Below are positions 1 to 64,000 of a stretch of 64,000 nucleotides of DNA, in pieces. The notes under the pieces were generated by a model. That model was not told the DNA's origin. It worked only from the letters and a program-made list of their open reading frames with translations, and ran no database searches. The DNA lies in the NCBI RefSeq assembly GCF_015291665.1, contig NZ_CP030048.1, positions 5,208,001-5,272,000 of the forward strand, in the 5' to 3' direction. How positions within the stretch are numbered: the first letter of the stretch is position 1; the number at the start of each line of letters is the position of its first letter. Position numbers and translations under genes: made by a program. The DNA comes from Bradyrhizobium sp. CCBAU 53338. Lineage in GTDB: Bacteria; Pseudomonadota; Alphaproteobacteria; Rhizobiales; Xanthobacteraceae.

Positions 1-1227
1 GGAGGTGGACTGGTAGTTCAGCATGACATCGTCGGCGCCGGGGACACCCATGATGAAAGTGACGCCGGCAGCGGCGAGCAGCGTCAGCAGATTGTCCATG
101 TCGTCCTGGTCCGCTTCGGCATGGTTGGTGTAGCAGATGTCGATGCCGAGCGGCAGGCCGAGCAGCTTGCCGCAAAAATGGTCTTCCAATCCCGCCCGGA
201 TGATCTCCTTGCCGTCGTAGAGATATTCCGGACCGATGAAGCCGACCACGCTGTTGACCAGCAATGGCGCGAACGCGCGGGCGACCGCATAGGCACGCGC
301 CTCGCAGGTCTGCTGGTCGATGCCGTGATGCGCACCCGCCGACAGCGCCGAGCCCTGGCCGGTTTCGAAATACATGACGTTCTCGCCGACCGTCCCGCGC
401 TTCTGCGACAGGCCGGCGTCGTGCGCCTCCTTCAGCAGTGCGAGGTCGATGCCGAAGCTGCGGTTGGCGGCCTCGGTGCCGGCGACCGACTGGAAGACGA
501 GGTCGACGGGCACGCCCTGCCCGATCAGCGACAACGTCGTCGTGACATGGGTCAGCACGCATCCCTGCGTCGGGATTTTCAGCCGCGCGATGATCTCGTC
601 CAGGAGCCGCAGCAATTGCGCGATCACGGCCGGATCGTCGCTCGCGGGATTGATGCCGATGCAGGCATCGCCGGCCCCGAGCAGCAGGCCGTCGAGGATC
701 GAGGCGGTGATGCCCCTGGCATCGTCGAAGGGATGGTTCGGTTGAAGCCGCGTGCTCATCCGGCCCTTCAGGCCGATGGTGTTGCGGAAGGCGGTCGTGA
801 CCCGGCATTTCCGCGCCGCCAGGATCAGGTCCTGGTTGCGCATCAGCTTCGAGACCGCGGCGGCCATCTCCGGCGTGATGCCGGTCGCGAGCTTGCGCAG
901 GGACTCCGGCGTGGCGGCATCCGACAGCAGCCAGTCGCGGAAGGCTCCGACAGTCAGGGAGGCCACGGGCGCAAAGGCTTTGGCGTCATGGCTGTCGATG
1001 ACGAGACGGGTGACCTCGTCGGCCTCATAGGGGATGACGGCTTCGTTCAGGAACTGACTTAAGGGAACGTCCGCCAGGGCCATTCGCGCGGCGATCATCT
1101 GCTCGGCGCTGCCAGCGGCAATGCCGGCCAGCCGGTCGCCGGAGCGCGGCGGCGCCGCCTTGGCGAGCAGGTCGCGCAGGTCGGGGAAGGTGTAGGTCGT
1201 GGCGTCGATGGCGTGGCGGTAGACCAA
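1..1227 (-). CDS. eutB: Ethanolamine ammonia-lyase large subunit (3' end outside window)
   Basis: This is the catalytic large subunit of the adenosylcobalamin-dependent enzyme that splits ethanolamine into acetaldehyde and ammonia. The 409 visible codons match EutB throughout, with the motifs PTQGCVLTHVT near residue 219, FETGQGSALSAG near 287, FIGPEYLY near 330 and CYTNHAEADQDD near 365. The C-terminal 50 or so residues and any eutC lie beyond position 1. No ATG fits the start. A TTG at 1227 sits 5 bases after GGAGG, and an in-frame stop lies further upstream, so I chose that TTG. It is divergent from the chemotaxis receptor across 220 bases. The family identification is secure; only the start is uncertain. 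Confidence 0.93.
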   Translation of the reverse strand, partial: MVYRHAIDATTYTFPDLRDLLAKAAPPRSGDRLAGIAAGSAEQMIAARMALADVPLSQFLNEAVIPYEADEVTRLVIDSHDAKAFAPVASLTVGAFRDWLLSDAATPESLRKLATGITPEMAAAVSKLMRNQDLILAARKCRVTTAFRNTIGLKGRMSTRLQPNHPFDDARGITASILDGLLLGAGDACIGINPASDDPAVIAQLLRLLDEIIARLKIPTQGCVLTHVTTTLSLIGQGVPVDLVFQSVAGTEAANRSFGIDLALLKEAHDAGLSQKRGTVGENVMYFETGQGSALSAGAHHGIDQQTCEARAYAVARAFAPLLVNSVVGFIGPEYLYDGKEIIRAGLEDHFCGKLLGLPLGIDICYTNHAEADQDDMDNLLTLLAAAGVTFIMGVPGADDVMLNYQSTS

Positions 1228-1447
1228 AGGCCCCTCCGGGATTCGTCGGCCAGTGACCGACTCCAAGCGATCTCGAGACTATACCTTCGTATCAAGACGC
1301 TGAAATATCTTACCTTTCCTTCGGCCAGGAACGAAGGGGGCCAACCGCCGCGTTAACGCCACGTCCATCTTCATTCTGCATAGTTTTGTATCAATTTCAC
1401 TCGACCGCGCGCACCGGCCGCTCCCGGCCACTCGGGCCCTGAACACC

Positions 1448-3178
1448 ATGCAAGTCAATCGATCTGGGAATACTGCCGGCCTGGCAGGCCGTTTCACGCT
1501 GGCCATCAAGCTCTATGCGATCTTCGCGCTGTTCGCCCTGCTGACGGCGGCGATCGCGATGCTGTCCGACTACAACAGTCGCCGCGGCGCCGAATTGACC
1601 AGCGCGATCGAGACGGCCAACGCGGCCGCGCTCAACGTCGAGCGCGTCAACTCGCTGGTCTATGCGGTCGTGATGGAGTCGCGCGGCATCTACATGTCGA
1701 CCGAACCGGCCGTGGTGAAGAAATACGGCGACGGCCTGCTCAAGCTCAACAATCGGATCCTGGGCGTCGTGAAGGGCTGGGAGAGCATCGTCCAGGCTGA
1801 CGACGCCGAGCAGTTCGCCACCTTCAAGAAGCGCATCGAGCAGTTCGTCGACTTCCGCAAGGAGCTGGTGCGCCGCGGCGTCGAGATCAATGCCGCCGCG
1901 GGGCGCGAATGGGGCGACAACGACGCCAACCGCGCCGTACGCTCGGCGCTGAACAAGGACCTCGAGGCGCTGTCCAAGGTCTATGCCGAGCGTGCAAGGC
2001 AGATCACGCGCGAAACCGAGACCAACCGCACCCTGTCCTTCGTGCTGACCTGCCTCGGCGGCGTGGCGCTGGCGCTGGTGGTGATCGGAATCATCATCAT
2101 CGCCCGCTCGATCGCCCGGCCGCTCGCCGCGATCACCGCGACCATCAAGCAGGTCGCCGACGGCGCCGAAAACGTGGTGGTGCCGCACGCCGGCCGGGCC
2201 GACGAGATCGGCGCGCTCGCCCGCGCCATCGAAGTGTTCCAGGACGCGATGGGCCGCAACCGCAACCTCGCCTCGCAGGTCTCGCAGGACTCGGCCGCAC
2301 GCGAAGAGCGCGCGCGCCACATCGAGCACTCCGTCGAGGCGTTTCGCGAAGCGATCGGCGCGATCATGCGCGGCCTCAGCGACAACGCCTCGGTCATGCG
2401 CGAAACCGCGCAGACCATCACCCGCGTCACCGCGGATGCGAGCGGGCGCGCCGGCATGGCGGCGAACGCCAGCGAGCAGGCCTCGCACAACGTCACCGCG
2501 GTCGCAGGCGCCGCCGAGGAGCTCTCGGCCTCCGTCGAGGAGATCGGCCGGCAGGTGCGGCAGAGCGCGGGCGCGGTCGAGCAGACCGGCCAGCGCACCG
2601 AAAAGTCGATCGCCGAGATCGAGAGCCTCGCCGCCGCCACGCAGCGCATCGACGGCGTGCTGACCCTCATTCAGACGATTGCCGAGCAGACCAATCTGCT
2701 TGCGCTCAACGCCACCATCGAGGCCGCCCGTGCCGGTGAGGCCGGCCGCGGCTTTGCCGTGGTCGCCCACGAAGTCAAGGCGCTCGCAGGCCAGACCGCG
2801 AAGGCGACCGCCGACATCAGCGAGAACGTCGCGATGATCCAGTCCTCCACCCGCAACGCGGTCGATGCCGTGCGCGAGATCGGCGGCGCGGTGCGCGAGA
2901 TCAACGAGGTCACCTCGGCGATCGCAGGCGCCGTCGGCCAGCAGGACCAGGCGACGCGCGAGATCTCCTCCAATGCGCAGAGCGCAGCCCTGGGCAACGA
3001 GACGCTGGTCGCCAACATCACCTCGCTGCGCGATGCCATCGGCGAGACCGACACGGCGGCGACGTCCGTGCTGACGGCGGCGAGCAGCCTGACCGCGACC
3101 GCGGACACGCTCTCGCGCGAGGTGGAAAAGTTCTTCCAGGACCTGCGCGCGGACAGCCGCATCGCCAAGGCGGGATGA
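1448..3178 (+). CDS. Methyl-accepting chemotaxis protein
   Basis: This is a transmembrane chemoreceptor that should signal to CheA/CheW. It has a short cytoplasmic N-terminus, TM1 at about residues 19-39, a periplasmic helical sensor of about 150 residues (four-helix-bundle type), TM2 at about 196-218, a HAMP linker to about 270, and a long coiled-coil signalling domain. The conserved hairpin tip reads [19 protein letters not shown], near residue 416. The ligand cannot be inferred; the sensor has no PAS or Cache signature that I can see. No strong ribosome binding site precedes the ATG, so the start is the first plausible one giving a normal N-terminal TM topology. No che genes are adjacent, so it is an orphan receptor. 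Confidence 0.93.
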
Positions 3179-3257
3179 CGGCGCGGCCGCCGCTGACAAG
3201 GCTCGGGCCGGGCGCGCAAACCGGAAACGCGAAAACAACCCCATGCACAGTAGGCGA

Positions 3258-3281
3258 GGCGAGCCTTTTCAAGGGCTCGCC
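3258..3281. terminator. Hairpin between convergent genes
   Basis: The perfect 8-bp stem GGCGAGCC/GGCTCGCC with an 8-base loop lies about 80 bases after the chemoreceptor stop and before the end of the convergent membrane-protein gene. There is no following T-tract, so terminator function is only plausible. The rest of 3179-3391 shows no gene. Confidence 0.4.
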
Positions 3282-3391
3282 CCGCGCATGGGGGCCTTAC
3301 GGATTTTACGAAATAAACTTGACCCGTCGGGCAAAACACCGGCATGATGTCACCATGACGATGGCGCGTTTTTCGCACCCTGCCCCGCCGG

Positions 3392-4849
3392 TCATTGGTC
3401 CTGATACGATCGATCGACCAATATCCTGACACGGCCGACGTCCTCGGCCTCGCGATAGCGACTGAGCTCCGCACGGAGCTCCGGGTCTGTGTTGGCCCAG
3501 GCCAGCCAATCGAACGGAAATGAACTCAGCAGATAGGTATCCACGAGGATGATGTTCGGGCGCCCCTTGCGTATGTCCTCCAGCAAATGCCGCCGCTCGA
3601 ACTTGATGATGCCGTCCAGCCTGGCGCGCTCGGCGTCCGCCAGCTGCGAACTGCTCTCGCGCAGCATTGCGCCACTCGCGAGCAGCTGCGCGCCGCAGGA
3701 GCTGCCGACCCAGGCGCCGCCGATTTGACGCACGAGCGGATGGCTCAGCCCGACATGGTCGGTGATCGTCAGCAGCCGCGGATGCTTCACGAGCGCCTGG
3801 ATACGCTCCGCCAGCGGCGGAAACCCGGGGGACGGCGAGGACAGATAGGCCGCGATGAGGACGATCGCCGCAGCGCCGCCAATCGCCACTGACTTCCGCA
3901 ATGTGCGGGTGCTGACCTGCAGTAGCGGCGCCGCAATCGCGAATGTGCACAACCCGAAAGCCATATAGGGCCAGCTCTTGCCTTGAAGCAGCAAGGTCGC
4001 GGCTCCGCCAATCGACGCTGCGAGCCACGGAGTTGCATCGCCCGTGATCCTGAATTGCCGCGGAGCCAACAGGCGCAGGAACGCGATCGAAGCGCCGATC
4101 ACGACGATCGGGAGAGGAAGCAGGCCGCCCAGCCCCTTCCTGATCGGCAGATACGCCTCGGCCACCATCGGCGCATAGAGGGAGAGATAGTCGGCAAAGA
4201 CGGTCGCGACGATCGCGCCGTAGCCGATGACGACGATCGCGGCGCTGCACGCTTCGGGGGTCAGCAACGGCCTGAGCGAGCGCTGGCGGACGACACTGGC
4301 GATGATCGGAAGTCCGACCACCAGCGCAAAAAAGGGCTTGATGCTCATGGCCAGCCCCGCCCCAAGTCCCGCGACGACCGCCGTCCGCCCGGGACCGAGA
4401 CCGCGCCGGCGCAGCGCCGTGACGGCGACGAACGGGGTCAACGCCACGACCGCGATGTGTTCACGCTGTCCGAATACGGCGCCGGGGAGAAGCGCGAGCA
4501 GGAATGCGAACGACCACAGGAAGAGAGTTCTCTCTTCCATTCCCAACTTGGCTGCGACGTTTGCGCGGTCGACCACAATGAGCGCGACGACGATCTCGAT
4601 GACGACCAGAATGATCACGACCAGTTCGGGTGCGACACCGATGGATCGCGCAAGCCACGCTGCCGGCATGTACATGTAGACCGACAGCGGCGGATTCAAC
4701 TCGAACAGATCAATCCCGAGCTTTCGGCCGTCGAGGATCTTTTCGTCCAAAGTGAGCAGGCAGGCCAGATCCGCGTTGAGGACGAGCGGAATCTGGACGA
4801 GCGCGGCCGCCAGGACAATCGCAGCTGCGACCATCCATTGCCGCTTCAT
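3392..4849 (-). CDS. Multi-spanning membrane protein, PMT/glycosyltransferase-39-like
   Basis: The 485-residue protein has about ten hydrophobic segments and a soluble C-terminal tail of about 130 residues. Near the N-terminus, in the first extracytoplasmic loop, it has an acidic region followed by LFELNPPLSVYMYMP, resembling the E/NPPL loop of PMT/ArnT-type lipid-linked sugar transferases. This suggests a polyprenyl-phosphate-sugar-dependent transferase acting at the periplasmic face, but the substrate is unknown and no polysaccharide locus surrounds it. The ATG is preceded by a weak ribosome binding site. The gene diverges from the phosphatase-like gene across 299 bases. An uncharacterised polytopic protein remains possible. 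Confidence 0.7.
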   Translation of the reverse strand: MKRQWMVAAAIVLAAALVQIPLVLNADLACLLTLDEKILDGRKLGIDLFELNPPLSVYMYMPAAWLARSIGVAPELVVIILVVIEIVVALIVVDRANVAAKLGMEERTLFLWSFAFLLALLPGAVFGQREHIAVVALTPFVAVTALRRRGLGPGRTAVVAGLGAGLAMSIKPFFALVVGLPIIASVVRQRSLRPLLTPEACSAAIVVIGYGAIVATVFADYLSLYAPMVAEAYLPIRKGLGGLLPLPIVVIGASIAFLRLLAPRQFRITGDATPWLAASIGGAATLLLQGKSWPYMAFGLCTFAIAAPLLQVSTRTLRKSVAIGGAAAIVLIAAYLSSPSPGFPPLAERIQALVKHPRLLTITDHVGLSHPLVRQIGGAWVGSSCGAQLLASGAMLRESSSQLADAERARLDGIIKFERRHLLEDIRKGRPNIILVDTYLLSSFPFDWLAWANTDPELRAELSRYREAEDVGRVRILVDRSYQDQ

Positions 4850-5148
4850 GTCGAAATTGCTTGCTGGCGTCCCCAGAGTCCCGGCTCCTCTTTGCGGCGC
4901 GGTTCAAAACCGTGCGGCGGGACGTACGGTCGTGCGGATGTCGATCCCAGCAGATGGCGATCGCCTCCATTCTCAGCCCGGAGCCGTTACTATTGTCCTA
5001 CGATGCCTGAAGGCGGTGCCATCGCCAGTGGGTCGGATCGGCGAACCTGCCCGGTCCCAAATATCCACCGGCGAAATCACGTGCTAGCCTGTTTGGAAAC
5101 GCCAGGCCCTATGAGGCCGCGGCAGACGATGGGTGAAAGCACGGCTCG
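4850..5148. other. Divergent intergenic region, no gene seen
   Basis: These 299 bases separate two divergent genes and must hold both promoters. No convincing ORF, repeat or operator is visible. The phosphatase-like gene has a GGGTGAAAG ribosome binding site just before its ATG. Confidence 0.5.
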
Positions 5149-5601
5149 ATGAGCAAGACCAATCGCGTGTTGTTTCTCTGCACCGGCAATTATTATCGAA
5201 GCCGCTACGCCGAAGAGATATTCAATCATCACGTCAGGCTCGAGGGATTGGGTTGGAGTGCCTTCTCGCGGGCCGTCGCTGACAAACTCTCGCCTGAAAA
5301 TAGAGGGCGGATCTCGCCATACGCGTTGATTGCCCTGCAAGCGAAAGGCATCGCGCCTGATGGCGCGGAGCGTGATCCGATGCTCTGCACGCTCGGCGAC
5401 TTTGCCAATGCCGAACTCGTGGTCGCGCTGAAGGACGCCGAGCATCGCCCCATGATCGAGCGCCGCTTTGCCGGCGTCGCCGATCGTGTCGAATATTGGG
5501 ACGTCGACGATATCGAGGACCTCGATCCACCAACGGCGCTCGGCAGGATCGACGATCTCGTCGGGTTGCTGATCGGGAGCCTGCAAAGCCGCAAGCCGTA
5601 G
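5149..5601 (+). CDS. Low-molecular-weight phosphatase family protein
   Basis: The 150-residue protein has the size and layout of low-molecular-weight protein tyrosine phosphatases and the related arsenate reductases. The P-loop is CTGNYYRSR, with C11 and R17 in the CX5R arrangement, and a candidate general-acid region WDVDDIEDLDPP lies near residue 116. The loop differs from the common CxGNxCRSP form: Tyr-Tyr stands where Ile-Cys is usual, and Arg follows RS instead of Pro. The DP dipeptide is preserved. The substrate is unknown; phosphotyrosine phosphatase is the default, and an arsenate reductase role is unlikely because the extra cysteines are absent. It appears monocistronic. Confidence 0.8.
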   Translation: MSKTNRVLFLCTGNYYRSRYAEEIFNHHVRLEGLGWSAFSRAVADKLSPENRGRISPYALIALQAKGIAPDGAERDPMLCTLGDFANAELVVALKDAEHRPMIERRFAGVADRVEYWDVDDIEDLDPPTALGRIDDLVGLLIGSLQSRKP

Positions 5602-5826
5602 CGCAAACATGGGCGCTTGAAAGTGCCTCGACAACGAAAAGCCCCGGCACGTGGGCCGAGGCTTGCGATCCAGCCCGCGTACATCCGGCGAACCAATCGT
5701 CGAAGCAGAGACTAACTGCGAATCTTGAACAGATGATGACGGAGCTCGCCGCCGACAAAATGTCGCGCCCAGCGGAACTCCATCACTCCGTCGCGTCGCA
5801 ATGGATCGATCTCAAAGCCAACGACC

Positions 5827-5907
5827 TCAGAGCATCATGGAGACGATGGCGATCAAGCCGATCGCCGTCAGCCCCCACACCAGCGAATGCAAAGCCCACG
5901 GTCGCAT
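5827..5907 (-). CDS. Possible 26-residue membrane microprotein
   Basis: An ATG at 5907 opens a 26-codon frame ending in TGA at 5827. After an aromatic N-terminus it encodes one strongly hydrophobic stretch (about residues 9-26: LVWGLTAIGLIAIVSMML), which would span a membrane once. The ribosome binding site is weak (GGGGTGC region). It lies 71 bases downstream of another tiny hydrophobic frame on the same strand, in a stretch with no other gene. No family is recognised. Coding status rests only on composition and pairing. Confidence 0.35.
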   Translation of the reverse strand: MRPWALHSLVWGLTAIGLIAIVSMML

Positions 5908-5978
5908 TGTTGCACCCCGCACGCATGTTCCTGCCAACGACAGGAAACGCCCGGCCGCGATGCGTCACTTGAGATAGA

Positions 5979-6068
5979 TCAATGGCCGAAGATGAGCGCG
6001 GAGACGGCAGCCACGGTGAACGCACCGGCCGCAACGACGACGACACGTATGATCAACTCGTTGCCCAT
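5979..6068 (-). CDS. Possible 29-residue membrane microprotein
   Basis: An ATG at 6068 opens a 29-codon frame ending in TGA. Apart from a short charged N-terminus (MGNELIIR) it is almost entirely hydrophobic (residues 6-28), fitting a single-pass membrane microprotein. The upstream sequence offers only a poor GAG-type ribosome binding site. Together with the frame at 5827-5907 it could form a two-gene transcript. No homology can be named from sequence alone. The remaining bases of 5602-6191 hold nothing else I can support. Confidence 0.35.
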   Translation of the reverse strand: MGNELIIRVVVVAAGAFTVAAVSALIFGH

Positions 6069-6191
6069 ACTCAAGAAGTTAACTTAGGACAGGCAGCAAG
6101 TCTGTGCAGTTTGTGCCAAAATGGCAATTGGGGACATCGCGGGAACGAGGTTTTCGTGCGCCGCCACGACTAGGTGGGCGAGGACGCCAGC

Positions 6192-6494
6192 CTATTTTGG
6201 CAGGCACTCCACGTTATAGGCGATGATGATCTGACTGGGGTCGGCCTTCCCCAGGCTCTTCAGATCCTCAAGACCGCTCTTCAGCCTGGCACCCGCCTGG
6301 CCCAAGCTCGCCTCCAGCGCCGACTTCGCCGCCTTGCACCGCTCTTCGTTGGTGGTGAATTCCTGGAACACCACGGTCGGCAGCAGACGCCATTCCGCCC
6401 TATCATTTGTTGCGGCGGGACTGACCGAGTAGGAGAACACGTACATCAGGACCCACATGATGGGCTCCGGAACGATGCGAACGGAAAAGCGCAT
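6192..6494 (-). CDS. Hypothetical protein, downstream partner of the RlpA-like gene
   Basis: This 100-residue protein has a hydrophobic N-terminal part (about residues 12-28) that could be a signal or anchor, followed by a polar helical region with a KSALEASLGQAGARLKSGLE stretch and a C-terminal IIIAYNVECLPK. The ATG at 6494 follows a GGGATGG ribosome binding site. It lies 46 bases downstream of the RlpA-like gene on the same strand, so the two are probably co-transcribed. No family is recognised. The frame stays open upstream as an overlap of the RlpA gene, but that part has no coding character. Confidence 0.6.
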   Translation of the reverse strand: MRFSVRIVPEPIMWVLMYVFSYSVSPAATNDRAEWRLLPTVVFQEFTTNEERCKAAKSALEASLGQAGARLKSGLEDLKSLGKADPSQIIIAYNVECLPK

Positions 6495-6540
6495 AGCGCC
6501 ATCCCGCGCTGTCGCCTCGTTGATCCAGATCAACGAATGT

Positions 6541-7032
6541 TCAGCCAACCGGCCCCGGCGTCCAATCGTGGCCGGCCAGCGGCCTGACGGTGACGTCGGG
6601 AATGACGCCCAGCTCCATGCTCGGATCGAAATGGCGCATGGTCCGCTCGTTGAGATCGATGATGCGGCCGGGCCTGAGCGGCCCCACGTCATTGATCTTG
6701 ACGATGACCTTCTTGCCGACGGCCTCGACGAGCGCAAATTTCGGTGGCGCCCCGAATTGGACCCCGCCAAATTTCTGCCGCAGGCTCGTCTTGATGGCGG
6801 CTGTCCAGACCTCGGGATCATAGCGCTCGCCGGAGGCTGTCTTCGGGCCGCCCTCCTCCTTGCCGGGCTTGAACGGATTGTAGGTGGATGCTGCGCCAAC
6901 GATCGCATCGCCACAGGCGGCATCGACGACGGCGCTTGAATGATCCCCACTTGTTTCACTACGGGCAATTGTCACAGATACGACAAGCGCAACCAGGGCG
7001 CCGCAAATTGCGGCGCTCGTGCGGAACACCAT
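6541..7032 (-). CDS. RlpA-like exported double-psi beta-barrel protein
   Basis: The 163-residue protein begins with a signal peptide (residues 1 to about 25, ending near IARSET). It continues with a double-psi beta-barrel typical of RlpA septal-ring proteins: a GAASTYN start, SGERYDPEVWTAA, and VIVKINDVGPLRPGRIIDLNER around residues 108-128. RlpA proteins bind or cleave denuded peptidoglycan strands. There is no SPOR domain, so it is a short single-domain member. A near-perfect AAGGAGA ribosome binding site fixes the start at 7032. A small hypothetical gene follows. Whether it has lytic transglycosylase activity cannot be judged. Confidence 0.82.
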   Translation of the reverse strand: MVFRTSAAICGALVALVVSVTIARSETSGDHSSAVVDAACGDAIVGAASTYNPFKPGKEEGGPKTASGERYDPEVWTAAIKTSLRQKFGGVQFGAPPKFALVEAVGKKVIVKINDVGPLRPGRIIDLNERTMRHFDPSMELGVIPDVTVRPLAGHDWTPGPVG

Positions 7033-7361
7033 CAGATCTCCTTTGATTTTTCGTGCGGTTCCTGATGCCGCAGACCTTGGCCAAGCGAACGCGTCGGCGT
7101 TTTTGAACTTGTGCCAGTCTCTTGCGAACTCGCGCCAACCCCTGGGCGCGGAACCATTGCGAGAACCTGAGTGGCCCCGCGTGCTTTCGTTGTCGCTGTC
7201 TAAGACAGAGAATGAGTCAGCAACATGACCCGTGGATTCACGGGTCTCTGTCCCCGGATTCTTACACGTTCAACGATGAGGCCGTTGTCCAATGTCCGCG
7301 TAAGCCGCAATGGCGCGGAACCTCAGGAGATGTGCATGCGATTGTCCTGCAACGGGAGGCT
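7033..7361. other. Intergenic region with a short hairpin
   Basis: The 329 bases between two minus-strand genes have no supportable ORF. A perfect 8-bp inverted repeat, GACCCGTG-GATT-CACGGGTC at 7227-7246, could act as a terminator for the dehydrogenase transcript, although no T-run follows it on either strand. Confidence 0.45.
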
Positions 7362-8579
7362 CTAGCCTCCGATCACGCCACCGCGCTTGATCAGATCCTT
7401 GCCGACGGCGGCGAGATGCACCTGGTCGGGGCCGTCGCCGATGCGAATGAAGCGGGCATAGACATAGGCACGCGCGAGGAACGTGTCCTGCGAGACGCCG
7501 GCGGCGCCGTGGATCTGGATGGCGCGATCGATGACGCGGGCGGCCATGCTGGGCACCACGATCTTGGCCGCGGCGATCAGATCGCGCGCGGCCTTGTTGC
7601 CCTCGCGGTCCATCTTGTCGGCGGCCTGCAGCGTGAGCAGGCGCGCCTGCGCGATCTCGCAGAAGGAATGCGCGATGTCCTCACGCACCGATCCCTGCTC
7701 GGGGAGCGGCTTGCCGAAGGCGACGCGCGAGACCGAACGCCGGCACATCAATTCCAGCGCGCGCTGGGCGCAGCCGATCAGCCGCATGCAATGATGGATG
7801 CGGCCGGGACCGAGCCGGCCTTGCGCGATCTCGAAGCCGCGGCCTTCACCGAGCAGGATGTTCTCCGCGGGCACGCGGACGTTCTCGTAGACGATCTCGG
7901 GATGGCCGACCGGCGCGTCGTCATAGCCGTAGGTGAGCATGTCCCTGATGATGCGGACACCGGGCGTGTTTCGCGGCACCAGAATCATCGATTGCTGGCG
8001 ATGGCGATCGGGATCGTCAGGGGCGGTCTTGCCCATCACGATCAGGATCTCGCAATCCTCGTTCATCGCGCCAGAGGTGAACCATTTGCGACCGTTGACG
8101 ACGTAGTCGTCGCCGTCGCGCGTGATGGCGCACTGGATGTTGGTGGCGTCGCTGGAGGCGACCTGCGGCTCGGTCATCGAGAAGCCGGAGCGGATGCGTC
8201 CCTCCAGCAGCGGCTTCAGCCAGCGCTCCTGCTGCGCCTGGGTGCCGTAGTTCGCCAGCACCTCCATGTTGCCGACATCGGGAGCGGAGCAATTGAAAAC
8301 CTCCGGCGCCCAGAGGATGCGCCCCATGATCTCCTTCACCGGCGCGTATTCGAGATTGGTCAGGCCCGGACCGTGTTCGCCTGACAGGAACAGGTTCCAG
8401 AGCCCCTGCTCCCGCGCCAGCCGCTTCAAATCCTGCAGCACAGGCGGGGTTTTGTAGCGCGCGGCTTCCGGCTTCACCTGCTCGTAGTAGAGCTCCTCGA
8501 CCGGCTCGACATGCGTCTGCATGAACTGGCGCACGCGGGCCTGAAGCTCCAGCGAACGGGCAGAGTGTTGAAAGTTCAT
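7362..8579 (-). CDS. Acyl-CoA dehydrogenase, ACAD10/11 (LvaC-like) type
   Basis: The 405-residue FAD flavoprotein belongs to the acyl-CoA dehydrogenase superfamily and resembles the ACAD10/11 and LvaC branch. Diagnostic stretches are [18 protein letters not shown] near residue 90, [13 protein letters not shown] near 135, [20 protein letters not shown] near 245, [12 protein letters not shown] near 355 and IGDGPDQVH near 380. In that branch the enzyme acts with a kinase: a 4-hydroxyacyl-CoA is phosphorylated and the phosphate then eliminated to give an enoyl-CoA. A matching kinase pair lies at 60.5-61.9 kb. The AGGAGG ribosome binding site before the ATG at 8579 is intact, but an IS481-family terminus begins only 18 bases upstream, so the native promoter is gone or displaced. 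Confidence 0.88.
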
Positions 8580-8597
8580 TGTGTCCTCCTCTTGAGC

Positions 8598-8643
8598 AAC
8601 CGGCGACATAGGTAACAGATCAAACCGACGACATGGGTAACAC
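8598..8643. repeat. IS481-family terminal inverted repeat, left
   Basis: This end contains two tandem copies of a motif close to ACCGGCGACATGGGTAACA separated by a few bases, the same double structure as the opposite end. Such paired sites are probable transposase-binding sites. Confidence 0.8.
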
Positions 8644-8657
8644 AATTCTCGTTTCGT

Positions 8658-9878
8658 TCAGGTCTGTTGTTGTTGGGGCTGTGGACCCTGGGGGCAACGC
8701 GCAGCGTTGTCCCCAAGTCCACGGCCTTTGCGTTTAGGGCGTCGCAGTTCGTCTGCATGGTGAGCGATGGTGCCGAGCGTGATCGGGCCGTAGCTGACTA
8801 TCCAGCCATCTTCAGCTTCAGCCAGGCCGACCGGCTCACCCGCCAGAGCTGCGGTGATGTAGATGAACTTGCCGTCGAGTTTGATCTCTCCGTTGTGCCG
8901 AACCCGGCGCACCTCCCGATCTCCATACTCCGGCGAGCGCAGGATGCCGTCGAAGCGTCGCGGTGAAGCTCGATAGCGCTCGGCCGGCGTCGCATCGTCG
9001 AGTGACTGGTGCGGACGTTCTTCGTTGTAGAGCCGCTGGAAGCTGCGTAGTCGCTTCAGTTGTTCGCGCATGCTGTGCGCCGGCGGATTGGCCACATCCT
9101 GCAACAGAGTGAGATGCATGCGCTCGTGACGGCCGTTCTGCTGCGGCTTGCCCGGGGCAATGCGTTCCGGCGTCACGCCGGCCTTGATCAGTTTCACCGA
9201 CAGTTGCGACAGCCCGCCCGCGCCGGTCGACGCAAAGGGAGAGCCGTTGTCCGACCGCAGGTAACGGGGCAGCCCGAACTCGCGGAAGGCCGCATCCAGC
9301 ACCGGCCAGACATGGTCGGTATCCGTCCGGGAGAGGGCCTGGCAGCGCAACAGGTAGCGGCTATGAGCGTCGGTCAACGTCAGCGGTTCACACCGCTTGC
9401 CGTCGCCGGTCAGGAACCAACCCTTGAAGTCGATGCACCAGACGTCGTTGGCGGCCTCGCAACCGGCAAACGGCGCACTCGATGGCGGGCTACGCCGGCG
9501 CAGCTTGCGCTTCACCGTCAACCCCTCGCGGTCGAACAGCTCCCCGATCGTGCTCGTCGCCGGCCAAGCCGTTTTGGGCGCGGCGCGCTTCAAATAGGCC
9601 CGAACCTTCCTCGGCCCCCAGGTCGGATGTGCCCGACGCACCTCGAGGCAGCGCTCCGCGACCTTCGGGACAATTGCTTGCGGATGATGCGCCGGCGCTC
9701 GCGAACGGTCGAGCAGACCGGCAACCCCTTCCTCTTCGAAGCGCGCCAGCCACTTGTATCCAATCCGGCGGCTTACATCGAACCGCCGGCAGATCGCGGC
9801 AAACGACTCCTCGCCCTTCTCAACCGCCACCATAAAGCGCATCCGCTCTTCCACGGCACAGGTCTCCTTCCAACCCAT
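8658..9878 (-). CDS. IS481-family transposase
   Basis: The 406-residue DDE integrase-type transposase has an N-terminal helix-turn-helix (about residues 15-55, FAAICRRFDVSRRIGYKWL) and a second HTH-like arm. The catalytic core shows D in CIDFKGWF, D in LRSDNGSPF and E in NGRHERMH. The C-terminal region is the beta-rich tail common in this family. The ATG at 9878 follows an AGGGAGGA ribosome binding site. The frame is intact, so the element may still be active. It lies in the same orientation as the acyl-CoA dehydrogenase downstream and could feed transcription into it. Confidence 0.93.
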   Translation of the reverse strand: MGWKETCAVEERMRFMVAVEKGEESFAAICRRFDVSRRIGYKWLARFEEEGVAGLLDRSRAPAHHPQAIVPKVAERCLEVRRAHPTWGPRKVRAYLKRAAPKTAWPATSTIGELFDREGLTVKRKLRRRSPPSSAPFAGCEAANDVWCIDFKGWFLTGDGKRCEPLTLTDAHSRYLLRCQALSRTDTDHVWPVLDAAFREFGLPRYLRSDNGSPFASTGAGGLSQLSVKLIKAGVTPERIAPGKPQQNGRHERMHLTLLQDVANPPAHSMREQLKRLRSFQRLYNEERPHQSLDDATPAERYRASPRRFDGILRSPEYGDREVRRVRHNGEIKLDGKFIYITAALAGEPVGLAEAEDGWIVSYGPITLGTIAHHADELRRPKRKGRGLGDNAARCPQGPQPQQQQT

Positions 9879-9907
9879 CGGCAGGGTCCTCCCTGCCGAC
9901 AGTTGAC

Positions 9908-9953
9908 CTGTTACCCATGTCGCCGGTCTATTCTGTTACCCATGTAGCCGGTT
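9908..9953. repeat. IS481-family terminal inverted repeat, right
   Basis: This is the mate of the repeat at 8598-8643: read on the minus strand, 39 of 46 positions are identical. It also consists of two tandem copies of the TGTTACCCATGT-type motif. Confidence 0.8.
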
Positions 9954-9956
9954 AGG

Positions 9957-9979
9957 ACCCTCTTCCCTTCTCCCCTTGT
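9957..9979. repeat. Left arm of a palindromic repeat split by an IS5-family element
   Basis: The sequence ends in CCTTCTCCCCTTGT. Joined to the arm at 11106 (CTTGTGGGAGAAGG) it restores a stem CCTTCTCCC/GGGAGAAGG with a CTTGT loop. The loop is duplicated at the insertion. Confidence 0.75.
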
Positions 9980-11105
9980 GGGCCTGTTGCGTAATTCGCC
10001 AGTTGTGATTCCCTGCGGTTGAGCCTTTTGGGGGAATGACGATGGCGGTGAAGCAGACGGGACAGCCGAGCTTTGTAGATGCGCTGATGCCGAAGGGAGC
10101 CGGCGCCAATGCGTCGCTGGATCGGCTGGCCGGCCTGGTCAAGTGGTACCGGTTCGAGAAGCTGATCGGCCATTTGCGGGACGAGAAGGGACCCGGTCAG
10201 CCGGGGTACGCGGTGTTGGTGCTGTTTCGGGCGCTGCTGTTGCAGTCGCTCTATGGTCTTTCGGACCGCGAGCTTGAGGAAGCGCTGAGCGACCGGCTGT
10301 CGTTCAAGCGCTTCGTTGGTCTGAGCCTCGAGGATGCGACGCCCGACCATACGGTTCTGAACCGTTTCCGGAATCAACTCATCGAACAAGGCCTGCTGGA
10401 GAAGTTGTTTGGCGAGCTGGACCGCCAGCTTGAGAATGCTGGTGTCATCCTCAAGCGCGGCACGATGCTCGACGCGACCCTGATCCAGGCCGTCTCAGCT
10501 CCTCCCAAGGAGGATCGTCCATCAAACGACCCAGACGCCCGGTTCACCAAGCGACAGGGCAAGGGTGGTTCGACCTTCGGCTACAAGGCTCACATGGGTG
10601 TCGACGAGGGATCCGGTCTGATCCGCTCAGTCCTGACCACGCCCGCCAATATCAACGATACAACGCCAGCCGACGAACTGATCCGCGGCGACGAAGCCGT
10701 GGTATGGGCCGATGCGGCCTACGACACCCACGCCCGGCGGGCGCGGCTGAAAGCGGAAGGCAAGAAGCCCCGCATCGCCCGCCGTCCCAACAGGCATCAC
10801 CCGGAACTGCCGCCGAGGCTCAAACGCTACAACCGTCTCATCGCACGACGACGGGCAACGGTGGAGACAACCTTTGCCACCCTCAAACGTCGGATGCGGC
10901 TCACCTGCATCCGATACGTCGGTCTCGCCAAGGCACGCGGACAAGTCCTGCTTGCCTCCATCGCGTTCAATATGAGGCGGTGGGCCACGATCGCCGCCTG
11001 ACGCCCATCAAGGGCGCAAAATACAGCTTCGGCCCGACAATCGGGGCCGACAACGCCCTCTCTCCTTACGTCTCCCGCATCAAAAGGCAGTAGCGCAACA
11101 GGCCC
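9980..11105 (+). mobile_element. IS5-family insertion sequence
   Basis: A 1126-bp element has terminal inverted repeats GGGCCTGTTGCG (12 of 12) and is flanked by the direct repeat CTTGT at 9975-9979 and 11106-11110. Boundary assignment is ambiguous by one or two bases because the flank and terminus share G and C residues. It contains one intact transposase gene and sits 26 bases from the IS481-family element. Confidence 0.85.
10036..11001 (+). CDS. IS5-family transposase
   Basis: The 321-residue transposase has an N-terminal DUF772-like domain (residues about 45-115, ending TPDHTVLNRFRNQL) and a DDE domain. The first catalytic Asp is in GTMLDATLIQ near residue 144, the second in VVWADAAYD near 225, and the Glu in RRATVETTFATLKRR near 285. 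The length is normal for the family and the frame is intact. The start at 10036 follows a GGGGGA tract; an in-frame ATG two codons later is an equal alternative. It is nested in the element at 9980-11105. Confidence 0.92.
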   Translation: MTMAVKQTGQPSFVDALMPKGAGANASLDRLAGLVKWYRFEKLIGHLRDEKGPGQPGYAVLVLFRALLLQSLYGLSDRELEEALSDRLSFKRFVGLSLEDATPDHTVLNRFRNQLIEQGLLEKLFGELDRQLENAGVILKRGTMLDATLIQAVSAPPKEDRPSNDPDARFTKRQGKGGSTFGYKAHMGVDEGSGLIRSVLTTPANINDTTPADELIRGDEAVVWADAAYDTHARRARLKAEGKKPRIARRPNRHHPELPPRLKRYNRLIARRRATVETTFATLKRRMRLTCIRYVGLAKARGQVLLASIAFNMRRWATIAA

Positions 11106-11146
11106 CTTGTGGGAGAAGGTGGCGCGAAGCGCCGGATGAGGGGTTC
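11106..11146. repeat. Right arm of the split palindromic repeat
   Basis: This arm continues the repeat begun at 9957: CTTGTGGGAGAAGG, then GGCGCGAAGCGCC and ATGAGGGG, a layout characteristic of intergenic repeats in Bradyrhizobium-type genomes. Confidence 0.7.
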
Positions 11147-11185
11147 TGTCCGCGCACTCAAGCGCGAATTTCTCTCGCGGAGAAA

Positions 11186-11246
11186 TACCCCTCACCCGGC
11201 TGCGCTTCGCGCATCCACCCTCTCCCACAAGGGGAGAGGGTGCACC
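11186..11246. repeat. Second, inverted copy of the palindromic repeat
   Basis: The block CCCCTCACC, GCGCTTCGCGC, CCCTCTCCC-ACAAG-GGGAGAGGG is the same element in reverse orientation, 40 bases from the first copy. The two copies could pair into a larger cruciform. It ends about 25 bases from the stop of the substrate-binding protein gene and may serve as its terminator. Confidence 0.7.
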
Positions 11247-11270
11247 GTCTCTGTGGCCGCTCTTCGCCCC

Positions 11271-12482
11271 TCACGTCCCGCGCAGCAGCTCGCTCGCAAC
11301 CACCCAGTCGTTGCCGTCGAACTGGAGCATGTAGCCGTCCTTGATCGGGCGGAAATCCTGCGGCGTGGTGTTGAGGGTGATGCCGGGCAGCAGCAGCGAC
11401 AGCGGCACCTTCTTCAGGTTGGAAGCCTGCGCCATGATGTTCTCGCGCGTCAGATTGTCCTTGCACTGTTTCAGCACCACCACCAGCGCCTCGGCGACCG
11501 TATAGCCGTAGAGCGCGGCGACGTTGTTGACGTCGGCATTGGGCAGGCGGCGCTTCATGAAGTCGATATAGGCCGACATCGCCGGATCGTCCTTCGGCTC
11601 GGCCGTGAACGGCTTGAGCGAGCCGAGCGACAGCACGCCCTTGCCGGCATCGAGACCGGCTGGCGCCATCACGGTCGCCTTGTTGGCGCAGCCGGAGGCG
11701 AGGAAGCGCGTCGGCTGCCAGCCGACTTCATGGGCCTTGCGGATCGCCTGCGCGCAGGCGCGCGGCGTCACCGAGTAGATCATGAAGACGTCGGCCTTGG
11801 TGTTGGCCAGGGTCAGCACCTGGGAATCGACGGTGGGATCGGCGACCTCGAAGCTCGAGGCCATCGCGATCGCCTTGTCCGCGTCGGCACCGAGAGCTTC
11901 CTTCACACCGCGAAGATATTCCTTGCCGGCGTCGTCGTTCTGATAGAGCACGGCGAAACGCGCGTTGGGATTCTTGGCGCGGGCATAGGCGACGTCGATC
12001 GCGGCCTCGCTGGTGTAGTTCGGCGCCCAGGGCAGCGCCATCGACCAGGGCATGTTGGCCGGATCGTTCCACTTCGAGGCCGAGCTGATCAGGAACAGCT
12101 GCGGCACCTTGTTGCTGTTGAGATATTTTGCGATCGCCGAGCTCGGCGCGGTTCCCATGGTCGCGAAAATGAAGGCGACGCCGTCGCCCTCGACCAGCCG
12201 CCGCGCCGCTTCCATGGTCTTGGGCGGCGAGAAGGCGTCGTCGAGCGAGAGCAGATTGAGCTTGCGGCCGTTGACGCCGCCCTTCTCGTTGATCTCCTCG
12301 AAATAGGCCGAGAGCACCCGCCCGGTGATGCCGAGCGGCGAGGCCGGCCCGCTATAGGGCATGGTGTTGCCGATCTTGATCTCGGTGTCGGTGACGCCGG
12401 GACCGTAAGTTTTTTGTGCGGAAGCAGGCGCGGACAGACAGGCGGCAGCCAGCGCTGCGGCCAGGGCCAAAGCGGCTTTCAT
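11271..12482 (-). CDS. ABC transporter substrate-binding protein, branched-chain amino acid type
   Basis: The 403-residue periplasmic protein has a signal peptide (residues 1-22, ending APASAQ) followed by a type-1 periplasmic binding fold (LivK-like). It has the typical early motif GVTDTEIKIGNTMPYSGPAS and a hinge region near LAAARFAV-like segments. These proteins deliver amino acids, amides or aromatic acids to LivHMGF permeases. No permease or ATPase gene is adjacent, so it is an orphan binding protein and its ligand is unknown. A GGGGAGAAA ribosome binding site fixes the start at 12482. The HdeD gene upstream is on the same strand but separated by 116 bases. Confidence 0.9.
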   Translation of the reverse strand: MKAALALAAALAAACLSAPASAQKTYGPGVTDTEIKIGNTMPYSGPASPLGITGRVLSAYFEEINEKGGVNGRKLNLLSLDDAFSPPKTMEAARRLVEGDGVAFIFATMGTAPSSAIAKYLNSNKVPQLFLISSASKWNDPANMPWSMALPWAPNYTSEAAIDVAYARAKNPNARFAVLYQNDDAGKEYLRGVKEALGADADKAIAMASSFEVADPTVDSQVLTLANTKADVFMIYSVTPRACAQAIRKAHEVGWQPTRFLASGCANKATVMAPAGLDAGKGVLSLGSLKPFTAEPKDDPAMSAYIDFMKRRLPNADVNNVAALYGYTVAEALVVVLKQCKDNLTRENIMAQASNLKKVPLSLLLPGITLNTTPQDFRPIKDGYMLQFDGNDWVVASELLRGT

Positions 12483-12598
12483 GGTTTCTCCCCGATGATG
12501 ATCGTCCGCGCGGGGCGACCGCACGGCGTGCTTTTTTTTGCCAGCGCGTCAGCTCAGCGGAGTTCCGCAAGATGGTCTTGCGTCGAGTTGCTGATGGA

Positions 12599-13174
12599 TC
12601 AGCTGCGCCGCTTCAAGCTCAAGCCGAGACTGATCCAGCCGGCGCCGGCCATGACCAGGTCGATGCCGAGGAACAGGCCGAGGACGTAGACGCTGTTGAC
12701 CGGCCAGCGCGCCACGATCAACAGGCCGAGCAGCAGCGTGATGGCGCCCGACAACGCCACCCACACCCACGGGCTCTCGCGCTTCATGCTGAAGGCGAGG
12801 AACAGCCTGACGGCGCCGGACGCGATCAGCGATGCGCCCAGGAACAGCGTCAGCAGCACTGCCGCGAACAGCGGATTGTCGAAGGTCAGGAAGCCGGCGA
12901 TGACATAGAGCACGCCCAGCAGCATCCAGATCAGGAACCTGCCCCAGCTCTTCATCTGGAACGCGCCGATGATCTCGGCAGCACCGGCGACGATCATCAT
13001 CGCGCCGACCACTAGCACGCTCGCCACCGTCGCCATCACCATGCTGCCGAGCGCGACGAAGCCGGCGATGAGGTAGACGACGCCGAGGGCAACGATCCAG
13101 CCCCATTTGGCATGCAGCGCTGCGATGCCGGAGCCGAGACCGAGACGGGGAGAGGTATCCGAAGCGGATGTCAT
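12599..13174 (-). CDS. HdeD family membrane protein
   Basis: The 191-residue protein has six predicted membrane helices arranged as three hairpins, with the repeated small-residue pattern of HdeD/DUF308 proteins (GVVYLIAGFVALGS, GAMMIVAGAAEIIGAFQMKS, LGVLYVIAGFLTFDNP). In enteric bacteria HdeD is associated with acid resistance; in rhizobia the role is unproven. The ATG at 13174 follows GCAGGAGGTG, a strong ribosome binding site, and this excludes a longer N-terminus. It lies downstream of the Rieske-FAD gene on the same strand (96-base gap) and may share its transcript. Confidence 0.88.
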   Translation of the reverse strand: MTSASDTSPRLGLGSGIAALHAKWGWIVALGVVYLIAGFVALGSMVMATVASVLVVGAMMIVAGAAEIIGAFQMKSWGRFLIWMLLGVLYVIAGFLTFDNPLFAAVLLTLFLGASLIASGAVRLFLAFSMKRESPWVWVALSGAITLLLGLLIVARWPVNSVYVLGLFLGIDLVMAGAGWISLGLSLKRRS

Positions 13175-13270
13175 GACGCACCTCCTGCATGTGATGCCCC
13201 GGAGCACGTCTCAGGCGCGCCGGGACCACAGAAAGCTGAGCAGCCCGGCGACCGCGGGCGTTGACGCAGA

Positions 13271-14794
13271 TCAAGGGCGCGACCGCTCCATCTCGAGCTC
13301 GGCCTTGAGATTGTCGAGATCGCGATAAATCGAGGCAACCGCGAGGACGCGGCCGTCCTTGCGGTATTTCAGCAGGCAGTCCCTGTCTTTGATGCTGCCG
13401 TCGACCGTGATGTCGTCGAAGCTTTCGGCGTGGCCGACATAGTTGATCGGCACGTCGTAATGCTGGCTCCAGAAGAACGGCACGGCGTCGAAGCGCTCGC
13501 GCTTGCCGAGCATGTTGCGGGCCGCGGTCTGGCCCTGCCGCTCCGCGACCACCCAATGCTCGACGCGGATGGTCTGCCGCGCATGGGGGTCGGGCCAGCG
13601 CGCGATGTCGCCGGCCGCGAAGATCCCGGCGACGCTGGTCTCCAGGAATTCGCTGACGCTGACGCCGCGATCGGCCGCAAGCCCGGCGTGCTCGGCGAGC
13701 GCGAGGCGCGGCCTGACGCCGATGCCGACCACGACGAGGTCGGCGTCGATCACGGCTCCGCTCTTCAGCATTGCGCGCGTGCCTTCCAGCTTCTCGACGG
13801 TGCCCCCGAGATGGAAGTTGACGCCGTTCTCCTCGTGCAGCGCGCGAATGAAGTCGCCCATGTCAGGGCCGAGCACCTTCTGCATCGGCCGCTCTTCCGG
13901 CGCGACAACATGGACCTCGATCTTGCGCGCGCGCAAGGACGCCGCCACTTCCAGGCCGATGAAGCTGGCGCCGATCACCAGCGCACGCCTGGCGCCGGCC
14001 GCCGCCTTGATGATGGCGCGACTGTCGGCAACGGAGCGCAGGGTGTGGACGTGCCGCTGGTCGGCGCCTGGTATCTGGAGTTTGACCGGCTCCGCGCCGG
14101 TCGCGAGCAGCAGGCGGTCGAACGGCAGCTTGTCGCCGTTGCCGAGCGTCACGCTGCGCGTCTTCGGATCGACCGCCGCAACGTTCGTGTTCAGGCGGAG
14201 ATCGATGCCGGCATCCCGATAGTAGTCCTCGCCGCGCAGCGGGAGCCAGTCTTCCGGCGCATTGCCGGCGAGATAGTCCTTGGAAAGATTGGGCCGGTCG
14301 ACCGGCATCGCGCCATCATCGCTGAGCATGGTGATGGCACCGGAAAAGCCCTCGTGACGTAACGTCTCGGCCGCCGCGAAGCCGGCCGCGCCGCCGCCGA
14401 CGATGACGAATTTTTCGCCCGTCGGCGCGCTGCGATGAGCCATCGACGGCTTCGGTGCCTCGCGCTTGCGCGCAACGGTGATCCTGTCGCGATCGCGCGT
14501 GACGTCCCATATCGCCAGCGCATTCAGGGCCGGCGGTCGCGTCGCTTCGCCTGTGCGCATGGCGAAGCAGGCGTGATGCCAGGGGCAGCGGATGGTGTCG
14601 CCGACCACGAGGCCCTCTGCGAGCGGGCCATGGTAGTGGCTGCAAAGCGGCTCGATCGCAAAGATCTCGCTGCCGGCCAGCACCAGCAGGACGTCCTCCT
14701 CGCCGACATGACCGAGCAGCTTGCCGTCCTTGAACTCGGTGAGTGCGACACCCTTGGTCAGGTCGGGTCCGCTCGGCTTCTTGTCCTCGGTCAT
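13271..14794 (-). CDS. Rieske-type FAD-dependent oxidoreductase (AIFM3-like)
   Basis: The 507-residue protein fuses an N-terminal Rieske [2Fe-2S] domain (residues about 12-108, ligands in CSHYHG and CPWHHACF) to a pyridine-nucleotide-disulphide oxidoreductase. The FAD site is VIVGGGAAGFAAAETLR near residue 130, the NAD(P) site VIGASFIGLEVAASLR near 270, and the second FAD contact GIFAAGDIARWPD near 390, followed by a reductase C-terminal domain. It resembles single-chain ferredoxin reductases and AIFM3. It probably passes electrons from NAD(P)H to a soluble acceptor that is not encoded nearby. GAGGGAGA precedes the ATG. Confidence 0.9.
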   Translation of the reverse strand: MTEDKKPSGPDLTKGVALTEFKDGKLLGHVGEEDVLLVLAGSEIFAIEPLCSHYHGPLAEGLVVGDTIRCPWHHACFAMRTGEATRPPALNALAIWDVTRDRDRITVARKREAPKPSMAHRSAPTGEKFVIVGGGAAGFAAAETLRHEGFSGAITMLSDDGAMPVDRPNLSKDYLAGNAPEDWLPLRGEDYYRDAGIDLRLNTNVAAVDPKTRSVTLGNGDKLPFDRLLLATGAEPVKLQIPGADQRHVHTLRSVADSRAIIKAAAGARRALVIGASFIGLEVAASLRARKIEVHVVAPEERPMQKVLGPDMGDFIRALHEENGVNFHLGGTVEKLEGTRAMLKSGAVIDADLVVVGIGVRPRLALAEHAGLAADRGVSVSEFLETSVAGIFAAGDIARWPDPHARQTIRVEHWVVAERQGQTAARNMLGKRERFDAVPFFWSQHYDVPINYVGHAESFDDITVDGSIKDRDCLLKYRKDGRVLAVASIYRDLDNLKAELEMERSRP

Positions 14795-14873
14795 GGTCGT
14801 CTCCCTCGCAGCTCAACGTGCAACTCAGGATCTGGACGGCGCCGGCGACGAAAAGTTCCTGTGATCGCGAAAA

Positions 14874-15770
14874 TCAGGGCTTTGCGGCCGCCTTGCGCAC
14901 GTCGAGCACCGCCTGCGCCCATTCGGCCGGCCGTTCCTGCGGCAGGTTGTGGCCGGCGCCGGTGAAGACACGCCGCTCGAAGAAGCCTTCGAACTTGCGC
15001 GCGTGATGGGCAGTGCCGGGGTTGACGCCGTCGCTGTCGCCGTCGACCGCGATCGTGGGGACGCGGACTGGCGGCTGCGCGGCCAGCTTGGCCTCGATCG
15101 CCGCATAGGCGGGATCGCCTTCGACCAGCGCGTAGCGGTGGCGATAGGAGTGGATCACGACATCGACGAAATCAGGGTTGTCGAACGACACCGCGCTTCG
15201 ATCGAAGGTGGCGTCGTCGAATCGCCATGTCGGCGACCACATGGCCCAGAGCTGGCGGGCAAAGCCGCGGCGGTTGCGCTCCAGCGCGCGGCGGCCGCGT
15301 TCGTTGTGAAAGAGATACTGATACCAGAGCGCGGCCTCCTCCGGCGGCGAGGCCGGCTCCATGGAGCGGGCGATGTTCTGGATGTTGTAGGAATTGCCCG
15401 AGACGAGAGCGACGACGCGCTCGGGGTGCAGCACCGAGACGACGCAGGCCGCGCGGCCGCCCCAATCATAGCCGCCGACCACCGCGCGATCGATCTCGAG
15501 CGCATCCATGAAGGCCAGCAGGTCGGCGCCCAGCGCCGCCTGCTCGCCGGAGCGCAACGTCGACGCTGAACGAAACCGCGTCGGCCCGTAGCCGCGCAGC
15601 CACGGCACCAGCACCCGCGCGCCCGCCTGCGCCAGGATCGGCGCGGCCTCGGCATAGGCGTTCACGTCATACGGAAAACCATGGCCCATGATGCAGGGCC
15701 AGCCGTCCGGCGCGCCGTAGTCGAGATAGGCGATGTGGAGGACATCAGTCGTGACGGATTTGTGTTGCAT
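14874..15770 (-). CDS. Alpha/beta hydrolase, epoxide hydrolase/dehalogenase-like
   Basis: The 298-residue protein has the alpha/beta hydrolase fold with oxyanion motif HGFPYD near residue 30, nucleophile elbow GGYDWGG near 101, and catalytic His in GAGHNLPQERP near 275. An Asp nucleophile in a DWGG elbow is the mark of epoxide hydrolases and haloalkane dehalogenases rather than esterases. The substrate is unknown. The ATG at 15770 follows GAGGTGCGCGGC; an open frame upstream adds 40 residues with no family similarity and was rejected. It is followed by the Rieske-FAD gene on the same strand after 79 bases. Confidence 0.85.
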   Translation of the reverse strand: MQHKSVTTDVLHIAYLDYGAPDGWPCIMGHGFPYDVNAYAEAAPILAQAGARVLVPWLRGYGPTRFRSASTLRSGEQAALGADLLAFMDALEIDRAVVGGYDWGGRAACVVSVLHPERVVALVSGNSYNIQNIARSMEPASPPEEAALWYQYLFHNERGRRALERNRRGFARQLWAMWSPTWRFDDATFDRSAVSFDNPDFVDVVIHSYRHRYALVEGDPAYAAIEAKLAAQPPVRVPTIAVDGDSDGVNPGTAHHARKFEGFFERRVFTGAGHNLPQERPAEWAQAVLDVRKAAAKP

Positions 15771-15874
15771 GCCGCGCACCTCGCTGCCGGCGGCAGCGTA
15801 AATCGAACGTGCCCGGCAATCCATCCCCTCGCGCGGCTCGTTTCGCATGAAGCGCAACCGATCGAGGGGTCGAC

Positions 15875-16207
15875 ATGGCTTATGTCTCAATGACCGGATT
15901 TCGCCCGAAGGGCATCGCGCGGCTGCCGATGTTCTGGTGGCGGACGGTCCGTTCTTTCACGCAGGCGCGGCGCGCGCCGGGAAATCTGTTGACGACGGGC
16001 AGGATCGTCGGCGGCGTCCATCACACGATGACGGCGTGGTCGGACCTCGCCAGCATGCGAGGATTCGTGGCGAGCGGCGCCCACCTGGCGGCCATGAAGA
16101 ATTTTCGGAAGCTTGGAACCGGGACGGTCTTCGGCTATTCCTGCGACGAAATTCCGGACTGGGACACGGTCTACGCGCTCTGGAAGCTGCATGGTCGCGA
16201 GGTTTGA
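15875..16207 (+). CDS. Small conserved hypothetical, possible dimeric alpha/beta barrel
   Basis: The 110-residue protein is rich in Trp, Arg and Met, with a central GGVHHTMTAWSDLASMRGFV followed by SGAHLAAMKNFRK and a C-terminal WDTVYALWKLHGREV. The pattern of a strand with HHT, a W-containing strand and an AMKxFRK helix resembles antibiotic-monooxygenase or DUF3291-like dimeric ferredoxin-fold proteins. That assignment is a guess. GAGGGG precedes the ATG. It is divergent from the hydrolase and upstream of the sigma factor, separated from it by the predicted ECF promoter. Confidence 0.7.
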   Translation: MAYVSMTGFRPKGIARLPMFWWRTVRSFTQARRAPGNLLTTGRIVGGVHHTMTAWSDLASMRGFVASGAHLAAMKNFRKLGTGTVFGYSCDEIPDWDTVYALWKLHGREV

Positions 16208-16292
16208 CCCGGCAGTCCGACCGGCCATGCGGCTCAAAATACCGCCGCTTGTCGCGCCTGGGCTGGGCCCCTAAAACAAAGCGATCGTGGAG

Positions 16293-16322
16293 TGATCCGG
16301 ATGGCCGCGCCCGTCGTTATGG
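16293..16322 (+). promoter_or_regulatory. Predicted ECF promoter of the sigma/chrR operon
   Basis: TGATCC at 16293-16298, an 18-base spacer ending GTCG, and TTATGG at 16317-16322 stand 24 bases before the sigma ATG. TGATCC is the -35 element known for RpoE/ChrR-type (ECF11) sigma factors. The same layout recurs at 17664 and, on the minus strand, at 19020. Confidence 0.65.
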
Positions 16323-16346
16323 TCAGGACATCTCGACAGAGGCTCC

Positions 16347-16997
16347 ATGACGACCGGTCTTCGCGCTGTGAGCAGGCCCTTGTGGCGCAGCAAGCCTGCG
16401 GCGGCTCCCCGGCGGGATCGGCCTCGAAGATTTTCAGGCGAAAGGCCCAAGGCGACCGTGGAATGGGCTGACTTGATCGGACGCGTCGCGGCCCATGGCG
16501 ATCGGGACGCGTTCAGGCTGTTGTTCGAGCATTTTGCTCCGCGCGTGAAGGGATTCCTGGTCAAGACCGGGATGACCGCCGACGCCGCGGAGGAAATCGC
16601 GCAGGCCACGCTGCTGACGGTGTGGCGGAAGGCGGCCCAGTTCGACCCGGCGTCCGCAGGTGCGGCGGCATGGATCTTCACCATCGCGCGCAATCTGCGG
16701 ATCGATTCCGCAAGGCAGGCGGCGCGACGAGCCAGGACTGCGGAGAGCGCACAACGGGACGAGACGCCCGAGGTCGCGGATTCGCCGGAGACCATGATGG
16801 CGCGGAGCGACGACGTCTCGCGCGTGGAGGCAGCGCTGCGGCGATTGTCCGAGGAGCAATCCACGGTGATCCGGATGTCGTTTATCGAGGAGCAGCCGCA
16901 CGGCGAGATCGCCGAACGGCTCGGACTTCCGCTCGGAACGGTGAAGTCTCGCATCAGGCTTGCCATGGTGCGGCTGAGGGATCTCTTGGACGACTGA
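16347..16997 (+). CDS. ECF sigma factor, RpoE/ChrR type
   Basis: The 216-residue sigma factor has region 2 at about residues 50-115 (DRDAFRLLFEHFAPRVKGFL, AWIFTIARNLRID) and region 4 at about 160-212 (LPLGTVKSRIRLAMVRLRDLL). The basic N-terminal tail of about 35 residues is longer than usual and may be partly spurious; a later start is possible. The next gene, one base downstream, encodes a ChrR-like zinc anti-sigma, which places it in the ECF11 group that responds to singlet oxygen or related stress in Rhodobacter. A TGATCC-type promoter upstream implies autoregulation. Confidence 0.9.
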   Translation: MTTGLRAVSRPLWRSKPAAAPRRDRPRRFSGERPKATVEWADLIGRVAAHGDRDAFRLLFEHFAPRVKGFLVKTGMTADAAEEIAQATLLTVWRKAAQFDPASAGAAAWIFTIARNLRIDSARQAARRARTAESAQRDETPEVADSPETMMARSDDVSRVEAALRRLSEEQSTVIRMSFIEEQPHGEIAERLGLPLGTVKSRIRLAMVRLRDLLDD

Positions 16998-16998
16998 C

Positions 16999-17652
16999 AT
17001 GACCATCAACCATCACCCACCTGAAGATCTCCTGGCCGATTTTGCCGCCGGCCGGCTCGACGAGGCCGATCGCCTCGTCATCGGCGTTCATGCCGCACAA
17101 TGCCCTCGCTGCCGGCGTTTCATCGCCGCGATCGAGCAGCTTGCGGGTGCCGCGCTGGAACGGGCCGCTCCGGTCGCCATGGCAGACGACGCGTTCGCGA
17201 CCATCATGGCTGCGATCGACGCGCCGGAGGCGGCGCCCGCGCCGGCGCAGGCCGGGTCGCAACCGGTGCCGCTGCTCGACGACGACCTGCCGGAAATCCT
17301 GCTGCGTTGCCGGTTCGGCAAGAGCCGGCGCGTGGCGCCGGGCGTCAAGATGCAACCGATCGTCCTGCCCGGTGCGGACAAGTCGCGCGCGTTCCTGCTG
17401 TGGTCGGCACCCGGCACGCGCATGCTGGAACATTCGCACACCGGGACCGAGCTGACCCTGGTGCTCAAGGGCAGCTTCAGCCATCAGGGCGGCGATTTCA
17501 GGCCGGGCGATTTCGATTTCGGCGACGGCGAGGTCGATCATCAGCCGATCGTCGGCGGCGACATGCCGTGCCTGTGCCTTGTCGCCATGAGCGGGGATTT
17601 GCAGATGCACGGCTGGCTCGGCCGGTTGATCTCGCCCTTCGTGCGGCTTTGA
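16999..17652 (+). CDS. chrR: ChrR-like zinc anti-sigma factor with cupin domain
   Basis: The 217-residue anti-sigma has an N-terminal zinc-binding anti-sigma domain (residues 1 to about 75, HAAQCPRC giving the HxxxCxxC motif) joined by an Ala/Pro linker to a C-terminal cupin (about 95-200). Cupin metal ligands are likely in MLEHSHTGTELTLVLKG and GEVDHQPIVGGD. In Rhodobacter the N-terminal domain holds the sigma factor and the cupin is needed for release on singlet oxygen. It starts one base after the sigma stop, the usual paired arrangement. Confidence 0.92.
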   Translation: MTINHHPPEDLLADFAAGRLDEADRLVIGVHAAQCPRCRRFIAAIEQLAGAALERAAPVAMADDAFATIMAAIDAPEAAPAPAQAGSQPVPLLDDDLPEILLRCRFGKSRRVAPGVKMQPIVLPGADKSRAFLLWSAPGTRMLEHSHTGTELTLVLKGSFSHQGGDFRPGDFDFGDGEVDHQPIVGGDMPCLCLVAMSGDLQMHGWLGRLISPFVRL

Positions 17653-17663
17653 GCGTCCTGATG

Positions 17664-17693
17664 TGATCCAGTCGCGGCGCGCAGTCGTTCTCC
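17664..17693 (+). promoter_or_regulatory. Predicted ECF promoter of the second sigma gene
   Basis: TGATCC at 17664-17669, an 18-base spacer ending GTCG, and TTCTCC at 17688-17693 match the element before the first sigma gene. It lies in the 68-base gap after chrR. It predicts transcription start near 17700, which favours ATG 17721 over 17703 as the start codon. Confidence 0.6.
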
Positions 17694-17720
17694 TGACAAG
17701 CAATGCTGGAGGACGAGGCA

Positions 17721-18323
17721 ATGAGCTGCGGCGGACTGACGGCCCGGGACCCGATGATCGAACGTTTGAGCGATCTTCTCGCCCGGGTCGGGCACGGCGA
17801 CCAGCGCGCCTTCGCCGAGCTTTTCGCCGCGACGCGCAGCAAGCTGCGCAAGACAGCGCGTCCGATCGCGCCGGTCAGCGCCGATCTCGACGACCTGCTC
17901 CAGGACGCCTATCTGAAGATCTGGAAGCACGCCGCAAGCTTCGACCCTGCCCGCTCCTCACCTATCACCTGGATGTGCGCGATCGTGCGCAACACCGCGA
18001 TCGATGCTGTCAGGCTCAAGCAGATGCCGCTGGCGGATTTCGACGAAGCGCTGTCAGTCGCTGAAATCTCCGAGTCCGAGGACGCGTTCGACTACGATTT
18101 CGTTCAACCGATCGCGGCCCGCGCCATCCAGCGGCTTCCCGATCAACGGCGGCAATTGCTGTCGCGGGCCTATCTCGATGGCGAAAGCCGGTCGATGCTG
18201 GCAGAGCGCTTCGGCGTCCCGGTCGGCACGATCAAGACCTGGCTGCGAAGGACGGTTGTCTCGCTGCGCGAGGAATGCCTGGCATGTACCCCGGGCGTGG
18301 TGGCCCCGCAGCCTCATCGGTGA
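17721..18323 (+). CDS. Second ECF sigma factor
   Basis: The 200-residue sigma factor has region 2 (about residues 30-95: DQRAFAELFAATRSKLRK, DLDDLLQDAYLKIWKHA, ITWMCAIVRNTAIDAVR) and region 4 (about 125-185: LPDQRRQLLSRAYLDG, VPVGTIKTWLRRTVVSLR). It differs clearly from the first sigma and has no anti-sigma gene beside it. I chose ATG 17721 because GGAGG lies 8 bases upstream and the predicted promoter would leave almost no leader for ATG 17703. It is probably controlled by the RpoE-type sigma, making a two-step cascade. Confidence 0.88.
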   Translation: MSCGGLTARDPMIERLSDLLARVGHGDQRAFAELFAATRSKLRKTARPIAPVSADLDDLLQDAYLKIWKHAASFDPARSSPITWMCAIVRNTAIDAVRLKQMPLADFDEALSVAEISESEDAFDYDFVQPIAARAIQRLPDQRRQLLSRAYLDGESRSMLAERFGVPVGTIKTWLRRTVVSLREECLACTPGVVAPQPHR

Positions 18324-18397
18324 GCCGGCGCATGGGCCGATCCGGCGAGCCGGAGCAAGAGGCCGGGAACCGCAGGCGCTTCGCCGGCAACGGCGGA

Positions 18398-18508
18398 ATG
18401 AAGAACCAATACATCAATCTGGACCGCAAGGATGCGGTCGAGATGCGTGCGACGGGCAGCAGGCAGCGAGGATCGCGGAAGCCGCGACTCGGCCGCCCGT
18501 TCAATTGA
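18398..18508 (+). CDS. Possible 36-residue basic protein
   Basis: An ATG at 18398 opens 36 codons beginning MKNQYINLDRKDAVEMRAT and ending in a very basic tail. Its stop overlaps the stop of the convergent tspO gene within the palindrome TCAATTGA. The ribosome binding site is poor. No family is recognised, and it may be a chance frame in a 177-base gap. Confidence 0.25.
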   Translation: MKNQYINLDRKDAVEMRATGSRQRGSRKPRLGRPFN

Positions 18509-18956
18509 GCATGACGATGCTGGCATTGAGCAAGGTGGCGAATGCGACCCAGGCAAGATAGGGCACGAACAGCCATGCCGCCGTCCGGTCCGTCAGCCAG
18601 CACTCGACGATGAAGCCGATGATCGCCAGCAGCATCGCGACGATGATGCCGAGTGCGAGGCCGGTACGATGCCACGTGAAGAAGACCGGCGACCAGGCGA
18701 AGTTGAGCAGCATCTGCGCGGCCCAGAGCAGCATGGCTACGCCGTACGGAGACTGCCCCCAGGTTCGCGCGCCGGCGAGCGCGATCAGCAGGTAGACGAC
18801 CGACCACACCGGCGCGAAAACCCAGTTCGGCGGGTTGAACGGCGGCTTGATCAGCCCGGCATACCAGGGGCCAGGCAGGTTCGTGCTTCCGATCGCGAAG
18901 CCGGCTCCGAGCACGATGAGAACGAAAATGACGTGGGTCGTGAAGGATGTCCGCAT
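18501..18956 (-). CDS. tspO: TspO/MBR family tryptophan-rich sensory protein
   Basis: The 151-residue protein has five membrane helices and the family signature: GSTNLPGPWYAGLIKPPFNP near residue 24, WVFAPVWSVVYLLIALAG near 45, LNFAWSPVFFTWHR near 80 and a C-terminal LAWVAFATLLNASIVMLN. TspO binds porphyrins and modulates their export or photo-oxidative degradation. I chose ATG 18956 because the predicted promoter (-10 at 18991-18996) would leave almost no leader for a start at 18989. The promoter matches those of the sigma genes, tying tspO to the same stress response, which fits porphyrin photochemistry. Confidence 0.93.
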   Translation of the reverse strand: MRTSFTTHVIFVLIVLGAGFAIGSTNLPGPWYAGLIKPPFNPPNWVFAPVWSVVYLLIALAGARTWGQSPYGVAMLLWAAQMLLNFAWSPVFFTWHRTGLALGIIVAMLLAIIGFIVECWLTDRTAAWLFVPYLAWVAFATLLNASIVMLN

Positions 18957-18990
18957 GCCGGCTTCGCCGCGATGAGAGGGGCCCCTCACC

Positions 18991-19020
18991 CCTCAACGCG
19001 GCATCGTCAGGTTTGGATCA
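18991..19020 (-). promoter_or_regulatory. Predicted ECF promoter of tspO
   Basis: Read on the minus strand: TGATCC at 19020-19015, an 18-base spacer, then TTGAGG at 18996-18991. It sits 35 bases before the tspO ATG. The spacing and the TT of the -10 element are identical to the two sigma-gene promoters. Confidence 0.6.
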
Positions 19021-19026
19021 CATGGA

Positions 19027-19854
19027 TTATTTTTGCGGTCCGGACAGCGAGATGTCGCGCTCGGCGCGGAAGACGTTGCTGTAGAGATTGGCAATCCACT
19101 GCCGGCCGATCTCGGTCTTGTTGAGATAGCTGATCTCGGTCTGGATGTGCGGTGCGACGCTGTTCCAGTAGAATTGAGGATAGCGGTTCACAATGTCGGC
19201 CGGCGAGTCGTAGCCGAGTTGGCGGTTCATGCCGACCTCCTCGAACTCGTAGTAAAGCGCATTGGCCTTGCGCAGATAGTTGGGATCGCCGAGCTGGCCG
19301 ATGAAGTCGGCGGCGCGCAGGATCGAGGCCTCGTCGTCATATTCCTGGCCCTGGCGGGCCGGGAAGCGCGTTCCCTCGATGGCCCTCGCGACGCGCTCAG
19401 AGTCCACGCCGCGGATCGGCGGCAGCCGGCGCCGCACGAAAAGCTTCGACCGGTCAACGTGATACATCATCAGACTGGCATCGGATGCGCCGCGCGGCAG
19501 CGACACCTTGGTGCCGGCATCGTCGATCAGGAAGCCGTCTTCGTCGTCCTCCTCGAACAGGCCGCGGACATAGCCGATGTCGTGTGCGAGACAGGCGATG
19601 AGGACATGGAGGTAGTCGTCCGCCGCAAGGTGGGTGTGAAGATTCCGGCCCATCAGGATCGCCTGGGCCGCCAGCGTCACCAGCATCGTATGCTCGATGT
19701 TGTGGTAGAGCGCATCGCTGTTGCCGATGCATTCCAGCGCCGTGCGCGTCGATCCTTCCAGCACCCGGGCGTAGGACTCGTCGAACCGCCGACGCATGAA
19801 CGAGCCCAGCATCTTCTCCAGGGTCTCAGCGGCCAGTCGCGGTAACGTCATCAT
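19027..19854 (-). CDS. HD-domain metal-dependent phosphohydrolase
   Basis: The 275-residue protein has an HD-domain core with metal ligands in YHNIEHTMLV (about residues 50-59) and LAHDIGYVRG (about 89-98), then Asp in the DEASILRAADFIGQLG helix. This is the layout of HD phosphohydrolases acting on nucleotides or phosphodiesters. There is no GGDEF, response-regulator or sensor domain. The substrate is unknown. It begins with MMTLPRLAAETLEKML; the ATG at 19854 has no strong ribosome binding site. The tspO promoter lies directly after its stop, so the two genes are separate transcripts. Confidence 0.8.
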   Translation of the reverse strand: MMTLPRLAAETLEKMLGSFMRRRFDESYARVLEGSTRTALECIGNSDALYHNIEHTMLVTLAAQAILMGRNLHTHLAADDYLHVLIACLAHDIGYVRGLFEEDDEDGFLIDDAGTKVSLPRGASDASLMMYHVDRSKLFVRRRLPPIRGVDSERVARAIEGTRFPARQGQEYDDEASILRAADFIGQLGDPNYLRKANALYYEFEEVGMNRQLGYDSPADIVNRYPQFYWNSVAPHIQTEISYLNKTEIGRQWIANLYSNVFRAERDISLSGPQK

Positions 19855-20149
19855 GGATGCAGCCCCGTCTGTCGGTGGTGTCCCACGGTAACTCCCGACG
19901 CCTCATTCTCGTCCTTGACGCAGGCTCAGCATAGCTCAATCTGGGGCGACTGACCAAATCCCGAAACAAAAATACGTAAATGTGTAGCCCTGCCGCCCCG
20001 CAGCATCACGGTTGCGGTCACGGTTCGGCGCACCTTGTGATCAGCCTCTACGAGAGCTTCGCCAGCCCGGCCAGTGGCCGACCGTTCATCTGGCGAGGAC
20101 GTACGTGTGAACGGGCCGGGACGCCTGCACCGCGCTGCGGACGGTGGCG
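19855..20149. other. Intergenic region, no gene supported
   Basis: The 295 bases hold the HD gene's promoter region and the 3' flank of the TPR-ATP-grasp gene. A TTG-started frame of 75 codons on the minus strand overlaps the upstream stop but has no family character. An AT-rich stretch near 19968-19985 could be promoter-related. Confidence 0.4.
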
Positions 20150-21784
20150 TCAATTCCCCCGCGCGAAGCGCGCGAGCATCCCGTCGAACGCGAGCTTGAT
20201 CCGGTTTATATACGGGTCCTTGTAGGGAAATTCTGGATTCTGGTCATGCACCAGCATGGAGGCGTTGACCTCGAACACGACGAGACGGCCGTCTGGATCG
20301 AGGGAGCAATCGATGCCGAAATAATCGAGACCAATGCGATCGCGAATGACTCGCAACGCCTGGGAATGGGCTGCGCCGAACACCTCTCCGGGCGCGCGCA
20401 GGAAACGCTCCTCCTCGTCCTGCATCCAGGCGTGTTGCGCCATATCGGTCGCGTCGCGATGGAGCTTCCAGTCGGCTCCAATGGCGAGATGATAAGGCAG
20501 GATCTCCTCGCCGACGAACAAGAACCGGTATTTCCGGAAGAAGCCATCGGCGGAGCGATAGTCGACATAGTCGATCACATAGCGATCATGGCCTTCATGT
20601 GCCGCAAGGAAGGCAGTCAGTGCCGCGGCATCGTCGAGCTTCTCGAAGACGTCGCCGCCATGCATACCGGCTTGGCGCGCCAGCACCGGAAAAGCAAGAT
20701 CGAGGCCGTCAGGGAGCCCCTCGCCAGTCGCGATGCGGATCGTGCACGGCACACGGCAGCCCGCGACGTCGGCGAGTGCCAGAGCCGTGGCGTCGCGCGT
20801 GGTGTTCCGGATCCTTGCGGGATCGTTGACGACGGGCTTGCCGAGGCTTCGTGCGATGGCCATGGCGAGCGGAAGCACGTCCGCGCCCTGATCCGCGTCG
20901 GAGACAAGGTTGACGACGACATCTGCCTCGTGCGCCAGCAGGGCGATATCCGGCTGGCTGCCCGGCAGCAGCGACAGGATGCTGGTCTGGTAGGCGCAAT
21001 CCTTGAAGAGAAATTCGACCGGCGTGTTGCCGACGAAGGGCGCAAACAGCGCCAGCGCACGAAACACCGGCGGCGATTGGGTCGCGGGCCTGCGCAGGAT
21101 CGGATGCACTCGTGCGGCATGGGCGTAGGCGGCCTGTGCCGCCTCGATCTCTCCGCGCGCTTGGCGGATCGCACCGACCCAGTAGAAGTTCTCGGCCTGT
21201 TCAGGCGCGCGCACCACGGCCTGCTCGAACTGCGCGACCGCCTCTTCTGTTTCGCCGAGCTCGAAGCAGACCTTGCCGAGCCGGCTGCGGAGCTCGGCGT
21301 CTTCGGGCGTCTCCTCGAGCAATTCCAGCAGCAGCGTCCGCGCGATCGCGAACTGCCGCGTCGCTACCAGCGCCTGCACCAAATTCGTGCGCGAGGGCCG
21401 ATGGCCTGGATTGCGCCGGAGCGCCTCGAGGTAGAGCGAAATTGCGTCCTGCATCTTGCCGCTGCGCTGGTGAACGATGCCAAGATTGCACCAGCAGGCG
21501 ACGAGATGCGGCGCGATGCGCAAGGCCGCCCTGTAATTCTCGCCTGCAGAGCCGATGTCGTCGCACAGCATGAAGGCATTGGCGAGGGCCGCGTGCAGAT
21601 CGGCAACGCCGTCGACCGCAACGCCGATCGACATCGTAGCCGCGAGCGCGAGCCCGGCCTGAAACACCGCAATCGCCGGCCTGATCTCGCCGCGCCGGTA
21701 GTGCTCGCGCCCTGTGCGCAGCATGTCGGCAATGCCTGGCGTGTCACCGGAAGGCTGCGCGAGGGCCATCGATGAGGACGTCAT
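20150..21784 (-). CDS. TPR-repeat protein with C-terminal ATP-grasp-like domain
   Basis: The 544-residue protein has an N-terminal array of about five tetratricopeptide repeats (residues 20-225: ADMLRTGREHYRRGEIRPAI, ALRIAPHLVACWCNLGIVHQ, EAVAQFEQAVVRAPEQAENF). The C-terminal half (about 330-530) resembles ATP-grasp ligases: it ends with GLDYFGIDCSLDPDGRLVV and FEVNASM, the acidic-Asn metal site of that fold. Such proteins may ligate an amino acid or amine to a carboxylate, or modify a protein. The start ATG overlaps the stop of the formyltransferase-like gene (ATGA), implying translational coupling. CGGAGAA is the ribosome binding site. The product is unknown. Confidence 0.78.
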   Translation of the reverse strand: MTSSSMALAQPSGDTPGIADMLRTGREHYRRGEIRPAIAVFQAGLALAATMSIGVAVDGVADLHAALANAFMLCDDIGSAGENYRAALRIAPHLVACWCNLGIVHQRSGKMQDAISLYLEALRRNPGHRPSRTNLVQALVATRQFAIARTLLLELLEETPEDAELRSRLGKVCFELGETEEAVAQFEQAVVRAPEQAENFYWVGAIRQARGEIEAAQAAYAHAARVHPILRRPATQSPPVFRALALFAPFVGNTPVEFLFKDCAYQTSILSLLPGSQPDIALLAHEADVVVNLVSDADQGADVLPLAMAIARSLGKPVVNDPARIRNTTRDATALALADVAGCRVPCTIRIATGEGLPDGLDLAFPVLARQAGMHGGDVFEKLDDAAALTAFLAAHEGHDRYVIDYVDYRSADGFFRKYRFLFVGEEILPYHLAIGADWKLHRDATDMAQHAWMQDEEERFLRAPGEVFGAAHSQALRVIRDRIGLDYFGIDCSLDPDGRLVVFEVNASMLVHDQNPEFPYKDPYINRIKLAFDGMLARFARGN

Positions 21785-22209
21785 GTATTCTCCGGAAGTG
21801 ACGCCGTGAAGGTGACACCGTGCAGCTGCGGCGGGTATTGCTGCGGCCGCTCCAGGACAGCGCACAGCGCGGCGTCAGCGACGGCTCGCGCGCGCCCGGC
21901 CATGGCGTGAACGGTCACGCCGAAGCTGTCCGCGCGGTCATAGAGTGCGAAATGGGCCGGCGCCCAGCCTGGATAGGCCGGCGGACCCGGATGAAAATTG
22001 TAGGCGCCGCGGCCGAAGCGCGCGAGCAGATCGGGCGGCACGATGACGCCGGAGGCGAAGGCGACCAGACGAGACGCGGGCTCGATGTTGCCAAGCTCTT
22101 CCATATCGACCACCGGCCAGATCACGAGATCCGGCCTGAAACTTCGCAAGATCCGCAACAAGGCCACCTGCTCGGCGGCCTCCGTCAGCAATGCAAGTCC
22201 CTCGACCAT
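21781..22209 (-). CDS. Short formyltransferase-like protein
   Basis: The 142-residue protein contains the core of the formyltransferase catalytic domain: FRPDLVIWPVVD, VPPDLLARFGRGAYNFHPG and GVTVHAMA, matching the Asn-His-Pro signature and the later GVT strand of Fmt/ArnA-type enzymes. It lacks the N-terminal folate-binding half and looks cut short after GVTVHAMA. Its last codons overlap the TPR-ATP-grasp start. The reading frame continues upstream for about 17 codons with coding character before a TAA but offers no start codon there. It may be a compact family variant, or a 5'-decayed gene. Confidence 0.6.
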   Translation of the reverse strand: MVEGLALLTEAAEQVALLRILRSFRPDLVIWPVVDMEELGNIEPASRLVAFASGVIVPPDLLARFGRGAYNFHPGPPAYPGWAPAHFALYDRADSFGVTVHAMAGRARAVADAALCAVLERPQQYPPQLHGVTFTASLPENT

Positions 22210-22369
22210 CGGTTCGGCTTCGGCAGCGTTGATAGCGAGCCACTGTGTCGCGGGGTAGCGTTAACAGCGTGTTAATGACCGGACGCCTGGCACATCCGGG
22301 AAACACAGTGAAACAAACCTCCCGCACATCGACGCATTCGCTCACACAAGGGGAGCGGTGAAACCACGA

Positions 22370-23248
22370 TCACTCCACCAGCAGCACGTCCACGGCGACG
22401 CCGAGCTTCTGCTTCGGCGAGCCGACAATGATGCCGTCGATGGGGGACACATCGGAGAAGTCGCGGCCGACCGCCAGCGTGATGTGGTCATTGGCGACCA
22501 GCAGATCGTTGGTCGGATCGAAATCGATCCAGCCGAGCTCCGCCCCGCACCACAGCGATACCCAGGCATGGGTCGCGTCGGCGCCTTGCAAGCGCGGTTG
22601 GCCCGGCGGCGGAATGGTGCGCAGGTAACCGCTGACATAGGCCGCCGGCAGGCCGAGCCCGCGAAGGCCGGCGATCATCACGTGGGCGAAGTCCTGGCAG
22701 ACGCCGTGGCGGTTGTCGAAGACCTCGTTGAGCGGCGTCGAGATCACCGTGGCCTTGGGGTCGTAGCGAAACTCGGTACGGATGCGATGCATGAGATCGA
22801 CCGCACCGGCGAGAATGCCCGCGCCGGGCGCGAAGCTTGCCGCCGCGTAGGCGCTCACGGGGCGCAGCACCGGCACGAGCGGGCTCGCAAAGACATAGCC
22901 GACCGGCGAGGACGGCCCGAGGCTGGTCGCTTCGAAGGCGACGTCGCGGATGCTCTCCCAGGACGGACTGGCGGCATCGCGCGCCGGCGGCTTCCGCTCC
23001 ACAGCGACGCGCGAGCGCGAGTCGATGCGCAAATTGCGATGCGCGGCTTCGATCACGACGCTTTCGGTCAGCGTGCCGAAGAAGTCGCGGCGGACATGGC
23101 GCTCGGACGGGCGCGGACGGATCTCGACCTTGTGCGAAATCAATTCCTGGCCGTTACCGTCCTTCGGCTCGAGCCGCAGCGTGCAGCGGGCGAAGCTGAC
23201 CGGGCTTTCGTATTCGTAGGTCGTGACGTGCCTGATGTCGTAGATCAC
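22370..23248 (-). CDS. Transglutaminase-like cysteine protease-fold protein
   Basis: The 292-residue protein has an N-terminal bacterial transglutaminase beta domain (residues 1 to about 80) and a transglutaminase-like core with the triad Cys184 (HGVCQDFAH), His227 (THAWVSLW) and Asp244 (WIDFDPTND). Members linked to ATP-grasp/alpha-E genes are thought to act as peptidases or amide-exchange enzymes on a small peptide product. The GTG start overlaps the TGA of the upstream ATP-grasp/alpha-E gene (GTGA), so the two are translationally coupled. It is the last gene of the three-gene unit. Confidence 0.9.
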   Translation of the reverse strand: MIYDIRHVTTYEYESPVSFARCTLRLEPKDGNGQELISHKVEIRPRPSERHVRRDFFGTLTESVVIEAAHRNLRIDSRSRVAVERKPPARDAASPSWESIRDVAFEATSLGPSSPVGYVFASPLVPVLRPVSAYAAASFAPGAGILAGAVDLMHRIRTEFRYDPKATVISTPLNEVFDNRHGVCQDFAHVMIAGLRGLGLPAAYVSGYLRTIPPPGQPRLQGADATHAWVSLWCGAELGWIDFDPTNDLLVANDHITLAVGRDFSDVSPIDGIIVGSPKQKLGVAVDVLLVE

Positions 23249-25770
23249 GCCAGCCCCGTCAGCTTTTCCGGCCGGCTCGCATTGGGGCCGTGCGGGAAGT
23301 AATGCAGCCCGATCGCCTCGGCGAGATTGAGCAGGTCCTGCTCCAGCGCGAACAGCGACTTGACCTCGAGCTTCTCGGCTTCGGCAGTCGCCAGCATCGC
23401 CTGCACCGCCACCGCGAGCCGCTGCGGCTTCTCGATCAGGCCGTGCTCCTTCAGGCTCGGCAATGCCGCGATATGCTCGTTCAAGGTCGCCACCTGGAAC
23501 GCGACCGAGCGCGGGTTGTAGCTGTCGAGCACCGCCAGGTCGCGCACCGGCGCCAGGATCGGCGCCAGCAGATAGCGCGAGCGATAGGTGATCTGGGAAT
23601 CCACCAGCGTCAGCAGGATATCGAGATCCTCGTCGCCGGCATCGTCATAGGCAAACTGTCGAGCGAAACGTGTCGTGTTGATGGCGCGCTCGGTGCGGCG
23701 ACCGATATCGAGAAAGCGCCAGCCGGCGGCGCGGTTCATGTTCTCCTGCGCAAGGCCCGCGAAACTCGCAAGCTCCTGCAAGGTCAGCTCGGCCGCGCTC
23801 AGCACGCTGTCGTCGTCCTCGACCTCGTAGGAGAGGCGCTCGGCCATCTCGGTGATGACCTGCCAGGCGTCAGGCGACAGCCGCTCGCGCAACGAGGTGG
23901 CCGTGCGCAGGGCTGAGCGCACCAGCGACAGCGCCGAGCCGAAACGCGCCTCGCTCTGCAAAGCTTCGGCGACGATGCGCCCCGGCGCGGCGCGCGAGGT
24001 CTGCGAGATCGCACCCCAGGTCACCAACAGACGCTGGATCCGCTCGGCAGATTGCAGCGAGGCCGCGGTGCCCTTGTTGGGTCCGCTCGGCGAGCCCAGC
24101 GCGCGCACCAGCCGCAGCGTCGCTTCGGCGCGTTCGAGATAGCGGCCGAGCCAGAACAGATTGTCCGCGGCGCGGCTCGGCAGCACGCCGGCGATGCGAC
24201 GGATGCGAACCTTGTCGGTCGCCGGCAACAGCGACGCGGTCGAGACCTTCTTCTCCGAGACCACCCAGACGTCGGCGGCACGGGCGCCGTCGCCCATCGA
24301 CACCGCGCGCGCGTCCGGCTGCTCGGCGATGCGGCAGAAGCCGCCGGGCATGATGGCCCAGCCATCCGGCGTTGCCGCCGCAAACACGCGCAGCACGAAA
24401 GGACGGGGCGTGAGCTGGCCCTGCTCCCACACCGGCATGGTGGACAGACGCACCACCTCCTGGCCGACATAGTCCATGCCGCGCGCGCTGATGGCATCGA
24501 TCAGGCGCTGATGGCCGGCCGCGTCCAGCTCGCTCGCCAGCACCGGGCCATTGCTGTCGAAGCCGGGTACGCCGCGCTGGTACGCACCTTCGATCGCAAC
24601 CTCGTCGAGCCGCGACAGCACCTCGTCACGCGCCGATTTCTGGCCGCACCACCAGGTCGCGATGTGCGGCATCTTCAGCTCTTCGCCGAGCAGGCGGCGG
24701 CTGAGCGCCGGCAGGAAGCCGAGCAGCGCCCTCGCCTCCAGCACGCCCGAGCCCGGCATGTTGGCGACGACGACGCCGTCCTTGCGCAGCACATCGATCA
24801 GGCCGGGCACACCGAGATGCGAGGACGCATCGAGCTCGAGCGGATCGAGCGAGTTGGAATCGACACGCCGCAGCAGCACATCGAGCCGCTTCAATCCTGC
24901 GACGGTGCGGATATGGATGCGATTGTCGCTGACGGCGAGATCGTCGCCCTCGACCAGGAGGAAGCCGAGATAACGCGCCAAGGTCGCGTGCTCGAAATAG
25001 GTTTCGCTGAAGCTGCCGGGCGAGAGCACGCCGATGCGCGGTTCGTCGCGATCGGCGCGCGCGCGAAGACTGTCGCGAAACGCCTCGAAGAACGGCGCGA
25101 CGCGCGGCACGTTCATCGACTTGTAGAGATCGGAGAAGGCGCGCGAGAGCACCAGGCGGTTCTCCAGCGCATAGCCCGCGCCCGACGGCGCCTGGGTGCG
25201 GTCGCCGAGCACCCACCAGCGGCCGTCGGGGCCGCGACCGACATCGGCGGCATAGAGCGAGAGATAGCGGCCGCCCGGCGGCGGCACGCCGCAGACCGGG
25301 CGGAGATATTCGGGGCTGCCGGCGATTGCGCCAGCGGGCAGCGCGCCTTCCGCGACCAGCCGCCCCTCGCCATAGATGTCGCGCAGCACGAGCTCCAAGA
25401 GTTCGGCGCGCTGGGTGATGCCGGCGGAGAGCTGCTTCCAGTCGGCTTCATCGATCAGCAGCGGCAGATGGCTGAGCATCCAGGGCCGGTCGGCGCTGTC
25501 GCCAGGTGCGCGGTAGGTGACGCCGGCCTCGCGGAGGTGGCGGTCAGCCATGCCGAAGCGGCGCTCGACCTCGTCAGGCGCGAGCGCCCCGAATGCATCG
25601 AAGAAGCGGCTCCAGACCGCGCGCGGGGCGCCGTCGGGCCCCAGGAATTCGTCAGGGATGCCGGGCAGCCGGCGATAATCGCGGACCCATTGCGCGAGGC
25701 GGCGCTGGCCGTCCCGCTGTCCTTGCGCCTTACCTGCCGTCCTGTCCTCTTCGGCTGCGCCCTCGCCCAT
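23245..25770 (-). CDS. Circularly permuted ATP-grasp/alpha-E fusion protein
   Basis: The 841-residue protein fuses two families that are often separate genes. Residues about 70-480 are the circularly permuted type-2 ATP-grasp (GAIAGSPEYLRPVCGVPPPG, VLSPGSFSETYFEHATLARY, DRTQAPSGAGYALENR). Residues about 525-830 are the helical alpha-E domain (RAADNLFWLGRYLERAEATL, GWRFLDIGRRTERAINT, YRSRYLLAP). The ATP-grasp half should activate a carboxylate and join it to an amine; the alpha-E role is unknown. It sits between two transglutaminase-fold genes, 27 bases after one and overlapping the other. No carrier or precursor peptide is visible. Confidence 0.9.
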   Translation of the reverse strand: MGEGAAEEDRTAGKAQGQRDGQRRLAQWVRDYRRLPGIPDEFLGPDGAPRAVWSRFFDAFGALAPDEVERRFGMADRHLREAGVTYRAPGDSADRPWMLSHLPLLIDEADWKQLSAGITQRAELLELVLRDIYGEGRLVAEGALPAGAIAGSPEYLRPVCGVPPPGGRYLSLYAADVGRGPDGRWWVLGDRTQAPSGAGYALENRLVLSRAFSDLYKSMNVPRVAPFFEAFRDSLRARADRDEPRIGVLSPGSFSETYFEHATLARYLGFLLVEGDDLAVSDNRIHIRTVAGLKRLDVLLRRVDSNSLDPLELDASSHLGVPGLIDVLRKDGVVVANMPGSGVLEARALLGFLPALSRRLLGEELKMPHIATWWCGQKSARDEVLSRLDEVAIEGAYQRGVPGFDSNGPVLASELDAAGHQRLIDAISARGMDYVGQEVVRLSTMPVWEQGQLTPRPFVLRVFAAATPDGWAIMPGGFCRIAEQPDARAVSMGDGARAADVWVVSEKKVSTASLLPATDKVRIRRIAGVLPSRAADNLFWLGRYLERAEATLRLVRALGSPSGPNKGTAASLQSAERIQRLLVTWGAISQTSRAAPGRIVAEALQSEARFGSALSLVRSALRTATSLRERLSPDAWQVITEMAERLSYEVEDDDSVLSAAELTLQELASFAGLAQENMNRAAGWRFLDIGRRTERAINTTRFARQFAYDDAGDEDLDILLTLVDSQITYRSRYLLAPILAPVRDLAVLDSYNPRSVAFQVATLNEHIAALPSLKEHGLIEKPQRLAVAVQAMLATAEAEKLEVKSLFALEQDLLNLAEAIGLHYFPHGPNASRPEKLTGLA

Positions 25771-25797
25771 GCGCCTCTCCCTGCCCCACCCTCATAC

Positions 25798-28700
25798 TCA
25801 TTGCAGGAGCGGGGTCCGCAAGTCGAGGGTCAGCGGAAATTCATTTGTGCGTTCCTCGGGCGGCGGCTGCATCGGCCCCGGCGTATGGCCGTGGTCCTGG
25901 AAGCGCGCCAGCCGCCGCGCCTCGGCCTCGTAGGTGTTGACGGGCTTGGTGTCGTAGTTGCGCCCGCCGGGATGGGCGACGTGATAGACGCAGCCGCCCA
26001 GCGAGCGGCCGTTCCAGCTATCTATGAGGTCGAAGGTCAGCGGCGCGTGGACCGGAATGGTCGGGTGCAGGCCGGAGGCCGGCTGCCAGGCCTTGAAGCG
26101 GACGCCGGCCACGGCCTCGGCCGAGCGGCCGGTCGATGTCATCGGCAGGCGGCGGCCGTTGCAGGTGATGATATGGCGACCCTCGACGAAGCCCTCTGCC
26201 TTGACCTGGAGCCGCTCGACCGAGCTGTCGACATAGCGCACGGTGCCGCCGGCCGAGCCCTCTTCACCCAGGACGTGCCAGGGCTCCAGCGCCTGCCGCA
26301 GCTCCATCGTCACGCCGCCATGATGGATGCGGCCAAAGGCGGGGAAGCGGAATTCGAGCTGGGCCAGATACCATTCCGGCTCGAACGGATAGCCTGAGCT
26401 TTTCAGCTCGGACAGCACGTCCTTGAAATCTTCCCAGATGAAATGCGGCAGCATGAAGCGATCATGCAACGCAGTGCCCCAGCGCACGAACCTGCCGCTT
26501 TGCGGCTCGCGCCAGAACTTTGCGATCAGCGCGCGGATCAGCAGCTGCTGCGCCAGCGACATGCGCGGATCCGGCGGCATTTCGAGCGCGCGAAATTCGA
26601 CGAGGCCGAGCCGGCCGGTGGGACCGTCAGGCGAATAGAGCTTGTCGATGCAGATTTCCGAGCGATGGGTGTTGCCGGTGATGTCGACCAGCAGATGCCT
26701 GAAGAAGCGGTCCACCAGCCACAGCGGGGCCTGGTAGCCCGGCGGCGGCACGTGCGAGAGCGCGATCTCCAGCTCGTAGATGCTGTCATGGCGCGCTTCG
26801 TCGATGCGCGGCGCCTGGCTGGTCGGGCCGATGAACAGGCCCGAGAAGAAATAGGACAGCGAGGGATGCCGCTGCCAGTACAGCACGAGACTCTTCAAGA
26901 GATCAGGCCGGCGCAGGAACGGCGAATCCTGCGGGCTCGAGCCGCCGATCACGACGTGATTGCCGCCGCCGGTGCCGGTGTGGCGGCCATCGAGCAGAAA
27001 ACGATTGGCGCCGAGACGCACCTTGCCGGCGTCCTCGTAGAGACCCGAGGTGATCTCGACCGCATCGCGCCAGCTCTGCGCCGGCTGGATGTTCACCTCG
27101 ATGACGCCGGGGTCGGGCGTGACCTTGATGACCTCGATGCGGGGATCGAACGGCGGCGCATAGCCCTCGACATGGACCTGGAGCTGCATCTCTTCGGCCG
27201 TGGCTTCGACCGCCGCAACCAGTTCGAGATAATCCTCGATACGCTCGACCGGCGGCATGAACGCGCAGATCACGCCGTCGCGGACTTCGATCGACAGCGC
27301 CGTGCGAACCGGGATGGACGTGTTGAGCTGCTCAGGCGTGACCCGCCGCGGCGGCGATTTTGGGCGCGCCGGCGGTGTAAACACCGGCAGCTTATCGCGC
27401 GCCTCCATCGGGTCCTGCTCGATAATGTAGGGATATTGATTTGGCGGCACATAGCCGAGCGAGCCGATCGGCAGGCGCAGGCCGAGCGGTGAATCGCCCG
27501 GCGACAGGAACAGATGGCCGCGCCGGAGCTGCCAGCGCTCGCTGCGCCAGCGCGGCGGCGCATTCCAGCGCTGCACCGGCAGCACGAAGCCGCGCGGCGC
27601 GCGGAGGCCCTGATTGAAGACCCGCGCCATCCGCGCGCGCGCCTCGGGATCGGACAATTGCGAGTTGGAGGGATCGACGTTGATCGGAAGCTCGGCTTCC
27701 TTCTGCAGCCAGTAGACGGTGTCCTCATAGGCCGGGATGATGTAGCCGGGATCGAGCCCGAGCCGCGCCGCCGTGCCCTCCATGAAGTCTTCGGCGTCCT
27801 CGGTCTGGGCACGCCTGGGATTCTCGATTTTTGCGATGAGATCGGCGTTCTTCCAGATCGGCACGCCGTCCTTGCGCCAGTACAGACCAAAGGCCCAGCG
27901 CGGCAGGCTCTCGCCCGGATACCATTTTCCCTGGCCGTAATGCAGCAGACCGCCCGGGGCAAAGCGCGTCCGCAGGCGGCGGATCAGATCATCGCCGAGC
28001 GCGCGCTTGGTCGGACCGACGGCTTCCGTATTCCACTCCGCGGCCTCGAGATCATCCACGGACACGAAGGTCGGCTCGCCACCCATGGTGAGCCGCACGT
28101 CCTGGCTTAGGAGATCACCGTCGACCTGCTCGCCGAGATCATTGAGCCGCGCCCAGGACTCGTCGGAGAACGGCTTTGTGATGCGTGGCGCCTCGCGAAT
28201 CCGCCGCACGCTCATGTCGAAGGCGAACTCGACTTCGGCAAAGCCTGCGCCGCCTGAGATTGGAGCTGCCGAGCGATAATGCGGCGTGGCCGCCACGGGG
28301 ATGTGCCCCTCGCCCGCGAGCATTCCGGAGGTCGCATCGAAACCGATCCAGCCAGCGCCGGGCAGATAGACCTCGGCCCAGGCGTGCAGATCGGTAAAGT
28401 CGTTCTCGACCTCGGGTGGTCCCTCGATCGGATCGATGTCGGGACGAATCTGGATCAAATAGCCGGAGACGAAGCGCGCGGCGAGGCCGAGATGGCGGAA
28501 GGTCTGGATCAGAAGCCAGGCGGAGTCGCGGCACGATCCCGCGCAGGACGTCAGCGTCTCCTCCGGCGTCTGCACGCCGGGCTCCATGCGGATGATGTAG
28601 CTAATCTTCTTCTGCAGCTCGCGATTGAGATCGACCAGGTAGTTGACCGTGTTCGGCGCCTCGCGCGGGATCGAGGCCAGATATTTTGCGAATTCGCGAT

Positions 28701-29070
28701 CGGGCTTGATGGTCTCGAGATACGGCGCCAGCTCGGTCTTGAGATCTTTCGGATACTCGAACGGAAAGCTGTCGGCATAGGGCTCGACGAAGAAGTCGAA
28801 CGGGTTGACCGTCGTCATCTGCGCCGTGAAGTCGACCTCGAATTTCAGCTCGGTCGTCTTCTCCGGGAAGACGTAGCGGGCGAGCCAGTTGCCCTGCGGG
28901 TCCTGCTGCCAGTTCACGAAGTGGTTGGCCGGCGTGACCTTGAGCGAATAGCTCAGGATCGGCGTTCGCGTGTGCGGCGCCGGCCGCAGGCGGATGGTCT
29001 GCGGTCCCAGATCGATCGGGCGGTCGTATTTGTAGTGCGTGACGTGATGCAGTGCGACGTAGATCGACAC
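25798..29070 (-). CDS. Transglutaminase/DUF2126 putative amidoligase fusion
   Basis: The roughly 1090-residue protein begins with the bacterial transglutaminase N-terminal domain ([15 protein letters not shown]) and a transglutaminase-like core with Cys180 ([10 protein letters not shown]), His229 ([10 protein letters not shown]) and Asp244 (GFDATSGML). From about residue 270 to 1075 it is DUF2126, annotated as a putative amidoligase, with blocks such as [28 protein letters not shown] and [18 protein letters not shown] chose GTG 29070 because the family domain begins at once; an open frame reaches 29127. It is the first gene of the transglutaminase/ATP-grasp unit and suggests ATP-dependent amide synthesis coupled to amide exchange or hydrolysis. 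Confidence 0.9.
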
Positions 29071-29175
29071 GGGGTGCGGTGCTCCAGCAGCTTTTTTGAG
29101 CAGAACACCTGACGTGAATGCGATCAAGCACTAACAACGGGCAGACCGTGCCTACGGCACGGGCTGCACGGTCGA

Positions 29176-30699
29176 TCACATCGTCGCGCCGAGCACCCAG
29201 GGCGCGAACTCGGCACCGCCGAAATCGAAGCTCTCGCTCTTGGTGGGCTGGCCGGAGGCGGTCTTCAGGATGAGATCGAAGATGCGCTGGCCGCACTCCT
29301 GGACACTCTCCTCACCTTCGAGGATGGTGCCGCAATTGACGTCCATGTCCTCTTCCATGCGCTTGTACATAGGCGTGTTGGTGGCGAGCTTGATCGAGGG
29401 CGCAGGCTTGCAGCCGAACACGCTGCCGCGTCCCGTGGTGAAGCAGACGAGGTTGGCGCCGCCGGCGACCTGGCCTGTTGCCGCGACCGGGTCGTAGCCG
29501 GGCGTGTCCATGAAGACGAAGCCCTTCTTGGTCACGGGCTCGGCGTAGCGCAAAACATCGACGAGATTGGTGGTGCCGGCCTTGGCCATCGCGCCGAGCG
29601 ATTTTTCCAGAATGGTGGTGAGACCGCCGGCCTTGTTGCCGGGGCTCGGATTGGCATTCATCTCGGCGCCTTCGCGCGTCGTGTATTCGTCCCACCAGCG
29701 CATGAGATCGACGAGCTTCTCGCCGACCTCGCGGCTGACGGCGCGGCGCGTGAGGAGATGCTCGGCGCCGTAGGTCTCCGGCGTCTCCGACAGAATGACA
29801 GTGCCGCCGTGGCGCACGATGAGATCGCTGGCAGCACCAAGCGCCGGATTCGCCGACACGCCGGAATAGCCGTCCGAGCCGCCGCATTGCAGCGCGACGG
29901 TGAGTTCGCTCGCCGGAACGGACTCGCGCTTGACCTTGTTGGAGTCAGTGAGCGCCTCGCGCACGAAGGCGATGCCGGCTTCCACCGTCTTGCGGGTGCC
30001 GCCGACCTCCTGGATGTCCATCGCGCGCAGGCGACCGGCGAGCTTCTGCTCTTCCATGAGCCCGCCGATCTGGTTCACCTCGCAGCCGAGGCCGAGCACG
30101 ATGACATGAGAGAAATTCACGTGACGCGCATAGCCGCCGAGCGTACGGCGAAGCAGCGCGAGCGGCTCGTTCTGCGTCATGCCGCAACCGGTCTTGTGGG
30201 TCAGCGCGACCACGCCGTCGACATTGGGAAATTCGGCCAGCGGATTGTCGCCGGTGAACGGGTTCTTCTTGAAGACGTCGGCGACGAGGCTTGCGACATG
30301 CGCGCTGCAATTCACCGAGGTGAGGATGCCGATATAGTTGCGCGTGGCGACGCGGCCGTCGGGGCGGCGAATGCCTTCGAACGTCGCCGGCAGGTCGAAA
30401 TTCGGTGTCGGCTTGACGTCGGCGCAATAGGCGTAGTCCTTGGCAAAGTCACCCATGCCGATGTTCTGCACGTGCACGTGCTGGCCCGGCGCGATGGCCT
30501 GCGTCGCAAAGCCGATGATCTGGCCGTAGCGGATCACGGGCTCGCCCACCGCGAACGGCTTGATCGCAACCTTGTGGCCGGAGGGAATGCGCTCGACCGT
30601 CGTCACGCCGTCGGCCACCACCGTCCCCGACGGCAGGCTCGCGCGCGCGATCAGCACGCCATCATCGGGATGCAGGCGGATGACGGGGCTGATGGTCAT
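29176..30699 (-). CDS. UxaA/GarD-family sugar-acid dehydratase
   Basis: The 507-residue protein belongs to the altronate/galactarate dehydratase family: an N-terminal SAF-type domain (residues about 10-85) is followed by the large dehydratase domain. Motifs include RNYIGILTSVNCSAHVA near 120, THKTGCGMTQNEP near 167, GLGCEVNQIGG near 205, ALQCGGSDGYSGVSANPALG near 270, and CFTTGRGSVFG near 415, with Cys residues expected to bind iron. It would remove water from an aldonic or aldaric acid. AGGAGATACTC precedes the ATG. It follows the HpcH/HpaI aldolase gene on the same strand after 93 bases; the aldolase could cleave its keto-acid product. Confidence 0.9.
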   Translation of the reverse strand: MTISPVIRLHPDDGVLIARASLPSGTVVADGVTTVERIPSGHKVAIKPFAVGEPVIRYGQIIGFATQAIAPGQHVHVQNIGMGDFAKDYAYCADVKPTPNFDLPATFEGIRRPDGRVATRNYIGILTSVNCSAHVASLVADVFKKNPFTGDNPLAEFPNVDGVVALTHKTGCGMTQNEPLALLRRTLGGYARHVNFSHVIVLGLGCEVNQIGGLMEEQKLAGRLRAMDIQEVGGTRKTVEAGIAFVREALTDSNKVKRESVPASELTVALQCGGSDGYSGVSANPALGAASDLIVRHGGTVILSETPETYGAEHLLTRRAVSREVGEKLVDLMRWWDEYTTREGAEMNANPSPGNKAGGLTTILEKSLGAMAKAGTTNLVDVLRYAEPVTKKGFVFMDTPGYDPVAATGQVAGGANLVCFTTGRGSVFGCKPAPSIKLATNTPMYKRMEEDMDVNCGTILEGEESVQECGQRIFDLILKTASGQPTKSESFDFGGAEFAPWVLGATM

Positions 30700-30705
30700 G
30701 AGTAT

Positions 30706-30790
30706 CTCCTAAAGCGAATAGTGAGTAGCGAGTTCCGAATGGAAAAGGGGAGCAGCATCGTTCGCCACTCCCCATTCGCCATTCGCGAGT
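30706..30790. repeat. Intergenic repeat of degenerate TTCGCC/CGAAT units
   Basis: The gap between the aldolase and dehydratase genes is made of short related units (TAGTGAGTAGCGAGTTCCGAATGG on one side, CACTCCCCATTCGCCATTCGCGA on the other) in inverted order. It looks like a dispersed intergenic repeat, here lying inside a probable operon. Confidence 0.5.
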
Positions 30791-30792
30791 TC

Positions 30793-31569
30793 TTAAGCCT
30801 TGCCGCCGGAATCCTTGCGGGTCGCGTTGACTTGCATCTTGGCGTAGGTGGTCATCAGGCCGACCTCGTTCGAGAGCGTCACCAGCTTGAAGCCCATGTT
30901 GATGGCGCGCGCCGCGCCTTCGGCGCCGCTGCAATGGATGCCCGGGTTGAGGCCGCGCTTGCCGCATTCCTTGATGATCTTGTCGTAGATCGCGAGGATC
31001 TCGGGTTCGGAGCGATCGAGCTTCGGCTCGAGGCCGTAGGAGAAGCCGAGATCGGACGGGCCGATATAGACGCCGTCGATGCCTTCGACGTCGAGGATCG
31101 CTTCCATGTTCTCGACCGCGGTCCTGGTCTCCATCATCGGCAGCAGGATGGTGTCGGCATTCGCGGTCTTCTGGTAGGAGCCGGCGGTGCCGTACATGCC
31201 GGCGCGGATCGGCCCGTTGGAACGGACGCCCTGCGGCGGATATTTGGAGTAGGAGACGAGGTTCCTGGCCTCCTGCGCCGTATTGACCATCGGGCAGATC
31301 ACGCCATAGGCGCCGCCGTCGAGCACCTTGCCGATGATGCCGGGTTCGTTCCAGGGCACGCGGACCATCGGGGTGACCGGGTGCTTGTCCATGGCCTGGA
31401 AGCACTGCACCATCGACAGATAGTCCTGCACGCCGTGCTGCATGTCGACGGTGACGCTGTCGAAGCCGCATTGCGCGATCATCTCAGCCGAGAAACCGGA
31501 CGGAATGGCCAGCCACGCGTTGACCACGGCCTTGCCCGACTTCCAGATTTCCTTGACCTTGTTCGCCAC
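30793..31569 (-). CDS. HpcH/HpaI-family class II aldolase
   Basis: The 258-residue metal-dependent pyruvate aldolase has the family features: VTVDMQHGVQDY with the catalytic His near residue 46, the metal-binding Glu in LLPMMETRTAVENMEAI near 145, Asp in GVYIGPSDLGFSYG near 173, and substrate Arg in MVRVPWNEPG near 70. Such enzymes split 4-hydroxy-2-oxo acids into pyruvate plus an aldehyde. The homoprotocatechuate genes nearby need exactly this last step (4-hydroxy-2-oxoheptanedioate aldolase), while the dehydratase downstream suggests a sugar-acid role. Both are possible. The GTG start follows AAGGAAGG. Confidence 0.88.
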   Translation of the reverse strand: MANKVKEIWKSGKAVVNAWLAIPSGFSAEMIAQCGFDSVTVDMQHGVQDYLSMVQCFQAMDKHPVTPMVRVPWNEPGIIGKVLDGGAYGVICPMVNTAQEARNLVSYSKYPPQGVRSNGPIRAGMYGTAGSYQKTANADTILLPMMETRTAVENMEAILDVEGIDGVYIGPSDLGFSYGLEPKLDRSEPEILAIYDKIIKECGKRGLNPGIHCSGAEGAARAINMGFKLVTLSNEVGLMTTYAKMQVNATRKDSGGKA

Positions 31570-31750
31570 GTTGCCTTCCTTCTTTGTTGTTTAAACCGTG
31601 TTGTCTGGACCTTCGTCGCGATGACGAGCGCCGCGACAGCGCGCTCCTGGTTTCCAGTGCCGATTTGGACGGATCAGCTTGGGCGGCACTTTGAGCGAAA
31701 AAACGCAGCAATGTCCATGGCTCTCGCCGCATCCAAGCGCATATCTGGTT

Positions 31751-32269
31751 TCACTCTCCTGCACTTGCCTCGTCGCCGGCGCCGAGCGCCGCAAGGCACG
31801 TCTCCAACTCTCCGAGCATCTCCTGCAACTCGGCAAGCTTGCGCGCGCCGAAGCGCTGCGTGATCTCGGCATAGATCGCCTCCGAGGACGGCGCGACTAG
31901 GGCCATCAGCTTCACGCCCTCCCTGGAGATCGAGACCATGCTGCGGCGCTGATCCGTCTTCGCGGTCTTGCGCTCGATCAGATTGCGCGCCTCGAGATCG
32001 CGCAGGATGCGCGACAGGCTTGGTCCGAGGAGAAACGCAGTGCGCGCGAGTTCCGTGACCTCTGCAGCTTCGATGGCGGCGAGCGCGCGCAGGATGCGCC
32101 ATTGCTGCTCGGTCAGGCCGTGTTCGCGCAGATTGGGACGAAATTGCCGCATCACCGCCTCTCGCGCCCGCAAGAGCGACATCGGCAGCGAGCGCGAGAA
32201 GTCCCGCATCGGCACCTGCCGCGCGGCGGGCGGGCTTGCGCTGGTCGGATCAGCCGGTCTTTTCGCCAT
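31751..32269 (-). CDS. hpaR: MarR-family regulator, HpaR-like
   Basis: The 172-residue winged-helix repressor resembles HpaR/HpcR, the homoprotocatechuate repressor: the family-typical MRDFSRSLPMSLLRAREAVM near residue 21, LTEQQWRILRALA near 52, and the DNA-binding segment LLGPSLSRILRDLEARNLIE near 82, followed by the wing. It is divergent from the hpa operon across 111 bases containing a perfect palindrome. It therefore probably represses that operon and perhaps itself, with an aromatic acid as inducer. AAAGGG precedes the ATG. The extra 20 N-terminal residues rich in Pro and Ala are not part of the fold. Confidence 0.9.
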   Translation of the reverse strand: MAKRPADPTSASPPAARQVPMRDFSRSLPMSLLRAREAVMRQFRPNLREHGLTEQQWRILRALAAIEAAEVTELARTAFLLGPSLSRILRDLEARNLIERKTAKTDQRRSMVSISREGVKLMALVAPSSEAIYAEITQRFGARKLAELQEMLGELETCLAALGAGDEASAGE

Positions 32270-32321
32270 GATACCCTTTCAGACCGCTAGCTGTTTGCAG
32301 TGCAGCAAACCCGAATTGTGT

Positions 32322-32350
32322 TTGACGCATTCACTTAACATGTTAAGTAT
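32322..32350 (+). promoter_or_regulatory. hpa operon promoter with overlapping palindromic operator
   Basis: TTGACG at 32322-32327 and AAGTAT at 32345-32350, 17 bases apart, form a plausible sigma-70-type promoter 31 bases before the first hpa ATG. The 16-bp perfect palindrome ACTTAACATGTTAAGT at 32333-32348 fills the spacer and enters the -10 box. This is the expected size and position for a MarR-family operator. Confidence 0.65.
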
Positions 32351-32380
32351 CTCCGGGCACCACGATTTGTAAGCTCTCAG

Positions 32381-33187
32381 ATGCCGCTATCCAAAGACGA
32401 TATCCAGGCTTGCGCGAGCCGTCTGCACCGGGCGGAGAAGACCCGCGTGCAGATCCGGCAATTGTCGCAGGATTTCCCCGACATCACCATCGCCCATGCC
32501 TATGCGATTCAGAAGGCGTGGGTCGACATCAAGATCGCCGAGGGGCGGATCGTCAAAGGCCACAAGATCGGCCTGACTTCGAAGGCGATGCAGAGCGCGC
32601 TCAATATCGACGAGCCCGACTCCGGGGTGCTGCTCGACGACATGTTCTTCGCCGACGGCGGGATCATTCCGACCGAGCGCTTCATCGCGACGCGCGTCGA
32701 GGCCGAGCTTGCCTTCGTCATGAACAAGCGCCTGTCGGGGCCGGACTGCACGATGTTCGACGTGCTCAACGCCACCGACTTCGTCGTGCCGGCGCTGGAG
32801 ATTCTGGATACGCGCATCGAGCGCGTCGATCCCGAGACCAAGGCCACACGAAAGATCTACGACACCATCGCCGACAACGCGGCGAATGCCGGCATCGTGC
32901 TCGGCGGACGGCCGATCCGTCCGCTAGAGGCGGACCTGCGCTGGATCGGCGCGCTGTGCTTCAAGAACGGCCAACTGGAAGAGACCGGCCTTGCCGCCGG
33001 CGTGCTCAATCATCCGGCCACCGCCGTCGCGTGGCTTGCCAACAAGATCGCGCCGCTCGGGCTTGCGCTCGAGCCCGGCCAGGTGGTGCTCGCCGGCTCC
33101 TTCATCCGTCCGATCGAGACCCGCAAGGGCGACACAATTCAGGCCGATTATGGCGCCTACGGCTCGGTGAGCTGCTACTTCGCCTGA
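32381..33187 (+). CDS. hpaH: 2-oxo-hept-4-ene-1,7-dioate hydratase
   Basis: The 268-residue protein is of the FAH-related hydratase family and matches HpaH/Hpc[20 protein letters not shown] near residue 59, [15 protein letters not shown] near 80, [16 protein letters not shown] near 104 and [19 protein letters not shown] near 210. It adds water to 2-oxohept-4-ene-1,7-dioate, the step before aldol cleavage in homoprotocatechuate degradation. It is the first gene of the operon directly behind the HpaR-type operator. The next gene follows after 28 bases. Confidence 0.92.
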
Positions 33188-33215
33188 CCCATAAAATACA
33201 GGGAGTGAAACCGCC

Positions 33216-33614
33216 ATGCCGCATTTCACGATCGAATATTCGGCCAATCTCGATGGCCGCCTCGACATCGGCACTGTGTGCGAGGTGGTGCGGAAAGCGG
33301 CGGTCGAGACCGGCATCTTCCCGCTCGGCGGCATCCGCGTGCGCGCTATCAGGTGCGAGCACTACGCGATCGCCGATGCGCGCAACGATTACGGTTTCCT
33401 CGACATGGTGCTACGCATCGGCGAGGGCCGCGACCTTCCGACGCGCCAGAAGGCCGGTGAGCATGTCTTTCAGGCGCTCTCAAAACACCTCGATCCCGTC
33501 TTCGCTGGCAGCAAGTTCGCTTTGTCATTCGATATGCAGATCAACGACAAGGACACCAGCTGGAAGCGCAACAACATCCACGACGCATTGAAAGTGGTCG
33601 CCGCCCATGGATAA
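33216..33614 (+). CDS. hpaF: 5-carboxymethyl-2-hydroxymuconate isomerase
   Basis: The 132-residue tautomerase-superfamily enzyme begins Met-Pro (MPHFTIEYSANLDG), and Pro becomes the catalytic N-terminal base after Met removal. Further family features are GIRVRAIRCEHYAIAD near residue 42 and FALSFDMQINDKDTSWKRNN near 105. It isomerises 5-carboxymethyl-2-hydroxymuconate in the homoprotocatechuate pathway. GGGAG precedes the ATG. Its last codons overlap the start of hpaE by 8 bases, so the two are translationally coupled. Confidence 0.93.
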   Translation: MPHFTIEYSANLDGRLDIGTVCEVVRKAAVETGIFPLGGIRVRAIRCEHYAIADARNDYGFLDMVLRIGEGRDLPTRQKAGEHVFQALSKHLDPVFAGSKFALSFDMQINDKDTSWKRNNIHDALKVVAAHG

Positions 33615-35145
33615 GCCCACACCCAAAACCGACGCCTTCCAGACCAACCGCGACCGCGTCGCGGCGCTGCTGAAGAAGCTGAACGTCGACGGCATCGGCC
33701 ATATGATCGACGGCAAGATCGTGCCGTCGATCTCGGGCCAGACCTTCGAGACCAAGTCTCCCGTCGATGGGGCAACACTCGCAAGCGTCGCGCGCGGCAA
33801 CGCCGAAGACATCGACGCGGCAGCGACAGCCGCTGCCCTCGCCTTCAAGTCCTGGCGCGACATGGGTCCGGCGATGCGGAAGAAGCTGCTGCATCGGGTG
33901 GCCGACGCGATCGAGGACAACGCCGAAGACATCGCCGTGCTCGAATGCATCGACACCGGCCAGGCCTATCGCTTCATGGCCAAGGCCGCGATCCGCGCCG
34001 CCGAGAACTTCCGCTTCTTCGCCGACAAATGCGCCGAGGCCCGCGACGGCCTCAATACGCCAAGCGACGAGCACTGGAACGTTTCCACCCGCGTGCCGAT
34101 CGGCCCCGTCGGCGTGATCACGCCGTGGAACACGCCGTTCATGCTGTCGACCTGGAAGATCGCGCCGGCGCTGGCCGCGGGCTGCACCGTCGTGCACAAG
34201 CCGGCCGAGTGGTCGCCGGTGACGGCCGCCATTCTGGCGAAGCTCGTCAAGGAAGCCGGCGTGCCCGACGGCGTGCTCAACACCGTCCATGGTTTTGGCG
34301 AAGAGGCTGGCAGGGCATTGACCGAGCATCCCGCCATCAAGGCGATCGGCTTCGTCGGCGAGAGCGCAACGGGCTCGGCCATCATGGTCCAGGGCGCGCC
34401 GACCCTGAAGCGCGTGCATTTCGAGCTCGGCGGCAAGAATCCCGTCATCGTGTTCGACGACGCCGATCTCGAACGCGCGCTCGATGCCGTCGTGTTCATG
34501 ATCTACTCGCTCAACGGCGAGCGCTGCACCTCGTCGAGCCGCCTGTTGATCCAGCAGAGCATCGCCGAGAAGTTCGTCGAGAAGCTGACCGCGCGCGTGA
34601 AGGCGCTGAAGGTCGGTCACCCGCTCGATCCCGCCACCGAGATCGGGCCGCTGATTCACGAGCGGCATCTGGCGAAGGTATGCTCCTATTTCGACGTCGC
34701 GCGGCAGGACGGCGCGACCATCGCGGTCGGCGGCAAGGCCTATGACGGCCCGGGTGGCGGACATTACGTCGAGCCGACGCTGGTGACGGGCGCGAGCGGC
34801 AAGATGCGCGTTGCGCAGGAGGAGGTGTTCGGCCCCTTCCTCACCGTGCTGCCGTTCAAGGACGAGGCCGACGCGATCGAGATCGCCAACGACATCCGCT
34901 ACGGCCTGACCGGCTATGTCTGGACCAACGACGTCGGCCGCGCCTTGCGGGTTGCCGACGCGTTGGAGGCCGGCATGATCTGGCTGAACTCCGAAAACGT
35001 CCGCCATCTGCCGACGCCGTTCGGCGGCATGAAGGCCTCGGGCATCGGCCGCGACGGCGGCGACTACTCGTTCGACTTCTACATGGAAACCAAGCACGTC
35101 TCGCTGGCGCGGGGCACGCACAAGATCCAGAAACTGGGACTCTGA
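33607..35145 (+). CDS. hpaE: 5-carboxymethyl-2-hydroxymuconate semialdehyde dehydrogenase
   Basis: The 512-residue NAD-dependent aldehyde dehydrogenase carries TPWNTPFMLSTWKIAPALAA near residue 175, catalytic Glu in FELGGKNPVIVFDD near 273, catalytic Cys in NGERCTSSSRLL near 306 and QEEVFGPFLTVLPF near 405. It oxidises the ring-cleavage product of homoprotocatechuate to the dicarboxylate. It overlaps hpaF and is followed by the dioxygenase hpaD after 27 bases, so the order is hydratase, isomerase, dehydrogenase, dioxygenase. The assignment within the large aldehyde dehydrogenase family rests partly on this operon context. Confidence 0.93.
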   Translation: MDKPTPKTDAFQTNRDRVAALLKKLNVDGIGHMIDGKIVPSISGQTFETKSPVDGATLASVARGNAEDIDAAATAAALAFKSWRDMGPAMRKKLLHRVADAIEDNAEDIAVLECIDTGQAYRFMAKAAIRAAENFRFFADKCAEARDGLNTPSDEHWNVSTRVPIGPVGVITPWNTPFMLSTWKIAPALAAGCTVVHKPAEWSPVTAAILAKLVKEAGVPDGVLNTVHGFGEEAGRALTEHPAIKAIGFVGESATGSAIMVQGAPTLKRVHFELGGKNPVIVFDDADLERALDAVVFMIYSLNGERCTSSSRLLIQQSIAEKFVEKLTARVKALKVGHPLDPATEIGPLIHERHLAKVCSYFDVARQDGATIAVGGKAYDGPGGGHYVEPTLVTGASGKMRVAQEEVFGPFLTVLPFKDEADAIEIANDIRYGLTGYVWTNDVGRALRVADALEAGMIWLNSENVRHLPTPFGGMKASGIGRDGGDYSFDFYMETKHVSLARGTHKIQKLGL

Positions 35146-35172
35146 CGCTCGCCATTCCCTGGGGAAACGCCA

Positions 35173-36156
35173 ATGCCGGTACCGCAACACACCTTCGAGC
35201 CGCCGTTCAACATCATCCGCTCCAGCCACGTCGTGCTCGACGTGACCGATCTGAAGTTGAGCCGCGAGTTCTACGAGACCACCGTCGGACTGCATGTCGA
35301 GGATGCCGACGACAATGTCGTGTACTTGCGCGCCGCCGAAGAGCACCAGCATCACTCGCTGGTGCTGCGCAAGGCGGCAGTGCCGGCCTGTAACAGGCTC
35401 GGCTTCAAGGTCGGCAATGACGGCGATCTCGACAAGGCCGCAAAGTTTCTCTCCGAGAATGGCCTTGGCTATGCGTTTGCCGATCAGCCCTTCCAGGGCC
35501 GGACGCTGCAATTCACCGACCCCTTCGGCTTCCAGATCGAGCTCTACGCTTCGATGGAGCGCCGACCGCATCTGCTCCGCCGCTATGATCTCTACCGGGG
35601 GTGCCACCCGCAGCGGCTCGACCATTTCAACGTCTTCGCGGCCGAAGTGCAGGACACCGTCGACTTCTATGCGCGGCTCGGCTTCCGCCTCACCGAGTAC
35701 GCCGAAGAGGACGGACCGAATGGCCGCATCGCGGCGGCCTGGATGCATCGCAAGGGCAACGTCCATGATTTCGCGATCACAAACGGCAAGGGCCCTCGCC
35801 TGCATCATTTCGCCTACTGGACGCCGACGGCGATGAACATCATCCATCTCTGCGACGTCATGGCCTCGCAGGGCTTTGTGAAGAACATCGAGCGCGGCCC
35901 CGGACGCCACGGCATCTCGAACGCGTTCTTCCTCTATGTCCGCGACCCCGATGGACATCGCCTCGAGCTCTACACCAGCGATTATTTCACGGGCGACCAC
36001 GACCATGAGCCGCTGCGCTGGTCGCTCCGCGATCCCCGCCGCCAGACGCTGTGGGGCGCGCCGGCGCCGCGCTCCTGGTTCGAGCAAGGCTCGCCCTTCA
36101 CGGGCCAGGCCGTGCGCGAGCCGAAGTTCGTGGCCGACGTGCTGGTGGCGGATTAA
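35173..36156 (+). CDS. hpaD: 3,4-dihydroxyphenylacetate 2,3-dioxygenase
   Basis: The 327-residue type I extradiol dioxygenase has two vicinal-oxygen-chelate modules. The probable metal triad is His151 (QRLDHFNVFAAEVQD), His212 (PRLHHFAYWTP) and Glu265 (DGHRLELYTSDYF). The C-terminal extension RWSLRDPRRQTLWGAPAPRS is typical of the homoprotocatechuate enzymes. It opens the aromatic ring at the 2,3 position. It sits in the middle of the hpa operon, 3 bases before hpaG. No 4-hydroxyphenylacetate monooxygenase (hpaBC) is in the window, so the substrate must be made elsewhere. Confidence 0.94.
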   Translation: MPVPQHTFEPPFNIIRSSHVVLDVTDLKLSREFYETTVGLHVEDADDNVVYLRAAEEHQHHSLVLRKAAVPACNRLGFKVGNDGDLDKAAKFLSENGLGYAFADQPFQGRTLQFTDPFGFQIELYASMERRPHLLRRYDLYRGCHPQRLDHFNVFAAEVQDTVDFYARLGFRLTEYAEEDGPNGRIAAAWMHRKGNVHDFAITNGKGPRLHHFAYWTPTAMNIIHLCDVMASQGFVKNIERGPGRHGISNAFFLYVRDPDGHRLELYTSDYFTGDHDHEPLRWSLRDPRRQTLWGAPAPRSWFEQGSPFTGQAVREPKFVADVLVAD

Positions 36157-36159
36157 GCC

Positions 36160-37029
36160 ATGAAGCTCCCTCGCCTCGCCACCTATTCCCTCAAGGGTGA
36201 AACCCGTTACGGCGCCGTCCTGGAGGGCGGCATCGTCGATCTCTCTGCGCGCCATGCCAAGGACTATCCGACATTGCGCGAGGTCATCGCCGCAGGGAAG
36301 CTCGTGAGCCTTGCCGAAGAAGCCGCCGGCCGCACGCCGGTTCACGCGCTCGGCGAGATCACATGGTTGCCGCCGGTGCCCGCGCCGGAAAAGATCATCT
36401 GCATCGGCGTCAACTATCCCGACCGCAATGCCGAATACAAGGACGGCCAGGACGCTCCGAAATATCCGAGCATGTTCATGCGCTCGCCCCGCTCCTTCGT
36501 CGGCCACGACACGCCGCTGGTGCGCCCGCGCGCATCCGCGCAGCTCGATTATGAAGGCGAGATCGTGCTGGTGATCGGCAAGCCCGGCCGGCACATCAAG
36601 GAGAGCGCCGCACTCGATCACATCGCAGCGCTGACGCTCTGCAACGAGGGCTCCGTGCGCGACTGGCTGCGCCACGCCAAGTTCAACGTCACTCAGGGCA
36701 AGAACTTCGATTCCAGCGGCAGTCTCGGGCCGTGGCTCGTGCCCTACACGAAGGAAGCGCAGATCGCCGACATCAGGCTCACGACGCATGTCAACGGTGA
36801 GCTCAGGCAGGACGACCGCACCAGCCGGCTGATGTTTCCGTTCCGCTACCTCATCAGCTATATCTCGACTTTCGCGACGCTCGTGCCCGGCGATGTCATC
36901 GTCACGGGCACGCCGACCGGCGCTGGGGCGCGGTTCGATCCGCCGCGCTATCTGAAACCCGGTGACGTCATCGAGGTCGCCGCCGAGGGCATCGGCACTT
37001 TGCGCAACGGCGTCGTCGACGAAGCCTGA
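36160..37029 (+). CDS. hpaG: FAH-family isomerase/decarboxylase, probable HpaG
   Basis: The 289-residue protein of the fumarylacetoacetate hydrolase family carries the metal site motif LDYEGEIVLVIGKPG near residue 126, PEKIICIGVNYPDRNAEY near 76, and VTGTPTGAGARFDPPRYLKPG near 247. In an hpa operon the expected function is conversion of 5-oxopent-3-ene-1,2,5-tricarboxylate to the heptenedioate used by hpaH (decarboxylation and isomerisation). Here it is a single FAH module, whereas some bacteria have a duplicated HpaG. A different FAH-type activity cannot be excluded from sequence. Confidence 0.85.
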   Translation: MKLPRLATYSLKGETRYGAVLEGGIVDLSARHAKDYPTLREVIAAGKLVSLAEEAAGRTPVHALGEITWLPPVPAPEKIICIGVNYPDRNAEYKDGQDAPKYPSMFMRSPRSFVGHDTPLVRPRASAQLDYEGEIVLVIGKPGRHIKESAALDHIAALTLCNEGSVRDWLRHAKFNVTQGKNFDSSGSLGPWLVPYTKEAQIADIRLTTHVNGELRQDDRTSRLMFPFRYLISYISTFATLVPGDVIVTGTPTGAGARFDPPRYLKPGDVIEVAAEGIGTLRNGVVDEA

Positions 37030-37055
37030 ACAACAACGCGAAATGGAATGATGCA

Positions 37056-38681
37056 ATGACCACCCTCACCGGCGGCGAAGCGATCGTAAGCGGGCTCGTC
37101 GCCCATGGCGTCGACACGGTGTTCGGCCTGCCCGGCGCGCAGGTCTACGGCCTGTTCGACGCCTTCCACCAGGCCCAGCTCAAGGTGATCGGCGCGCGGC
37201 ACGAGCAGGCCTGCGGCTACATGGCGTTCGGCTATGCGCGCGCGAGCGGCAGGCCCGGCGTGTTCAGCGTCGTGCCCGGCCCCGGCGTCCTCAATGCCAG
37301 CGCAGCGCTGCTCACCGCCTTCGGCTGCAACGAGCCGGTGCTGTGCGTCACCGGCCAGGTGCCGACGCAGTTTCTCGGCAAGGGCCGCGGCCATCTGCAC
37401 GAGATGCCGGACCAGCTCGCGACCTTGCGCACGTATGTGAAGTGGGCGGACCGCGTCGAGCATCCCGGCAATGCCCCGACGACCGTCGCGCGTGCCTTCC
37501 AGGAGATGACTTCAGGTCGACGCGGTCCCGCCTCGGTGGAGATGCCCTGGGATATCTTTACCCAGCGCGCGGACACGGCCGCTGCGCAGGTGCTGGAGCC
37601 ACTGCCTGCACCGCAGCCCGATCCAGACATGATCAAGCAGGCCGCCGCGCTGATCAAGGCCAGCAAGACGCCGATGATCTTCGTCGGCAGCGGAGCGATT
37701 GGAGCGCGTGACGAAATCCTCGAGCTCGCCGAGATGATCGACGCGCCCGTGGTCGCCTTCCGCAGCGGCCGCGGCATCGTCTCCAATGCCCATGAGCTCG
37801 GCCTCACCATGGCCGCCGCCTACAAGTTGTGGGCCAAGACCGACTTGATGATCGGCATCGGTACGCGACTGGAGCTGCCGACCATGTCGCGCTGGCCGTA
37901 TCGCCCCGACGGACTGAAAAGCATCCGCATCGACATCGATCCGGTCGAGATGAGGCGATTCATTTCTGACACGGCGATTGTCGCCGACGCCAAGGCAGCG
38001 ACTGCCGATCTCGCTGCTGCTGTGAGCAAGACCGGCTACAGCAAGACCGCCGGCCGCCGCGCCGCGATCCGCGAAGCCACCACGACGGCACAGCAGGAGA
38101 TCCAGCGCATCCAGCCGCAGATGGCGTATCTCAACATTTTGCGCGAGGTGCTGCCCGCGAACGCGATCGTCACCGACGAGCTGTCGCAGTTCGGCTTTGC
38201 CTCCTGGTACGGCTTTCCGATCTACGAGCCGCGCACCTTCATCACCTCGGGCTATCAGGGCACGCTCGGCTCCGGTTTCCCGACTGCGCTCGGTGCCAAG
38301 GTCGCCAATCCCGACAAGCCTGTCGTCGCGATCACCGGCGACGGTGGCTTCATGTTCGGCGTGCAGGAGCTCGCCACCGCCGTGCAGTTCAACATCGGCG
38401 TGGTGACGCTGGTGTTCAACAACAACGCCTATGGCAATGTCCGCCGTGACCAGCGCGAGCGCTTTGATGGCCGCGTGGTGGCCTCCGATCTGGTCAATCC
38501 TGATTTCGTCAAGCTCGCCGAGTCCTTCGGCGTTGCCTCTGCGCGCGTCACCGCTCCGGATCAGTTCAAGGCGGCGATGGAAAAGGCGCTCGCGCATGGA
38601 GGGCCGTATCTGATCTCGGTCGAGGTGACCCGGGATTCGGAAGTGAGCCCGTGGGCCTTCATTCACCCGCCGAAGCCGTAG
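37056..38681 (+). CDS. Thiamine diphosphate-dependent enzyme, acetolactate synthase-like
   Basis: The 541-residue protein has the three domains of acetolactate synthase-type ThDP enzymes. The cofactor-activating Glu is in IGARHEQACGYMAFGYARAS near residue 50, and the ThDP/Mg motif GDGGFMFGVQELATA ends in NNNAYGN near residues 427-458. No small regulatory subunit is adjacent. It follows hpaG by 26 bases with a GGAATGA ribosome binding site and appears to be the last gene of the hpa operon. It may decarboxylate a 2-keto acid feeding the pathway, such as 4-hydroxyphenylpyruvate, but this is inference; other ligations or decarboxylations are equally possible. Confidence 0.85.
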   Translation: MTTLTGGEAIVSGLVAHGVDTVFGLPGAQVYGLFDAFHQAQLKVIGARHEQACGYMAFGYARASGRPGVFSVVPGPGVLNASAALLTAFGCNEPVLCVTGQVPTQFLGKGRGHLHEMPDQLATLRTYVKWADRVEHPGNAPTTVARAFQEMTSGRRGPASVEMPWDIFTQRADTAAAQVLEPLPAPQPDPDMIKQAAALIKASKTPMIFVGSGAIGARDEILELAEMIDAPVVAFRSGRGIVSNAHELGLTMAAAYKLWAKTDLMIGIGTRLELPTMSRWPYRPDGLKSIRIDIDPVEMRRFISDTAIVADAKAATADLAAAVSKTGYSKTAGRRAAIREATTTAQQEIQRIQPQMAYLNILREVLPANAIVTDELSQFGFASWYGFPIYEPRTFITSGYQGTLGSGFPTALGAKVANPDKPVVAITGDGGFMFGVQELATAVQFNIGVVTLVFNNNAYGNVRRDQRERFDGRVVASDLVNPDFVKLAESFGVASARVTAPDQFKAAMEKALAHGGPYLISVEVTRDSEVSPWAFIHPPKP

Positions 38682-38684
38682 TTT

Positions 38685-38786
38685 TCGTCATTCCGGGGCG
38701 CGCAAGAGCGCGAACCCGGAATCTCGAGGTTCTCAGGTCCGCAATTGCGCACCATAGTTCGATGCTTCGCATCGTCCCGGAACGAC
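38685..38786. repeat. Palindromic intergenic repeat (TCATTCCGGGG type)
   Basis: The outer arms CGTCATTCCGGGGC and TCGTCCCGGAACGAC enclose GCGCAAGAGCGC, GAACCCGGAATC and GATGCTTCGCATCG sub-hairpins. It fills the gap between the convergent ThDP-enzyme and alkB genes and may terminate both. Confidence 0.65.
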
Positions 38787-38793
38787 CGCTCCT

Positions 38794-39453
38794 TCACCGC
38801 GTCCTTCGAAACGTCAGATTGATCCGCTTTCGCCCCAGCAGCGCATGCTCGCCGTCGGCGAGCGGCGCGACGCCGTGATAGGCGAGCCTGTTAGTTCCGC
38901 CCCAGACCACGACGTCGCCGTGGACGAGCCGGAAGCGGCGCGGCTTGTCGCTGCGTGCGAGACCACCGAAGAGGAAGGTCGCGGGCAGGCCGAGCGAGAC
39001 CGAGACGATCGGCGCGGAATAGTCCAGCTCGTCCTTGTCCTGATGCAGCGCCAATCGCGCGCCGGGCTCGTAGCGGTTGACCAGGCACGCATCGGGCGCG
39101 AAATCTTGGAAACCGCCCTGCTCCGCCGCGTGGCGCGCCAGATCGCGCAGCACCGGCGGCATCGCCGGCCATGGCGCACCGGTCTTGGGGTCGATCGGAT
39201 CATAGCGATAGCCGGTGTGACCGGTGATCCAGCCGCACTCGCCGCAGTTTGTCATGGCCACCGACATCAAATGACCGCCCGGCGTGGTCATGCGGCGAAA
39301 CGGCGACCGCGCGACGATGGCGCGCACCGATGCGATCAGCTCGCTCTCGATCGGCCTGACGAATCCACGCAGCAGCACGGCGCCATCGGCGATCTCCTCG
39401 CGCGGCGGCTGCGCTTCGGCGACGCTGTCGAACAAATCAGCCGTCAATCGCAC
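38794..39453 (-). CDS. alkB: DNA alkylation-repair dioxygenase AlkB
   Basis: The 219-residue Fe(II)/2-oxoglutarate dioxygenase matches AlkB. The substrate-lid region is MTNCGECGWITGHTGYRYDP near residue 67. The iron ligands are His and Asp in LALHQDKDELDYSAPIVSVS near 133, then His in LAYHGVAPLADGEH near 190, and the 2-oxoglutarate Arg is in KRINLTFRRTR. It removes methyl groups from 1-methyladenine and 3-methylcytosine. The start is GTG, 3 bases after the stop of a second 2-oxoglutarate oxygenase gene, so both are one transcript. No ada gene is adjacent. Confidence 0.95.
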   Translation of the reverse strand: MRLTADLFDSVAEAQPPREEIADGAVLLRGFVRPIESELIASVRAIVARSPFRRMTTPGGHLMSVAMTNCGECGWITGHTGYRYDPIDPKTGAPWPAMPPVLRDLARHAAEQGGFQDFAPDACLVNRYEPGARLALHQDKDELDYSAPIVSVSLGLPATFLFGGLARSDKPRRFRLVHGDVVVWGGTNRLAYHGVAPLADGEHALLGRKRINLTFRRTR

Positions 39454-39456
39454 TGC

Positions 39457-40200
39457 TCATTTGGCATCGTGAAAGATCACACCCAGCGTGTGGCGCTGGC
39501 CGGACCTGATCCGGCTGACGCCATGGCGCAGGTTAACGCGGTAAGTGCCGCGTGTCCCTTGCACCGGGCGGTGATGCACAGCGAAAGCGACAGCATCGCC
39601 CTGCATCAGCGGAACCACTTCGGCGCGGGACTGCATACGCGGGCGCTGCTCGGTCAGCACGAATTCACCGCCGGTGAAGTCGCGCCCAGGTTCGGACAGG
39701 AGGACCGCGACCTGGAGGGGGAACACGTGCTCGCCATAGAGATCCTGGTGCAGGCAGTTGAAGTCACCAACCTCATATTGCAGCAGCAGCGGCGTCGGCC
39801 GCGCCTGCCCTGCTTCGTGGCAGCGCTTGAGAAACGCCGCATGCCCTGCGGGATAGCGAATGTCGATCCCCATCGCCTCGTTCCAGCTGTTGGCGACGCC
39901 TTGCAGGTGCGCGTAGAGCGCCGGACGCGACTGCGCGATGATATCAGGCAGCGGATAGGAAAAGTATTTGTACTCGCCGCGGCCAAAACCGTGGCGGCCC
40001 ATGACGATGCGGCTGCGGAAGTGCGCGTCATCCGGGTAGAGGGCTGCAATGGCCTGGCACTGGCCCGGCGTGAGCAGGCCCTTCAGGACCGCGCAGCCCT
40101 GGGCGTCCAGCTCGGCGGTGATTTGAGGCCAGTCGAGGCTATCGACGTGGGAGGCAAGGTCGGTGGCGGGCGAGGCTGATTTTCGTGCGGTCATTGTCAT
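39457..40200 (-). CDS. 2-oxoglutarate/Fe(II) oxygenase co-transcribed with alkB
   Basis: The 247-residue protein has the prolyl-hydroxylase-like double-stranded beta-helix: HxD ligands in FNCLHQDLYGEHVFPLQV near residue 153, then GGEFVLTEQRPRMQSRA near 180, and a distal His/Arg region (YRVNLRHGVSRIRSGQRHTL near 222). The N-terminal part (DAQGCAVLKGLLTPGQCQAI) is the usual lid. The substrate may be a protein or a modified base; the operon with alkB suggests a repair or alkylation-stress role. AGGTGAT precedes the ATG at 40200; an open frame further upstream is repeat DNA. Confidence 0.85.
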   Translation of the reverse strand: MTMTARKSASPATDLASHVDSLDWPQITAELDAQGCAVLKGLLTPGQCQAIAALYPDDAHFRSRIVMGRHGFGRGEYKYFSYPLPDIIAQSRPALYAHLQGVANSWNEAMGIDIRYPAGHAAFLKRCHEAGQARPTPLLLQYEVGDFNCLHQDLYGEHVFPLQVAVLLSEPGRDFTGGEFVLTEQRPRMQSRAEVVPLMQGDAVAFAVHHRPVQGTRGTYRVNLRHGVSRIRSGQRHTLGVIFHDAK

Positions 40201-40260
40201 ACCAATCACCTTCGTAAAGCTCGCCCATCCGCCGCCACCCGATTTCCGACGACTATCCCC

Positions 40261-40376
40261 CGTCATTGCGAGCGAAGCGAAGCAATCGAGAAATCCTCCG
40301 CAGAACCAGTCTGGTTTGCTTCGTCGCAAGAGCGCAAGACTGCTTCGCAGTTCGTCGCGAGCTCCTCGCAATGACG
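40261..40376. repeat. Palindromic intergenic repeat (CGTCATTGCGAGCG type)
   Basis: The outer arms CGTCATTGCGAGCGAAGC and GCGAGCTCCTCGCAATGACG enclose AGCAATC and GTTTGCTTCGTCGC units. It fills the gap upstream of the 2-oxoglutarate oxygenase and after the DUF2848 gene. A shortened relative is at 60430-60511. Confidence 0.75.
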
Positions 40377-40386
40377 CGGAGAGAGA

Positions 40387-41073
40387 TCAGCCCCGCACCG
40401 GCAGCATCACCACATCGTAGCCGTGCTTGATCGTCCGCTTCAGCACGGGATCCTCAAGCTCGAAATCGAAGCGTTCCGCCGGGCGGATGCCGCCCTTGGC
40501 CGCGAAGGTGCCGCCGAACATGGCGCAACCGTCCGGGAATTTTCCGCCTTCGAAACCGCGCGCGATCAAATCAGCGACCGGCAGCATCGCGTCCAGCGTG
40601 CCCTCCTGGTAGAGCACGCGCTTGCCCTTGATCGTGGCGTAGGAGCGCAGGATCATCTTGTCCCAATGGCCGATGACGTCCTCGAGCTCCCACAGCGTGG
40701 AAGCGATCGGCTTGTCGCACATCTGCTTGGAGACCGTGACGCTGTAGGCCTCGACCTTGCGATCGGTGTGGTCGGAGCCGCAGCCGACGAAGATGCGGCC
40801 CTGCCAGCCGATCAGCACGAACTCGACCTCGCCGGAGGAGTCTCCGCCGGTGCATTCGATGCTGTCTTCCTGCGTCAGCCGCCGCGCCGCGCCGCGATAG
40901 TAGACCGGTGTCGAGGCCGGCGCGGCGATGCCCATCTCCTGCAGCTCGGCGATGTGCTTGTCGCGCGCGACGGGATCGCGGCCGGTCCAGCCAGCGATCA
41001 CCATGTGGTCGATCGCCAGTGTCAGCGGCGTGGTCGTATCCTGGGCGTCGACGGTGAAAGTCAGGTCAAACAC
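40387..41073 (-). CDS. DUF2848 family protein
   Basis: The 228-residue protein resembles DUF2848, a family of unknown function distantly like FAH-type enzymes: LTLAIDHMVIAGWTGRDPVA near residue 17, STPVYYRGAARRLTQ near 54, VEFVLIGWQGRIFVGCGSDH near 82, and FEGGKFPDGCAMFGGTFAAKG near 172. It starts with GTG overlapping the end of the amidase gene by 8 bases, so amidase and DUF2848 are translationally coupled and likely act on the same compound. The reaction is unknown. Confidence 0.8.
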   Translation of the reverse strand: MFDLTFTVDAQDTTTPLTLAIDHMVIAGWTGRDPVARDKHIAELQEMGIAAPASTPVYYRGAARRLTQEDSIECTGGDSSGEVEFVLIGWQGRIFVGCGSDHTDRKVEAYSVTVSKQMCDKPIASTLWELEDVIGHWDKMILRSYATIKGKRVLYQEGTLDAMLPVADLIARGFEGGKFPDGCAMFGGTFAAKGGIRPAERFDFELEDPVLKRTIKHGYDVVMLPVRG

Positions 41074-42415
41074 GAATCACAGCCTCCATGCCAGCAGCAA
41101 GCTCGAAGATACGGCGATCGGAGCCGCCCGCCCCTGCCAGCATCAGGCCGACGGGAATGTCGCCCTCGCGATGCGCCGGCAGCGAGATCGCGCAGCCGTC
41201 GATCATGTTGATCAGGGTGCAGTTGCGCAGCGCGCGCAGGTTCTGCGTGGTGAATGCCTTGTCGTCGGCGAGATCTGCGATCTTCGGCGGCGTGTTGGCG
41301 GTGGTCGGCAACACCAAGGCGTCATAGGGCGCGATATGCGCATCCACGCGGGCGATCAGCGAGCGGCGCTCGTTGAGGAGATCGATGTAATCGGCCGCGC
41401 TCTGCGCCTCGCCGCGCATGATGCGGACGGAGACGCGGGGGTCGTAGACATCTCCCTTTGAGCTGATGAGATAGCGATGCCAGGCGTAGCTCTCGGACGC
41501 GGCAAAGCCGCCCTTGGCGTTCATCGGACCGATGTCGTGGAATTCAGCCATCTCGGTACGCTCGATGATGGCACCATGATCGGCGAGCGATTTCAGTGCG
41601 CGCTCGAAAGTCGCAGCCACCTCTGCGTCGAGGTCGTCGAGCGCGATCGTGGTCGGCACGGCGAGCCGCATGCCCTTCACGGGACGCGGCTTGAGTGCGG
41701 CGATCGGCTCGTTGGCGAGTACCGCATCGAGAATGGCACAACAGCTGACCGATCGCGCCAAGGGGCCGATACTGTCGAGCGAGAACGACAGCGGCACGGA
41801 GCCATCGAGCGGCACGCGGCGCTGCGTCGGCTTGTAGCCGACGATGCCATTGAACGCTGCAGGAATGCGGCAGGAACCGCCGGTGTCGGTGCCGAGCGCG
41901 CCATGCGCCATGCCGTCGAGCACGGAGACCGCCGCGCCCGAGGACGAGCCGCCGGGCACGTGGCCCTCGGCCCGGTTCCAGGCGCCCTTCGGCGTGCCGT
42001 AATGCGGATTGATGCCGATGCCGGAATAGGCGAACTCGGTCATGTTGGTGCGCCCGATCACGACGAAGCCGGCCTTGCGCAGCCGCGCCACCGTCGCCGC
42101 GTCCTGCTCGGCCGGCGAGGAGTCGTCGAGCGCGCGCGAGCCGGCGCGCGTCACCTGGCCCTTGATGTCGAACAGATCCTTGATCGAGATCGGGATACCG
42201 GCAAAGCGCGATGGCGCGGCCTTGGCCTTGCGCAAGGCGTCCATCGCGTCGGCCGCCACAAGCGCGGCGTCCTTGTCGACATGGATGAAGGCACGCTGGC
42301 CCTCGCCCGCGGGATCGGCAATCCTGGCGATGCACGCCTCGACCTGCTTTCGGGAGGTGGTGCGGCCGCTTTCGAGGTCCTCGGCGAGCTTCGCCAGTGT
42401 CGGAAAATCGGGCAT
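41066..42415 (-). CDS. Amidase signature family hydrolase
   Basis: The 449-residue amidase has the Ser-cisSer-Lys triad: Lys in FAGIPISIKDLFDIKG near residue 78, cisSer and Ser in VPGGSSSGAAVS and GALGTDTGGSCRIPAAFNG (near 155-180). It hydrolyses an amide of unknown identity. It is related to glutamyl-tRNA amidotransferase subunit A but has no GatB or GatC partner, so it is a catabolic amidase. I chose ATG 42415 because the upstream open frame adds 43 basic residues without family similarity. It is co-transcribed with the DUF2848 gene. Confidence 0.9.
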   Translation of the reverse strand: MPDFPTLAKLAEDLESGRTTSRKQVEACIARIADPAGEGQRAFIHVDKDAALVAADAMDALRKAKAAPSRFAGIPISIKDLFDIKGQVTRAGSRALDDSSPAEQDAATVARLRKAGFVVIGRTNMTEFAYSGIGINPHYGTPKGAWNRAEGHVPGGSSSGAAVSVLDGMAHGALGTDTGGSCRIPAAFNGIVGYKPTQRRVPLDGSVPLSFSLDSIGPLARSVSCCAILDAVLANEPIAALKPRPVKGMRLAVPTTIALDDLDAEVAATFERALKSLADHGAIIERTEMAEFHDIGPMNAKGGFAASESYAWHRYLISSKGDVYDPRVSVRIMRGEAQSAADYIDLLNERRSLIARVDAHIAPYDALVLPTTANTPPKIADLADDKAFTTQNLRALRNCTLINMIDGCAISLPAHREGDIPVGLMLAGAGGSDRRIFELAAGMEAVIRV

Positions 42416-42606
42416 GTCTGTCTCACGGAATATTGGCGCGCGCAATCTATAGCGCCGCCTCAGTTCGACACAAGCATTGTGCGCATGATGGCATGCATGT
42501 GCATTGCTGGACCGTTGACGCGTCATGGTTGATTGTCGCATCAAGATCGAAACAGGCGGGCGCTAAGCCTGCCCCAAGGCAAATAAATCTGGGAGGACTT
42601 TCCGAG

Positions 42607-43020
42607 ATGGCCGAACCGCAGCGCGCGCGACCGAAACCGACGCCGGAAACCCAGCATTTCTGGGACGGCACCAAAGCCGGCGAACTCCGCCTGCAGCGCT
42701 GCGACGCCTGCGCGCATGTCTACTTCCCGCCGCGCCCGTTCTGCCCGTCCTGCGCCTCGCGCAAGGTCTCGGCGTTCAAGGCGAGCGGCAAGGGTTTCCT
42801 CTACAGCTACGTGATCAACCACCGCCCCGCCGCGCCCGGCTTCACGCCGCCTTACGCGATCGCCGTGGTCGAGCTCGCCGAAGGGCCGCGGATGATGAGC
42901 AACATCATCGACTGCCCGCAGACGCCGGAGGCGCTCGAGCTCGACATGAAGCTGGAGGTCGCGTTCCAGGCGCTCGACGACAAGATCAGCCTCCCCGTCT
43001 TCCGTCCGGCGAAGGGGTAA
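42607..43020 (+). CDS. Zn-ribbon/OB-fold acyl-CoA-binding partner of thiolase
   Basis: The 137-residue protein has a rubredoxin-like zinc ribbon (RCDACAHVYFPP and CPSCASRKVS, residues about 33-56) followed by an OB-fold (GFLYSYVINHRPAAPGF). Such DUF35 proteins are obligate partners of SCP2-type thiolases and sterol or bile-acid side-chain hydratase complexes. The thiolase gene begins 3 bases downstream, which supports a two-subunit enzyme. GGGAGGA precedes the ATG at 42607; an open frame upstream has no family character. Confidence 0.9.
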   Translation: MAEPQRARPKPTPETQHFWDGTKAGELRLQRCDACAHVYFPPRPFCPSCASRKVSAFKASGKGFLYSYVINHRPAAPGFTPPYAIAVVELAEGPRMMSNIIDCPQTPEALELDMKLEVAFQALDDKISLPVFRPAKG

Positions 43021-43023
43021 GCC

Positions 43024-44163
43024 ATGCGCAAGAACCAGGTTGCCGTCGTCGGCGCCGCCGAGACCACCGAGCTCGGCGTCATTCCCAACGCCTCGCAGCT
43101 CCAGCTTCACGCGGACGCGGCGCTCAATGCCATCGCGGACGCCGGGCTGAAGCTGTCCGACATCGACGGCTTTGCCACCGCGGTCGAGACGCCGCAGCAG
43201 GTCTGCCACTATCTCGGCATCAAGCCGACCTGGGTGGACGGCACCTCGGTCGGCGGTTGCTCGTTCATGCTGCATGTTCGCCATGCCGCGGCAGCGATCG
43301 AGGCCGGCCTGTGCAAGACCGTGCTGATCACCCATGCCGAAAGCGGCAAGTCGATGATCGGCAAGCAGCCGCGCTTCACCGCGGCGGACAGCCTCAACGG
43401 CCAGTTCGAGGCGCCCTACGGCGTCTACGGTCCGCCCAGCATGTTCCCGATCCCCGTGCTGCGCTTCATGAAGACCTACGGCATCACGCATGAGCAGCTT
43501 GCTTCGGTTGCCGTCGTGCAGCGCGAATGGGCCGCAAAGAATCCGCGTGCGATGATGAAGGACCCGATCACGGTTGCCGACGTGCTCAACTCGCGCATGA
43601 TCGCCTATCCGTTTCGCCTGCTGCAGTGCTGCCTCGTCACCGACGGCGGCGGCGCGCTGATCCTGACCTCGGCCGACCGCGCCAAGGACTTTCCGCGCAA
43701 GCCCGTCTACATCATGGGCACCGGCGAGAGCGTGGAAACGCCGATGGTCAGCCAGATGGAAACGTTCAACTCCTCGCGCGCGTTCAAGACTGCGGGGCCG
43801 CTCGCCTTCAAGGAGGCCGGCATCGCGCACGGGGACGTCGACCATCTCATGATCTACGATGCCTTTGCGCATCTGCCGCTGTTCGGGCTCGGCGATCTCG
43901 GCTTCATGCCGTACGAGGAGACCGGCAAGTTCATCGCCGACGGCAACACGCGCCCCGGGGGAAAACTGCCGCTCAACACCAATGGCGGCGGCCTCTCCTA
44001 CATGCATTCGGGCATGTACGGCATGTACGCGCTCCAGGAGAGCGTGCGCCAGATGCGCGGAGTCGCACCGGCACAGGTACCGAATGCGAAGATTTCCGTG
44101 TGCCACGGCGTCGGCGGCATGTTCGCCGCATCGGGCACGATCGTGTTTACGAACGAGAGGTAA
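43024..44163 (+). CDS. SCP2-type thiolase
   Basis: The 379-residue thiolase-fold protein of the SCP2/acetyl-CoA acetyltransferase-like branch carries VVGAAETTELG at the N-terminus, a nucleophile region TSVGGCSFMLHVRHAAAAIE near residue 76, YDAFAHLPLFGLGDLGF near 280, and a C-terminal ISVCHGVGGMFAASGTIV with the HGxGG motif. These enzymes cleave or condense 3-ketoacyl-CoA with branched or ring-derived side chains. It is flanked by its zinc-ribbon partner and an SDR, a compact cassette for one round of side-chain shortening. The substrate is unknown. Confidence 0.88.
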   Translation: MRKNQVAVVGAAETTELGVIPNASQLQLHADAALNAIADAGLKLSDIDGFATAVETPQQVCHYLGIKPTWVDGTSVGGCSFMLHVRHAAAAIEAGLCKTVLITHAESGKSMIGKQPRFTAADSLNGQFEAPYGVYGPPSMFPIPVLRFMKTYGITHEQLASVAVVQREWAAKNPRAMMKDPITVADVLNSRMIAYPFRLLQCCLVTDGGGALILTSADRAKDFPRKPVYIMGTGESVETPMVSQMETFNSSRAFKTAGPLAFKEAGIAHGDVDHLMIYDAFAHLPLFGLGDLGFMPYEETGKFIADGNTRPGGKLPLNTNGGGLSYMHSGMYGMYALQESVRQMRGVAPAQVPNAKISVCHGVGGMFAASGTIVFTNER

Positions 44164-44168
44164 TCCAC

Positions 44169-45083
44169 ATGAGCAAGTCACTGCAGGACAAGGTCATCAT
44201 CGTCACCGGCGCAGGCCGCGGCATCGGGCGCGAGATCGCGCTGCTTTGCGCCGCGGAAGGCGCCAAGGTCGTCGTCAACGACCCCGGAGGAGCGGCTGAC
44301 GGCGCCGGCTCGAGCGCCACGCCTGCCGAGGAGGTCGTGGAGGAGATCAAGAAGCGTGGCGGCACGGCGGTTGCCAATTTCGAGTCGGTCGCCGAAGCGA
44401 TTCCGGCCAGCAGGATCGTGAAAACGGCGACCGATCATTTCGGCCGCCTCGACGGCGTCGTCAACAATGCCGGCATTTTGCGCGACATGATCTTCCATAA
44501 GATGAGCGTGGAGGCGTTCGAGGCCGTCATCAAGGTGCATCTGATGGGCTCGTTCTATGTCAGCCACGCCGCCGCGCGCATTTTCCGCGAGCAGGAGAGC
44601 GGCTCCTTCGTGCACTTCACCTCGACCTCGGGCCTGATCGGCAATTTCGGCCAGGCCAACTACGCCGCCGCCAAGCTCGGCATCGTCGGCCTGTCGAAAT
44701 CGATTGCGCTCGACATGGGCCGCTTCAACGTTCGCTCGAACTGCGTCTCGCCGTTCGCCTGGACCCGCATGATCGGCACCATCCCGACCGAGACCGAAGC
44801 CGAGAAGGCGCGCGTCGAGAAGATCAAGCAGATGGGCCCGGAGAAGATCGCGCCGATCTGCGCTTATCTGCTCTCCGATGCCGCCAAGGATGTCTCCGGC
44901 CAGATCTTCGGCGCCCGCATGAACGAGCTGTTCCTGTTCAGCCAGAACCGCCCGCTGCGCTCGGTCCATCGCAGCGAAGGCTGGACGCCGCAGTCGATCG
45001 CGGAACACGGCATGCCGGCGCTGAAGGGTTCGTTCTACAAGCTCGACCGCTCCGCCGACATCTTCCCCTGGGATCCGGTGTGA
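44169..45083 (+). CDS. SDR dehydrogenase, 17-beta-HSD4-like
   Basis: The 304-residue short-chain dehydrogenase has NAD site VTGAGRGIGREIALLCA near residue 12, NNAG near 98, Ser near 154 in HFTSTSGLIGNFGQ, and catalytic YAAAK near 165. The early KVVVNDPGGAADG and the C-terminal extension beyond the Rossmann core resemble the dehydrogenase module of multifunctional beta-oxidation enzymes (hydroxyacyl-CoA dehydrogenase). AGAGGTAA, overlapping the thiolase stop, serves as ribosome binding site. It probably forms the 3-ketoacyl-CoA used by the neighbouring thiolase. Confidence 0.88.
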   Translation: MSKSLQDKVIIVTGAGRGIGREIALLCAAEGAKVVVNDPGGAADGAGSSATPAEEVVEEIKKRGGTAVANFESVAEAIPASRIVKTATDHFGRLDGVVNNAGILRDMIFHKMSVEAFEAVIKVHLMGSFYVSHAAARIFREQESGSFVHFTSTSGLIGNFGQANYAAAKLGIVGLSKSIALDMGRFNVRSNCVSPFAWTRMIGTIPTETEAEKARVEKIKQMGPEKIAPICAYLLSDAAKDVSGQIFGARMNELFLFSQNRPLRSVHRSEGWTPQSIAEHGMPALKGSFYKLDRSADIFPWDPV

Positions 45084-45093
45084 CCTGACTTCA

Positions 45094-45122
45094 CCTCTCC
45101 CCGCCTGCGGGCGAGGGAGAGG
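45094..45122. terminator. Hairpin between convergent SDR and ppc genes
   Basis: CCTCTCCC/GGGAGAGG arms enclose CGCC-TGCG-GGCG, giving a strong hairpin 11 bases after the SDR stop and just before the ppc stop. It has no T-tract. It likely serves both genes; the motif is also common as a dispersed repeat. Confidence 0.55.
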
Positions 45123-45124
45123 AC

Positions 45125-47914
45125 CTACCCCGTATTCCGCAAGCCCGCCGAGATGCCGTTGATGGTGAGCTGAATCCCGCGCAGCACCTGCTCGTCGGGG
45201 TTCTGCGCGCGGTGCTCCCGCAGGAGCTCGACCTGCACATGGTTGAGCGGGTCGAGATAGGGGAAGCGGTGACGCACGGAGCGCTCCAGCAGCGGGTTGC
45301 CTTGCAGCAGGCGGTCCTGGCCCATGATGTCGAGCAGCGTCTCGATGCAGGAATGCCATTCGCGGCGGATGCGCCCAAAAATCTTCTCGCGCAGCGCCTC
45401 GTCTGGTACCAGTTCGGCATAGCGCGAGGCGATCGCGATCGAGCTTTTCGCCAGCACCATGTCCATGTTCGACAGCAGCATGCGGAAGAACGGCCATTCC
45501 TTGTAGAGCTCTTTCAGGAACGGCATGCCCTGTTGCGGATGCGCCGCGATCCATTGCTCGACCGCGCTGCCAAAGCCGTACCAGCCCGGCAGCATCAGGC
45601 GGCATTGCGCCCAGGAGAACACCCAGGGGATCGCGCGCAAATCCTCGATGGCGCGGGTCTTCTTGCGCGAGGCCGGACGGCTGCCGATGTTCAGCGTCGC
45701 GATCTCGTTGATCACCGTCGAGGACCAGAAATAATCGACAAAGCCGTCGGTCTCGTAGACCAGGCCGCGATAGGCCTTGAAGGCGAGATTTGAAAGCTCG
45801 TCCATCGCGGTCAAGTATTCGCGGCGCGGCGCACTCTGGCTCGGCTGCAGCAGGCTCGCATCCAGCGTCGCAGCCGCCAGGATCTCGAGATTGTTGCGGC
45901 CGACTTCGGCGTTGGAATATTTCGACGAGATGATCTCGCCCTGCTCGGTGATGCGGATCTGGCCGTTCACGGCCCCGCCGGGCTGGGCGACGATGGCGTC
46001 ATAGCTCGGTCCGCCACCGCGACCGACCGAGCCGCCGCGGCCGTGGAACAGGCGCAGGCGCACGTGGTGGCGCTCGAACACCTCGACGAGGCAGATCTCG
46101 GCCTTGTAGAGTTCCCAGCCCGAAGTGACGAAGCCGCCGTCCTTGTTCGAGTCGGAATAGCCGAGCATGACCTCCTGGACGCTGCCGCGGCTGTCGACGA
46201 GGCGGCGGTAATCGTGCAGCGACAGCATGCGGTCCATGATGCCGGATGAGGCCTGCAAATCCTCGATGGTTTCGAACAGCGGCACGATGTTGACGGCGCT
46301 CCGCCCGGAGGGATGGACGAGGCCGACCTCCTTCAGCAGTACCGCGACCTCGAGCATGTCCGACATTCCCTTGCACATCGAGATGATGCATTGGGGAATC
46401 GAATCCGAGCCGAACTTCGCGTGCGCTTCCGCCGCGGCATGGAAAACGTTGAGTTCGCCCATGGTCTCGTCGCTGTACTTGACGAAAGGCGACACCAGCG
46501 CGCGCGTCGAGCGCAGTTCGTTGGTCAGGAGCGAGATGCGCGCCTCCTCGCCGAGCGCGAGATAGGACATGCCGGGGTTGGCGGCATCCATCAGCTCGGC
46601 AATGGTGCGTTCGTGAACGGCAGAGTTCTGGCGGATGTCGAGCCGCGCCAGGTGGAAGCCGAAGCAATCGACGGCGCGGCGCAATAGCCGCAGCCGACCA
46701 CGCGCGATGACGCGGGCATTGTTGGAGATCAGCGAGCGGTGCAGCACGTCGAGATCGGCCTGCAGCTCCTTGACGCTCTCGTAAGGCGCCCCCTTGCCGA
46801 CCGGTCGGCGGGTGATTTCGACCTCGAGCTTCTCGGCGGTCGCAGTCAGGCGGGCATAGATGCCGGAGACCGCAAGGCGATAGGGCTCGCCGCTCCGGTG
46901 CGGCGAGGTGTCGGGCGAGCGCTCCGCGAGGTTCCGCAACTCCTCGGACACGTCGGCGAGATGCGCCGCGATCGACAATTCCGAGCCGAGCACGTGCAGC
47001 TCGTTCAGGTAAAACTGCATCACCCGGCTGGACTGAAGCCGCAGCGTGCCGCGCATCACGTCGGCGGTGACGAAGGGATTGCCATCGCGGTCGCCGCCGA
47101 TCCAGCTGCCCATGCGCAGGAACGAGGCGAGCTCGCTGGCGGCCTGCTCGCCGCCCTCCTCGAGCCGGTCCTCCAGCGCATTGACCAGCCGCGGCACCTC
47201 GCGCAGGAAGGTGTAATCGTAGAACGACAGGCCGTTGGCGACCTCGTCGAGCACGGTGAGCTTGGTGCGGCGGAGCAGATTGGTCTGCCACAGCGTCAGC
47301 ACCTCGCGCCGAAGCTGCTCGTCACTGGCAGCGGCCTCGTCCGCAGTCAAAGCAACCCGTTCGCGGCGGTCGAGCAGCGCAGCGACCTCCATCTCGCGAT
47401 CCATGGTGCTCTTGCGGCGGACTTCGGTCGGATGGGCGGTCAGCACCGGGCTGACGAGCGCGCTCTTGAAGAAGCTGCGCAGCGCGTCGGTGCCGATACC
47501 AGCGGCCTTGGCCTTGGCGAGCGTCTCCGCCAACACGCCGGAGCCGCCATTCTTTCCGGCACGCATCTGGCGGATGTTGTTCTGGTCCTCGGCAATGTTG
47601 GCGAGGTGGGAGAAATAGCTGAAGGCGCGGACGATCCGCACCGTCTCGGAGGTCGACATGCTGTCGAGGATCTGTTCGAGCTCGCGGCGGGCGAGCCGGT
47701 CCTCGTCGCGGTGGAACCGGATCGAGGTCTGGCGGATGCGCTCGACCAGGTCGAACAATTCAGCCCCCTCCTGGTCGCGCACCGTGTCGCCGAGGATACG
47801 CCCGAGCAGGCGGATATCGTCGCGCAGCCGCGCGTCCGCCTCGAGCGCCTGGACGTCTTCGGGGCGGTTCGGGCGAAGATCGGCAGAGTCGGATGGTATG
47901 GTCTGGAGGGACAT
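45125..47914 (-). CDS. ppc: Phosphoenolpyruvate carboxylase
   Basis: The 929-residue enzyme adds bicarbonate to phosphoenolpyruvate to replenish oxaloacetate. Conserved sites are seen: catalytic His in [13 protein letters not shown] near residue 160, the catalytic loop [19 protein letters not shown] near 585, [19 protein letters not shown] near 625, and the C-terminal [14 protein letters not shown] that binds inhibitor or effector. Full length is preserved. GGGGAGCG precedes the ATG at 47914. It is a single-gene unit between a convergent SDR and a large gap. Confidence 0.96.
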
Positions 47915-48218
47915 GGCTCGCTCCCCTTGTAGAGCTCCCTATGGCTCCCCGGCCCGCCGAGTGTGCGATATTTTTCTGCCGCAGTGCAAGATGAAGTTGG
48001 CGGCGGCGCGGCAACGGCGCCGATCTTGGGGGATATTCTCGGACTCGCGGCGCATTCGCCCGAAGTTTTGCTGTCCGTTTCGCCCTTTATCGAGAACTAA
48101 AGGGCACAGGTCGGCACCCACGGCCCGCGCGCGAAAGACGCATGCTGGTGACCTCTAGTCTAGCCGGGCTGTTCGAACTGGGTCCAACCAAGACGTAAGC
48201 CAGCGCGAAAGAGCAAGT
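47915..48218. other. Intergenic region upstream of ppc, no gene seen
   Basis: The 304 bases between arsA (stop) and ppc (start) contain ppc promoter DNA. No ORF, repeat family or tRNA was recognised. It marks the left edge of the arsA-thiolase block. Confidence 0.45.
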
Positions 48219-49973
48219 TCATGAGAGCATCCGAAGCTCTTCCACACCGACCGGCGGCCTGGCTCTCCAGCCGATCATAAAAGCGCGTTTTGCGAGACCG
48301 TTCTGAACGCGAGCTATTTGCGTCCGTTCTTTATCAAGCCGAAGCCGCAGCAGAGAATCGCGGACTCCGGAGACAGCAAAGCTCTTATTGATGACCCAGC
48401 CGTACGGTTCGATGTTCGCCCGCCGCAAATCTTGCTGAAGGGAAGCCGCCTCGGAAACCGGAGTCGTTTCCGGTAAGGTCACCAGGATCACCTTGGTGTG
48501 AGCCGGATCTTGGAGCCTCATCAGCGGAGTGACGATTCGTCCAGCAGCCGTCGGTGCAAGTTGGCTCGTCATCTGGCGATGATAGGCACCGGTCGCGTCC
48601 AGCAAGAGGAGTGTGTGGCCCGTCGGCGCCGTATCGAGGACAACGAAGGCGCTCCTGGCCTCCGCAACGACGTGCGAGAAGGCGTGGAACACGGCGACCT
48701 CCTCGGTGCATGGGGAAGCGAGGTCTTCGAGCAGCAGAGCCTTGCCTTGCTCGTCCAGGTCCCGGCCCCGGCTCGCGAGGATCTTCGCGACATACCGCTC
48801 CGTCTCGACCCGCGGGTCGATCCGGTCGACCGTCAAGCCGGGCATGGCGCCATCGACGACGAAAGCTACGTGAGCTGCAGGATCGGTCGTGCTGAGATGG
48901 ACGGCATACCCCCGCTTGGCCAGTCCCACCGCGATGGCAGCCGCGATCGTCGTCTTTCCGACGCCCCCTTTGCCCATCACCATGATGAGACCGTGCTTGT
49001 CCAGCGCGATGTCATCGACCAACCGTTCCAGGCCCGGCAGGTCGACCGGTTCTGCACTTGACTGGCCCGAAACTGCTGACGGCTGATTGGCGGGCGCCAG
49101 CACTGCCCTTAGAGCCGTGAGCCCCACGATGTCGAACCCAAGCAAAGGGATTTCGTCTCGCGGCAGTTTTGCGAGCGACGCGGGCATTGCGGCCAAGGCC
49201 TCGTTCTGATCCCGTTCAAGCGCAACCGCGACGGCGTCGGTGAGATCGGTCGCGTGGAACCGTCCGTTGACCACCAGGAGTTGGTTCGAGAGATTGAGCA
49301 CATCAAGCTCGCCCGATGTCCTGGTCGCTTCACGGATAGCGCCGTGATCCGGGCGGGTGACGAGGATAATGGTCGTCCGCCTGGAATCGCCCAGGGCCCG
49401 GAGCGCCTTTTGAAAGCGGTCCTCCTGCATCTTCAAGCCGGAATGCGGCCCGAGGCAGGATGCTCCCCGATCATTGCCCTTGAGAAAGCCGGTCCATGCC
49501 TTTGGCAGGCTCAGGAGCCTTAGCGTGTGGCCGGTCGGGGCCGTATCGAATACAATGTGGTCGAACCCACCCATATCGCCGTCCAGCAATCCGACGAACT
49601 CGTCGAAGGCGGCGATTTCGGTTGTGCAGGCGCCGGAGAGCTGCTCGCGCACGGTCAATCGCTCACCGGCGGTAACGTCTGGTCCGAGTCGTTCAAGGAC
49701 ACGGGCGCGATAACTCTCGGCGGCAGCCTCCGGATCGATATTCATTGCCGAAAGTCTGGTGACGTTTGGCACCGGGGTCGGGCGGTCGGTCAGAGTAACC
49801 TCGAGCATTTCGTCGAGGTTCGACGCAGGATCGGTACTCACAAGAAGCACACGCAGTCCGCGGTCGGCCAGGCCCACGGCCGTGGCGCACGCAAGAGATG
49901 TCTTACCCACGCCGCCCTTTCCTGTAAAAAACAGAAACGAGGTCGGAGCGGTCAGCGCGCGAAAGTGAAGCAT
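48219..49973 (-). CDS. arsA: Arsenical pump-driving ATPase ArsA
   Basis: The 584-residue protein is a full two-halved ArsA. P-loops GKGGVGKT lie at residues about 18-25 and 334-341, and DTAPTGHTLRLL and DTAPTGHTLLLL are the switch motifs of each half. The three metalloid-binding cysteines are all present: Cys116 (LSGACTTEIAAFDEF), Cys173 (ASCLGPHSGL) and Cys422 (ASPCTEEVAVFHAF). ArsA energises arsenite export through ArsB. No arsB, acr3, arsD, arsR or arsC gene is in the window. A linker of about 40 residues near 290-325 joins the halves. Codon choice is less GC-biased than in neighbouring genes, suggesting acquisition. Confidence 0.94.
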   Translation of the reverse strand: MLHFRALTAPTSFLFFTGKGGVGKTSLACATAVGLADRGLRVLLVSTDPASNLDEMLEVTLTDRPTPVPNVTRLSAMNIDPEAAAESYRARVLERLGPDVTAGERLTVREQLSGACTTEIAAFDEFVGLLDGDMGGFDHIVFDTAPTGHTLRLLSLPKAWTGFLKGNDRGASCLGPHSGLKMQEDRFQKALRALGDSRRTTIILVTRPDHGAIREATRTSGELDVLNLSNQLLVVNGRFHATDLTDAVAVALERDQNEALAAMPASLAKLPRDEIPLLGFDIVGLTALRAVLAPANQPSAVSGQSSAEPVDLPGLERLVDDIALDKHGLIMVMGKGGVGKTTIAAAIAVGLAKRGYAVHLSTTDPAAHVAFVVDGAMPGLTVDRIDPRVETERYVAKILASRGRDLDEQGKALLLEDLASPCTEEVAVFHAFSHVVAEARSAFVVLDTAPTGHTLLLLDATGAYHRQMTSQLAPTAAGRIVTPLMRLQDPAHTKVILVTLPETTPVSEAASLQQDLRRANIEPYGWVINKSFAVSGVRDSLLRLRLDKERTQIARVQNGLAKRAFMIGWRARPPVGVEELRMLS

Positions 49974-50042
49974 TAGCTGTCTCGGGATTGGCCAATATCG
50001 TCCGGCACGCCGCCGCGCGCCGAAGGGCTCGCGCGGACGGGC

Positions 50043-51230
50043 TCAAATCATCGATTCAAGCGCAAGGGCAATTCCCTGACCGCCGCCGATGCAAAGAGTG
50101 ACGATGCCTTTCTCGACACCGTCGCGCTTCATCGAGTGCAGCAATCGAGTGGTAAGCACTGCTCCCGAGGCGCCGATCGGATGACCGTGCGCGATCGCGC
50201 CGCCTTCCACGTTGACGATACTCGAGTCGAGACCGAGGTCGTTCGCGACCGCAATTGCGATCGCAGCGAAGGCCTCGTTGATCTCGATCCGTTGGATGTC
50301 TGAGGTTTTCCAGCCGGCCCGTTCGAGGGCCTGGTTGACGGCCGGAACCGGTCCCAATCCGAACATACCTGGTTCGACTGCGCCGATTCCGTAGGCGACT
50401 AGGCGTGCCATGGGCGTCAGGCCCTTCTTGTCGGCCCACGCGCGCTCCGCCACGATCATTGCCGACGCGCCGGTATTGAGTCCGGGCGCGTTGCCCGCCG
50501 TGATCGTCCCCTCCTTGCGGAAAGCCGGTTTGAGCTTTGCAAGGCTTTCGATGGTGGTGTCTGGACGGTTGTGCTCGTCCTTGTCGAATTTTGCCGGACC
50601 CTTCCGGGAGGCAATTTCGACCGCCGCGATTTCCGAGGCGAACTTGCCGGAAGCCTGCGCCTCGGAAAAGCGCTTTTGCGAGCGTTTGGCCCAGCGGTCC
50701 TGTTCGTCACGGGCGATCTGATGCGAGGCCGCGAGATCCTCAGTGTGCCAACCGGAATGCTGACCGGAGAAGGCGTCGTTTAGACCGTCCATCAGCATCG
50801 CATCAAAAATCTTCGCGTCACCCATGCGATAGCCCCACCGTCCGGAGCCCATGAGATACGGTGCACGGTCCATGTTCTCCATGCCGCCGGCGACCGCGCT
50901 GTCAATGAACCCGAGCATCACCTCCTGAGCGGCGCTCGCGATCGCCTGCGCACCCGAGCCACAGACGCGGTTGACCGTCAGGGCCGGAACAGCGACGGGG
51001 ACGCCGGCATTGATGGCAGCTTGCCGGGCTGGATTCATCTTGTTGCCAGCTTGGATCACGTTGCCCATGACGACGCTGCCGACATCGTCGGGCGACAATT
51101 TCGCACGTTCGATCGATGCGCGGATTGCCACGGTACCGAGATCGACCGCGGGCAGATCCTTCAGCGTTCCGCCATAAGTGCCGATAGCGGTGCGTACAGG
51201 TGAACAGATCACGACTTGCCTGTTAGCCAT
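50043..51230 (-). CDS. Acetyl-CoA acetyltransferase (thiolase II)
   Basis: The 395-residue biosynthetic-type thiolase has Cys90 (VNRVCGSGAQAI), His350 (AHGHPIGASGA) and Cys380 (TLCIGGGQGIA) in the correct places. It condenses two acetyl-CoA or cleaves acetoacetyl-CoA, with possible use in polyhydroxybutyrate or beta-oxidation. It is upstream of arsA on the same strand (69-base gap), but a shared function is unlikely. The start codon overlaps the stop of a short upstream frame. Like arsA, its codon usage is milder than that of the neighbours. Confidence 0.93.
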   Translation of the reverse strand: MANRQVVICSPVRTAIGTYGGTLKDLPAVDLGTVAIRASIERAKLSPDDVGSVVMGNVIQAGNKMNPARQAAINAGVPVAVPALTVNRVCGSGAQAIASAAQEVMLGFIDSAVAGGMENMDRAPYLMGSGRWGYRMGDAKIFDAMLMDGLNDAFSGQHSGWHTEDLAASHQIARDEQDRWAKRSQKRFSEAQASGKFASEIAAVEIASRKGPAKFDKDEHNRPDTTIESLAKLKPAFRKEGTITAGNAPGLNTGASAMIVAERAWADKKGLTPMARLVAYGIGAVEPGMFGLGPVPAVNQALERAGWKTSDIQRIEINEAFAAIAIAVANDLGLDSSIVNVEGGAIAHGHPIGASGAVLTTRLLHSMKRDGVEKGIVTLCIGGGQGIALALESMI

Positions 51231-51411
51231 CGGTCATCTCCGTTTCTCTCAGTTCCATCGACTTCCATTCGGATGTCTTCAGAAACTTGGTAATGCTGCC
51301 CGCACGGAATTTCTTGCGATGGATCAAGGGACGCCCCTTGTCAGGAAATGAAATAGGCACGCCGAGGGTGCGGCATATGCCGCTCAACCCGAGAAGCCTG
51401 CTCCACGGCAG
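51223..51411 (-). pseudogene. Possible coding remnant overlapping the thiolase start
   Basis: The 62-codon frame between an upstream TAG and a TAA inside the thiolase ATG region reads like protein in its middle (SGICRTLGVPISFPDKGRPL, then IHRKKFRAGSITKFLKTSEW). It has no ATG or GTG near its beginning and only weak TTG or CTG candidates. It may be the 3' end of a gene truncated when the arsA-thiolase block was inserted, or a leader frame that couples translation of the thiolase. No family is recognised. The remaining bases to 51494 hold nothing else. Confidence 0.3.
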
Positions 51412-51494
51412 CTATGCGCCACAAGCTGCCAACTGCGAACAAAGCCCGTGACTTCTGCTCTGCCGTCGGAAGCCGAAATTGATGAGTCCGCGCC

Positions 51495-51899
51495 CTAAGC
51501 CGGCACGATCACCTTGCCGATCGGCCAGAGCGCGATGCCCGCGAGCTTCAGATGGGCCCAGGCGAAGGGAATGCCGATGATGGTGATGGCGTAGATCACG
51601 GCCGTCAGGACATGGCCGAGCGCCAGCCACCAGCCGGCCAGCACGAGCCAGATGATGTTGCCGATCACCCCGAGGGCGCCCGTGCCTATATCGCCCATGC
51701 CGGTGACCTCGTCGCGGCTGACCGCGCGCGAGCCGAACGGCAGCAGCGTGTAAATGGCGATGTTGAACGCCGCCCGCGCCCAGGGCAGGCCGATGATGGT
51801 GATCGCCATGATGACGGATGCCACCAGCCAGCCGAATGCCATCCAGGCACCGCCGATGAGTATCCAGATGATGTTGAGCAGGATCGAAACGGGGGCCAT
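51495..51899 (-). CDS. YccF domain protein
   Basis: The 134-residue membrane protein has two YccF repeats: LLNIIWILIGGAWMAFGWL followed by ITIIGLPWARAAFNIA, and IGNIIWLVLAGWWLALGHV followed by ITIIGIPFAWAHLKLA. There are four membrane helices. YccF proteins are uncharacterised inner-membrane proteins, sometimes near ion transporters. The start ATG at 51899 lacks a strong ribosome binding site. It is separated from the crotonase gene by 87 bases. Confidence 0.9.
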   Translation of the reverse strand: MAPVSILLNIIWILIGGAWMAFGWLVASVIMAITIIGLPWARAAFNIAIYTLLPFGSRAVSRDEVTGMGDIGTGALGVIGNIIWLVLAGWWLALGHVLTAVIYAITIIGIPFAWAHLKLAGIALWPIGKVIVPA

Positions 51900-51986
51900 G
51901 GGACTACCCTGTGTAAATGACCCCAGCTGTATAGGCCCGAAAGCTGTCGTTGCGAAGACAGCTCCTATGCGCGGATTTCAGGCAGC

Positions 51987-52781
51987 CTACCGTCCCTCGA
52001 ACTTGGGTTCGCGCTTCTCCATGAAGGCCTTCATGCCTTCGGCCATGTCCTGTGTCTTGAACAGCGGCAGCAGCTGGAGATAGACGTGATGGACGTGGTC
52101 GTGGAAGTTTTCGTTCAGGCCCATCCGCATCATGCGCTTGGAGGCTTGCACGGCGAGCGGCGCGTTCGCGGCGATTTCGCGGGCGATGGCGGTGGCGCGG
52201 TTCATTAGTTCTGCATCGGGCACGACCTCATTGGCGAGACCCCAGTCGAGACATTCGCGCGCGCTGAGCGTGCGGCCGGTAAAGATCAGCTCGGAGGCCT
52301 TGGCCCAGCCGAGCATGCGCGGCAGCAGCCAGGTGCCGCCGGATTCCGGCACGACGCCGCGCTTGACGAAGGCAGCCGCGAGCTTCGAGGACTCCGCCAT
52401 GATCCGAATGTCGCAGCCGAGGGCTGTGTCCATGCCATAACCGGCCGCGCCGCCGTTGACGGCGCAGATGGTCGGCTTGTCCATGGCTTGCAAAACCGTC
52501 GGCGGCGTGTTGCGGAGGTTGATCGTGGTCGGCGAGGATGCGGCACTGAGACCGTTGCCGTCACGCTCCTTGCGCAGATCGAGACCGGCGCAGAACGCCC
52601 TGCCCTTGCCGGTGAGGATCACGACGCGGACGTTCTTGTCCTCATTGGCTTCGGTCAGCAGCCGCGCCAGATCGTTCAGCATCGGGCCGGAGATCGTGTT
52701 CATGCGCTCCGGCGCGTTCAGAGTGATGGTCGCGATGTGGTCGGTGACCTCGTAGAGGACTTCCTTCGCCGCGTCGGTCAT
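51987..52781 (-). CDS. Crotonase-family protein (enoyl-CoA hydratase/isomerase)
   Basis: The 264-residue crotonase-fold enzyme has the CoA-binding KGRAFCAGLDLRKE near residue 56 and the oxyanion-hole GGAAGYGMDTALGCD near 108. The two glutamates used by true enoyl-CoA hydratases are replaced (Asp-Thr in GMDTAL, and Lys-Arg in AAFVKRGVVPE), so isomerase, hydrolase or another crotonase reaction is more likely than simple hydration. It lies 18 bases downstream of an acyl-CoA ligase on the same strand, with GAGGAGCG as ribosome binding site, so it probably acts on that ligase's product. Confidence 0.88.
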   Translation of the reverse strand: MTDAAKEVLYEVTDHIATITLNAPERMNTISGPMLNDLARLLTEANEDKNVRVVILTGKGRAFCAGLDLRKERDGNGLSAASSPTTINLRNTPPTVLQAMDKPTICAVNGGAAGYGMDTALGCDIRIMAESSKLAAAFVKRGVVPESGGTWLLPRMLGWAKASELIFTGRTLSARECLDWGLANEVVPDAELMNRATAIAREIAANAPLAVQASKRMMRMGLNENFHDHVHHVYLQLLPLFKTQDMAEGMKAFMEKREPKFEGR

Positions 52782-52799
52782 GTATCGCTCCTCGAATTG

Positions 52800-54344
52800 T
52801 CAGATTTTTCGACCGGCCTGCTCCCAATAGGGGTCGCGCAGCCGGCGCTTGAAGATTTTGCCGGAGTCTTCGCGCGGCAGTCCGGTGCGGATCTCGATAT
52901 GCTTCGGCACCTTGTAATCGGCGAGTGAGGTCTTCAGCCTTGAGCGCACATCGGCGGCATCGAGCGTGACGCCCGGCTGCGGCTCGACCACGGCCATCAA
53001 GGCCTCGCCGAACTCGGCATCGGGGATGCCGAACACCGCGCAATCATGCACGCCCGGAACGGCGTGCAGCACGGATTCAATCTCGGCAGGATAGATGTTG
53101 ACGCCGCCTGATATCACCATGTCGCGCTTGCGGTCGCAGATGAAGACGTAGCCGTCCTCGTCGATATAGCCGACGTCGCCCGACGTGATGAAGCCGTCCC
53201 GGTCGATCTCGGCGCGTTTCTCCGGCTTGTTGTGGTAAGTAAAGTCCGCCATCTCCGGCATGCGGGAATAGATCTCGCCGATCTCGCCGACGCCGAGCAC
53301 GCGGCCGTCATCGCCGATGAAGCGCAGCTCGGCGCCGGGCGAGATCTTGCCGACCGTGCCGGGCTTTTTCAGCGCATCCTCCGAGGTCGCGAAGGTGACG
53401 GCGCTGGATTCCGTCGAGCCGTAGAATTCGTAGATCACCGGCCCCCACCATTCGATCATGGCACGCTTGACGTCGGCCGGACATGGCGCGGCAGCGTGGA
53501 TGATGTGGCGCAGCGAGGACACGTCGTATTTCTTGCGGATCGCCTCCGGCAGCTTCATCAGGCGGATGAACATGGTCGGCACCATGAAGATGGTGTCGAT
53601 CCTGTAGCGCTCGATCAGCTCGAGAAACTCTTCCGCCTCGAAGCGTGGCATCAGAACCAGCGCGCCGCCGAGCTTGCCCGCGCGGATGCCGAACGAATTC
53701 GGCGCGGAATGATAGAGTGGACCCGGCAGGATCGCACGGGCGCCGGGCTTGAGGCCATAGATCATCGCGCGCATGCGCTCGCCCGCTGCTTGCTGATCCG
53801 GCGTCGGCGCATTGCGACGCACGCCCTTGGGATGGCCTGTCGTGCCCGAGGTGTAGATCATGTTCATCGGCTGCGGCACGACCGGGCCGTCATAGGGCTG
53901 GAATTGGGCGAGCCAGGATTCGAAATCGATGGCGAAGTCGGGTGTCTTCAAATGATCCGGATCGATCTTGTAATTCTTCAGGATCTCCGGCGGCGTCGGC
54001 ACGCTGAGCACGATGACACCAGCGGGAATGGCATCACGCAGGGCGTACAGCATGTCCGTATGCCCGATCAGCACGGACGTGCCGGTATCGTTGAGGATGT
54101 AGTTGATCTCCTCCGGCTTGAAGTGCCAGTTGATCGGGACGCCATAGGCGCCCAGCCGCATCGCAGCGTAGGCAGCCTCGAGGAAGGCGATGTCGTTGCG
54201 CATCAGCATGCAGACGCAATCGCCTCGCTTGACACCGATCCTGGCGAGGCCGGATGCGATGCGGTCGGCACGATTGGCAACCTCAGCATGGGAACGACGG
54301 CGATCGCCGGAGACGATGCCGAGGAATGGGGACGTTTCGTTCAT
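52800..54344 (-). CDS. Acyl-CoA synthetase (AMP-forming)
   Basis: The 514-residue ANL-family ligase has the P-loop IYTSGTTGHPKGVRR near residue 165, the A5 motif YEFYGSTESSAVTFA near 310, the hinge GDVGYIDEDGYVFICDRKRD near 395 and the catalytic Lys region SGKIFKRRLRDPYW at the C-terminus. It activates a carboxylic acid as acyl-AMP and forms the CoA thioester. ATG 54344 is used; ATG 54380 would add 12 residues, and neither has a strong ribosome binding site. It is followed by a crotonase in the same operon. The substrate is unknown. Confidence 0.9.
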   Translation of the reverse strand: MNETSPFLGIVSGDRRRSHAEVANRADRIASGLARIGVKRGDCVCMLMRNDIAFLEAAYAAMRLGAYGVPINWHFKPEEINYILNDTGTSVLIGHTDMLYALRDAIPAGVIVLSVPTPPEILKNYKIDPDHLKTPDFAIDFESWLAQFQPYDGPVVPQPMNMIYTSGTTGHPKGVRRNAPTPDQQAAGERMRAMIYGLKPGARAILPGPLYHSAPNSFGIRAGKLGGALVLMPRFEAEEFLELIERYRIDTIFMVPTMFIRLMKLPEAIRKKYDVSSLRHIIHAAAPCPADVKRAMIEWWGPVIYEFYGSTESSAVTFATSEDALKKPGTVGKISPGAELRFIGDDGRVLGVGEIGEIYSRMPEMADFTYHNKPEKRAEIDRDGFITSGDVGYIDEDGYVFICDRKRDMVISGGVNIYPAEIESVLHAVPGVHDCAVFGIPDAEFGEALMAVVEPQPGVTLDAADVRSRLKTSLADYKVPKHIEIRTGLPREDSGKIFKRRLRDPYWEQAGRKI

Positions 54345-54395
54345 TTTTGTTGTCCGATCTTTCGTCGGGTTGAACACCATGGCCACAATCTCACT

Positions 54396-54495
54396 CGTCA
54401 TTTCGGAATTCGCCGAAGGCGCAGGCCCGGAATCCATACTCCCGATCGTGGTTATGGATTCCGGGCTCGATGCTCCGCATCGCCCCGGAATGACG
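54396..54495. repeat. Palindromic intergenic repeat (CGTCATTTCGGAATTC type)
   Basis: The outer arms CGTCATTTCGGAATTCGCC and CGCCCCGGAATGACG enclose CCCGGAATCCAT and ATGGATTCCGGG in inverted order. It separates two minus-strand genes (a crotonase and a ligase) and so may end the upstream transcript. Confidence 0.7.
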
Positions 54496-54499
54496 GTGG

Positions 54500-55309
54500 C
54501 TAATCCGCATACTTCGCCGCGCGCTTCTCCAGATTGGAGCGCACGGCTTCGGTCTGGTTCGGACTACCGATCAGCTTCTGCTGCTCGACTGATTCAGCCA
54601 GCAGTGCCGGCCCCGGATCGACCGAGAGATTGTTGAGCAGTCGCTTGGCCGCGCGGATCGCGTCTGGGCTCTTGCCGGCGATCTCGCGTGCGACTTCGAG
54701 CGCGGCGGCGCGCGGGTCGTCACAGATGCGCGTAGCGAGGCCATACGTCATCGCCTCCTGCGCGGAGAAGATGCGGCCGGTGTAGGTGAGATCGCGCAGG
54801 ATGTCGTCGCGCACGAGCGAGGCGAGAATCGGCGTGCCCGCCATGTCAGGCACGAGCCCCCATTTGATTTCCATGATCGACATGCGCGCATCTGAGCTGA
54901 GAAAGCGCATGTCGGCGCCGAGCGAGAGCTGGAAGCCGCCACCGAAGGCGACGCCGTGCACCGCCGCGATCACGGGAACCGGAAGCTGGCGCCATCCCCA
55001 TACCGCCTGTTGCGGGAAGTTCGCCTGCCCGTGAGTCCGCTTGGTGAGATCGCGATTTTCGCCACCCGGAATTCCGTTGCCGCCCTTCTCCTTCATGGCG
55101 GCAAAACGCCCCATGTCGAGACCGGCGCAGAAGGCGCGGCCTTCGCCCGACAGCACGACAACGCGCACGCCCTTTTCCTTCGAAAGCCGCTCGGTTGCCG
55201 CGACGAGGGCCTCGAACATGGCCTGATCGAGCGCATTCATCTTGTCCGCGCGCACCAGGCGCACGTCGGCGACGCCTTCCGAGATCGAAATCGAGACGCG
55301 CTCTTCCAT
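54500..55309 (-). CDS. Crotonase-family protein (enoyl-CoA hydratase/isomerase)
   Basis: The 269-residue crotonase has EGRAFCAGLDMGRFAAMKEK near residue 58 and FGGGFQLSLGADMRFLSSDA near 122. One catalytic acid is kept (MSIMEIKWGLVPDMAG), while the first position is Gln instead of Glu. This pattern is seen in enoyl-CoA isomerases and some hydratases. GGGGAGA precedes the ATG at 55309. It diverges from the dienoyl-CoA reductase-like SDR across 105 bases, so the two may share control. The long open frame continuing upstream is not coding. Confidence 0.87.
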   Translation of the reverse strand: MEERVSISISEGVADVRLVRADKMNALDQAMFEALVAATERLSKEKGVRVVVLSGEGRAFCAGLDMGRFAAMKEKGGNGIPGGENRDLTKRTHGQANFPQQAVWGWRQLPVPVIAAVHGVAFGGGFQLSLGADMRFLSSDARMSIMEIKWGLVPDMAGTPILASLVRDDILRDLTYTGRIFSAQEAMTYGLATRICDDPRAAALEVAREIAGKSPDAIRAAKRLLNNLSVDPGPALLAESVEQQKLIGSPNQTEAVRSNLEKRAAKYAD

Positions 55310-55370
55310 GGATGAATTCTCCCCTGTTCTTGTTCGGTGCCGCTTTACAGAAAGCTGACGGCCGGATTTA

Positions 55371-55392
55371 GTCAATCGACCAATTAACTGAC
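55371..55392. promoter_or_regulatory. Imperfect palindrome in a divergent promoter region
   Basis: GTCAATCGACCAATTAACTGAC has matching outer arms GTCA/TGAC and a partly symmetric AT-rich core. It lies in the 105-base gap between the divergent crotonase and SDR genes. It could be an operator for a TetR- or MarR-type regulator, but the symmetry is weak and no regulator is adjacent. Confidence 0.25.
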
Positions 55393-55414
55393 AATCCGTA
55401 CGGGAGAAACAGCC

Positions 55415-56287
55415 ATGTTCAAGGAAAATCTTCTGGCCGGGCGGCGCATTCTTGTGACCGGCGGAGGCACCGGCCTCGGCAAGTCGATGGCGGCGCGCTT
55501 CCTCCAGCTCGGCGCCGAGGTGCACATCTGCGGCCGGCGCAAGATCGTCTGCGACGAAACCGCGACCGAGCTGATGGATCAGTATGGCGGCCGCGTCACC
55601 AGCCACGGCGTCGATATCCGCAATTCGCTCGCGGTCGAAGAAATGGTCGAGAACATTTTTCGCGATGCGCCGCTGACCGATCTCATCAACAACGCCGCGG
55701 GCAATTTCATCTCGCGCACGGAAGAGCTCTCGCCGCGCGGCTTCGATGCCGTCGCCAACATCGTCATGCACGGCACGTTCTACGTGACGCATGCGGTCGG
55801 CAAGCGCTGGATCGCGTTGAGGCAACCCGGCAACGTCGTGTCGATCACAGTGACCTGGGTACGCAACGGCTCGCCTTACGTGGTGCCGTCGGCGATGAGC
55901 AAGTCGGCGATTCACGCGATGACGATGTCGCTCGCCACCGAATGGGGCCGCTATGGCATCCGCCTCAACACGATCGCACCGGGCGAGATCCCGACCGAAG
56001 GCATGAGCAAGCGCATCAAGCCCGGTGACGAAGCCGGTGCGCGCACCAAGGCGATGAACCCGATGGGCCGCGTTGGTACCATGGAGGAGCTGCAGAACCT
56101 CGCGGTATTCCTCATCTCCGGCGGCTGCAACTGGATCACCGGCGAGACCATTGCCATGGACGGCGCACAGGCGCTCGCCATGGGTGGCAACTTCTACCAG
56201 CTCCGCGACTGGAGCGACGACGACTGGAGGACCGCGCGGGAGAGCATCATGGCGCAAAACGAGAAGGACCGGGCGAAGCGGGGGTAG
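55415..56287 (+). CDS. SDR, 2,4-dienoyl-CoA reductase-like
   Basis: The 290-residue short-chain dehydrogenase has the NADP site VTGGGTGLGKSMAARF near residue 14 and NNAAGNF near 92. The usual catalytic Tyr of YxxxK is replaced: the region reads PSAMSKSAIHAMTMSLATEW with Ser four residues before Lys. This and GIRLNTIAPGEIPTEGMSKR are typical of 2,4-dienoyl-CoA reductases, which reduce polyunsaturated acyl-CoA during beta-oxidation. CGGGAGAAA precedes the ATG. It is followed by an acyl-CoA ligase after a hairpin. Confidence 0.87.
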   Translation: MFKENLLAGRRILVTGGGTGLGKSMAARFLQLGAEVHICGRRKIVCDETATELMDQYGGRVTSHGVDIRNSLAVEEMVENIFRDAPLTDLINNAAGNFISRTEELSPRGFDAVANIVMHGTFYVTHAVGKRWIALRQPGNVVSITVTWVRNGSPYVVPSAMSKSAIHAMTMSLATEWGRYGIRLNTIAPGEIPTEGMSKRIKPGDEAGARTKAMNPMGRVGTMEELQNLAVFLISGGCNWITGETIAMDGAQALAMGGNFYQLRDWSDDDWRTARESIMAQNEKDRAKRG

Positions 56288-56301
56288 TTGCGCTCTCCGC
56301 A

Positions 56302-56327
56302 GTCGTCCTGGCCTTCGCCAGGATGAC
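56302..56327. repeat. Short hairpin repeat (GTCGTCCTGGC type)
   Basis: GTCGTCCTGGC-CTTC-GCCAGGATGAC forms an 11-bp stem with one G-T pair, 14 bases after the SDR stop. It is the short form of the repeat at 58012-58144 and could terminate the SDR transcript before the ligase gene. Confidence 0.6.
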
Positions 56328-56425
56328 AGTGTCGAAGTAGCGACGCTTCAACCACATCCACCTTGTCTTCAATCGCGGATGACGCCACACTCCGCGGCAT
56401 AAAAGCAGAACGCCAAGGGAGAAAC

Positions 56426-58003
56426 ATGTCCACACAGCCATTGGCTGACCTCGCCGACATGGTGCGCGAGCGCGCGGCGAGCCGCGGCAACGCCATCGCA
56501 TACGAGTTCGAGGGCCGCGTCACCAGCTTCGCCGAGTTCGATACCAGGACCAACAAGGTCGCCAACGCGTTGATCGCGATGGGCGTGAAGAAGGGCGATC
56601 GCATCGCCTATCTCGGCAAGAACAGCGATCTCTATTTCGAGCTGCTGATGGGCGCGATGAAGGCCGGCGCGGTGATGGCGCCGGTGAACTGGCGGCTCGC
56701 CGGGCCCGAGGTCGCGTTCATCGTTGCCGATTGCAAGGCCCCGGTGCTGTTCGTCGGGCCGGAGTTCATCACCCAGGTGCGCCAGATCAAGGATCAGCTC
56801 CCGGGCGTGCGCACCATCATCACGACCGAAGGCGGCGCGCCGGAATGGCAGGATTTTGCCGCGTGGCGCGATGCACAGAGCGGCGACGATCCGAAGGTAC
56901 CCATTGATACGAAAGACATCGCGATCCAGCTCTACACGTCGGGCACGACGGGCAAGCCGAAGGGCGCGATGCTGAGCCACGCGAACTTCCTCAACCTCGT
57001 TCAGACAGGCAATGCCGAAGACAAGCCGGAATGGAACCGTTGGTCGACCGACGACGTGTCGCTGGTCGCGATGCCGATCTTCCATATCGGCGGCTCCGGC
57101 TGGGGCGTGATGGGGCTCTATCACGGCGCCCGCGGCGTGATCGCGCGCGAATTCGATCCGACCAGGGTCCTCGATTTCTTCGAGCAGTCCGGCATCACGA
57201 AACTCTTCATGGTGCCGGCGGCGATGCAGTTCGTGGTGCGGCAGCCACGCGCGAAGACGGTCGACTTCTCGCGGCTGAAATACATGCTGTACGGCGCCTC
57301 CCCCATTCCCGCGGCCCTGCTGAAGGAATGCATCGAGGTCTTCAAATGCGGTTTCGTGCAGATGTACGGCATGACCGAGACGACCGGCACGATCGTCGCG
57401 CTGCCGCCGGAGGATCACGTCGAGGGCCTGGAGCGGATGCGCTCGGCCGGCAAGGCCCTGCCCGGCGTGGAGATCGCGATCCTCGATGCCGATGGCAAAC
57501 CCTTGCCGCCGCGTCAGGTCGGCGAGATCGCGACGCGCTCGGGTTCGAACATGGCAGGCTACTGGAACCTGCCGGAAGCGACCGCTTCGACGCTGCGCGG
57601 CGATGGCTGGCTGCGCACGGGCGATGCCGGCTACATGGACGAGGACGGCTATCTCTACATCCACGATCGTATCAAGGACATGATCATCTCCGGCGGCGAG
57701 AACATCTACCCCGCCGAGGTCGAGAGCGCGCTGTGCGATCATCCTGATGTCGCGGAGGCCGCCGTAATCGGCGTGCCCGACGACAAATGGGGCGAGGCGG
57801 TGAAAGCCGTCGTGGTGATGAAGCCGGGCAAAGAGGCGACCGCCACCGACATCATCAACTTCACCCGCGAGCGCATCGCCGGGTTCAAGACGCCGAAGAG
57901 CGTGGAGTTTTTGCCGGCCCTGCCGAGGAACCCGTCAGGCAAGATCTTGCGGCGGCAGTTGCGTGAGCCGTATTGGGCGGGGAAGGATCGGCGGGTGAAT
58001 TGA
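56426..58003 (+). CDS. Long-chain-type acyl-CoA synthetase (AMP-forming)
   Basis: The 525-residue ANL-family ligase has P-loop LYTSGTTGKPKGAMLSHANF near residue 170, MYGMTETTGTIVALPPEDH near 313, the hinge GDAGYMDEDGYLYIHDRIKD near 400, SGGENIYPAEVESAL near 423 and the catalytic Lys region NPSGKILRRQLREPYW at the C-terminus. It makes an acyl-CoA for the surrounding beta-oxidation genes. AAGGGAGAAAC precedes ATG 56426; an open frame 21 codons longer was rejected. It converges with the acyl-CoA dehydrogenase gene across a large palindromic repeat. Confidence 0.92.
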   Translation: MSTQPLADLADMVRERAASRGNAIAYEFEGRVTSFAEFDTRTNKVANALIAMGVKKGDRIAYLGKNSDLYFELLMGAMKAGAVMAPVNWRLAGPEVAFIVADCKAPVLFVGPEFITQVRQIKDQLPGVRTIITTEGGAPEWQDFAAWRDAQSGDDPKVPIDTKDIAIQLYTSGTTGKPKGAMLSHANFLNLVQTGNAEDKPEWNRWSTDDVSLVAMPIFHIGGSGWGVMGLYHGARGVIAREFDPTRVLDFFEQSGITKLFMVPAAMQFVVRQPRAKTVDFSRLKYMLYGASPIPAALLKECIEVFKCGFVQMYGMTETTGTIVALPPEDHVEGLERMRSAGKALPGVEIAILDADGKPLPPRQVGEIATRSGSNMAGYWNLPEATASTLRGDGWLRTGDAGYMDEDGYLYIHDRIKDMIISGGENIYPAEVESALCDHPDVAEAAVIGVPDDKWGEAVKAVVVMKPGKEATATDIINFTRERIAGFKTPKSVEFLPALPRNPSGKILRRQLREPYWAGKDRRVN

Positions 58004-58011
58004 TTTTCGCC

Positions 58012-58144
58012 GTCGTCCTGGACAAGCGAAGCGCAGATCCAGGACCCCATCACCACTGGATTGAGTTTGGCGAAGACCGGTGATTACCGGTACGCCTCAA
58101 ACTCCTTCTTGGGGTAATGGGTCCTGGCTTCCGCCAGGACGACA
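58012..58144. repeat. Large palindromic intergenic repeat (CGTCGTCCTGG type)
   Basis: The outer arms CGTCGTCCTGGACAAGCG with CAGGACCCCAT, and ATGGGTCCTGGC with GCCAGGACGAC, enclose TTGAGTTTGGCG and CGCCTCAAACTC and a central ACCGGTGATTACCGGT. It separates two convergent genes and can fold into a long cruciform. Confidence 0.75.
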
Positions 58145-58149
58145 TTGGG

Positions 58150-59424
58150 TCAATGCTTCCCCGGCCCCATATAGCCGAACAGGAATCCCGCCACTTTCCG
58201 CATCTGGATCTCCTCGCTGCCTTCGGTGATGCGATAACGACGGTGGTGGCGGTAGATGTGCTCGAACGGCTTGTGGCGTGAGTAGCCCATGCCACCATGG
58301 ACCTGCATGGCGCGGTCGGCGGATTCGCAGCAGAGGCGATTTGCCCAGTAGTTGCACATGGAGACGCGGTCGGAGAGCGTGCGCTCGATCTGCTCCTCGT
58401 TAAGCTGGTCCATCTCCCACGCGGTCTTGCGGATCAACAGGCGCAGCATCTCGGCCTGCGTGGCAAGCTCGACCAGCGGGAACTGGATCGCCTGGTTCTC
58501 GGCGAGTGCCTTGCCGAACGGCTTTCGCTCACGCGCGTACTTCACGCTCTCGTTGATGCAGTAGACCGCAGCGCCGAGCGAGCTTGCAGCCTGGCGGATG
58601 CGGTTCTGGTGCACGAAGCATTGCGCCAGCGACAGGCCGCGGCCGACCTCGCCGAACTGCGCATCCTCGGGCACGAACACATCCGTAAAGCTCACGCGCG
58701 GATGATCGGTCGGCATGTTGAAGGTCCACATGTATTCTTCGACCTTCACGCCGTGGCTCTTGGCCGGCACCAGGAAGCAGGTGATGCCGCGGGCATCGCC
58801 GTCATTGCCGCTGGTGCGCGCGAACAGCGCGCAATGTGTGGCGACGTGCATGCCGGTCGTCCACATCTTCTCGCCGTTGATGATCCAGCCCTTGACGTTG
58901 TCTCTGACGGCAGGCACCGCACGCGTCTCCATGTGCGTCGCGTCCGAACCGTGATGCGGCTCCGTCAAACCAAAAGTGATGCGGTACTTGCCCTTGATCG
59001 AGCCGTCGATCATCGCCTTCTGGTCGTCGCGTCCGTAGCGGTCGAGCATGGTGACCACGGGAAAGTTGCCGACGATCGAATGCTCGTTCTGGAGGTCGTT
59101 GTGCAGGCCGAGGCCCTTCGCGGCAAAGTGCTCGCGGATCACGGCCATCCAGAGGTTGGAGCCGTCCTTGCCGCCATATTGCTTCGGCACCGGAAAGCGC
59201 AGATGGCCGGCGGCGTCGGCGAGATCCTTCGCCTTGCGCAGAAGCTGCTCCCATTCATGCCGCGGCAAGCCGCCATTCTCGAAATCGGTGCGGGCCCATT
59301 CGCGGCGATGATCGAAGAAGCGGATGTTGTCGTCGGCCTCCTCCAGCGGCTTGATCTCGCGCTCGATGAAACGGTCGAGCTCTCCGAGATAGGCGACGAG
59401 ATCGGCAGGCAATGAGAAATCCAC
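58150..59424 (-). CDS. Acyl-CoA dehydrogenase
   Basis: The 424-residue acyl-CoA dehydrogenase has ITFGLTEPHHGSDATHMETR near residue 155, GWIINGEKMWTTGMH near 182, QNRIRQAASSLGAAVYC near 270, ESADRAMQVHGGMGYSRHKP near 370 and TEGSEEIQMRKVAGFL near the end, where Glu is a probable catalytic base. It makes the 2,3 double bond of an acyl-CoA, probably a substituted or cyclic one. The GTG at 59424 follows CGGGAGAGAA and starts the family's homologous region; the frame is open for another 62 codons without similarity. It is divergent from a crotonase gene. Confidence 0.9.
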   Translation of the reverse strand: MDFSLPADLVAYLGELDRFIEREIKPLEEADDNIRFFDHRREWARTDFENGGLPRHEWEQLLRKAKDLADAAGHLRFPVPKQYGGKDGSNLWMAVIREHFAAKGLGLHNDLQNEHSIVGNFPVVTMLDRYGRDDQKAMIDGSIKGKYRITFGLTEPHHGSDATHMETRAVPAVRDNVKGWIINGEKMWTTGMHVATHCALFARTSGNDGDARGITCFLVPAKSHGVKVEEYMWTFNMPTDHPRVSFTDVFVPEDAQFGEVGRGLSLAQCFVHQNRIRQAASSLGAAVYCINESVKYARERKPFGKALAENQAIQFPLVELATQAEMLRLLIRKTAWEMDQLNEEQIERTLSDRVSMCNYWANRLCCESADRAMQVHGGMGYSRHKPFEHIYRHHRRYRITEGSEEIQMRKVAGFLFGYMGPGKH

Positions 59425-59634
59425 AGGTTCTCTCCCGGATGATTCTTCGTTTTGCGTTAAGGCGCTAGGCGCTTTTTGCTTCGCACGATTAAGGTGAGAA
59501 GAGCGCGCGCAAGTCAAGCAAGCCGAGGCGTGTAGGAAGCGCAAGCCGCACCCGCGCAATTTGGTGGTGCTCGTGCACGGGCGCGCGGTAGTATGACGCC
59601 AATATTCCAAGGGAAGAAAATGCGGGAGTGCGCG

Positions 59635-60414
59635 ATGGAGCTGAAATTCTCAAAGGTGGAACGCAAGGGGCCGATCACGATCGTCACGCTGTCGCGGCCC
59701 GAGGTTTACAACGCGCTGCACATCGACGCGCATTTCGAGCTCAACAAAGTGTTTGACGACTTCGCGACCGATCCCGAACAGTGGGTCGCCGTCGTCACTG
59801 GCGCCGGCGACAAGGCGTTCTGCGCCGGCAACGATCTGAAGTGGCAGGCGGCGGGCGGCAAGCGCGGCTGGGACAAGGGCGGCTTCGCCGGCCTCACCGC
59901 GCGCTTCGACTGCGACAAGCCGGTCATCGCTGCGGTCAACGGCGTCGCCATGGGCGGCGGTTTCGAGATTGCACTCGCCTGCGACCTCATCATCGCCTCG
60001 GAGAATGCGACCTTCGCCCTGCCCGAGCCGCGCGTCGGCCTCGCCGCGCTCGCTGGCGGCCTGCACCGCCTGCCGCGCCAGATCGGCCTCAAGCGCGCCA
60101 TGGGCATGATCCTCACCGCACGCCACGTCAGCGCCAAGGAGGGCCATGAACTCGGCTTCGTCAACGAAGTGGTGCCGCAAGGCGAAGCGCTTGCGGGCGC
60201 GCTGCGCTGGGCCGAGATGATCACCAAGAACTCGCCGATGTCGATCCGGGCATCGAAGCAGACCATCCGGAAGGGCCTCGCCGTCTCGCTGGAGCAGGCG
60301 ATCGAGGAGCAACGCGAATATCCCGCGGTGAAGGCGATGGTGGCCTCGCAGGACTACATCGAAGGCCCGAAGGCGTTCTCGGAGAAGCGACCACCGAAAT
60401 GGGTGGGGAAGTAG
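59635..60414 (+). CDS. Enoyl-CoA hydratase (crotonase family)
   Basis: The 259-residue crotonase has AGDKAFCAGNDLKWQAAGGK near residue 58 and both hydratase glutamates in place: GGGFEIALACDLI near 110 and FALPEPRVGLAALAGG near 131. True hydratase or carnitinyl-CoA-dehydratase-like activity is therefore likely, unlike the other three crotonases of the window. Two starts are possible: ATG 59620 with AAGGGAAG, or ATG 59635 with CGGGAG; I give the one closest to the family's start. It is divergent from the acyl-CoA dehydrogenase. Confidence 0.88.
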   Translation: MELKFSKVERKGPITIVTLSRPEVYNALHIDAHFELNKVFDDFATDPEQWVAVVTGAGDKAFCAGNDLKWQAAGGKRGWDKGGFAGLTARFDCDKPVIAAVNGVAMGGGFEIALACDLIIASENATFALPEPRVGLAALAGGLHRLPRQIGLKRAMGMILTARHVSAKEGHELGFVNEVVPQGEALAGALRWAEMITKNSPMSIRASKQTIRKGLAVSLEQAIEEQREYPAVKAMVASQDYIEGPKAFSEKRPPKWVGK

Positions 60415-60429
60415 CGGGTCTCTCCGTCC

Positions 60430-60511
60430 GCCATTACGAGCGAAGCGAAGCAATCCAGATTGCCTCTGTGGATGCAGTCTGGATTGCTTACAAGGGCTCC
60501 TCGCAATGACA
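60430..60511. repeat. Palindromic intergenic repeat (CATTACGAGCGAAGCG type)
   Basis: The arms CCATTACGAGCGAAGCG and GGCTCCTCGCAATGAC enclose AATCCAGATTGC and GTCTGGATTGC. It is a shortened relative of the element at 40261-40376 and lies between convergent genes. Confidence 0.75.
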
Positions 60512-60526
60512 GAGATAGAGCGCCAC

Positions 60527-60904
60527 CTACCCGCCTCGCGACAACTCGCGCTTGTACGACGCATAATTCGGCTGATCAACGGCGAGCTTGTCCATCGTCG
60601 TCTGCCAGAGATGCTCGGCGAGGCCCGGCGTTGCCAAATCAACCTCGCCCTTGGCGATACGCTCGGCGAGCACGCGGTTTAGATCAGTCACCGACCCGTC
60701 CATACCAAGCAGCGCGCGCAGACGCTCGACTTCCCTCGCATCGCTCCCTTCCTCCTGCGTAAGCTGTCGCGTCACTAGATCGAGAATGTTGATGGCGACC
60801 CGCAGCTTGAAAGCCTGGTGGCCGGAGATCAGCGGGGTGATGTCGTTACGGAGGAAATCGGAAACCGCTTTGGTCAACTCGATCGGTATCGGTTCGTCCT
60901 GCAT
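60527..60904 (-). CDS. DUF6285 protein, LvaB-like
   Basis: The 125-residue helical protein matches DUF6285 by pattern: ELTKAVSDFLRNDITPLI near residue 9, HQAFKLRVAINILDLVTRQL near 29, EVERLRALLG near 58, and LAVDQPNYASYKRE near the end. Proteins of this kind accompany aminoglycoside-phosphotransferase-like kinases, as LvaB accompanies LvaA of the levulinate pathway, where it is needed for kinase activity. Here it begins 2 bases after the stop of such a kinase gene, which strongly supports a two-component enzyme. It is the last gene of a three-gene minus-strand unit. Confidence 0.8.
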   Translation of the reverse strand: MQDEPIPIELTKAVSDFLRNDITPLISGHQAFKLRVAINILDLVTRQLTQEEGSDAREVERLRALLGMDGSVTDLNRVLAERIAKGEVDLATPGLAEHLWQTTMDKLAVDQPNYASYKRELSRGG

Positions 60905-60906
60905 GC

Positions 60907-61893
60907 CTAACCTCCCCGCGGCGCAAGCAGCCGTAGCAGATCGATCTCGGTCTCCGAGGCACGGCGGCCGATCATCGCACGTTCCATGGAATGATCCGGC
61001 CCTTCACGGAACCGCTGCATCATGCCGCCGCACATGATGCCCCAGCGCAGCGTACCCATCACTTCCCAGAATTTCACCCGAGCCGGATCGCATTTGCGGC
61101 CCGCGGCCTGGTAGCCTGCGAACAGCTCCTCGCGCGAGCCGAACCCACCGACGGGCTTGTCGATCTCGCCAAACCGCCATGAGTTGACGCAGACCCAGCC
61201 GAGATCTTCCATGGGATCGCCAAGATGGGCGAGCTCCCAGTCGAGAACGGCGCGGACGCCGTCCGAACCGATGATGAGATTGCCGTTGCGGAAGTCACCA
61301 TGAACCAGTGTCGTCTCGGCCGACGGACCGGGATCGTGGTCGCGCAGCCAGCGCAGCGCCAGCTCGAACACGGGCTTCGGCCAATCGAGGCTGCGATAGT
61401 CGCGATCGAACTCGGAGATCTCCTGCGTCGCCGATCTGCTGCGCAGCGCGGGCAGTCTGTCCCGCGGCAACCTGTGCAGGCCCGCGAGCACGCCGCCAAT
61501 CTGCCGCGCCAGCAGTGGGCGCGCTGCCGCGAACTCGTCGTCGCGAAGAATCTTGCGGGCGATGGTCTCGCCCTCGACCCGCTGCATGATGAAGCCGGTG
61601 CCGAGATCCTCATCCGGCGTCAGCACATGCATCACGCGCGGCGACGGCACGCCGGCCTCATAGGCGAGCTGCATCAGTTGCGCTTCCGCAGCGAGTCCCG
61701 CTGCGCGCGTTGGCGCGGCGCCGTAGCCCTTCGGCGAGCGGCGCAGGATCGCGCCGATCGGTCCATCGGGATGCACGATGTCGAAGCGCCAGGTCTCCTG
61801 ACTGGCGCCGCCGGACAGCTTTGCAGCACCGGTGACGCCGGTCGCGCCGCGACACCAGCGCTGGACGCTGCGAAAAAGCTCGGCCTCGATCAT
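60907..61893 (-). CDS. Aminoglycoside phosphotransferase-like kinase, LvaA/ACAD10-11 kinase type
   Basis: The 328-residue protein kinase-like phosphotransferase has an N-lobe beginning KLSGGASQETWRFDI near residue 26, Brenner motif LVHGDFRNGNLIIG near 199, and DFG-equivalent VLDWELAHLGDPMEDLGWV near 219. This subfamily phosphorylates the hydroxyl of hydroxyacyl-CoAs (LvaA, the N-terminal half of ACAD10/11), not antibiotics. Its start overlaps the crotonase stop (ATGA) and its stop is 2 bases from the DUF6285 gene, giving crotonase, kinase, DUF6285 in one operon. The expected dehydrogenase partner is at 7362-8579. Confidence 0.88.
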   Translation of the reverse strand: MIEAELFRSVQRWCRGATGVTGAAKLSGGASQETWRFDIVHPDGPIGAILRRSPKGYGAAPTRAAGLAAEAQLMQLAYEAGVPSPRVMHVLTPDEDLGTGFIMQRVEGETIARKILRDDEFAAARPLLARQIGGVLAGLHRLPRDRLPALRSRSATQEISEFDRDYRSLDWPKPVFELALRWLRDHDPGPSAETTLVHGDFRNGNLIIGSDGVRAVLDWELAHLGDPMEDLGWVCVNSWRFGEIDKPVGGFGSREELFAGYQAAGRKCDPARVKFWEVMGTLRWGIMCGGMMQRFREGPDHSMERAMIGRRASETEIDLLRLLAPRGG

Positions 61894-62678
61894 TTGCCTT
61901 TGAACTGCGCGGCCCGCTTCTCCAGGAAGGCACCGACGCCCTCGCGGAAATCCTGCGTATCGCCGGCGCGCAGCTGGCACTGGAATTCGAGGTTGAGCTG
62001 CTCCTCGAAAGAGTTTTCCGGGCTGTCCCAATAGAGCTTGCGGATCAGCGACAGCGCGATCGTCGGGCCACTGGCGAGATCGCGCGCGAGCTTCATCGCT
62101 TCCTCCATCAGCGCGCCGTCGTCGTAGACGCGGTTGACGAGGCCCCATTCCAGCGCCTTCTCGGCCGGCAGGCGCTCACCCATCAACGACAATTCGACCG
62201 AGCGCGCCTTGCCGATCAGGCGCGGCAAGAGCCAGGTCGAACCGCAATCCGGCACGAGGCCGATGCGGCGGAAGGCCTGCAGGAAATAGGACGAGCGGGC
62301 GCACAGGATCATGTCGCCGAGCAGCGCGAAGCTCATGCCGGCGCCGGCGGCCGGGCCGTTGACCGCGGTGACGATCGGACAGTGCAGGTTGCGGATGCGG
62401 CGCAAGAACGGATGAAAACCGGTTTCGAGCGTCAGGCCGGCCTTGGTTTTCCTCGACTGGTTGTTGCGCCCCTGCAGATTCGCACCGGTGCAGAACGCGC
62501 GGCCGGCGCCGGTCAACACGACGCAGCGCACCTCGTCCCTTTTCTCTTCGATAGTATCGAGCGCATCGGAAAGGCCGCCCAGCATGTCCACGGAGACGGC
62601 GTTCATCACCTCCTGATGATCGAGCCGGAGAATCGCGACCGAACCATCGAATTCGAGCGTGACGTGTTCGAACTGCAT
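61890..62678 (-). CDS. Enoyl-CoA isomerase/hydratase, PaaG-like
   Basis: The 262-residue crotonase resembles PaaG-type isomerases: AGRAFCTGANLQGRNNQ near residue 58, GPAAGAGMSFALLGDMILCA near 108, and YFLQAFRRIGLVPDCGSTWL near 131. The hydratase glutamates are missing and an Asp (PDCG) sits where PaaG has its catalytic Asp. It likely moves a double bond or isomerises a ring-derived enoyl-CoA. It is the first gene of the operon with the kinase and DUF6285 genes. No strong ribosome binding site precedes the ATG at 62678. Confidence 0.88.
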   Translation of the reverse strand: MQFEHVTLEFDGSVAILRLDHQEVMNAVSVDMLGGLSDALDTIEEKRDEVRCVVLTGAGRAFCTGANLQGRNNQSRKTKAGLTLETGFHPFLRRIRNLHCPIVTAVNGPAAGAGMSFALLGDMILCARSSYFLQAFRRIGLVPDCGSTWLLPRLIGKARSVELSLMGERLPAEKALEWGLVNRVYDDGALMEEAMKLARDLASGPTIALSLIRKLYWDSPENSFEEQLNLEFQCQLRAGDTQDFREGVGAFLEKRAAQFKGK

Positions 62679-62858
62679 CGTTTCCTCGTCAGTTGCCGCC
62701 TGCGTCAGTTTCGCAGACCGGAATTACTTCTTGCCAGGCCACATATTTGATTTTTGGCGCGGTCTTGTCCATGGTGGCGAAAGCATACCCCACCGTCATA
62801 TCGCATGATCTTGCGCGCACAGGCTGACGCGCGTCGTGACAAAAACAGGAAACGCGCC

Positions 62859-63638
62859 ATGAACCTTTTCGATCTCACCGGCCGCGTCGCCGTGATCACC
62901 GGCGGCAATGGCGGTATTGGGCTCGGCATTGCACAAGCACTCGCTGGCCAGGGCTGCAACGTCTCGATCTGGGGCCGCAATCCTGACAAGAACAAGGCTG
63001 CTGCCGCGAGCATGGCGGGTCTGTCAGGCAAGGTCGATGCCCGCGTCTGCGACGTCACCGATCCGAATTCCGTCAATGCCGCGATGAAGGCGACGCTCGA
63101 CATTTTCGGTCGGGTCGACGGCTGCTTCGCCAATGCCGGCATCGGCGGCGGCGGCCGCAGGTCCTTCATCGAGCGCACCGAAGAGGAATGGCGCACGATG
63201 TTCGCGACCAATCTCGACGGCGTGTTCCACGCGTTCCAGGCGGCGGCAAGGCACATGACCGAGCGCGCCAATGCGGGCGACCCCTTCGGCCGGCTGGTCG
63301 CGACCTCGAGCCTCGCCTCGATCTTCGGCACCGCGCGCAACGAGCATTATGCGGCGACCAAGGCCGCGATCAACGCGCTGGTCCGCGCCCTCGGCGTCGA
63401 GCTCGCCCGCCACGGCGTCACCGCGAATGCGATCCTGCCCGGCTGGATCAAAAGCGACATGACCGCGGGCATCATGGCCAACGAAAAGTTCGTCGCCAAC
63501 GTGATGCCGCGGATTCCGATGCGTCGCTTCGGCGAGGCATCCGATTTCGGCGGCATCGCCGTGTATCTGATGAGCAAGGCCTCGTCGTATCACACCGCGG
63601 ATACGTTCGTGATCGACGGCGGCTATACGGCGTTCTGA
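62859..63638 (+). CDS. SDR family oxidoreductase
   Basis: The 259-residue classical SDR has the cofactor site ITGGNGGIGLGIAQALAGQG near residue 13, ANAGIGGGG near 90, Ser near 145 in ATSSLASIFG, and YAATK near 159, with VIDGGYTAF at the C-terminus. It would interconvert an alcohol and a ketone. It is divergent from the crotonase-kinase operon across 180 bases; in levulinate-type pathways an SDR (LvaD) performs a related step, so a role there is possible but unproven. ACAGGAAAC precedes the ATG; an upstream frame of 35 codons was rejected. Confidence 0.88.
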   Translation: MNLFDLTGRVAVITGGNGGIGLGIAQALAGQGCNVSIWGRNPDKNKAAAASMAGLSGKVDARVCDVTDPNSVNAAMKATLDIFGRVDGCFANAGIGGGGRRSFIERTEEEWRTMFATNLDGVFHAFQAAARHMTERANAGDPFGRLVATSSLASIFGTARNEHYAATKAAINALVRALGVELARHGVTANAILPGWIKSDMTAGIMANEKFVANVMPRIPMRRFGEASDFGGIAVYLMSKASSYHTADTFVIDGGYTAF

Positions 63639-63644
63639 GTCTCG

Positions 63645-63720
63645 TAGCCCGGATGGAGCGAAGCGCAATCCGGGATGACCAAAAGCAAGACCCGGATTTC
63701 GCCAAGCTCCATCCGGGCTA
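63645..63720. repeat. Perfect 15-bp inverted repeat (TAGCCCGGATGGAGC)
   Basis: TAGCCCGGATGGAGC at 63645-63659 and its exact complement GCTCCATCCGGGCTA at 63706-63720 enclose 46 bases that contain CAATCCGGG and CCCGGATTTCG sub-arms. It sits between two plus-strand genes and may separate their transcripts. Confidence 0.75.
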
Positions 63721-63745
63721 AAATCGTAGTGAGGGGAACGGGCAA

Positions 63746-64000
63746 ATGTTTTCACACATCATGATCGGCACCAACGACCTCGACAAAGCCAAGGCGTTCT
63801 ATGACACGCTGCTTGGCACGCTCGAGGTGCGACCCGCGCGGGTCGACGGGCATCGCATCTTCTACATCACCAAGACCGGCGTGTTCTCGGTGACCAAGCC
63901 GATCAACGGCGAGCAGGCGACCTGTGCGAACGGCGGCACCATCGGCTTTGCTGCCAACTCGCCGGAACAGGTCGACAAGTGGCACGCCGCCGGCGTTGCC
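63746..64000 (+). CDS. VOC-family (glyoxalase-like) protein, 5' part only
   Basis: The first 85 codons before the window end read MFSHIMIGTNDLDKAKAFYD, then VFSVTKPINGEQ and GGTIGFAANSPEQVDKWHAA, a typical vicinal-oxygen-chelate module. The early His is a probable metal ligand; the second half with the other ligands is outside. The function (glyoxalase, dioxygenase or resistance protein) cannot be set. GAGGGGAAC precedes the ATG at 63746. Confidence 0.85.
   Translation, partial: MFSHIMIGTNDLDKAKAFYDTLLGTLEVRPARVDGHRIFYITKTGVFSVTKPINGEQATCANGGTIGFAANSPEQVDKWHAAGVA

Follow-up and report, generated by a model that had tools for sequence, protein, structure and literature searches.

Genes of the locus

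Within the window, i.e. the whole stretch of 64 000 nt that was analysed, two ECF sigma genes (sigA and sigB) flank a chrR gene, with tspO on the opposite strand and a 110-aa ORF upstream (Table 1). Judged by sequence, sigA-chrR is an ECF11 RpoE-ChrR pair. The best PDB match of SigA is R. sphaeroides RpoE (2q1z_A, 139 bits; the next match reaches 75), ChrR, encoded downstream of the sigma gene, scores 178.5 bits with TIGR02451 (cut-off 124.5), and a promoter of the form TGATCC-N16-CGT[AT] lies ahead of the operon. ChrR falls short of the stricter equivalog model NF051881 (172 of 300); together SigA and ChrR match the solved R. sphaeroides complex, and the zinc-ligand positions of both ChrR domains are conserved in alignment with 2z2s_B and 2q1z_B. 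The first of these ligands is presumably the one numbered H6. The others are given as H31, C35 and C38, and H141, H143, E147 and H177 in the cupin domain (PMC6852236).

Table 1. Features of the locus with their positions in the window
Feature	Position	Strand	Basis or remark
Degenerate copy CAATCC-N16-CGTT before the 110-aa ORF	15817..15842	+	2 mismatches
110-aa ORF	15875..16207	+	called DUF3291 by some sources
Sigma-E type promoter before sigA-chrR	16293..16318	+	exact TGATCC-N16-CGTT, intergenic
sigA, ECF11-type sigma factor (RpoE)	16347..16997	+	Pfam sigma regions 2 and 4
chrR, zinc-binding anti-sigma factor with cupin domain	16999..17652	+	TIGR02451, PDB
Sigma-E type promoter before sigB	17664..17689	+	exact TGATCC-N16-CGTT, intergenic
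sigB, second ECF sigma factor	17703..18323	+	Pfam
tspO	18501..18989	-	PF03073 (TspO_MBR domain), 135.3 bits, cut-off 24
Sigma-E type promoter before tspO	18995..19020	-	exact TGATCC-N16-CGTT, intergenic

The second sigma factor forms a starred clade of its own, apart from SigA, and its closest paralogue in this genome is found at 42%; membership of the EcfQ/ECF33 group was considered as its identity. It adjoins chrR in all 34 genomes of the genus that have sigB, and no anti-sigma gene other than chrR was seen beside it. Because GGAGGACG sits between the two candidate ATGs, sigB perhaps starts at ATG 17721. Likewise, the start of tspO is more likely the ATG at 18956 than the GTG at 18989, since the latter sits at the expected transcription start; in the related locus L074 the tspO ORF starts at the matching ATG. 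The tspO product stays below the NCBIfam equivalog NF047825 (120.9 of 180).

The promoter motif and its conservation

We found that TGATCC, followed after 18 bases by TT, occurs exactly at the three intergenic promoters of Table 1, all outside long ORFs; that of sigB begins 11 nt past the chrR stop. Three further matches (27961 on the reverse strand, 39225 and 53953 on the forward strand) each lie within a long ORF, giving six in the window versus 1.46 expected. Thus the sequence-only reading, which had reported three matching promoters and no further intergenic copy, is borne out as far as exact matches are concerned. Since CG directly precedes TT at all three sites, the common motif is TGATCC-N16-CGTT, and for the -10 element, previously framed as a hexamer starting with TT after 18 bases, CGTT after 16 is the better reading. 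In this form the window contains three copies versus 0.09 expected, and none of 100 shuffles reached three. The relaxed form TGATCC-N16-CGTW with one mismatch allowed is not clearly enriched (11 versus 6.8 expected), so that the evidence lies in the exact form alone. The whole genome (8.28 Mb) contains 30 exact copies of TGATCC-N16-CGTT, compared to 5 of the reversed pattern; mechanically picked ORFs, some of them over-extended, overlap 21 of the 30. The genome-wide count of TGATCC-N18-TT by itself (229 matches) was of little use. For spacings of 14–18 the genome holds 120 matches; among the first 100 matches listed, spacings 15 and 18 look inflated by inspection, apparently because of reading-frame phase. 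The motif agrees with the published ECF11 consensus TGATCC-N16-CGTA (PMC5507510), which supports the assignment to the ECF11/ChrR type.

The motif is strongly conserved and linked to chrR in the sequences compared. Among non-redundant related sigA-chrR-sigB loci the promoter before sigA is exact in 42 of 47 and within one mismatch in 46 of 47, and that before sigB is exact in 45 of 48 and within one mismatch in 47 of 48 related loci. For tspO, an exact site precedes the gene or a DUF2177-tspO unit in all 11 cases at chrR loci, and in none of the 12 cases away from them, chrR-containing genomes included. These counts support the earlier proposals that sigA-chrR is autoregulated and that sigB and tspO are targets. 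In the control searches of the sigA and sigB upstream regions of the related loci, the reverse strand gave no motif copy, and spacings of 8–24 other than N16 were empty save for N12 in seven sigA regions, where the copies are nested in CGTTCGTT of N16 sites, and a single sigB region with N23. When 960 base-shuffled stretches were searched for each promoter, one mismatch was reached by 2 for sigA and by 4 for sigB, and an exact match by none.

A degenerate copy before the 110-aa ORF was overlooked in the sequence-only reading. The ORF, which has no match in Pfam or NCBIfam, occurs in 10 of 16 genomes with chrR versus 0 of 15 without it among those examined, and among the ten genomes having it (this one counted) the site is exact in six and has one mismatch in one more. 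Judged by these patterns it is a probable ancestral member of the regulon; in this genome its site has decayed, which counts against the best explanation given below.

The wider regulon and hemH

The genome-wide search yielded 11 exact sites that stand before genes, a second rpoE-chrR locus among them, so the regulon exceeds the three promoters to which it had been limited. Besides the genes of the window, exact sites precede genes for fasciclin, DUF2177, DUF427, folE, hemH and the second RpoE-ChrR locus. Each promoter may be read by SigA, by its paralogue SigA2 or by SigB. A DPRP photolyase gene lies downstream of sigA2-chrR2 on the same strand, with no site of its own; the site at 2134938 faces a folE-like ORF. 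The site at 6663301 near a cysK-like ORF, judged by eye to lie inside a coding ORF, was left uncounted, as were those at 3431093 (before a sensor-kinase-like ORF) and 2384719, which may be intergenic but have no counterpart among the exact sites found in G060, a near relative used for comparison. Two more sites (2100456 and 6435104) overlap no ORF, and no downstream gene was picked for them. No PF00124 reaction-centre gene was found in this genome.

The exact site before hemH (ferrochelatase; TIGR00109, 291 bits), the only hemH match in this genome at E up to 1e-40, was unexpected. The site sits 133 nt ahead of hemH, within a divergent MAPEG gene. Among the genomes compared, TGATCC-N16-CGT[TA] is present at hemH in 30 of 31 with sigB versus 10 of 47 without, while even a relaxed site is missing in three more genomes with sigB, one of them 100% complete. 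On the hemH tree of all 78 genomes sigB status changed at least 14 times; of nine supported independent pairs, three to six point the same way, none the opposite way and the rest tie (median p 0.06), a borderline result. The base that discriminates the site is the synonymous third position of a Val codon in the divergent gene, and GTA and GTT together account for 10.5% of the window's Val codons. In genomes without sigB, CGT[TA] at hemH is commoner than codon usage alone predicts (11 of 42, p 0.003), and the -35 half of the site is widespread there too. The porphyrin link drawn in the sequence-only reading is supported, and strengthened by this site.

Comparison with known systems

The R. sphaeroides sigma-E (RpoE)-ChrR system, also ECF11, shares the sequence type of sigma and anti-sigma factor and the zinc ligands. 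It further resembles the present one in its fasciclin and folE targets, in cfa-type targets (here in relatives) and in a sigma cascade, there from RpoE to RpoHII (PMC6852236, PMC7074977). Here, however, the second sigma is an ECF gene beside chrR instead of RpoHII, tspO has a direct sigma-E type promoter where R. sphaeroides has an RpoHII promoter (PMC8307010), and no PF00124 reaction-centre gene was found. RpoE2-ChrR of Shewanella oneidensis likewise uses TGATCC-N16-CGTA promoters and has ferrochelatase and photolyase-related targets (PMC4336711, PMC6664582); its TGATCC and CGTATT boxes are called similar to those of R. sphaeroides (PMC4336711). In a hemH1 mutant rpoE2 and hemH2 rise, an effect attributed by the authors to stress from porphyrins (PMC4336711, PMC6664582). 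The Shewanella target is a paralogue, hemH2, which shares an operon with pgpD, whereas here it is the sole hemH match (E up to 1e-40); tspO is not named in the available parts of PMC4336711. PSPTO_1043-ChrR of Pseudomonas syringae has the consensus TGATCC-N16-CGTA as well, but its -10 ends in A instead of T and the targets tabulated for it are largely different (PMC5507510). Within the genus, EcfQ and EcfF of Bradyrhizobium japonicum, the latter with its anti-sigma factor OsrA, are ROS-inducible ECF sigmas; the EcfF promoter, GTAAC(g,a)-N14-15-(c,t)CG(t,a), and that of ecfQ differ from our motif, OsrA, unlike ChrR, belongs to the DUF1109 proteins and has six transmembrane domains, and neither TGATCC nor tspO is named in the available parts of that report (PMC3420878). 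Precedents for motif and regulon are thus published (PMC5507510, PMC4336711, PMC7074977).

Interpretation

That the three copies arose by chance or were left behind by local duplication is extremely improbable: the -35 hexamer is common, as the 229 TGATCC-N18-TT matches illustrate, but only 0.09 complete motifs are expected in the window, and in the genus as a whole the spacers vary around ten conserved box bases. SigB might instead be an amplifier that reads the same promoters as SigA, not a second tier. Both are ECF sigmas, the promoter stands over sigB in 45 of 48 loci, and sigB always adjoins chrR in the genus. Yet, numbered on the window proteins, S201/R202/L205 in SigA are replaced by T179/W180/R183 in SigB, invariant within each family, at positions we take to belong to the recognition helix, and the more distant sigB-like loci (L109–L123, L125–L153) have no exact site; we therefore regard an amplifier as unlikely.

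It is doubtful, too, that ChrR binds SigB as well as SigA, in which case one signal would free both sigmas. The constant chrR-sigB adjacency would fit, as would the report that one of two class-33 sigmas, which may not be SigB, is encoded near a predicted anti-sigma gene (PMC3420878); however, adjacency is the sole argument of this reading, and from the alignments the region 2 residues of SigB appear unlike those of RpoE and SigA. Finally, the hemH site could be a coding coincidence kept by the MAPEG gene, hemH being no target. Its position inside that gene, its retention in 10 of 47 genomes without sigB and the wide occurrence of the -35 half speak for this, but the deciding base is synonymous, rare Val codons stand there in 30 of 31 genomes with sigB, and hemH2 depends on RpoE2 in Shewanella (PMC4336711), so we consider coincidence improbable.

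We are largely confident that an ECF11 sigma-E/ChrR singlet-oxygen system, with a sigB tier and porphyrin feedback, has its autoregulated core at this locus, in a Bradyrhizobium in which no photosystem was detected. Besides the decayed site of the 110-aa ORF, several observations speak against this view: tspO genes away from chrR loci lack the site even in genomes with chrR, and the hemH site lies inside the MAPEG gene, persists in ten genomes without sigB, is missing in three with sigB and gives a borderline result on the tree. Of the sequence-only interpretation, promoter type, autoregulation, targets and porphyrins are kept, while the three-promoter limit and the -10 framing are not. Promoter use, signal, cascade order and feedback we infer as follows. 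ChrR would hold sigma-E until singlet oxygen, plausibly from porphyrins in light, frees it, as judged from Rhodobacter. Freed sigma-E would then transcribe from TGATCC-N16-CGTT, raising its own operon and sigB, the latter as a second tier like that from RpoE to RpoHII. It would likewise raise tspO, hemH and folE, as well as the genes for repair and membrane functions at the second RpoE-ChrR locus. TspO and ferrochelatase would reduce the amount of free protoporphyrin IX, which is the likely sensitiser, and so close a negative feedback loop. We give an even chance to the more specific proposal that sigma-E/ChrR, in a bacterium lacking a photosystem, drives a feedback loop for porphyrin disposal with the sole ferrochelatase and TspO as direct targets and SigB in the place of RpoHII, the hemH promoter being partly written in synonymous positions of the divergent gene and tending to decay where sigma-E/ChrR is lost.

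Taken together, a known light-and-oxygen stress switch here appears to command also a second sigma factor and porphyrin-clearing genes. The proposal names a concrete loop that leads from porphyrin through singlet oxygen and sigma-E to TspO and ferrochelatase, and a hard-wired sigma-to-sigma step that is testable with simple deletions. It also suggests that a response to singlet oxygen which was initially described in photosynthetic bacteria serves porphyrin safety in soil and root bacteria that have no photosystem.

Promoter sites at the sigA-chrR-sigB locus

The sequence-only reading had placed TGATCC-N18-TT promoters before sigA-chrR (an ECF11-type sigma factor and its zinc-binding anti-sigma), the second ECF sigma gene sigB, and tspO. 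All three are exact matches and none lies within a long ORF; that no further intergenic copy exists was likewise borne out, as the window's remaining three N18-TT matches all fall within ORFs. In the framing TGATCC-N16-CGTT (the exact site), 3 copies are found in the window versus 0.09 expected. The window covers G000:C1:5208001-5272000, and the closest loci bearing a name point to the genus Bradyrhizobium.

Features of the locus and exact sites in the source genome
Feature	Position	Direction	Remark
110-aa ORF	15875-16207	rightward	
sigA	16347-16997	rightward	
chrR	16999-17652	rightward	
sigB	17703-18323	rightward	
tspO	18501-18989	minus strand	
HD-domain gene	19027-19854	minus strand	
Exact sites	in window		before sigA-chrR, sigB, tspO
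Exact site	2.11-2.14 Mb		sigA2-chrR2 operon (second RpoE-ChrR pair), then photolyase-related gene
Exact site	2.11-2.14 Mb		DUF2177
Exact site	2.11-2.14 Mb		fasciclin
Exact site	2.11-2.14 Mb		DUF427 gene with divergent 67-aa ORF
Exact site	2.11-2.14 Mb		short folE-like ORF
Exact site	3.10 Mb		folE
Exact site	6.54 Mb		hemH (ferrochelatase)
hemH site	6540467-6540492 (the 6.54 Mb site above)	directed at hemH (TIGR00109), 133 nt off	within divergent MAPEG gene

We found sigB in 34 of 146 genus genomes (E up to 1e-40) and obtained loci for 30 of these, the window's own included; of 107 related loci the best 80 were kept. Among 109 loci (the window's own left out), 66 carry sigA, chrR and sigB in tandem, and removal of near-identical sigB genes left 48, 36 on named contigs and 12 others. 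The exact site precedes sigA in 42/47 of these non-redundant loci (one locus being cut short) and sigB in 45/48; with at most one mismatch the counts rise to 46/47 and 47/48, the sole exception in both cases being the Afipia locus L115. Spacings of 8-24 other than 16 gave nothing in the same upstream stretches save N12 (7 sigA regions, every match nested in CGTTCGTT of the N16 sites) and N23 (one sigB region), and their reverse strand gave no match. The spacer is mostly free to vary, yet its first base, right after TGATCC, is invariably a purine (A or G); T or C mostly follows CGTT.

Identity of the system and of sigB

ChrR scores above the TIGR02451 cut-off, and its alignment to the solved R. 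sphaeroides ChrR shows the zinc-ligand positions conserved; sigA has its closest match in the RpoE of the solved R. sphaeroides RpoE-ChrR complex. The promoters published for ChrR-type systems read TGATCC-N16-CGTA (PMC5507510, PMC4336711). chrR occurs in 48/146 genus genomes (E up to 1e-20) and, from coordinates, directly adjoins sigB in all 34 sigB genomes. sigB forms a clade separate from sigA, and the -35 recognition helices of the two differ at positions invariant in both. This suggests that sigB recognises a different promoter and would hence act as a second tier.

The nearest sigB paralogue of this genome (L043, 42%) adjoins, by eye, an RskA-like anti-sigma ORF, with a flagellar ATPase-like ORF nearby. 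In other alphaproteobacteria, fasciclin genes are found in the vicinity of sigB-like sigma genes (loci L126, L129, L131-L133, L137, L138, L140). The sigB matches of genomes G055, G039, G061 and G133 contain one internal TGA, reflecting a possible pseudogene or an alignment running beyond the stop. Locus L078, from a record titled Frankia sp. RB7, is a typical Bradyrhizobium sigA-chrR-sigB locus (86%, 85% and 82% identity, respectively), and its title or assembly is probably wrong.

A wider predicted regulon

The 8.28 Mb source genome contains 30 exact sites, 11 of which stand before genes by ORF calling and Pfam, so the regulon is larger than the three promoters first proposed. The remaining 19 lie across ORFs or lack a clear gene downstream by the same means, with homology for only part of them; no rpoH gene was seen downstream of any of the 30 by inspection. 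In relatives the site precedes folE (L085, L288, L301, L373), a LON-domain gene (L281) and an FAD oxidase-DUF1365-cyclopropane synthase series (L098). RpoE targets in R. sphaeroides include fasciclin, folE2 and cfa-type genes (PMC7074977), and RpoE2 candidates in Shewanella include a LON-domain and a photolyase-related gene (PMC4336711). Since the gene types match, the frame of the predicted regulon is canonical.

The second RpoE-ChrR regulon (G000:C1:2096000-2146000; L039-L041) has a lower third-position GC, and IS/integrase-like ORFs lie near it by eye; among the 146 genomes a matching second chrR is found in G060 only (59%). Its folE-like ORF (L041:4494-4916, minus strand), which a sigma-E type site precedes, is short, covering profile positions 2-123 of 179 (GTP cyclohydrolase I).

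tspO

We surveyed a selection of 31 genomes, made up of 16 of the 48 with chrR (all with sigB) and 15 of the 98 without; 20 of them contain tspO, with 23 genes in total. The exact site precedes 11 of the 23, all 11 at the chrR locus. Its distance is at most 83 nt for 7 of these; for the other 4 it lies 545-558 nt upstream, preceding DUF2177. No exact site occurs within 900 nt of the other 12 (7 in genomes with chrR, 5 in genomes without). An RpoHII promoter drives tspO in R. sphaeroides (PMC8307010), whereas here a sigma-E type site stands directly before the gene; the R. capsulatus crtIB-tspO operon is up under singlet oxygen (PMC7074977).

hemH

The form TGATCC-N16-CGT[TA] is present at hemH in 30/31 genomes with sigB versus 10/47 without. 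These 78 genomes comprise 30 of the 31 chosen ones (one has no locus) and 48 picked for the relaxed form, a choice that raises the share in both groups. With strict CGTT, and genomes lacking the relaxed form scored as lacking the site, the counts over all 146 genomes are 23/34 versus 5/112. The relaxed site is absent in three sigB genomes, G091 (100% complete), G096 (75%) and G099 (81%). A Val codon carries the deciding base in its third position; together GTA and GTT account for 10.5% of the window's Val codons, but the genomes without sigB exceed this share too (11/42, p 0.003). The hemH tree requires at least 14 changes in sigB status. Nine independent pairs on it are well supported: 3-6 are concordant, the others are ties, and no pair is discordant (median p 0.06). 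On this evidence hemH is a probable, not a proven, sigma-E target.

Ten genomes without chrR (E up to 1e-20) keep the hemH site intact (G016, G021, G022, G065, G079, G106, G115, G116, G117, G141), which may mean that the loss is recent or that the promoter has another reader.

Proposed circuit

Among the papers listed, judged by title and abstract opening and with only a minority of subscription papers covered, we found no treatment of a Bradyrhizobium ChrR system with sigB, of a direct sigma-E promoter for tspO, or of hemH under sigma-E in Bradyrhizobium. In Shewanella, deletion of hemH1 raises rpoE2 and hemH2 transcripts, a rise that the authors attribute to ChrR sensing porphyrin stress (PMC6664582). 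As no PF00124 reaction-centre gene was found in the source genome, cellular porphyrins are the plausible light sensitiser here. The circuit is therefore best read as one of porphyrin disposal together with membrane and DNA repair, in which sigB would form the second tier.
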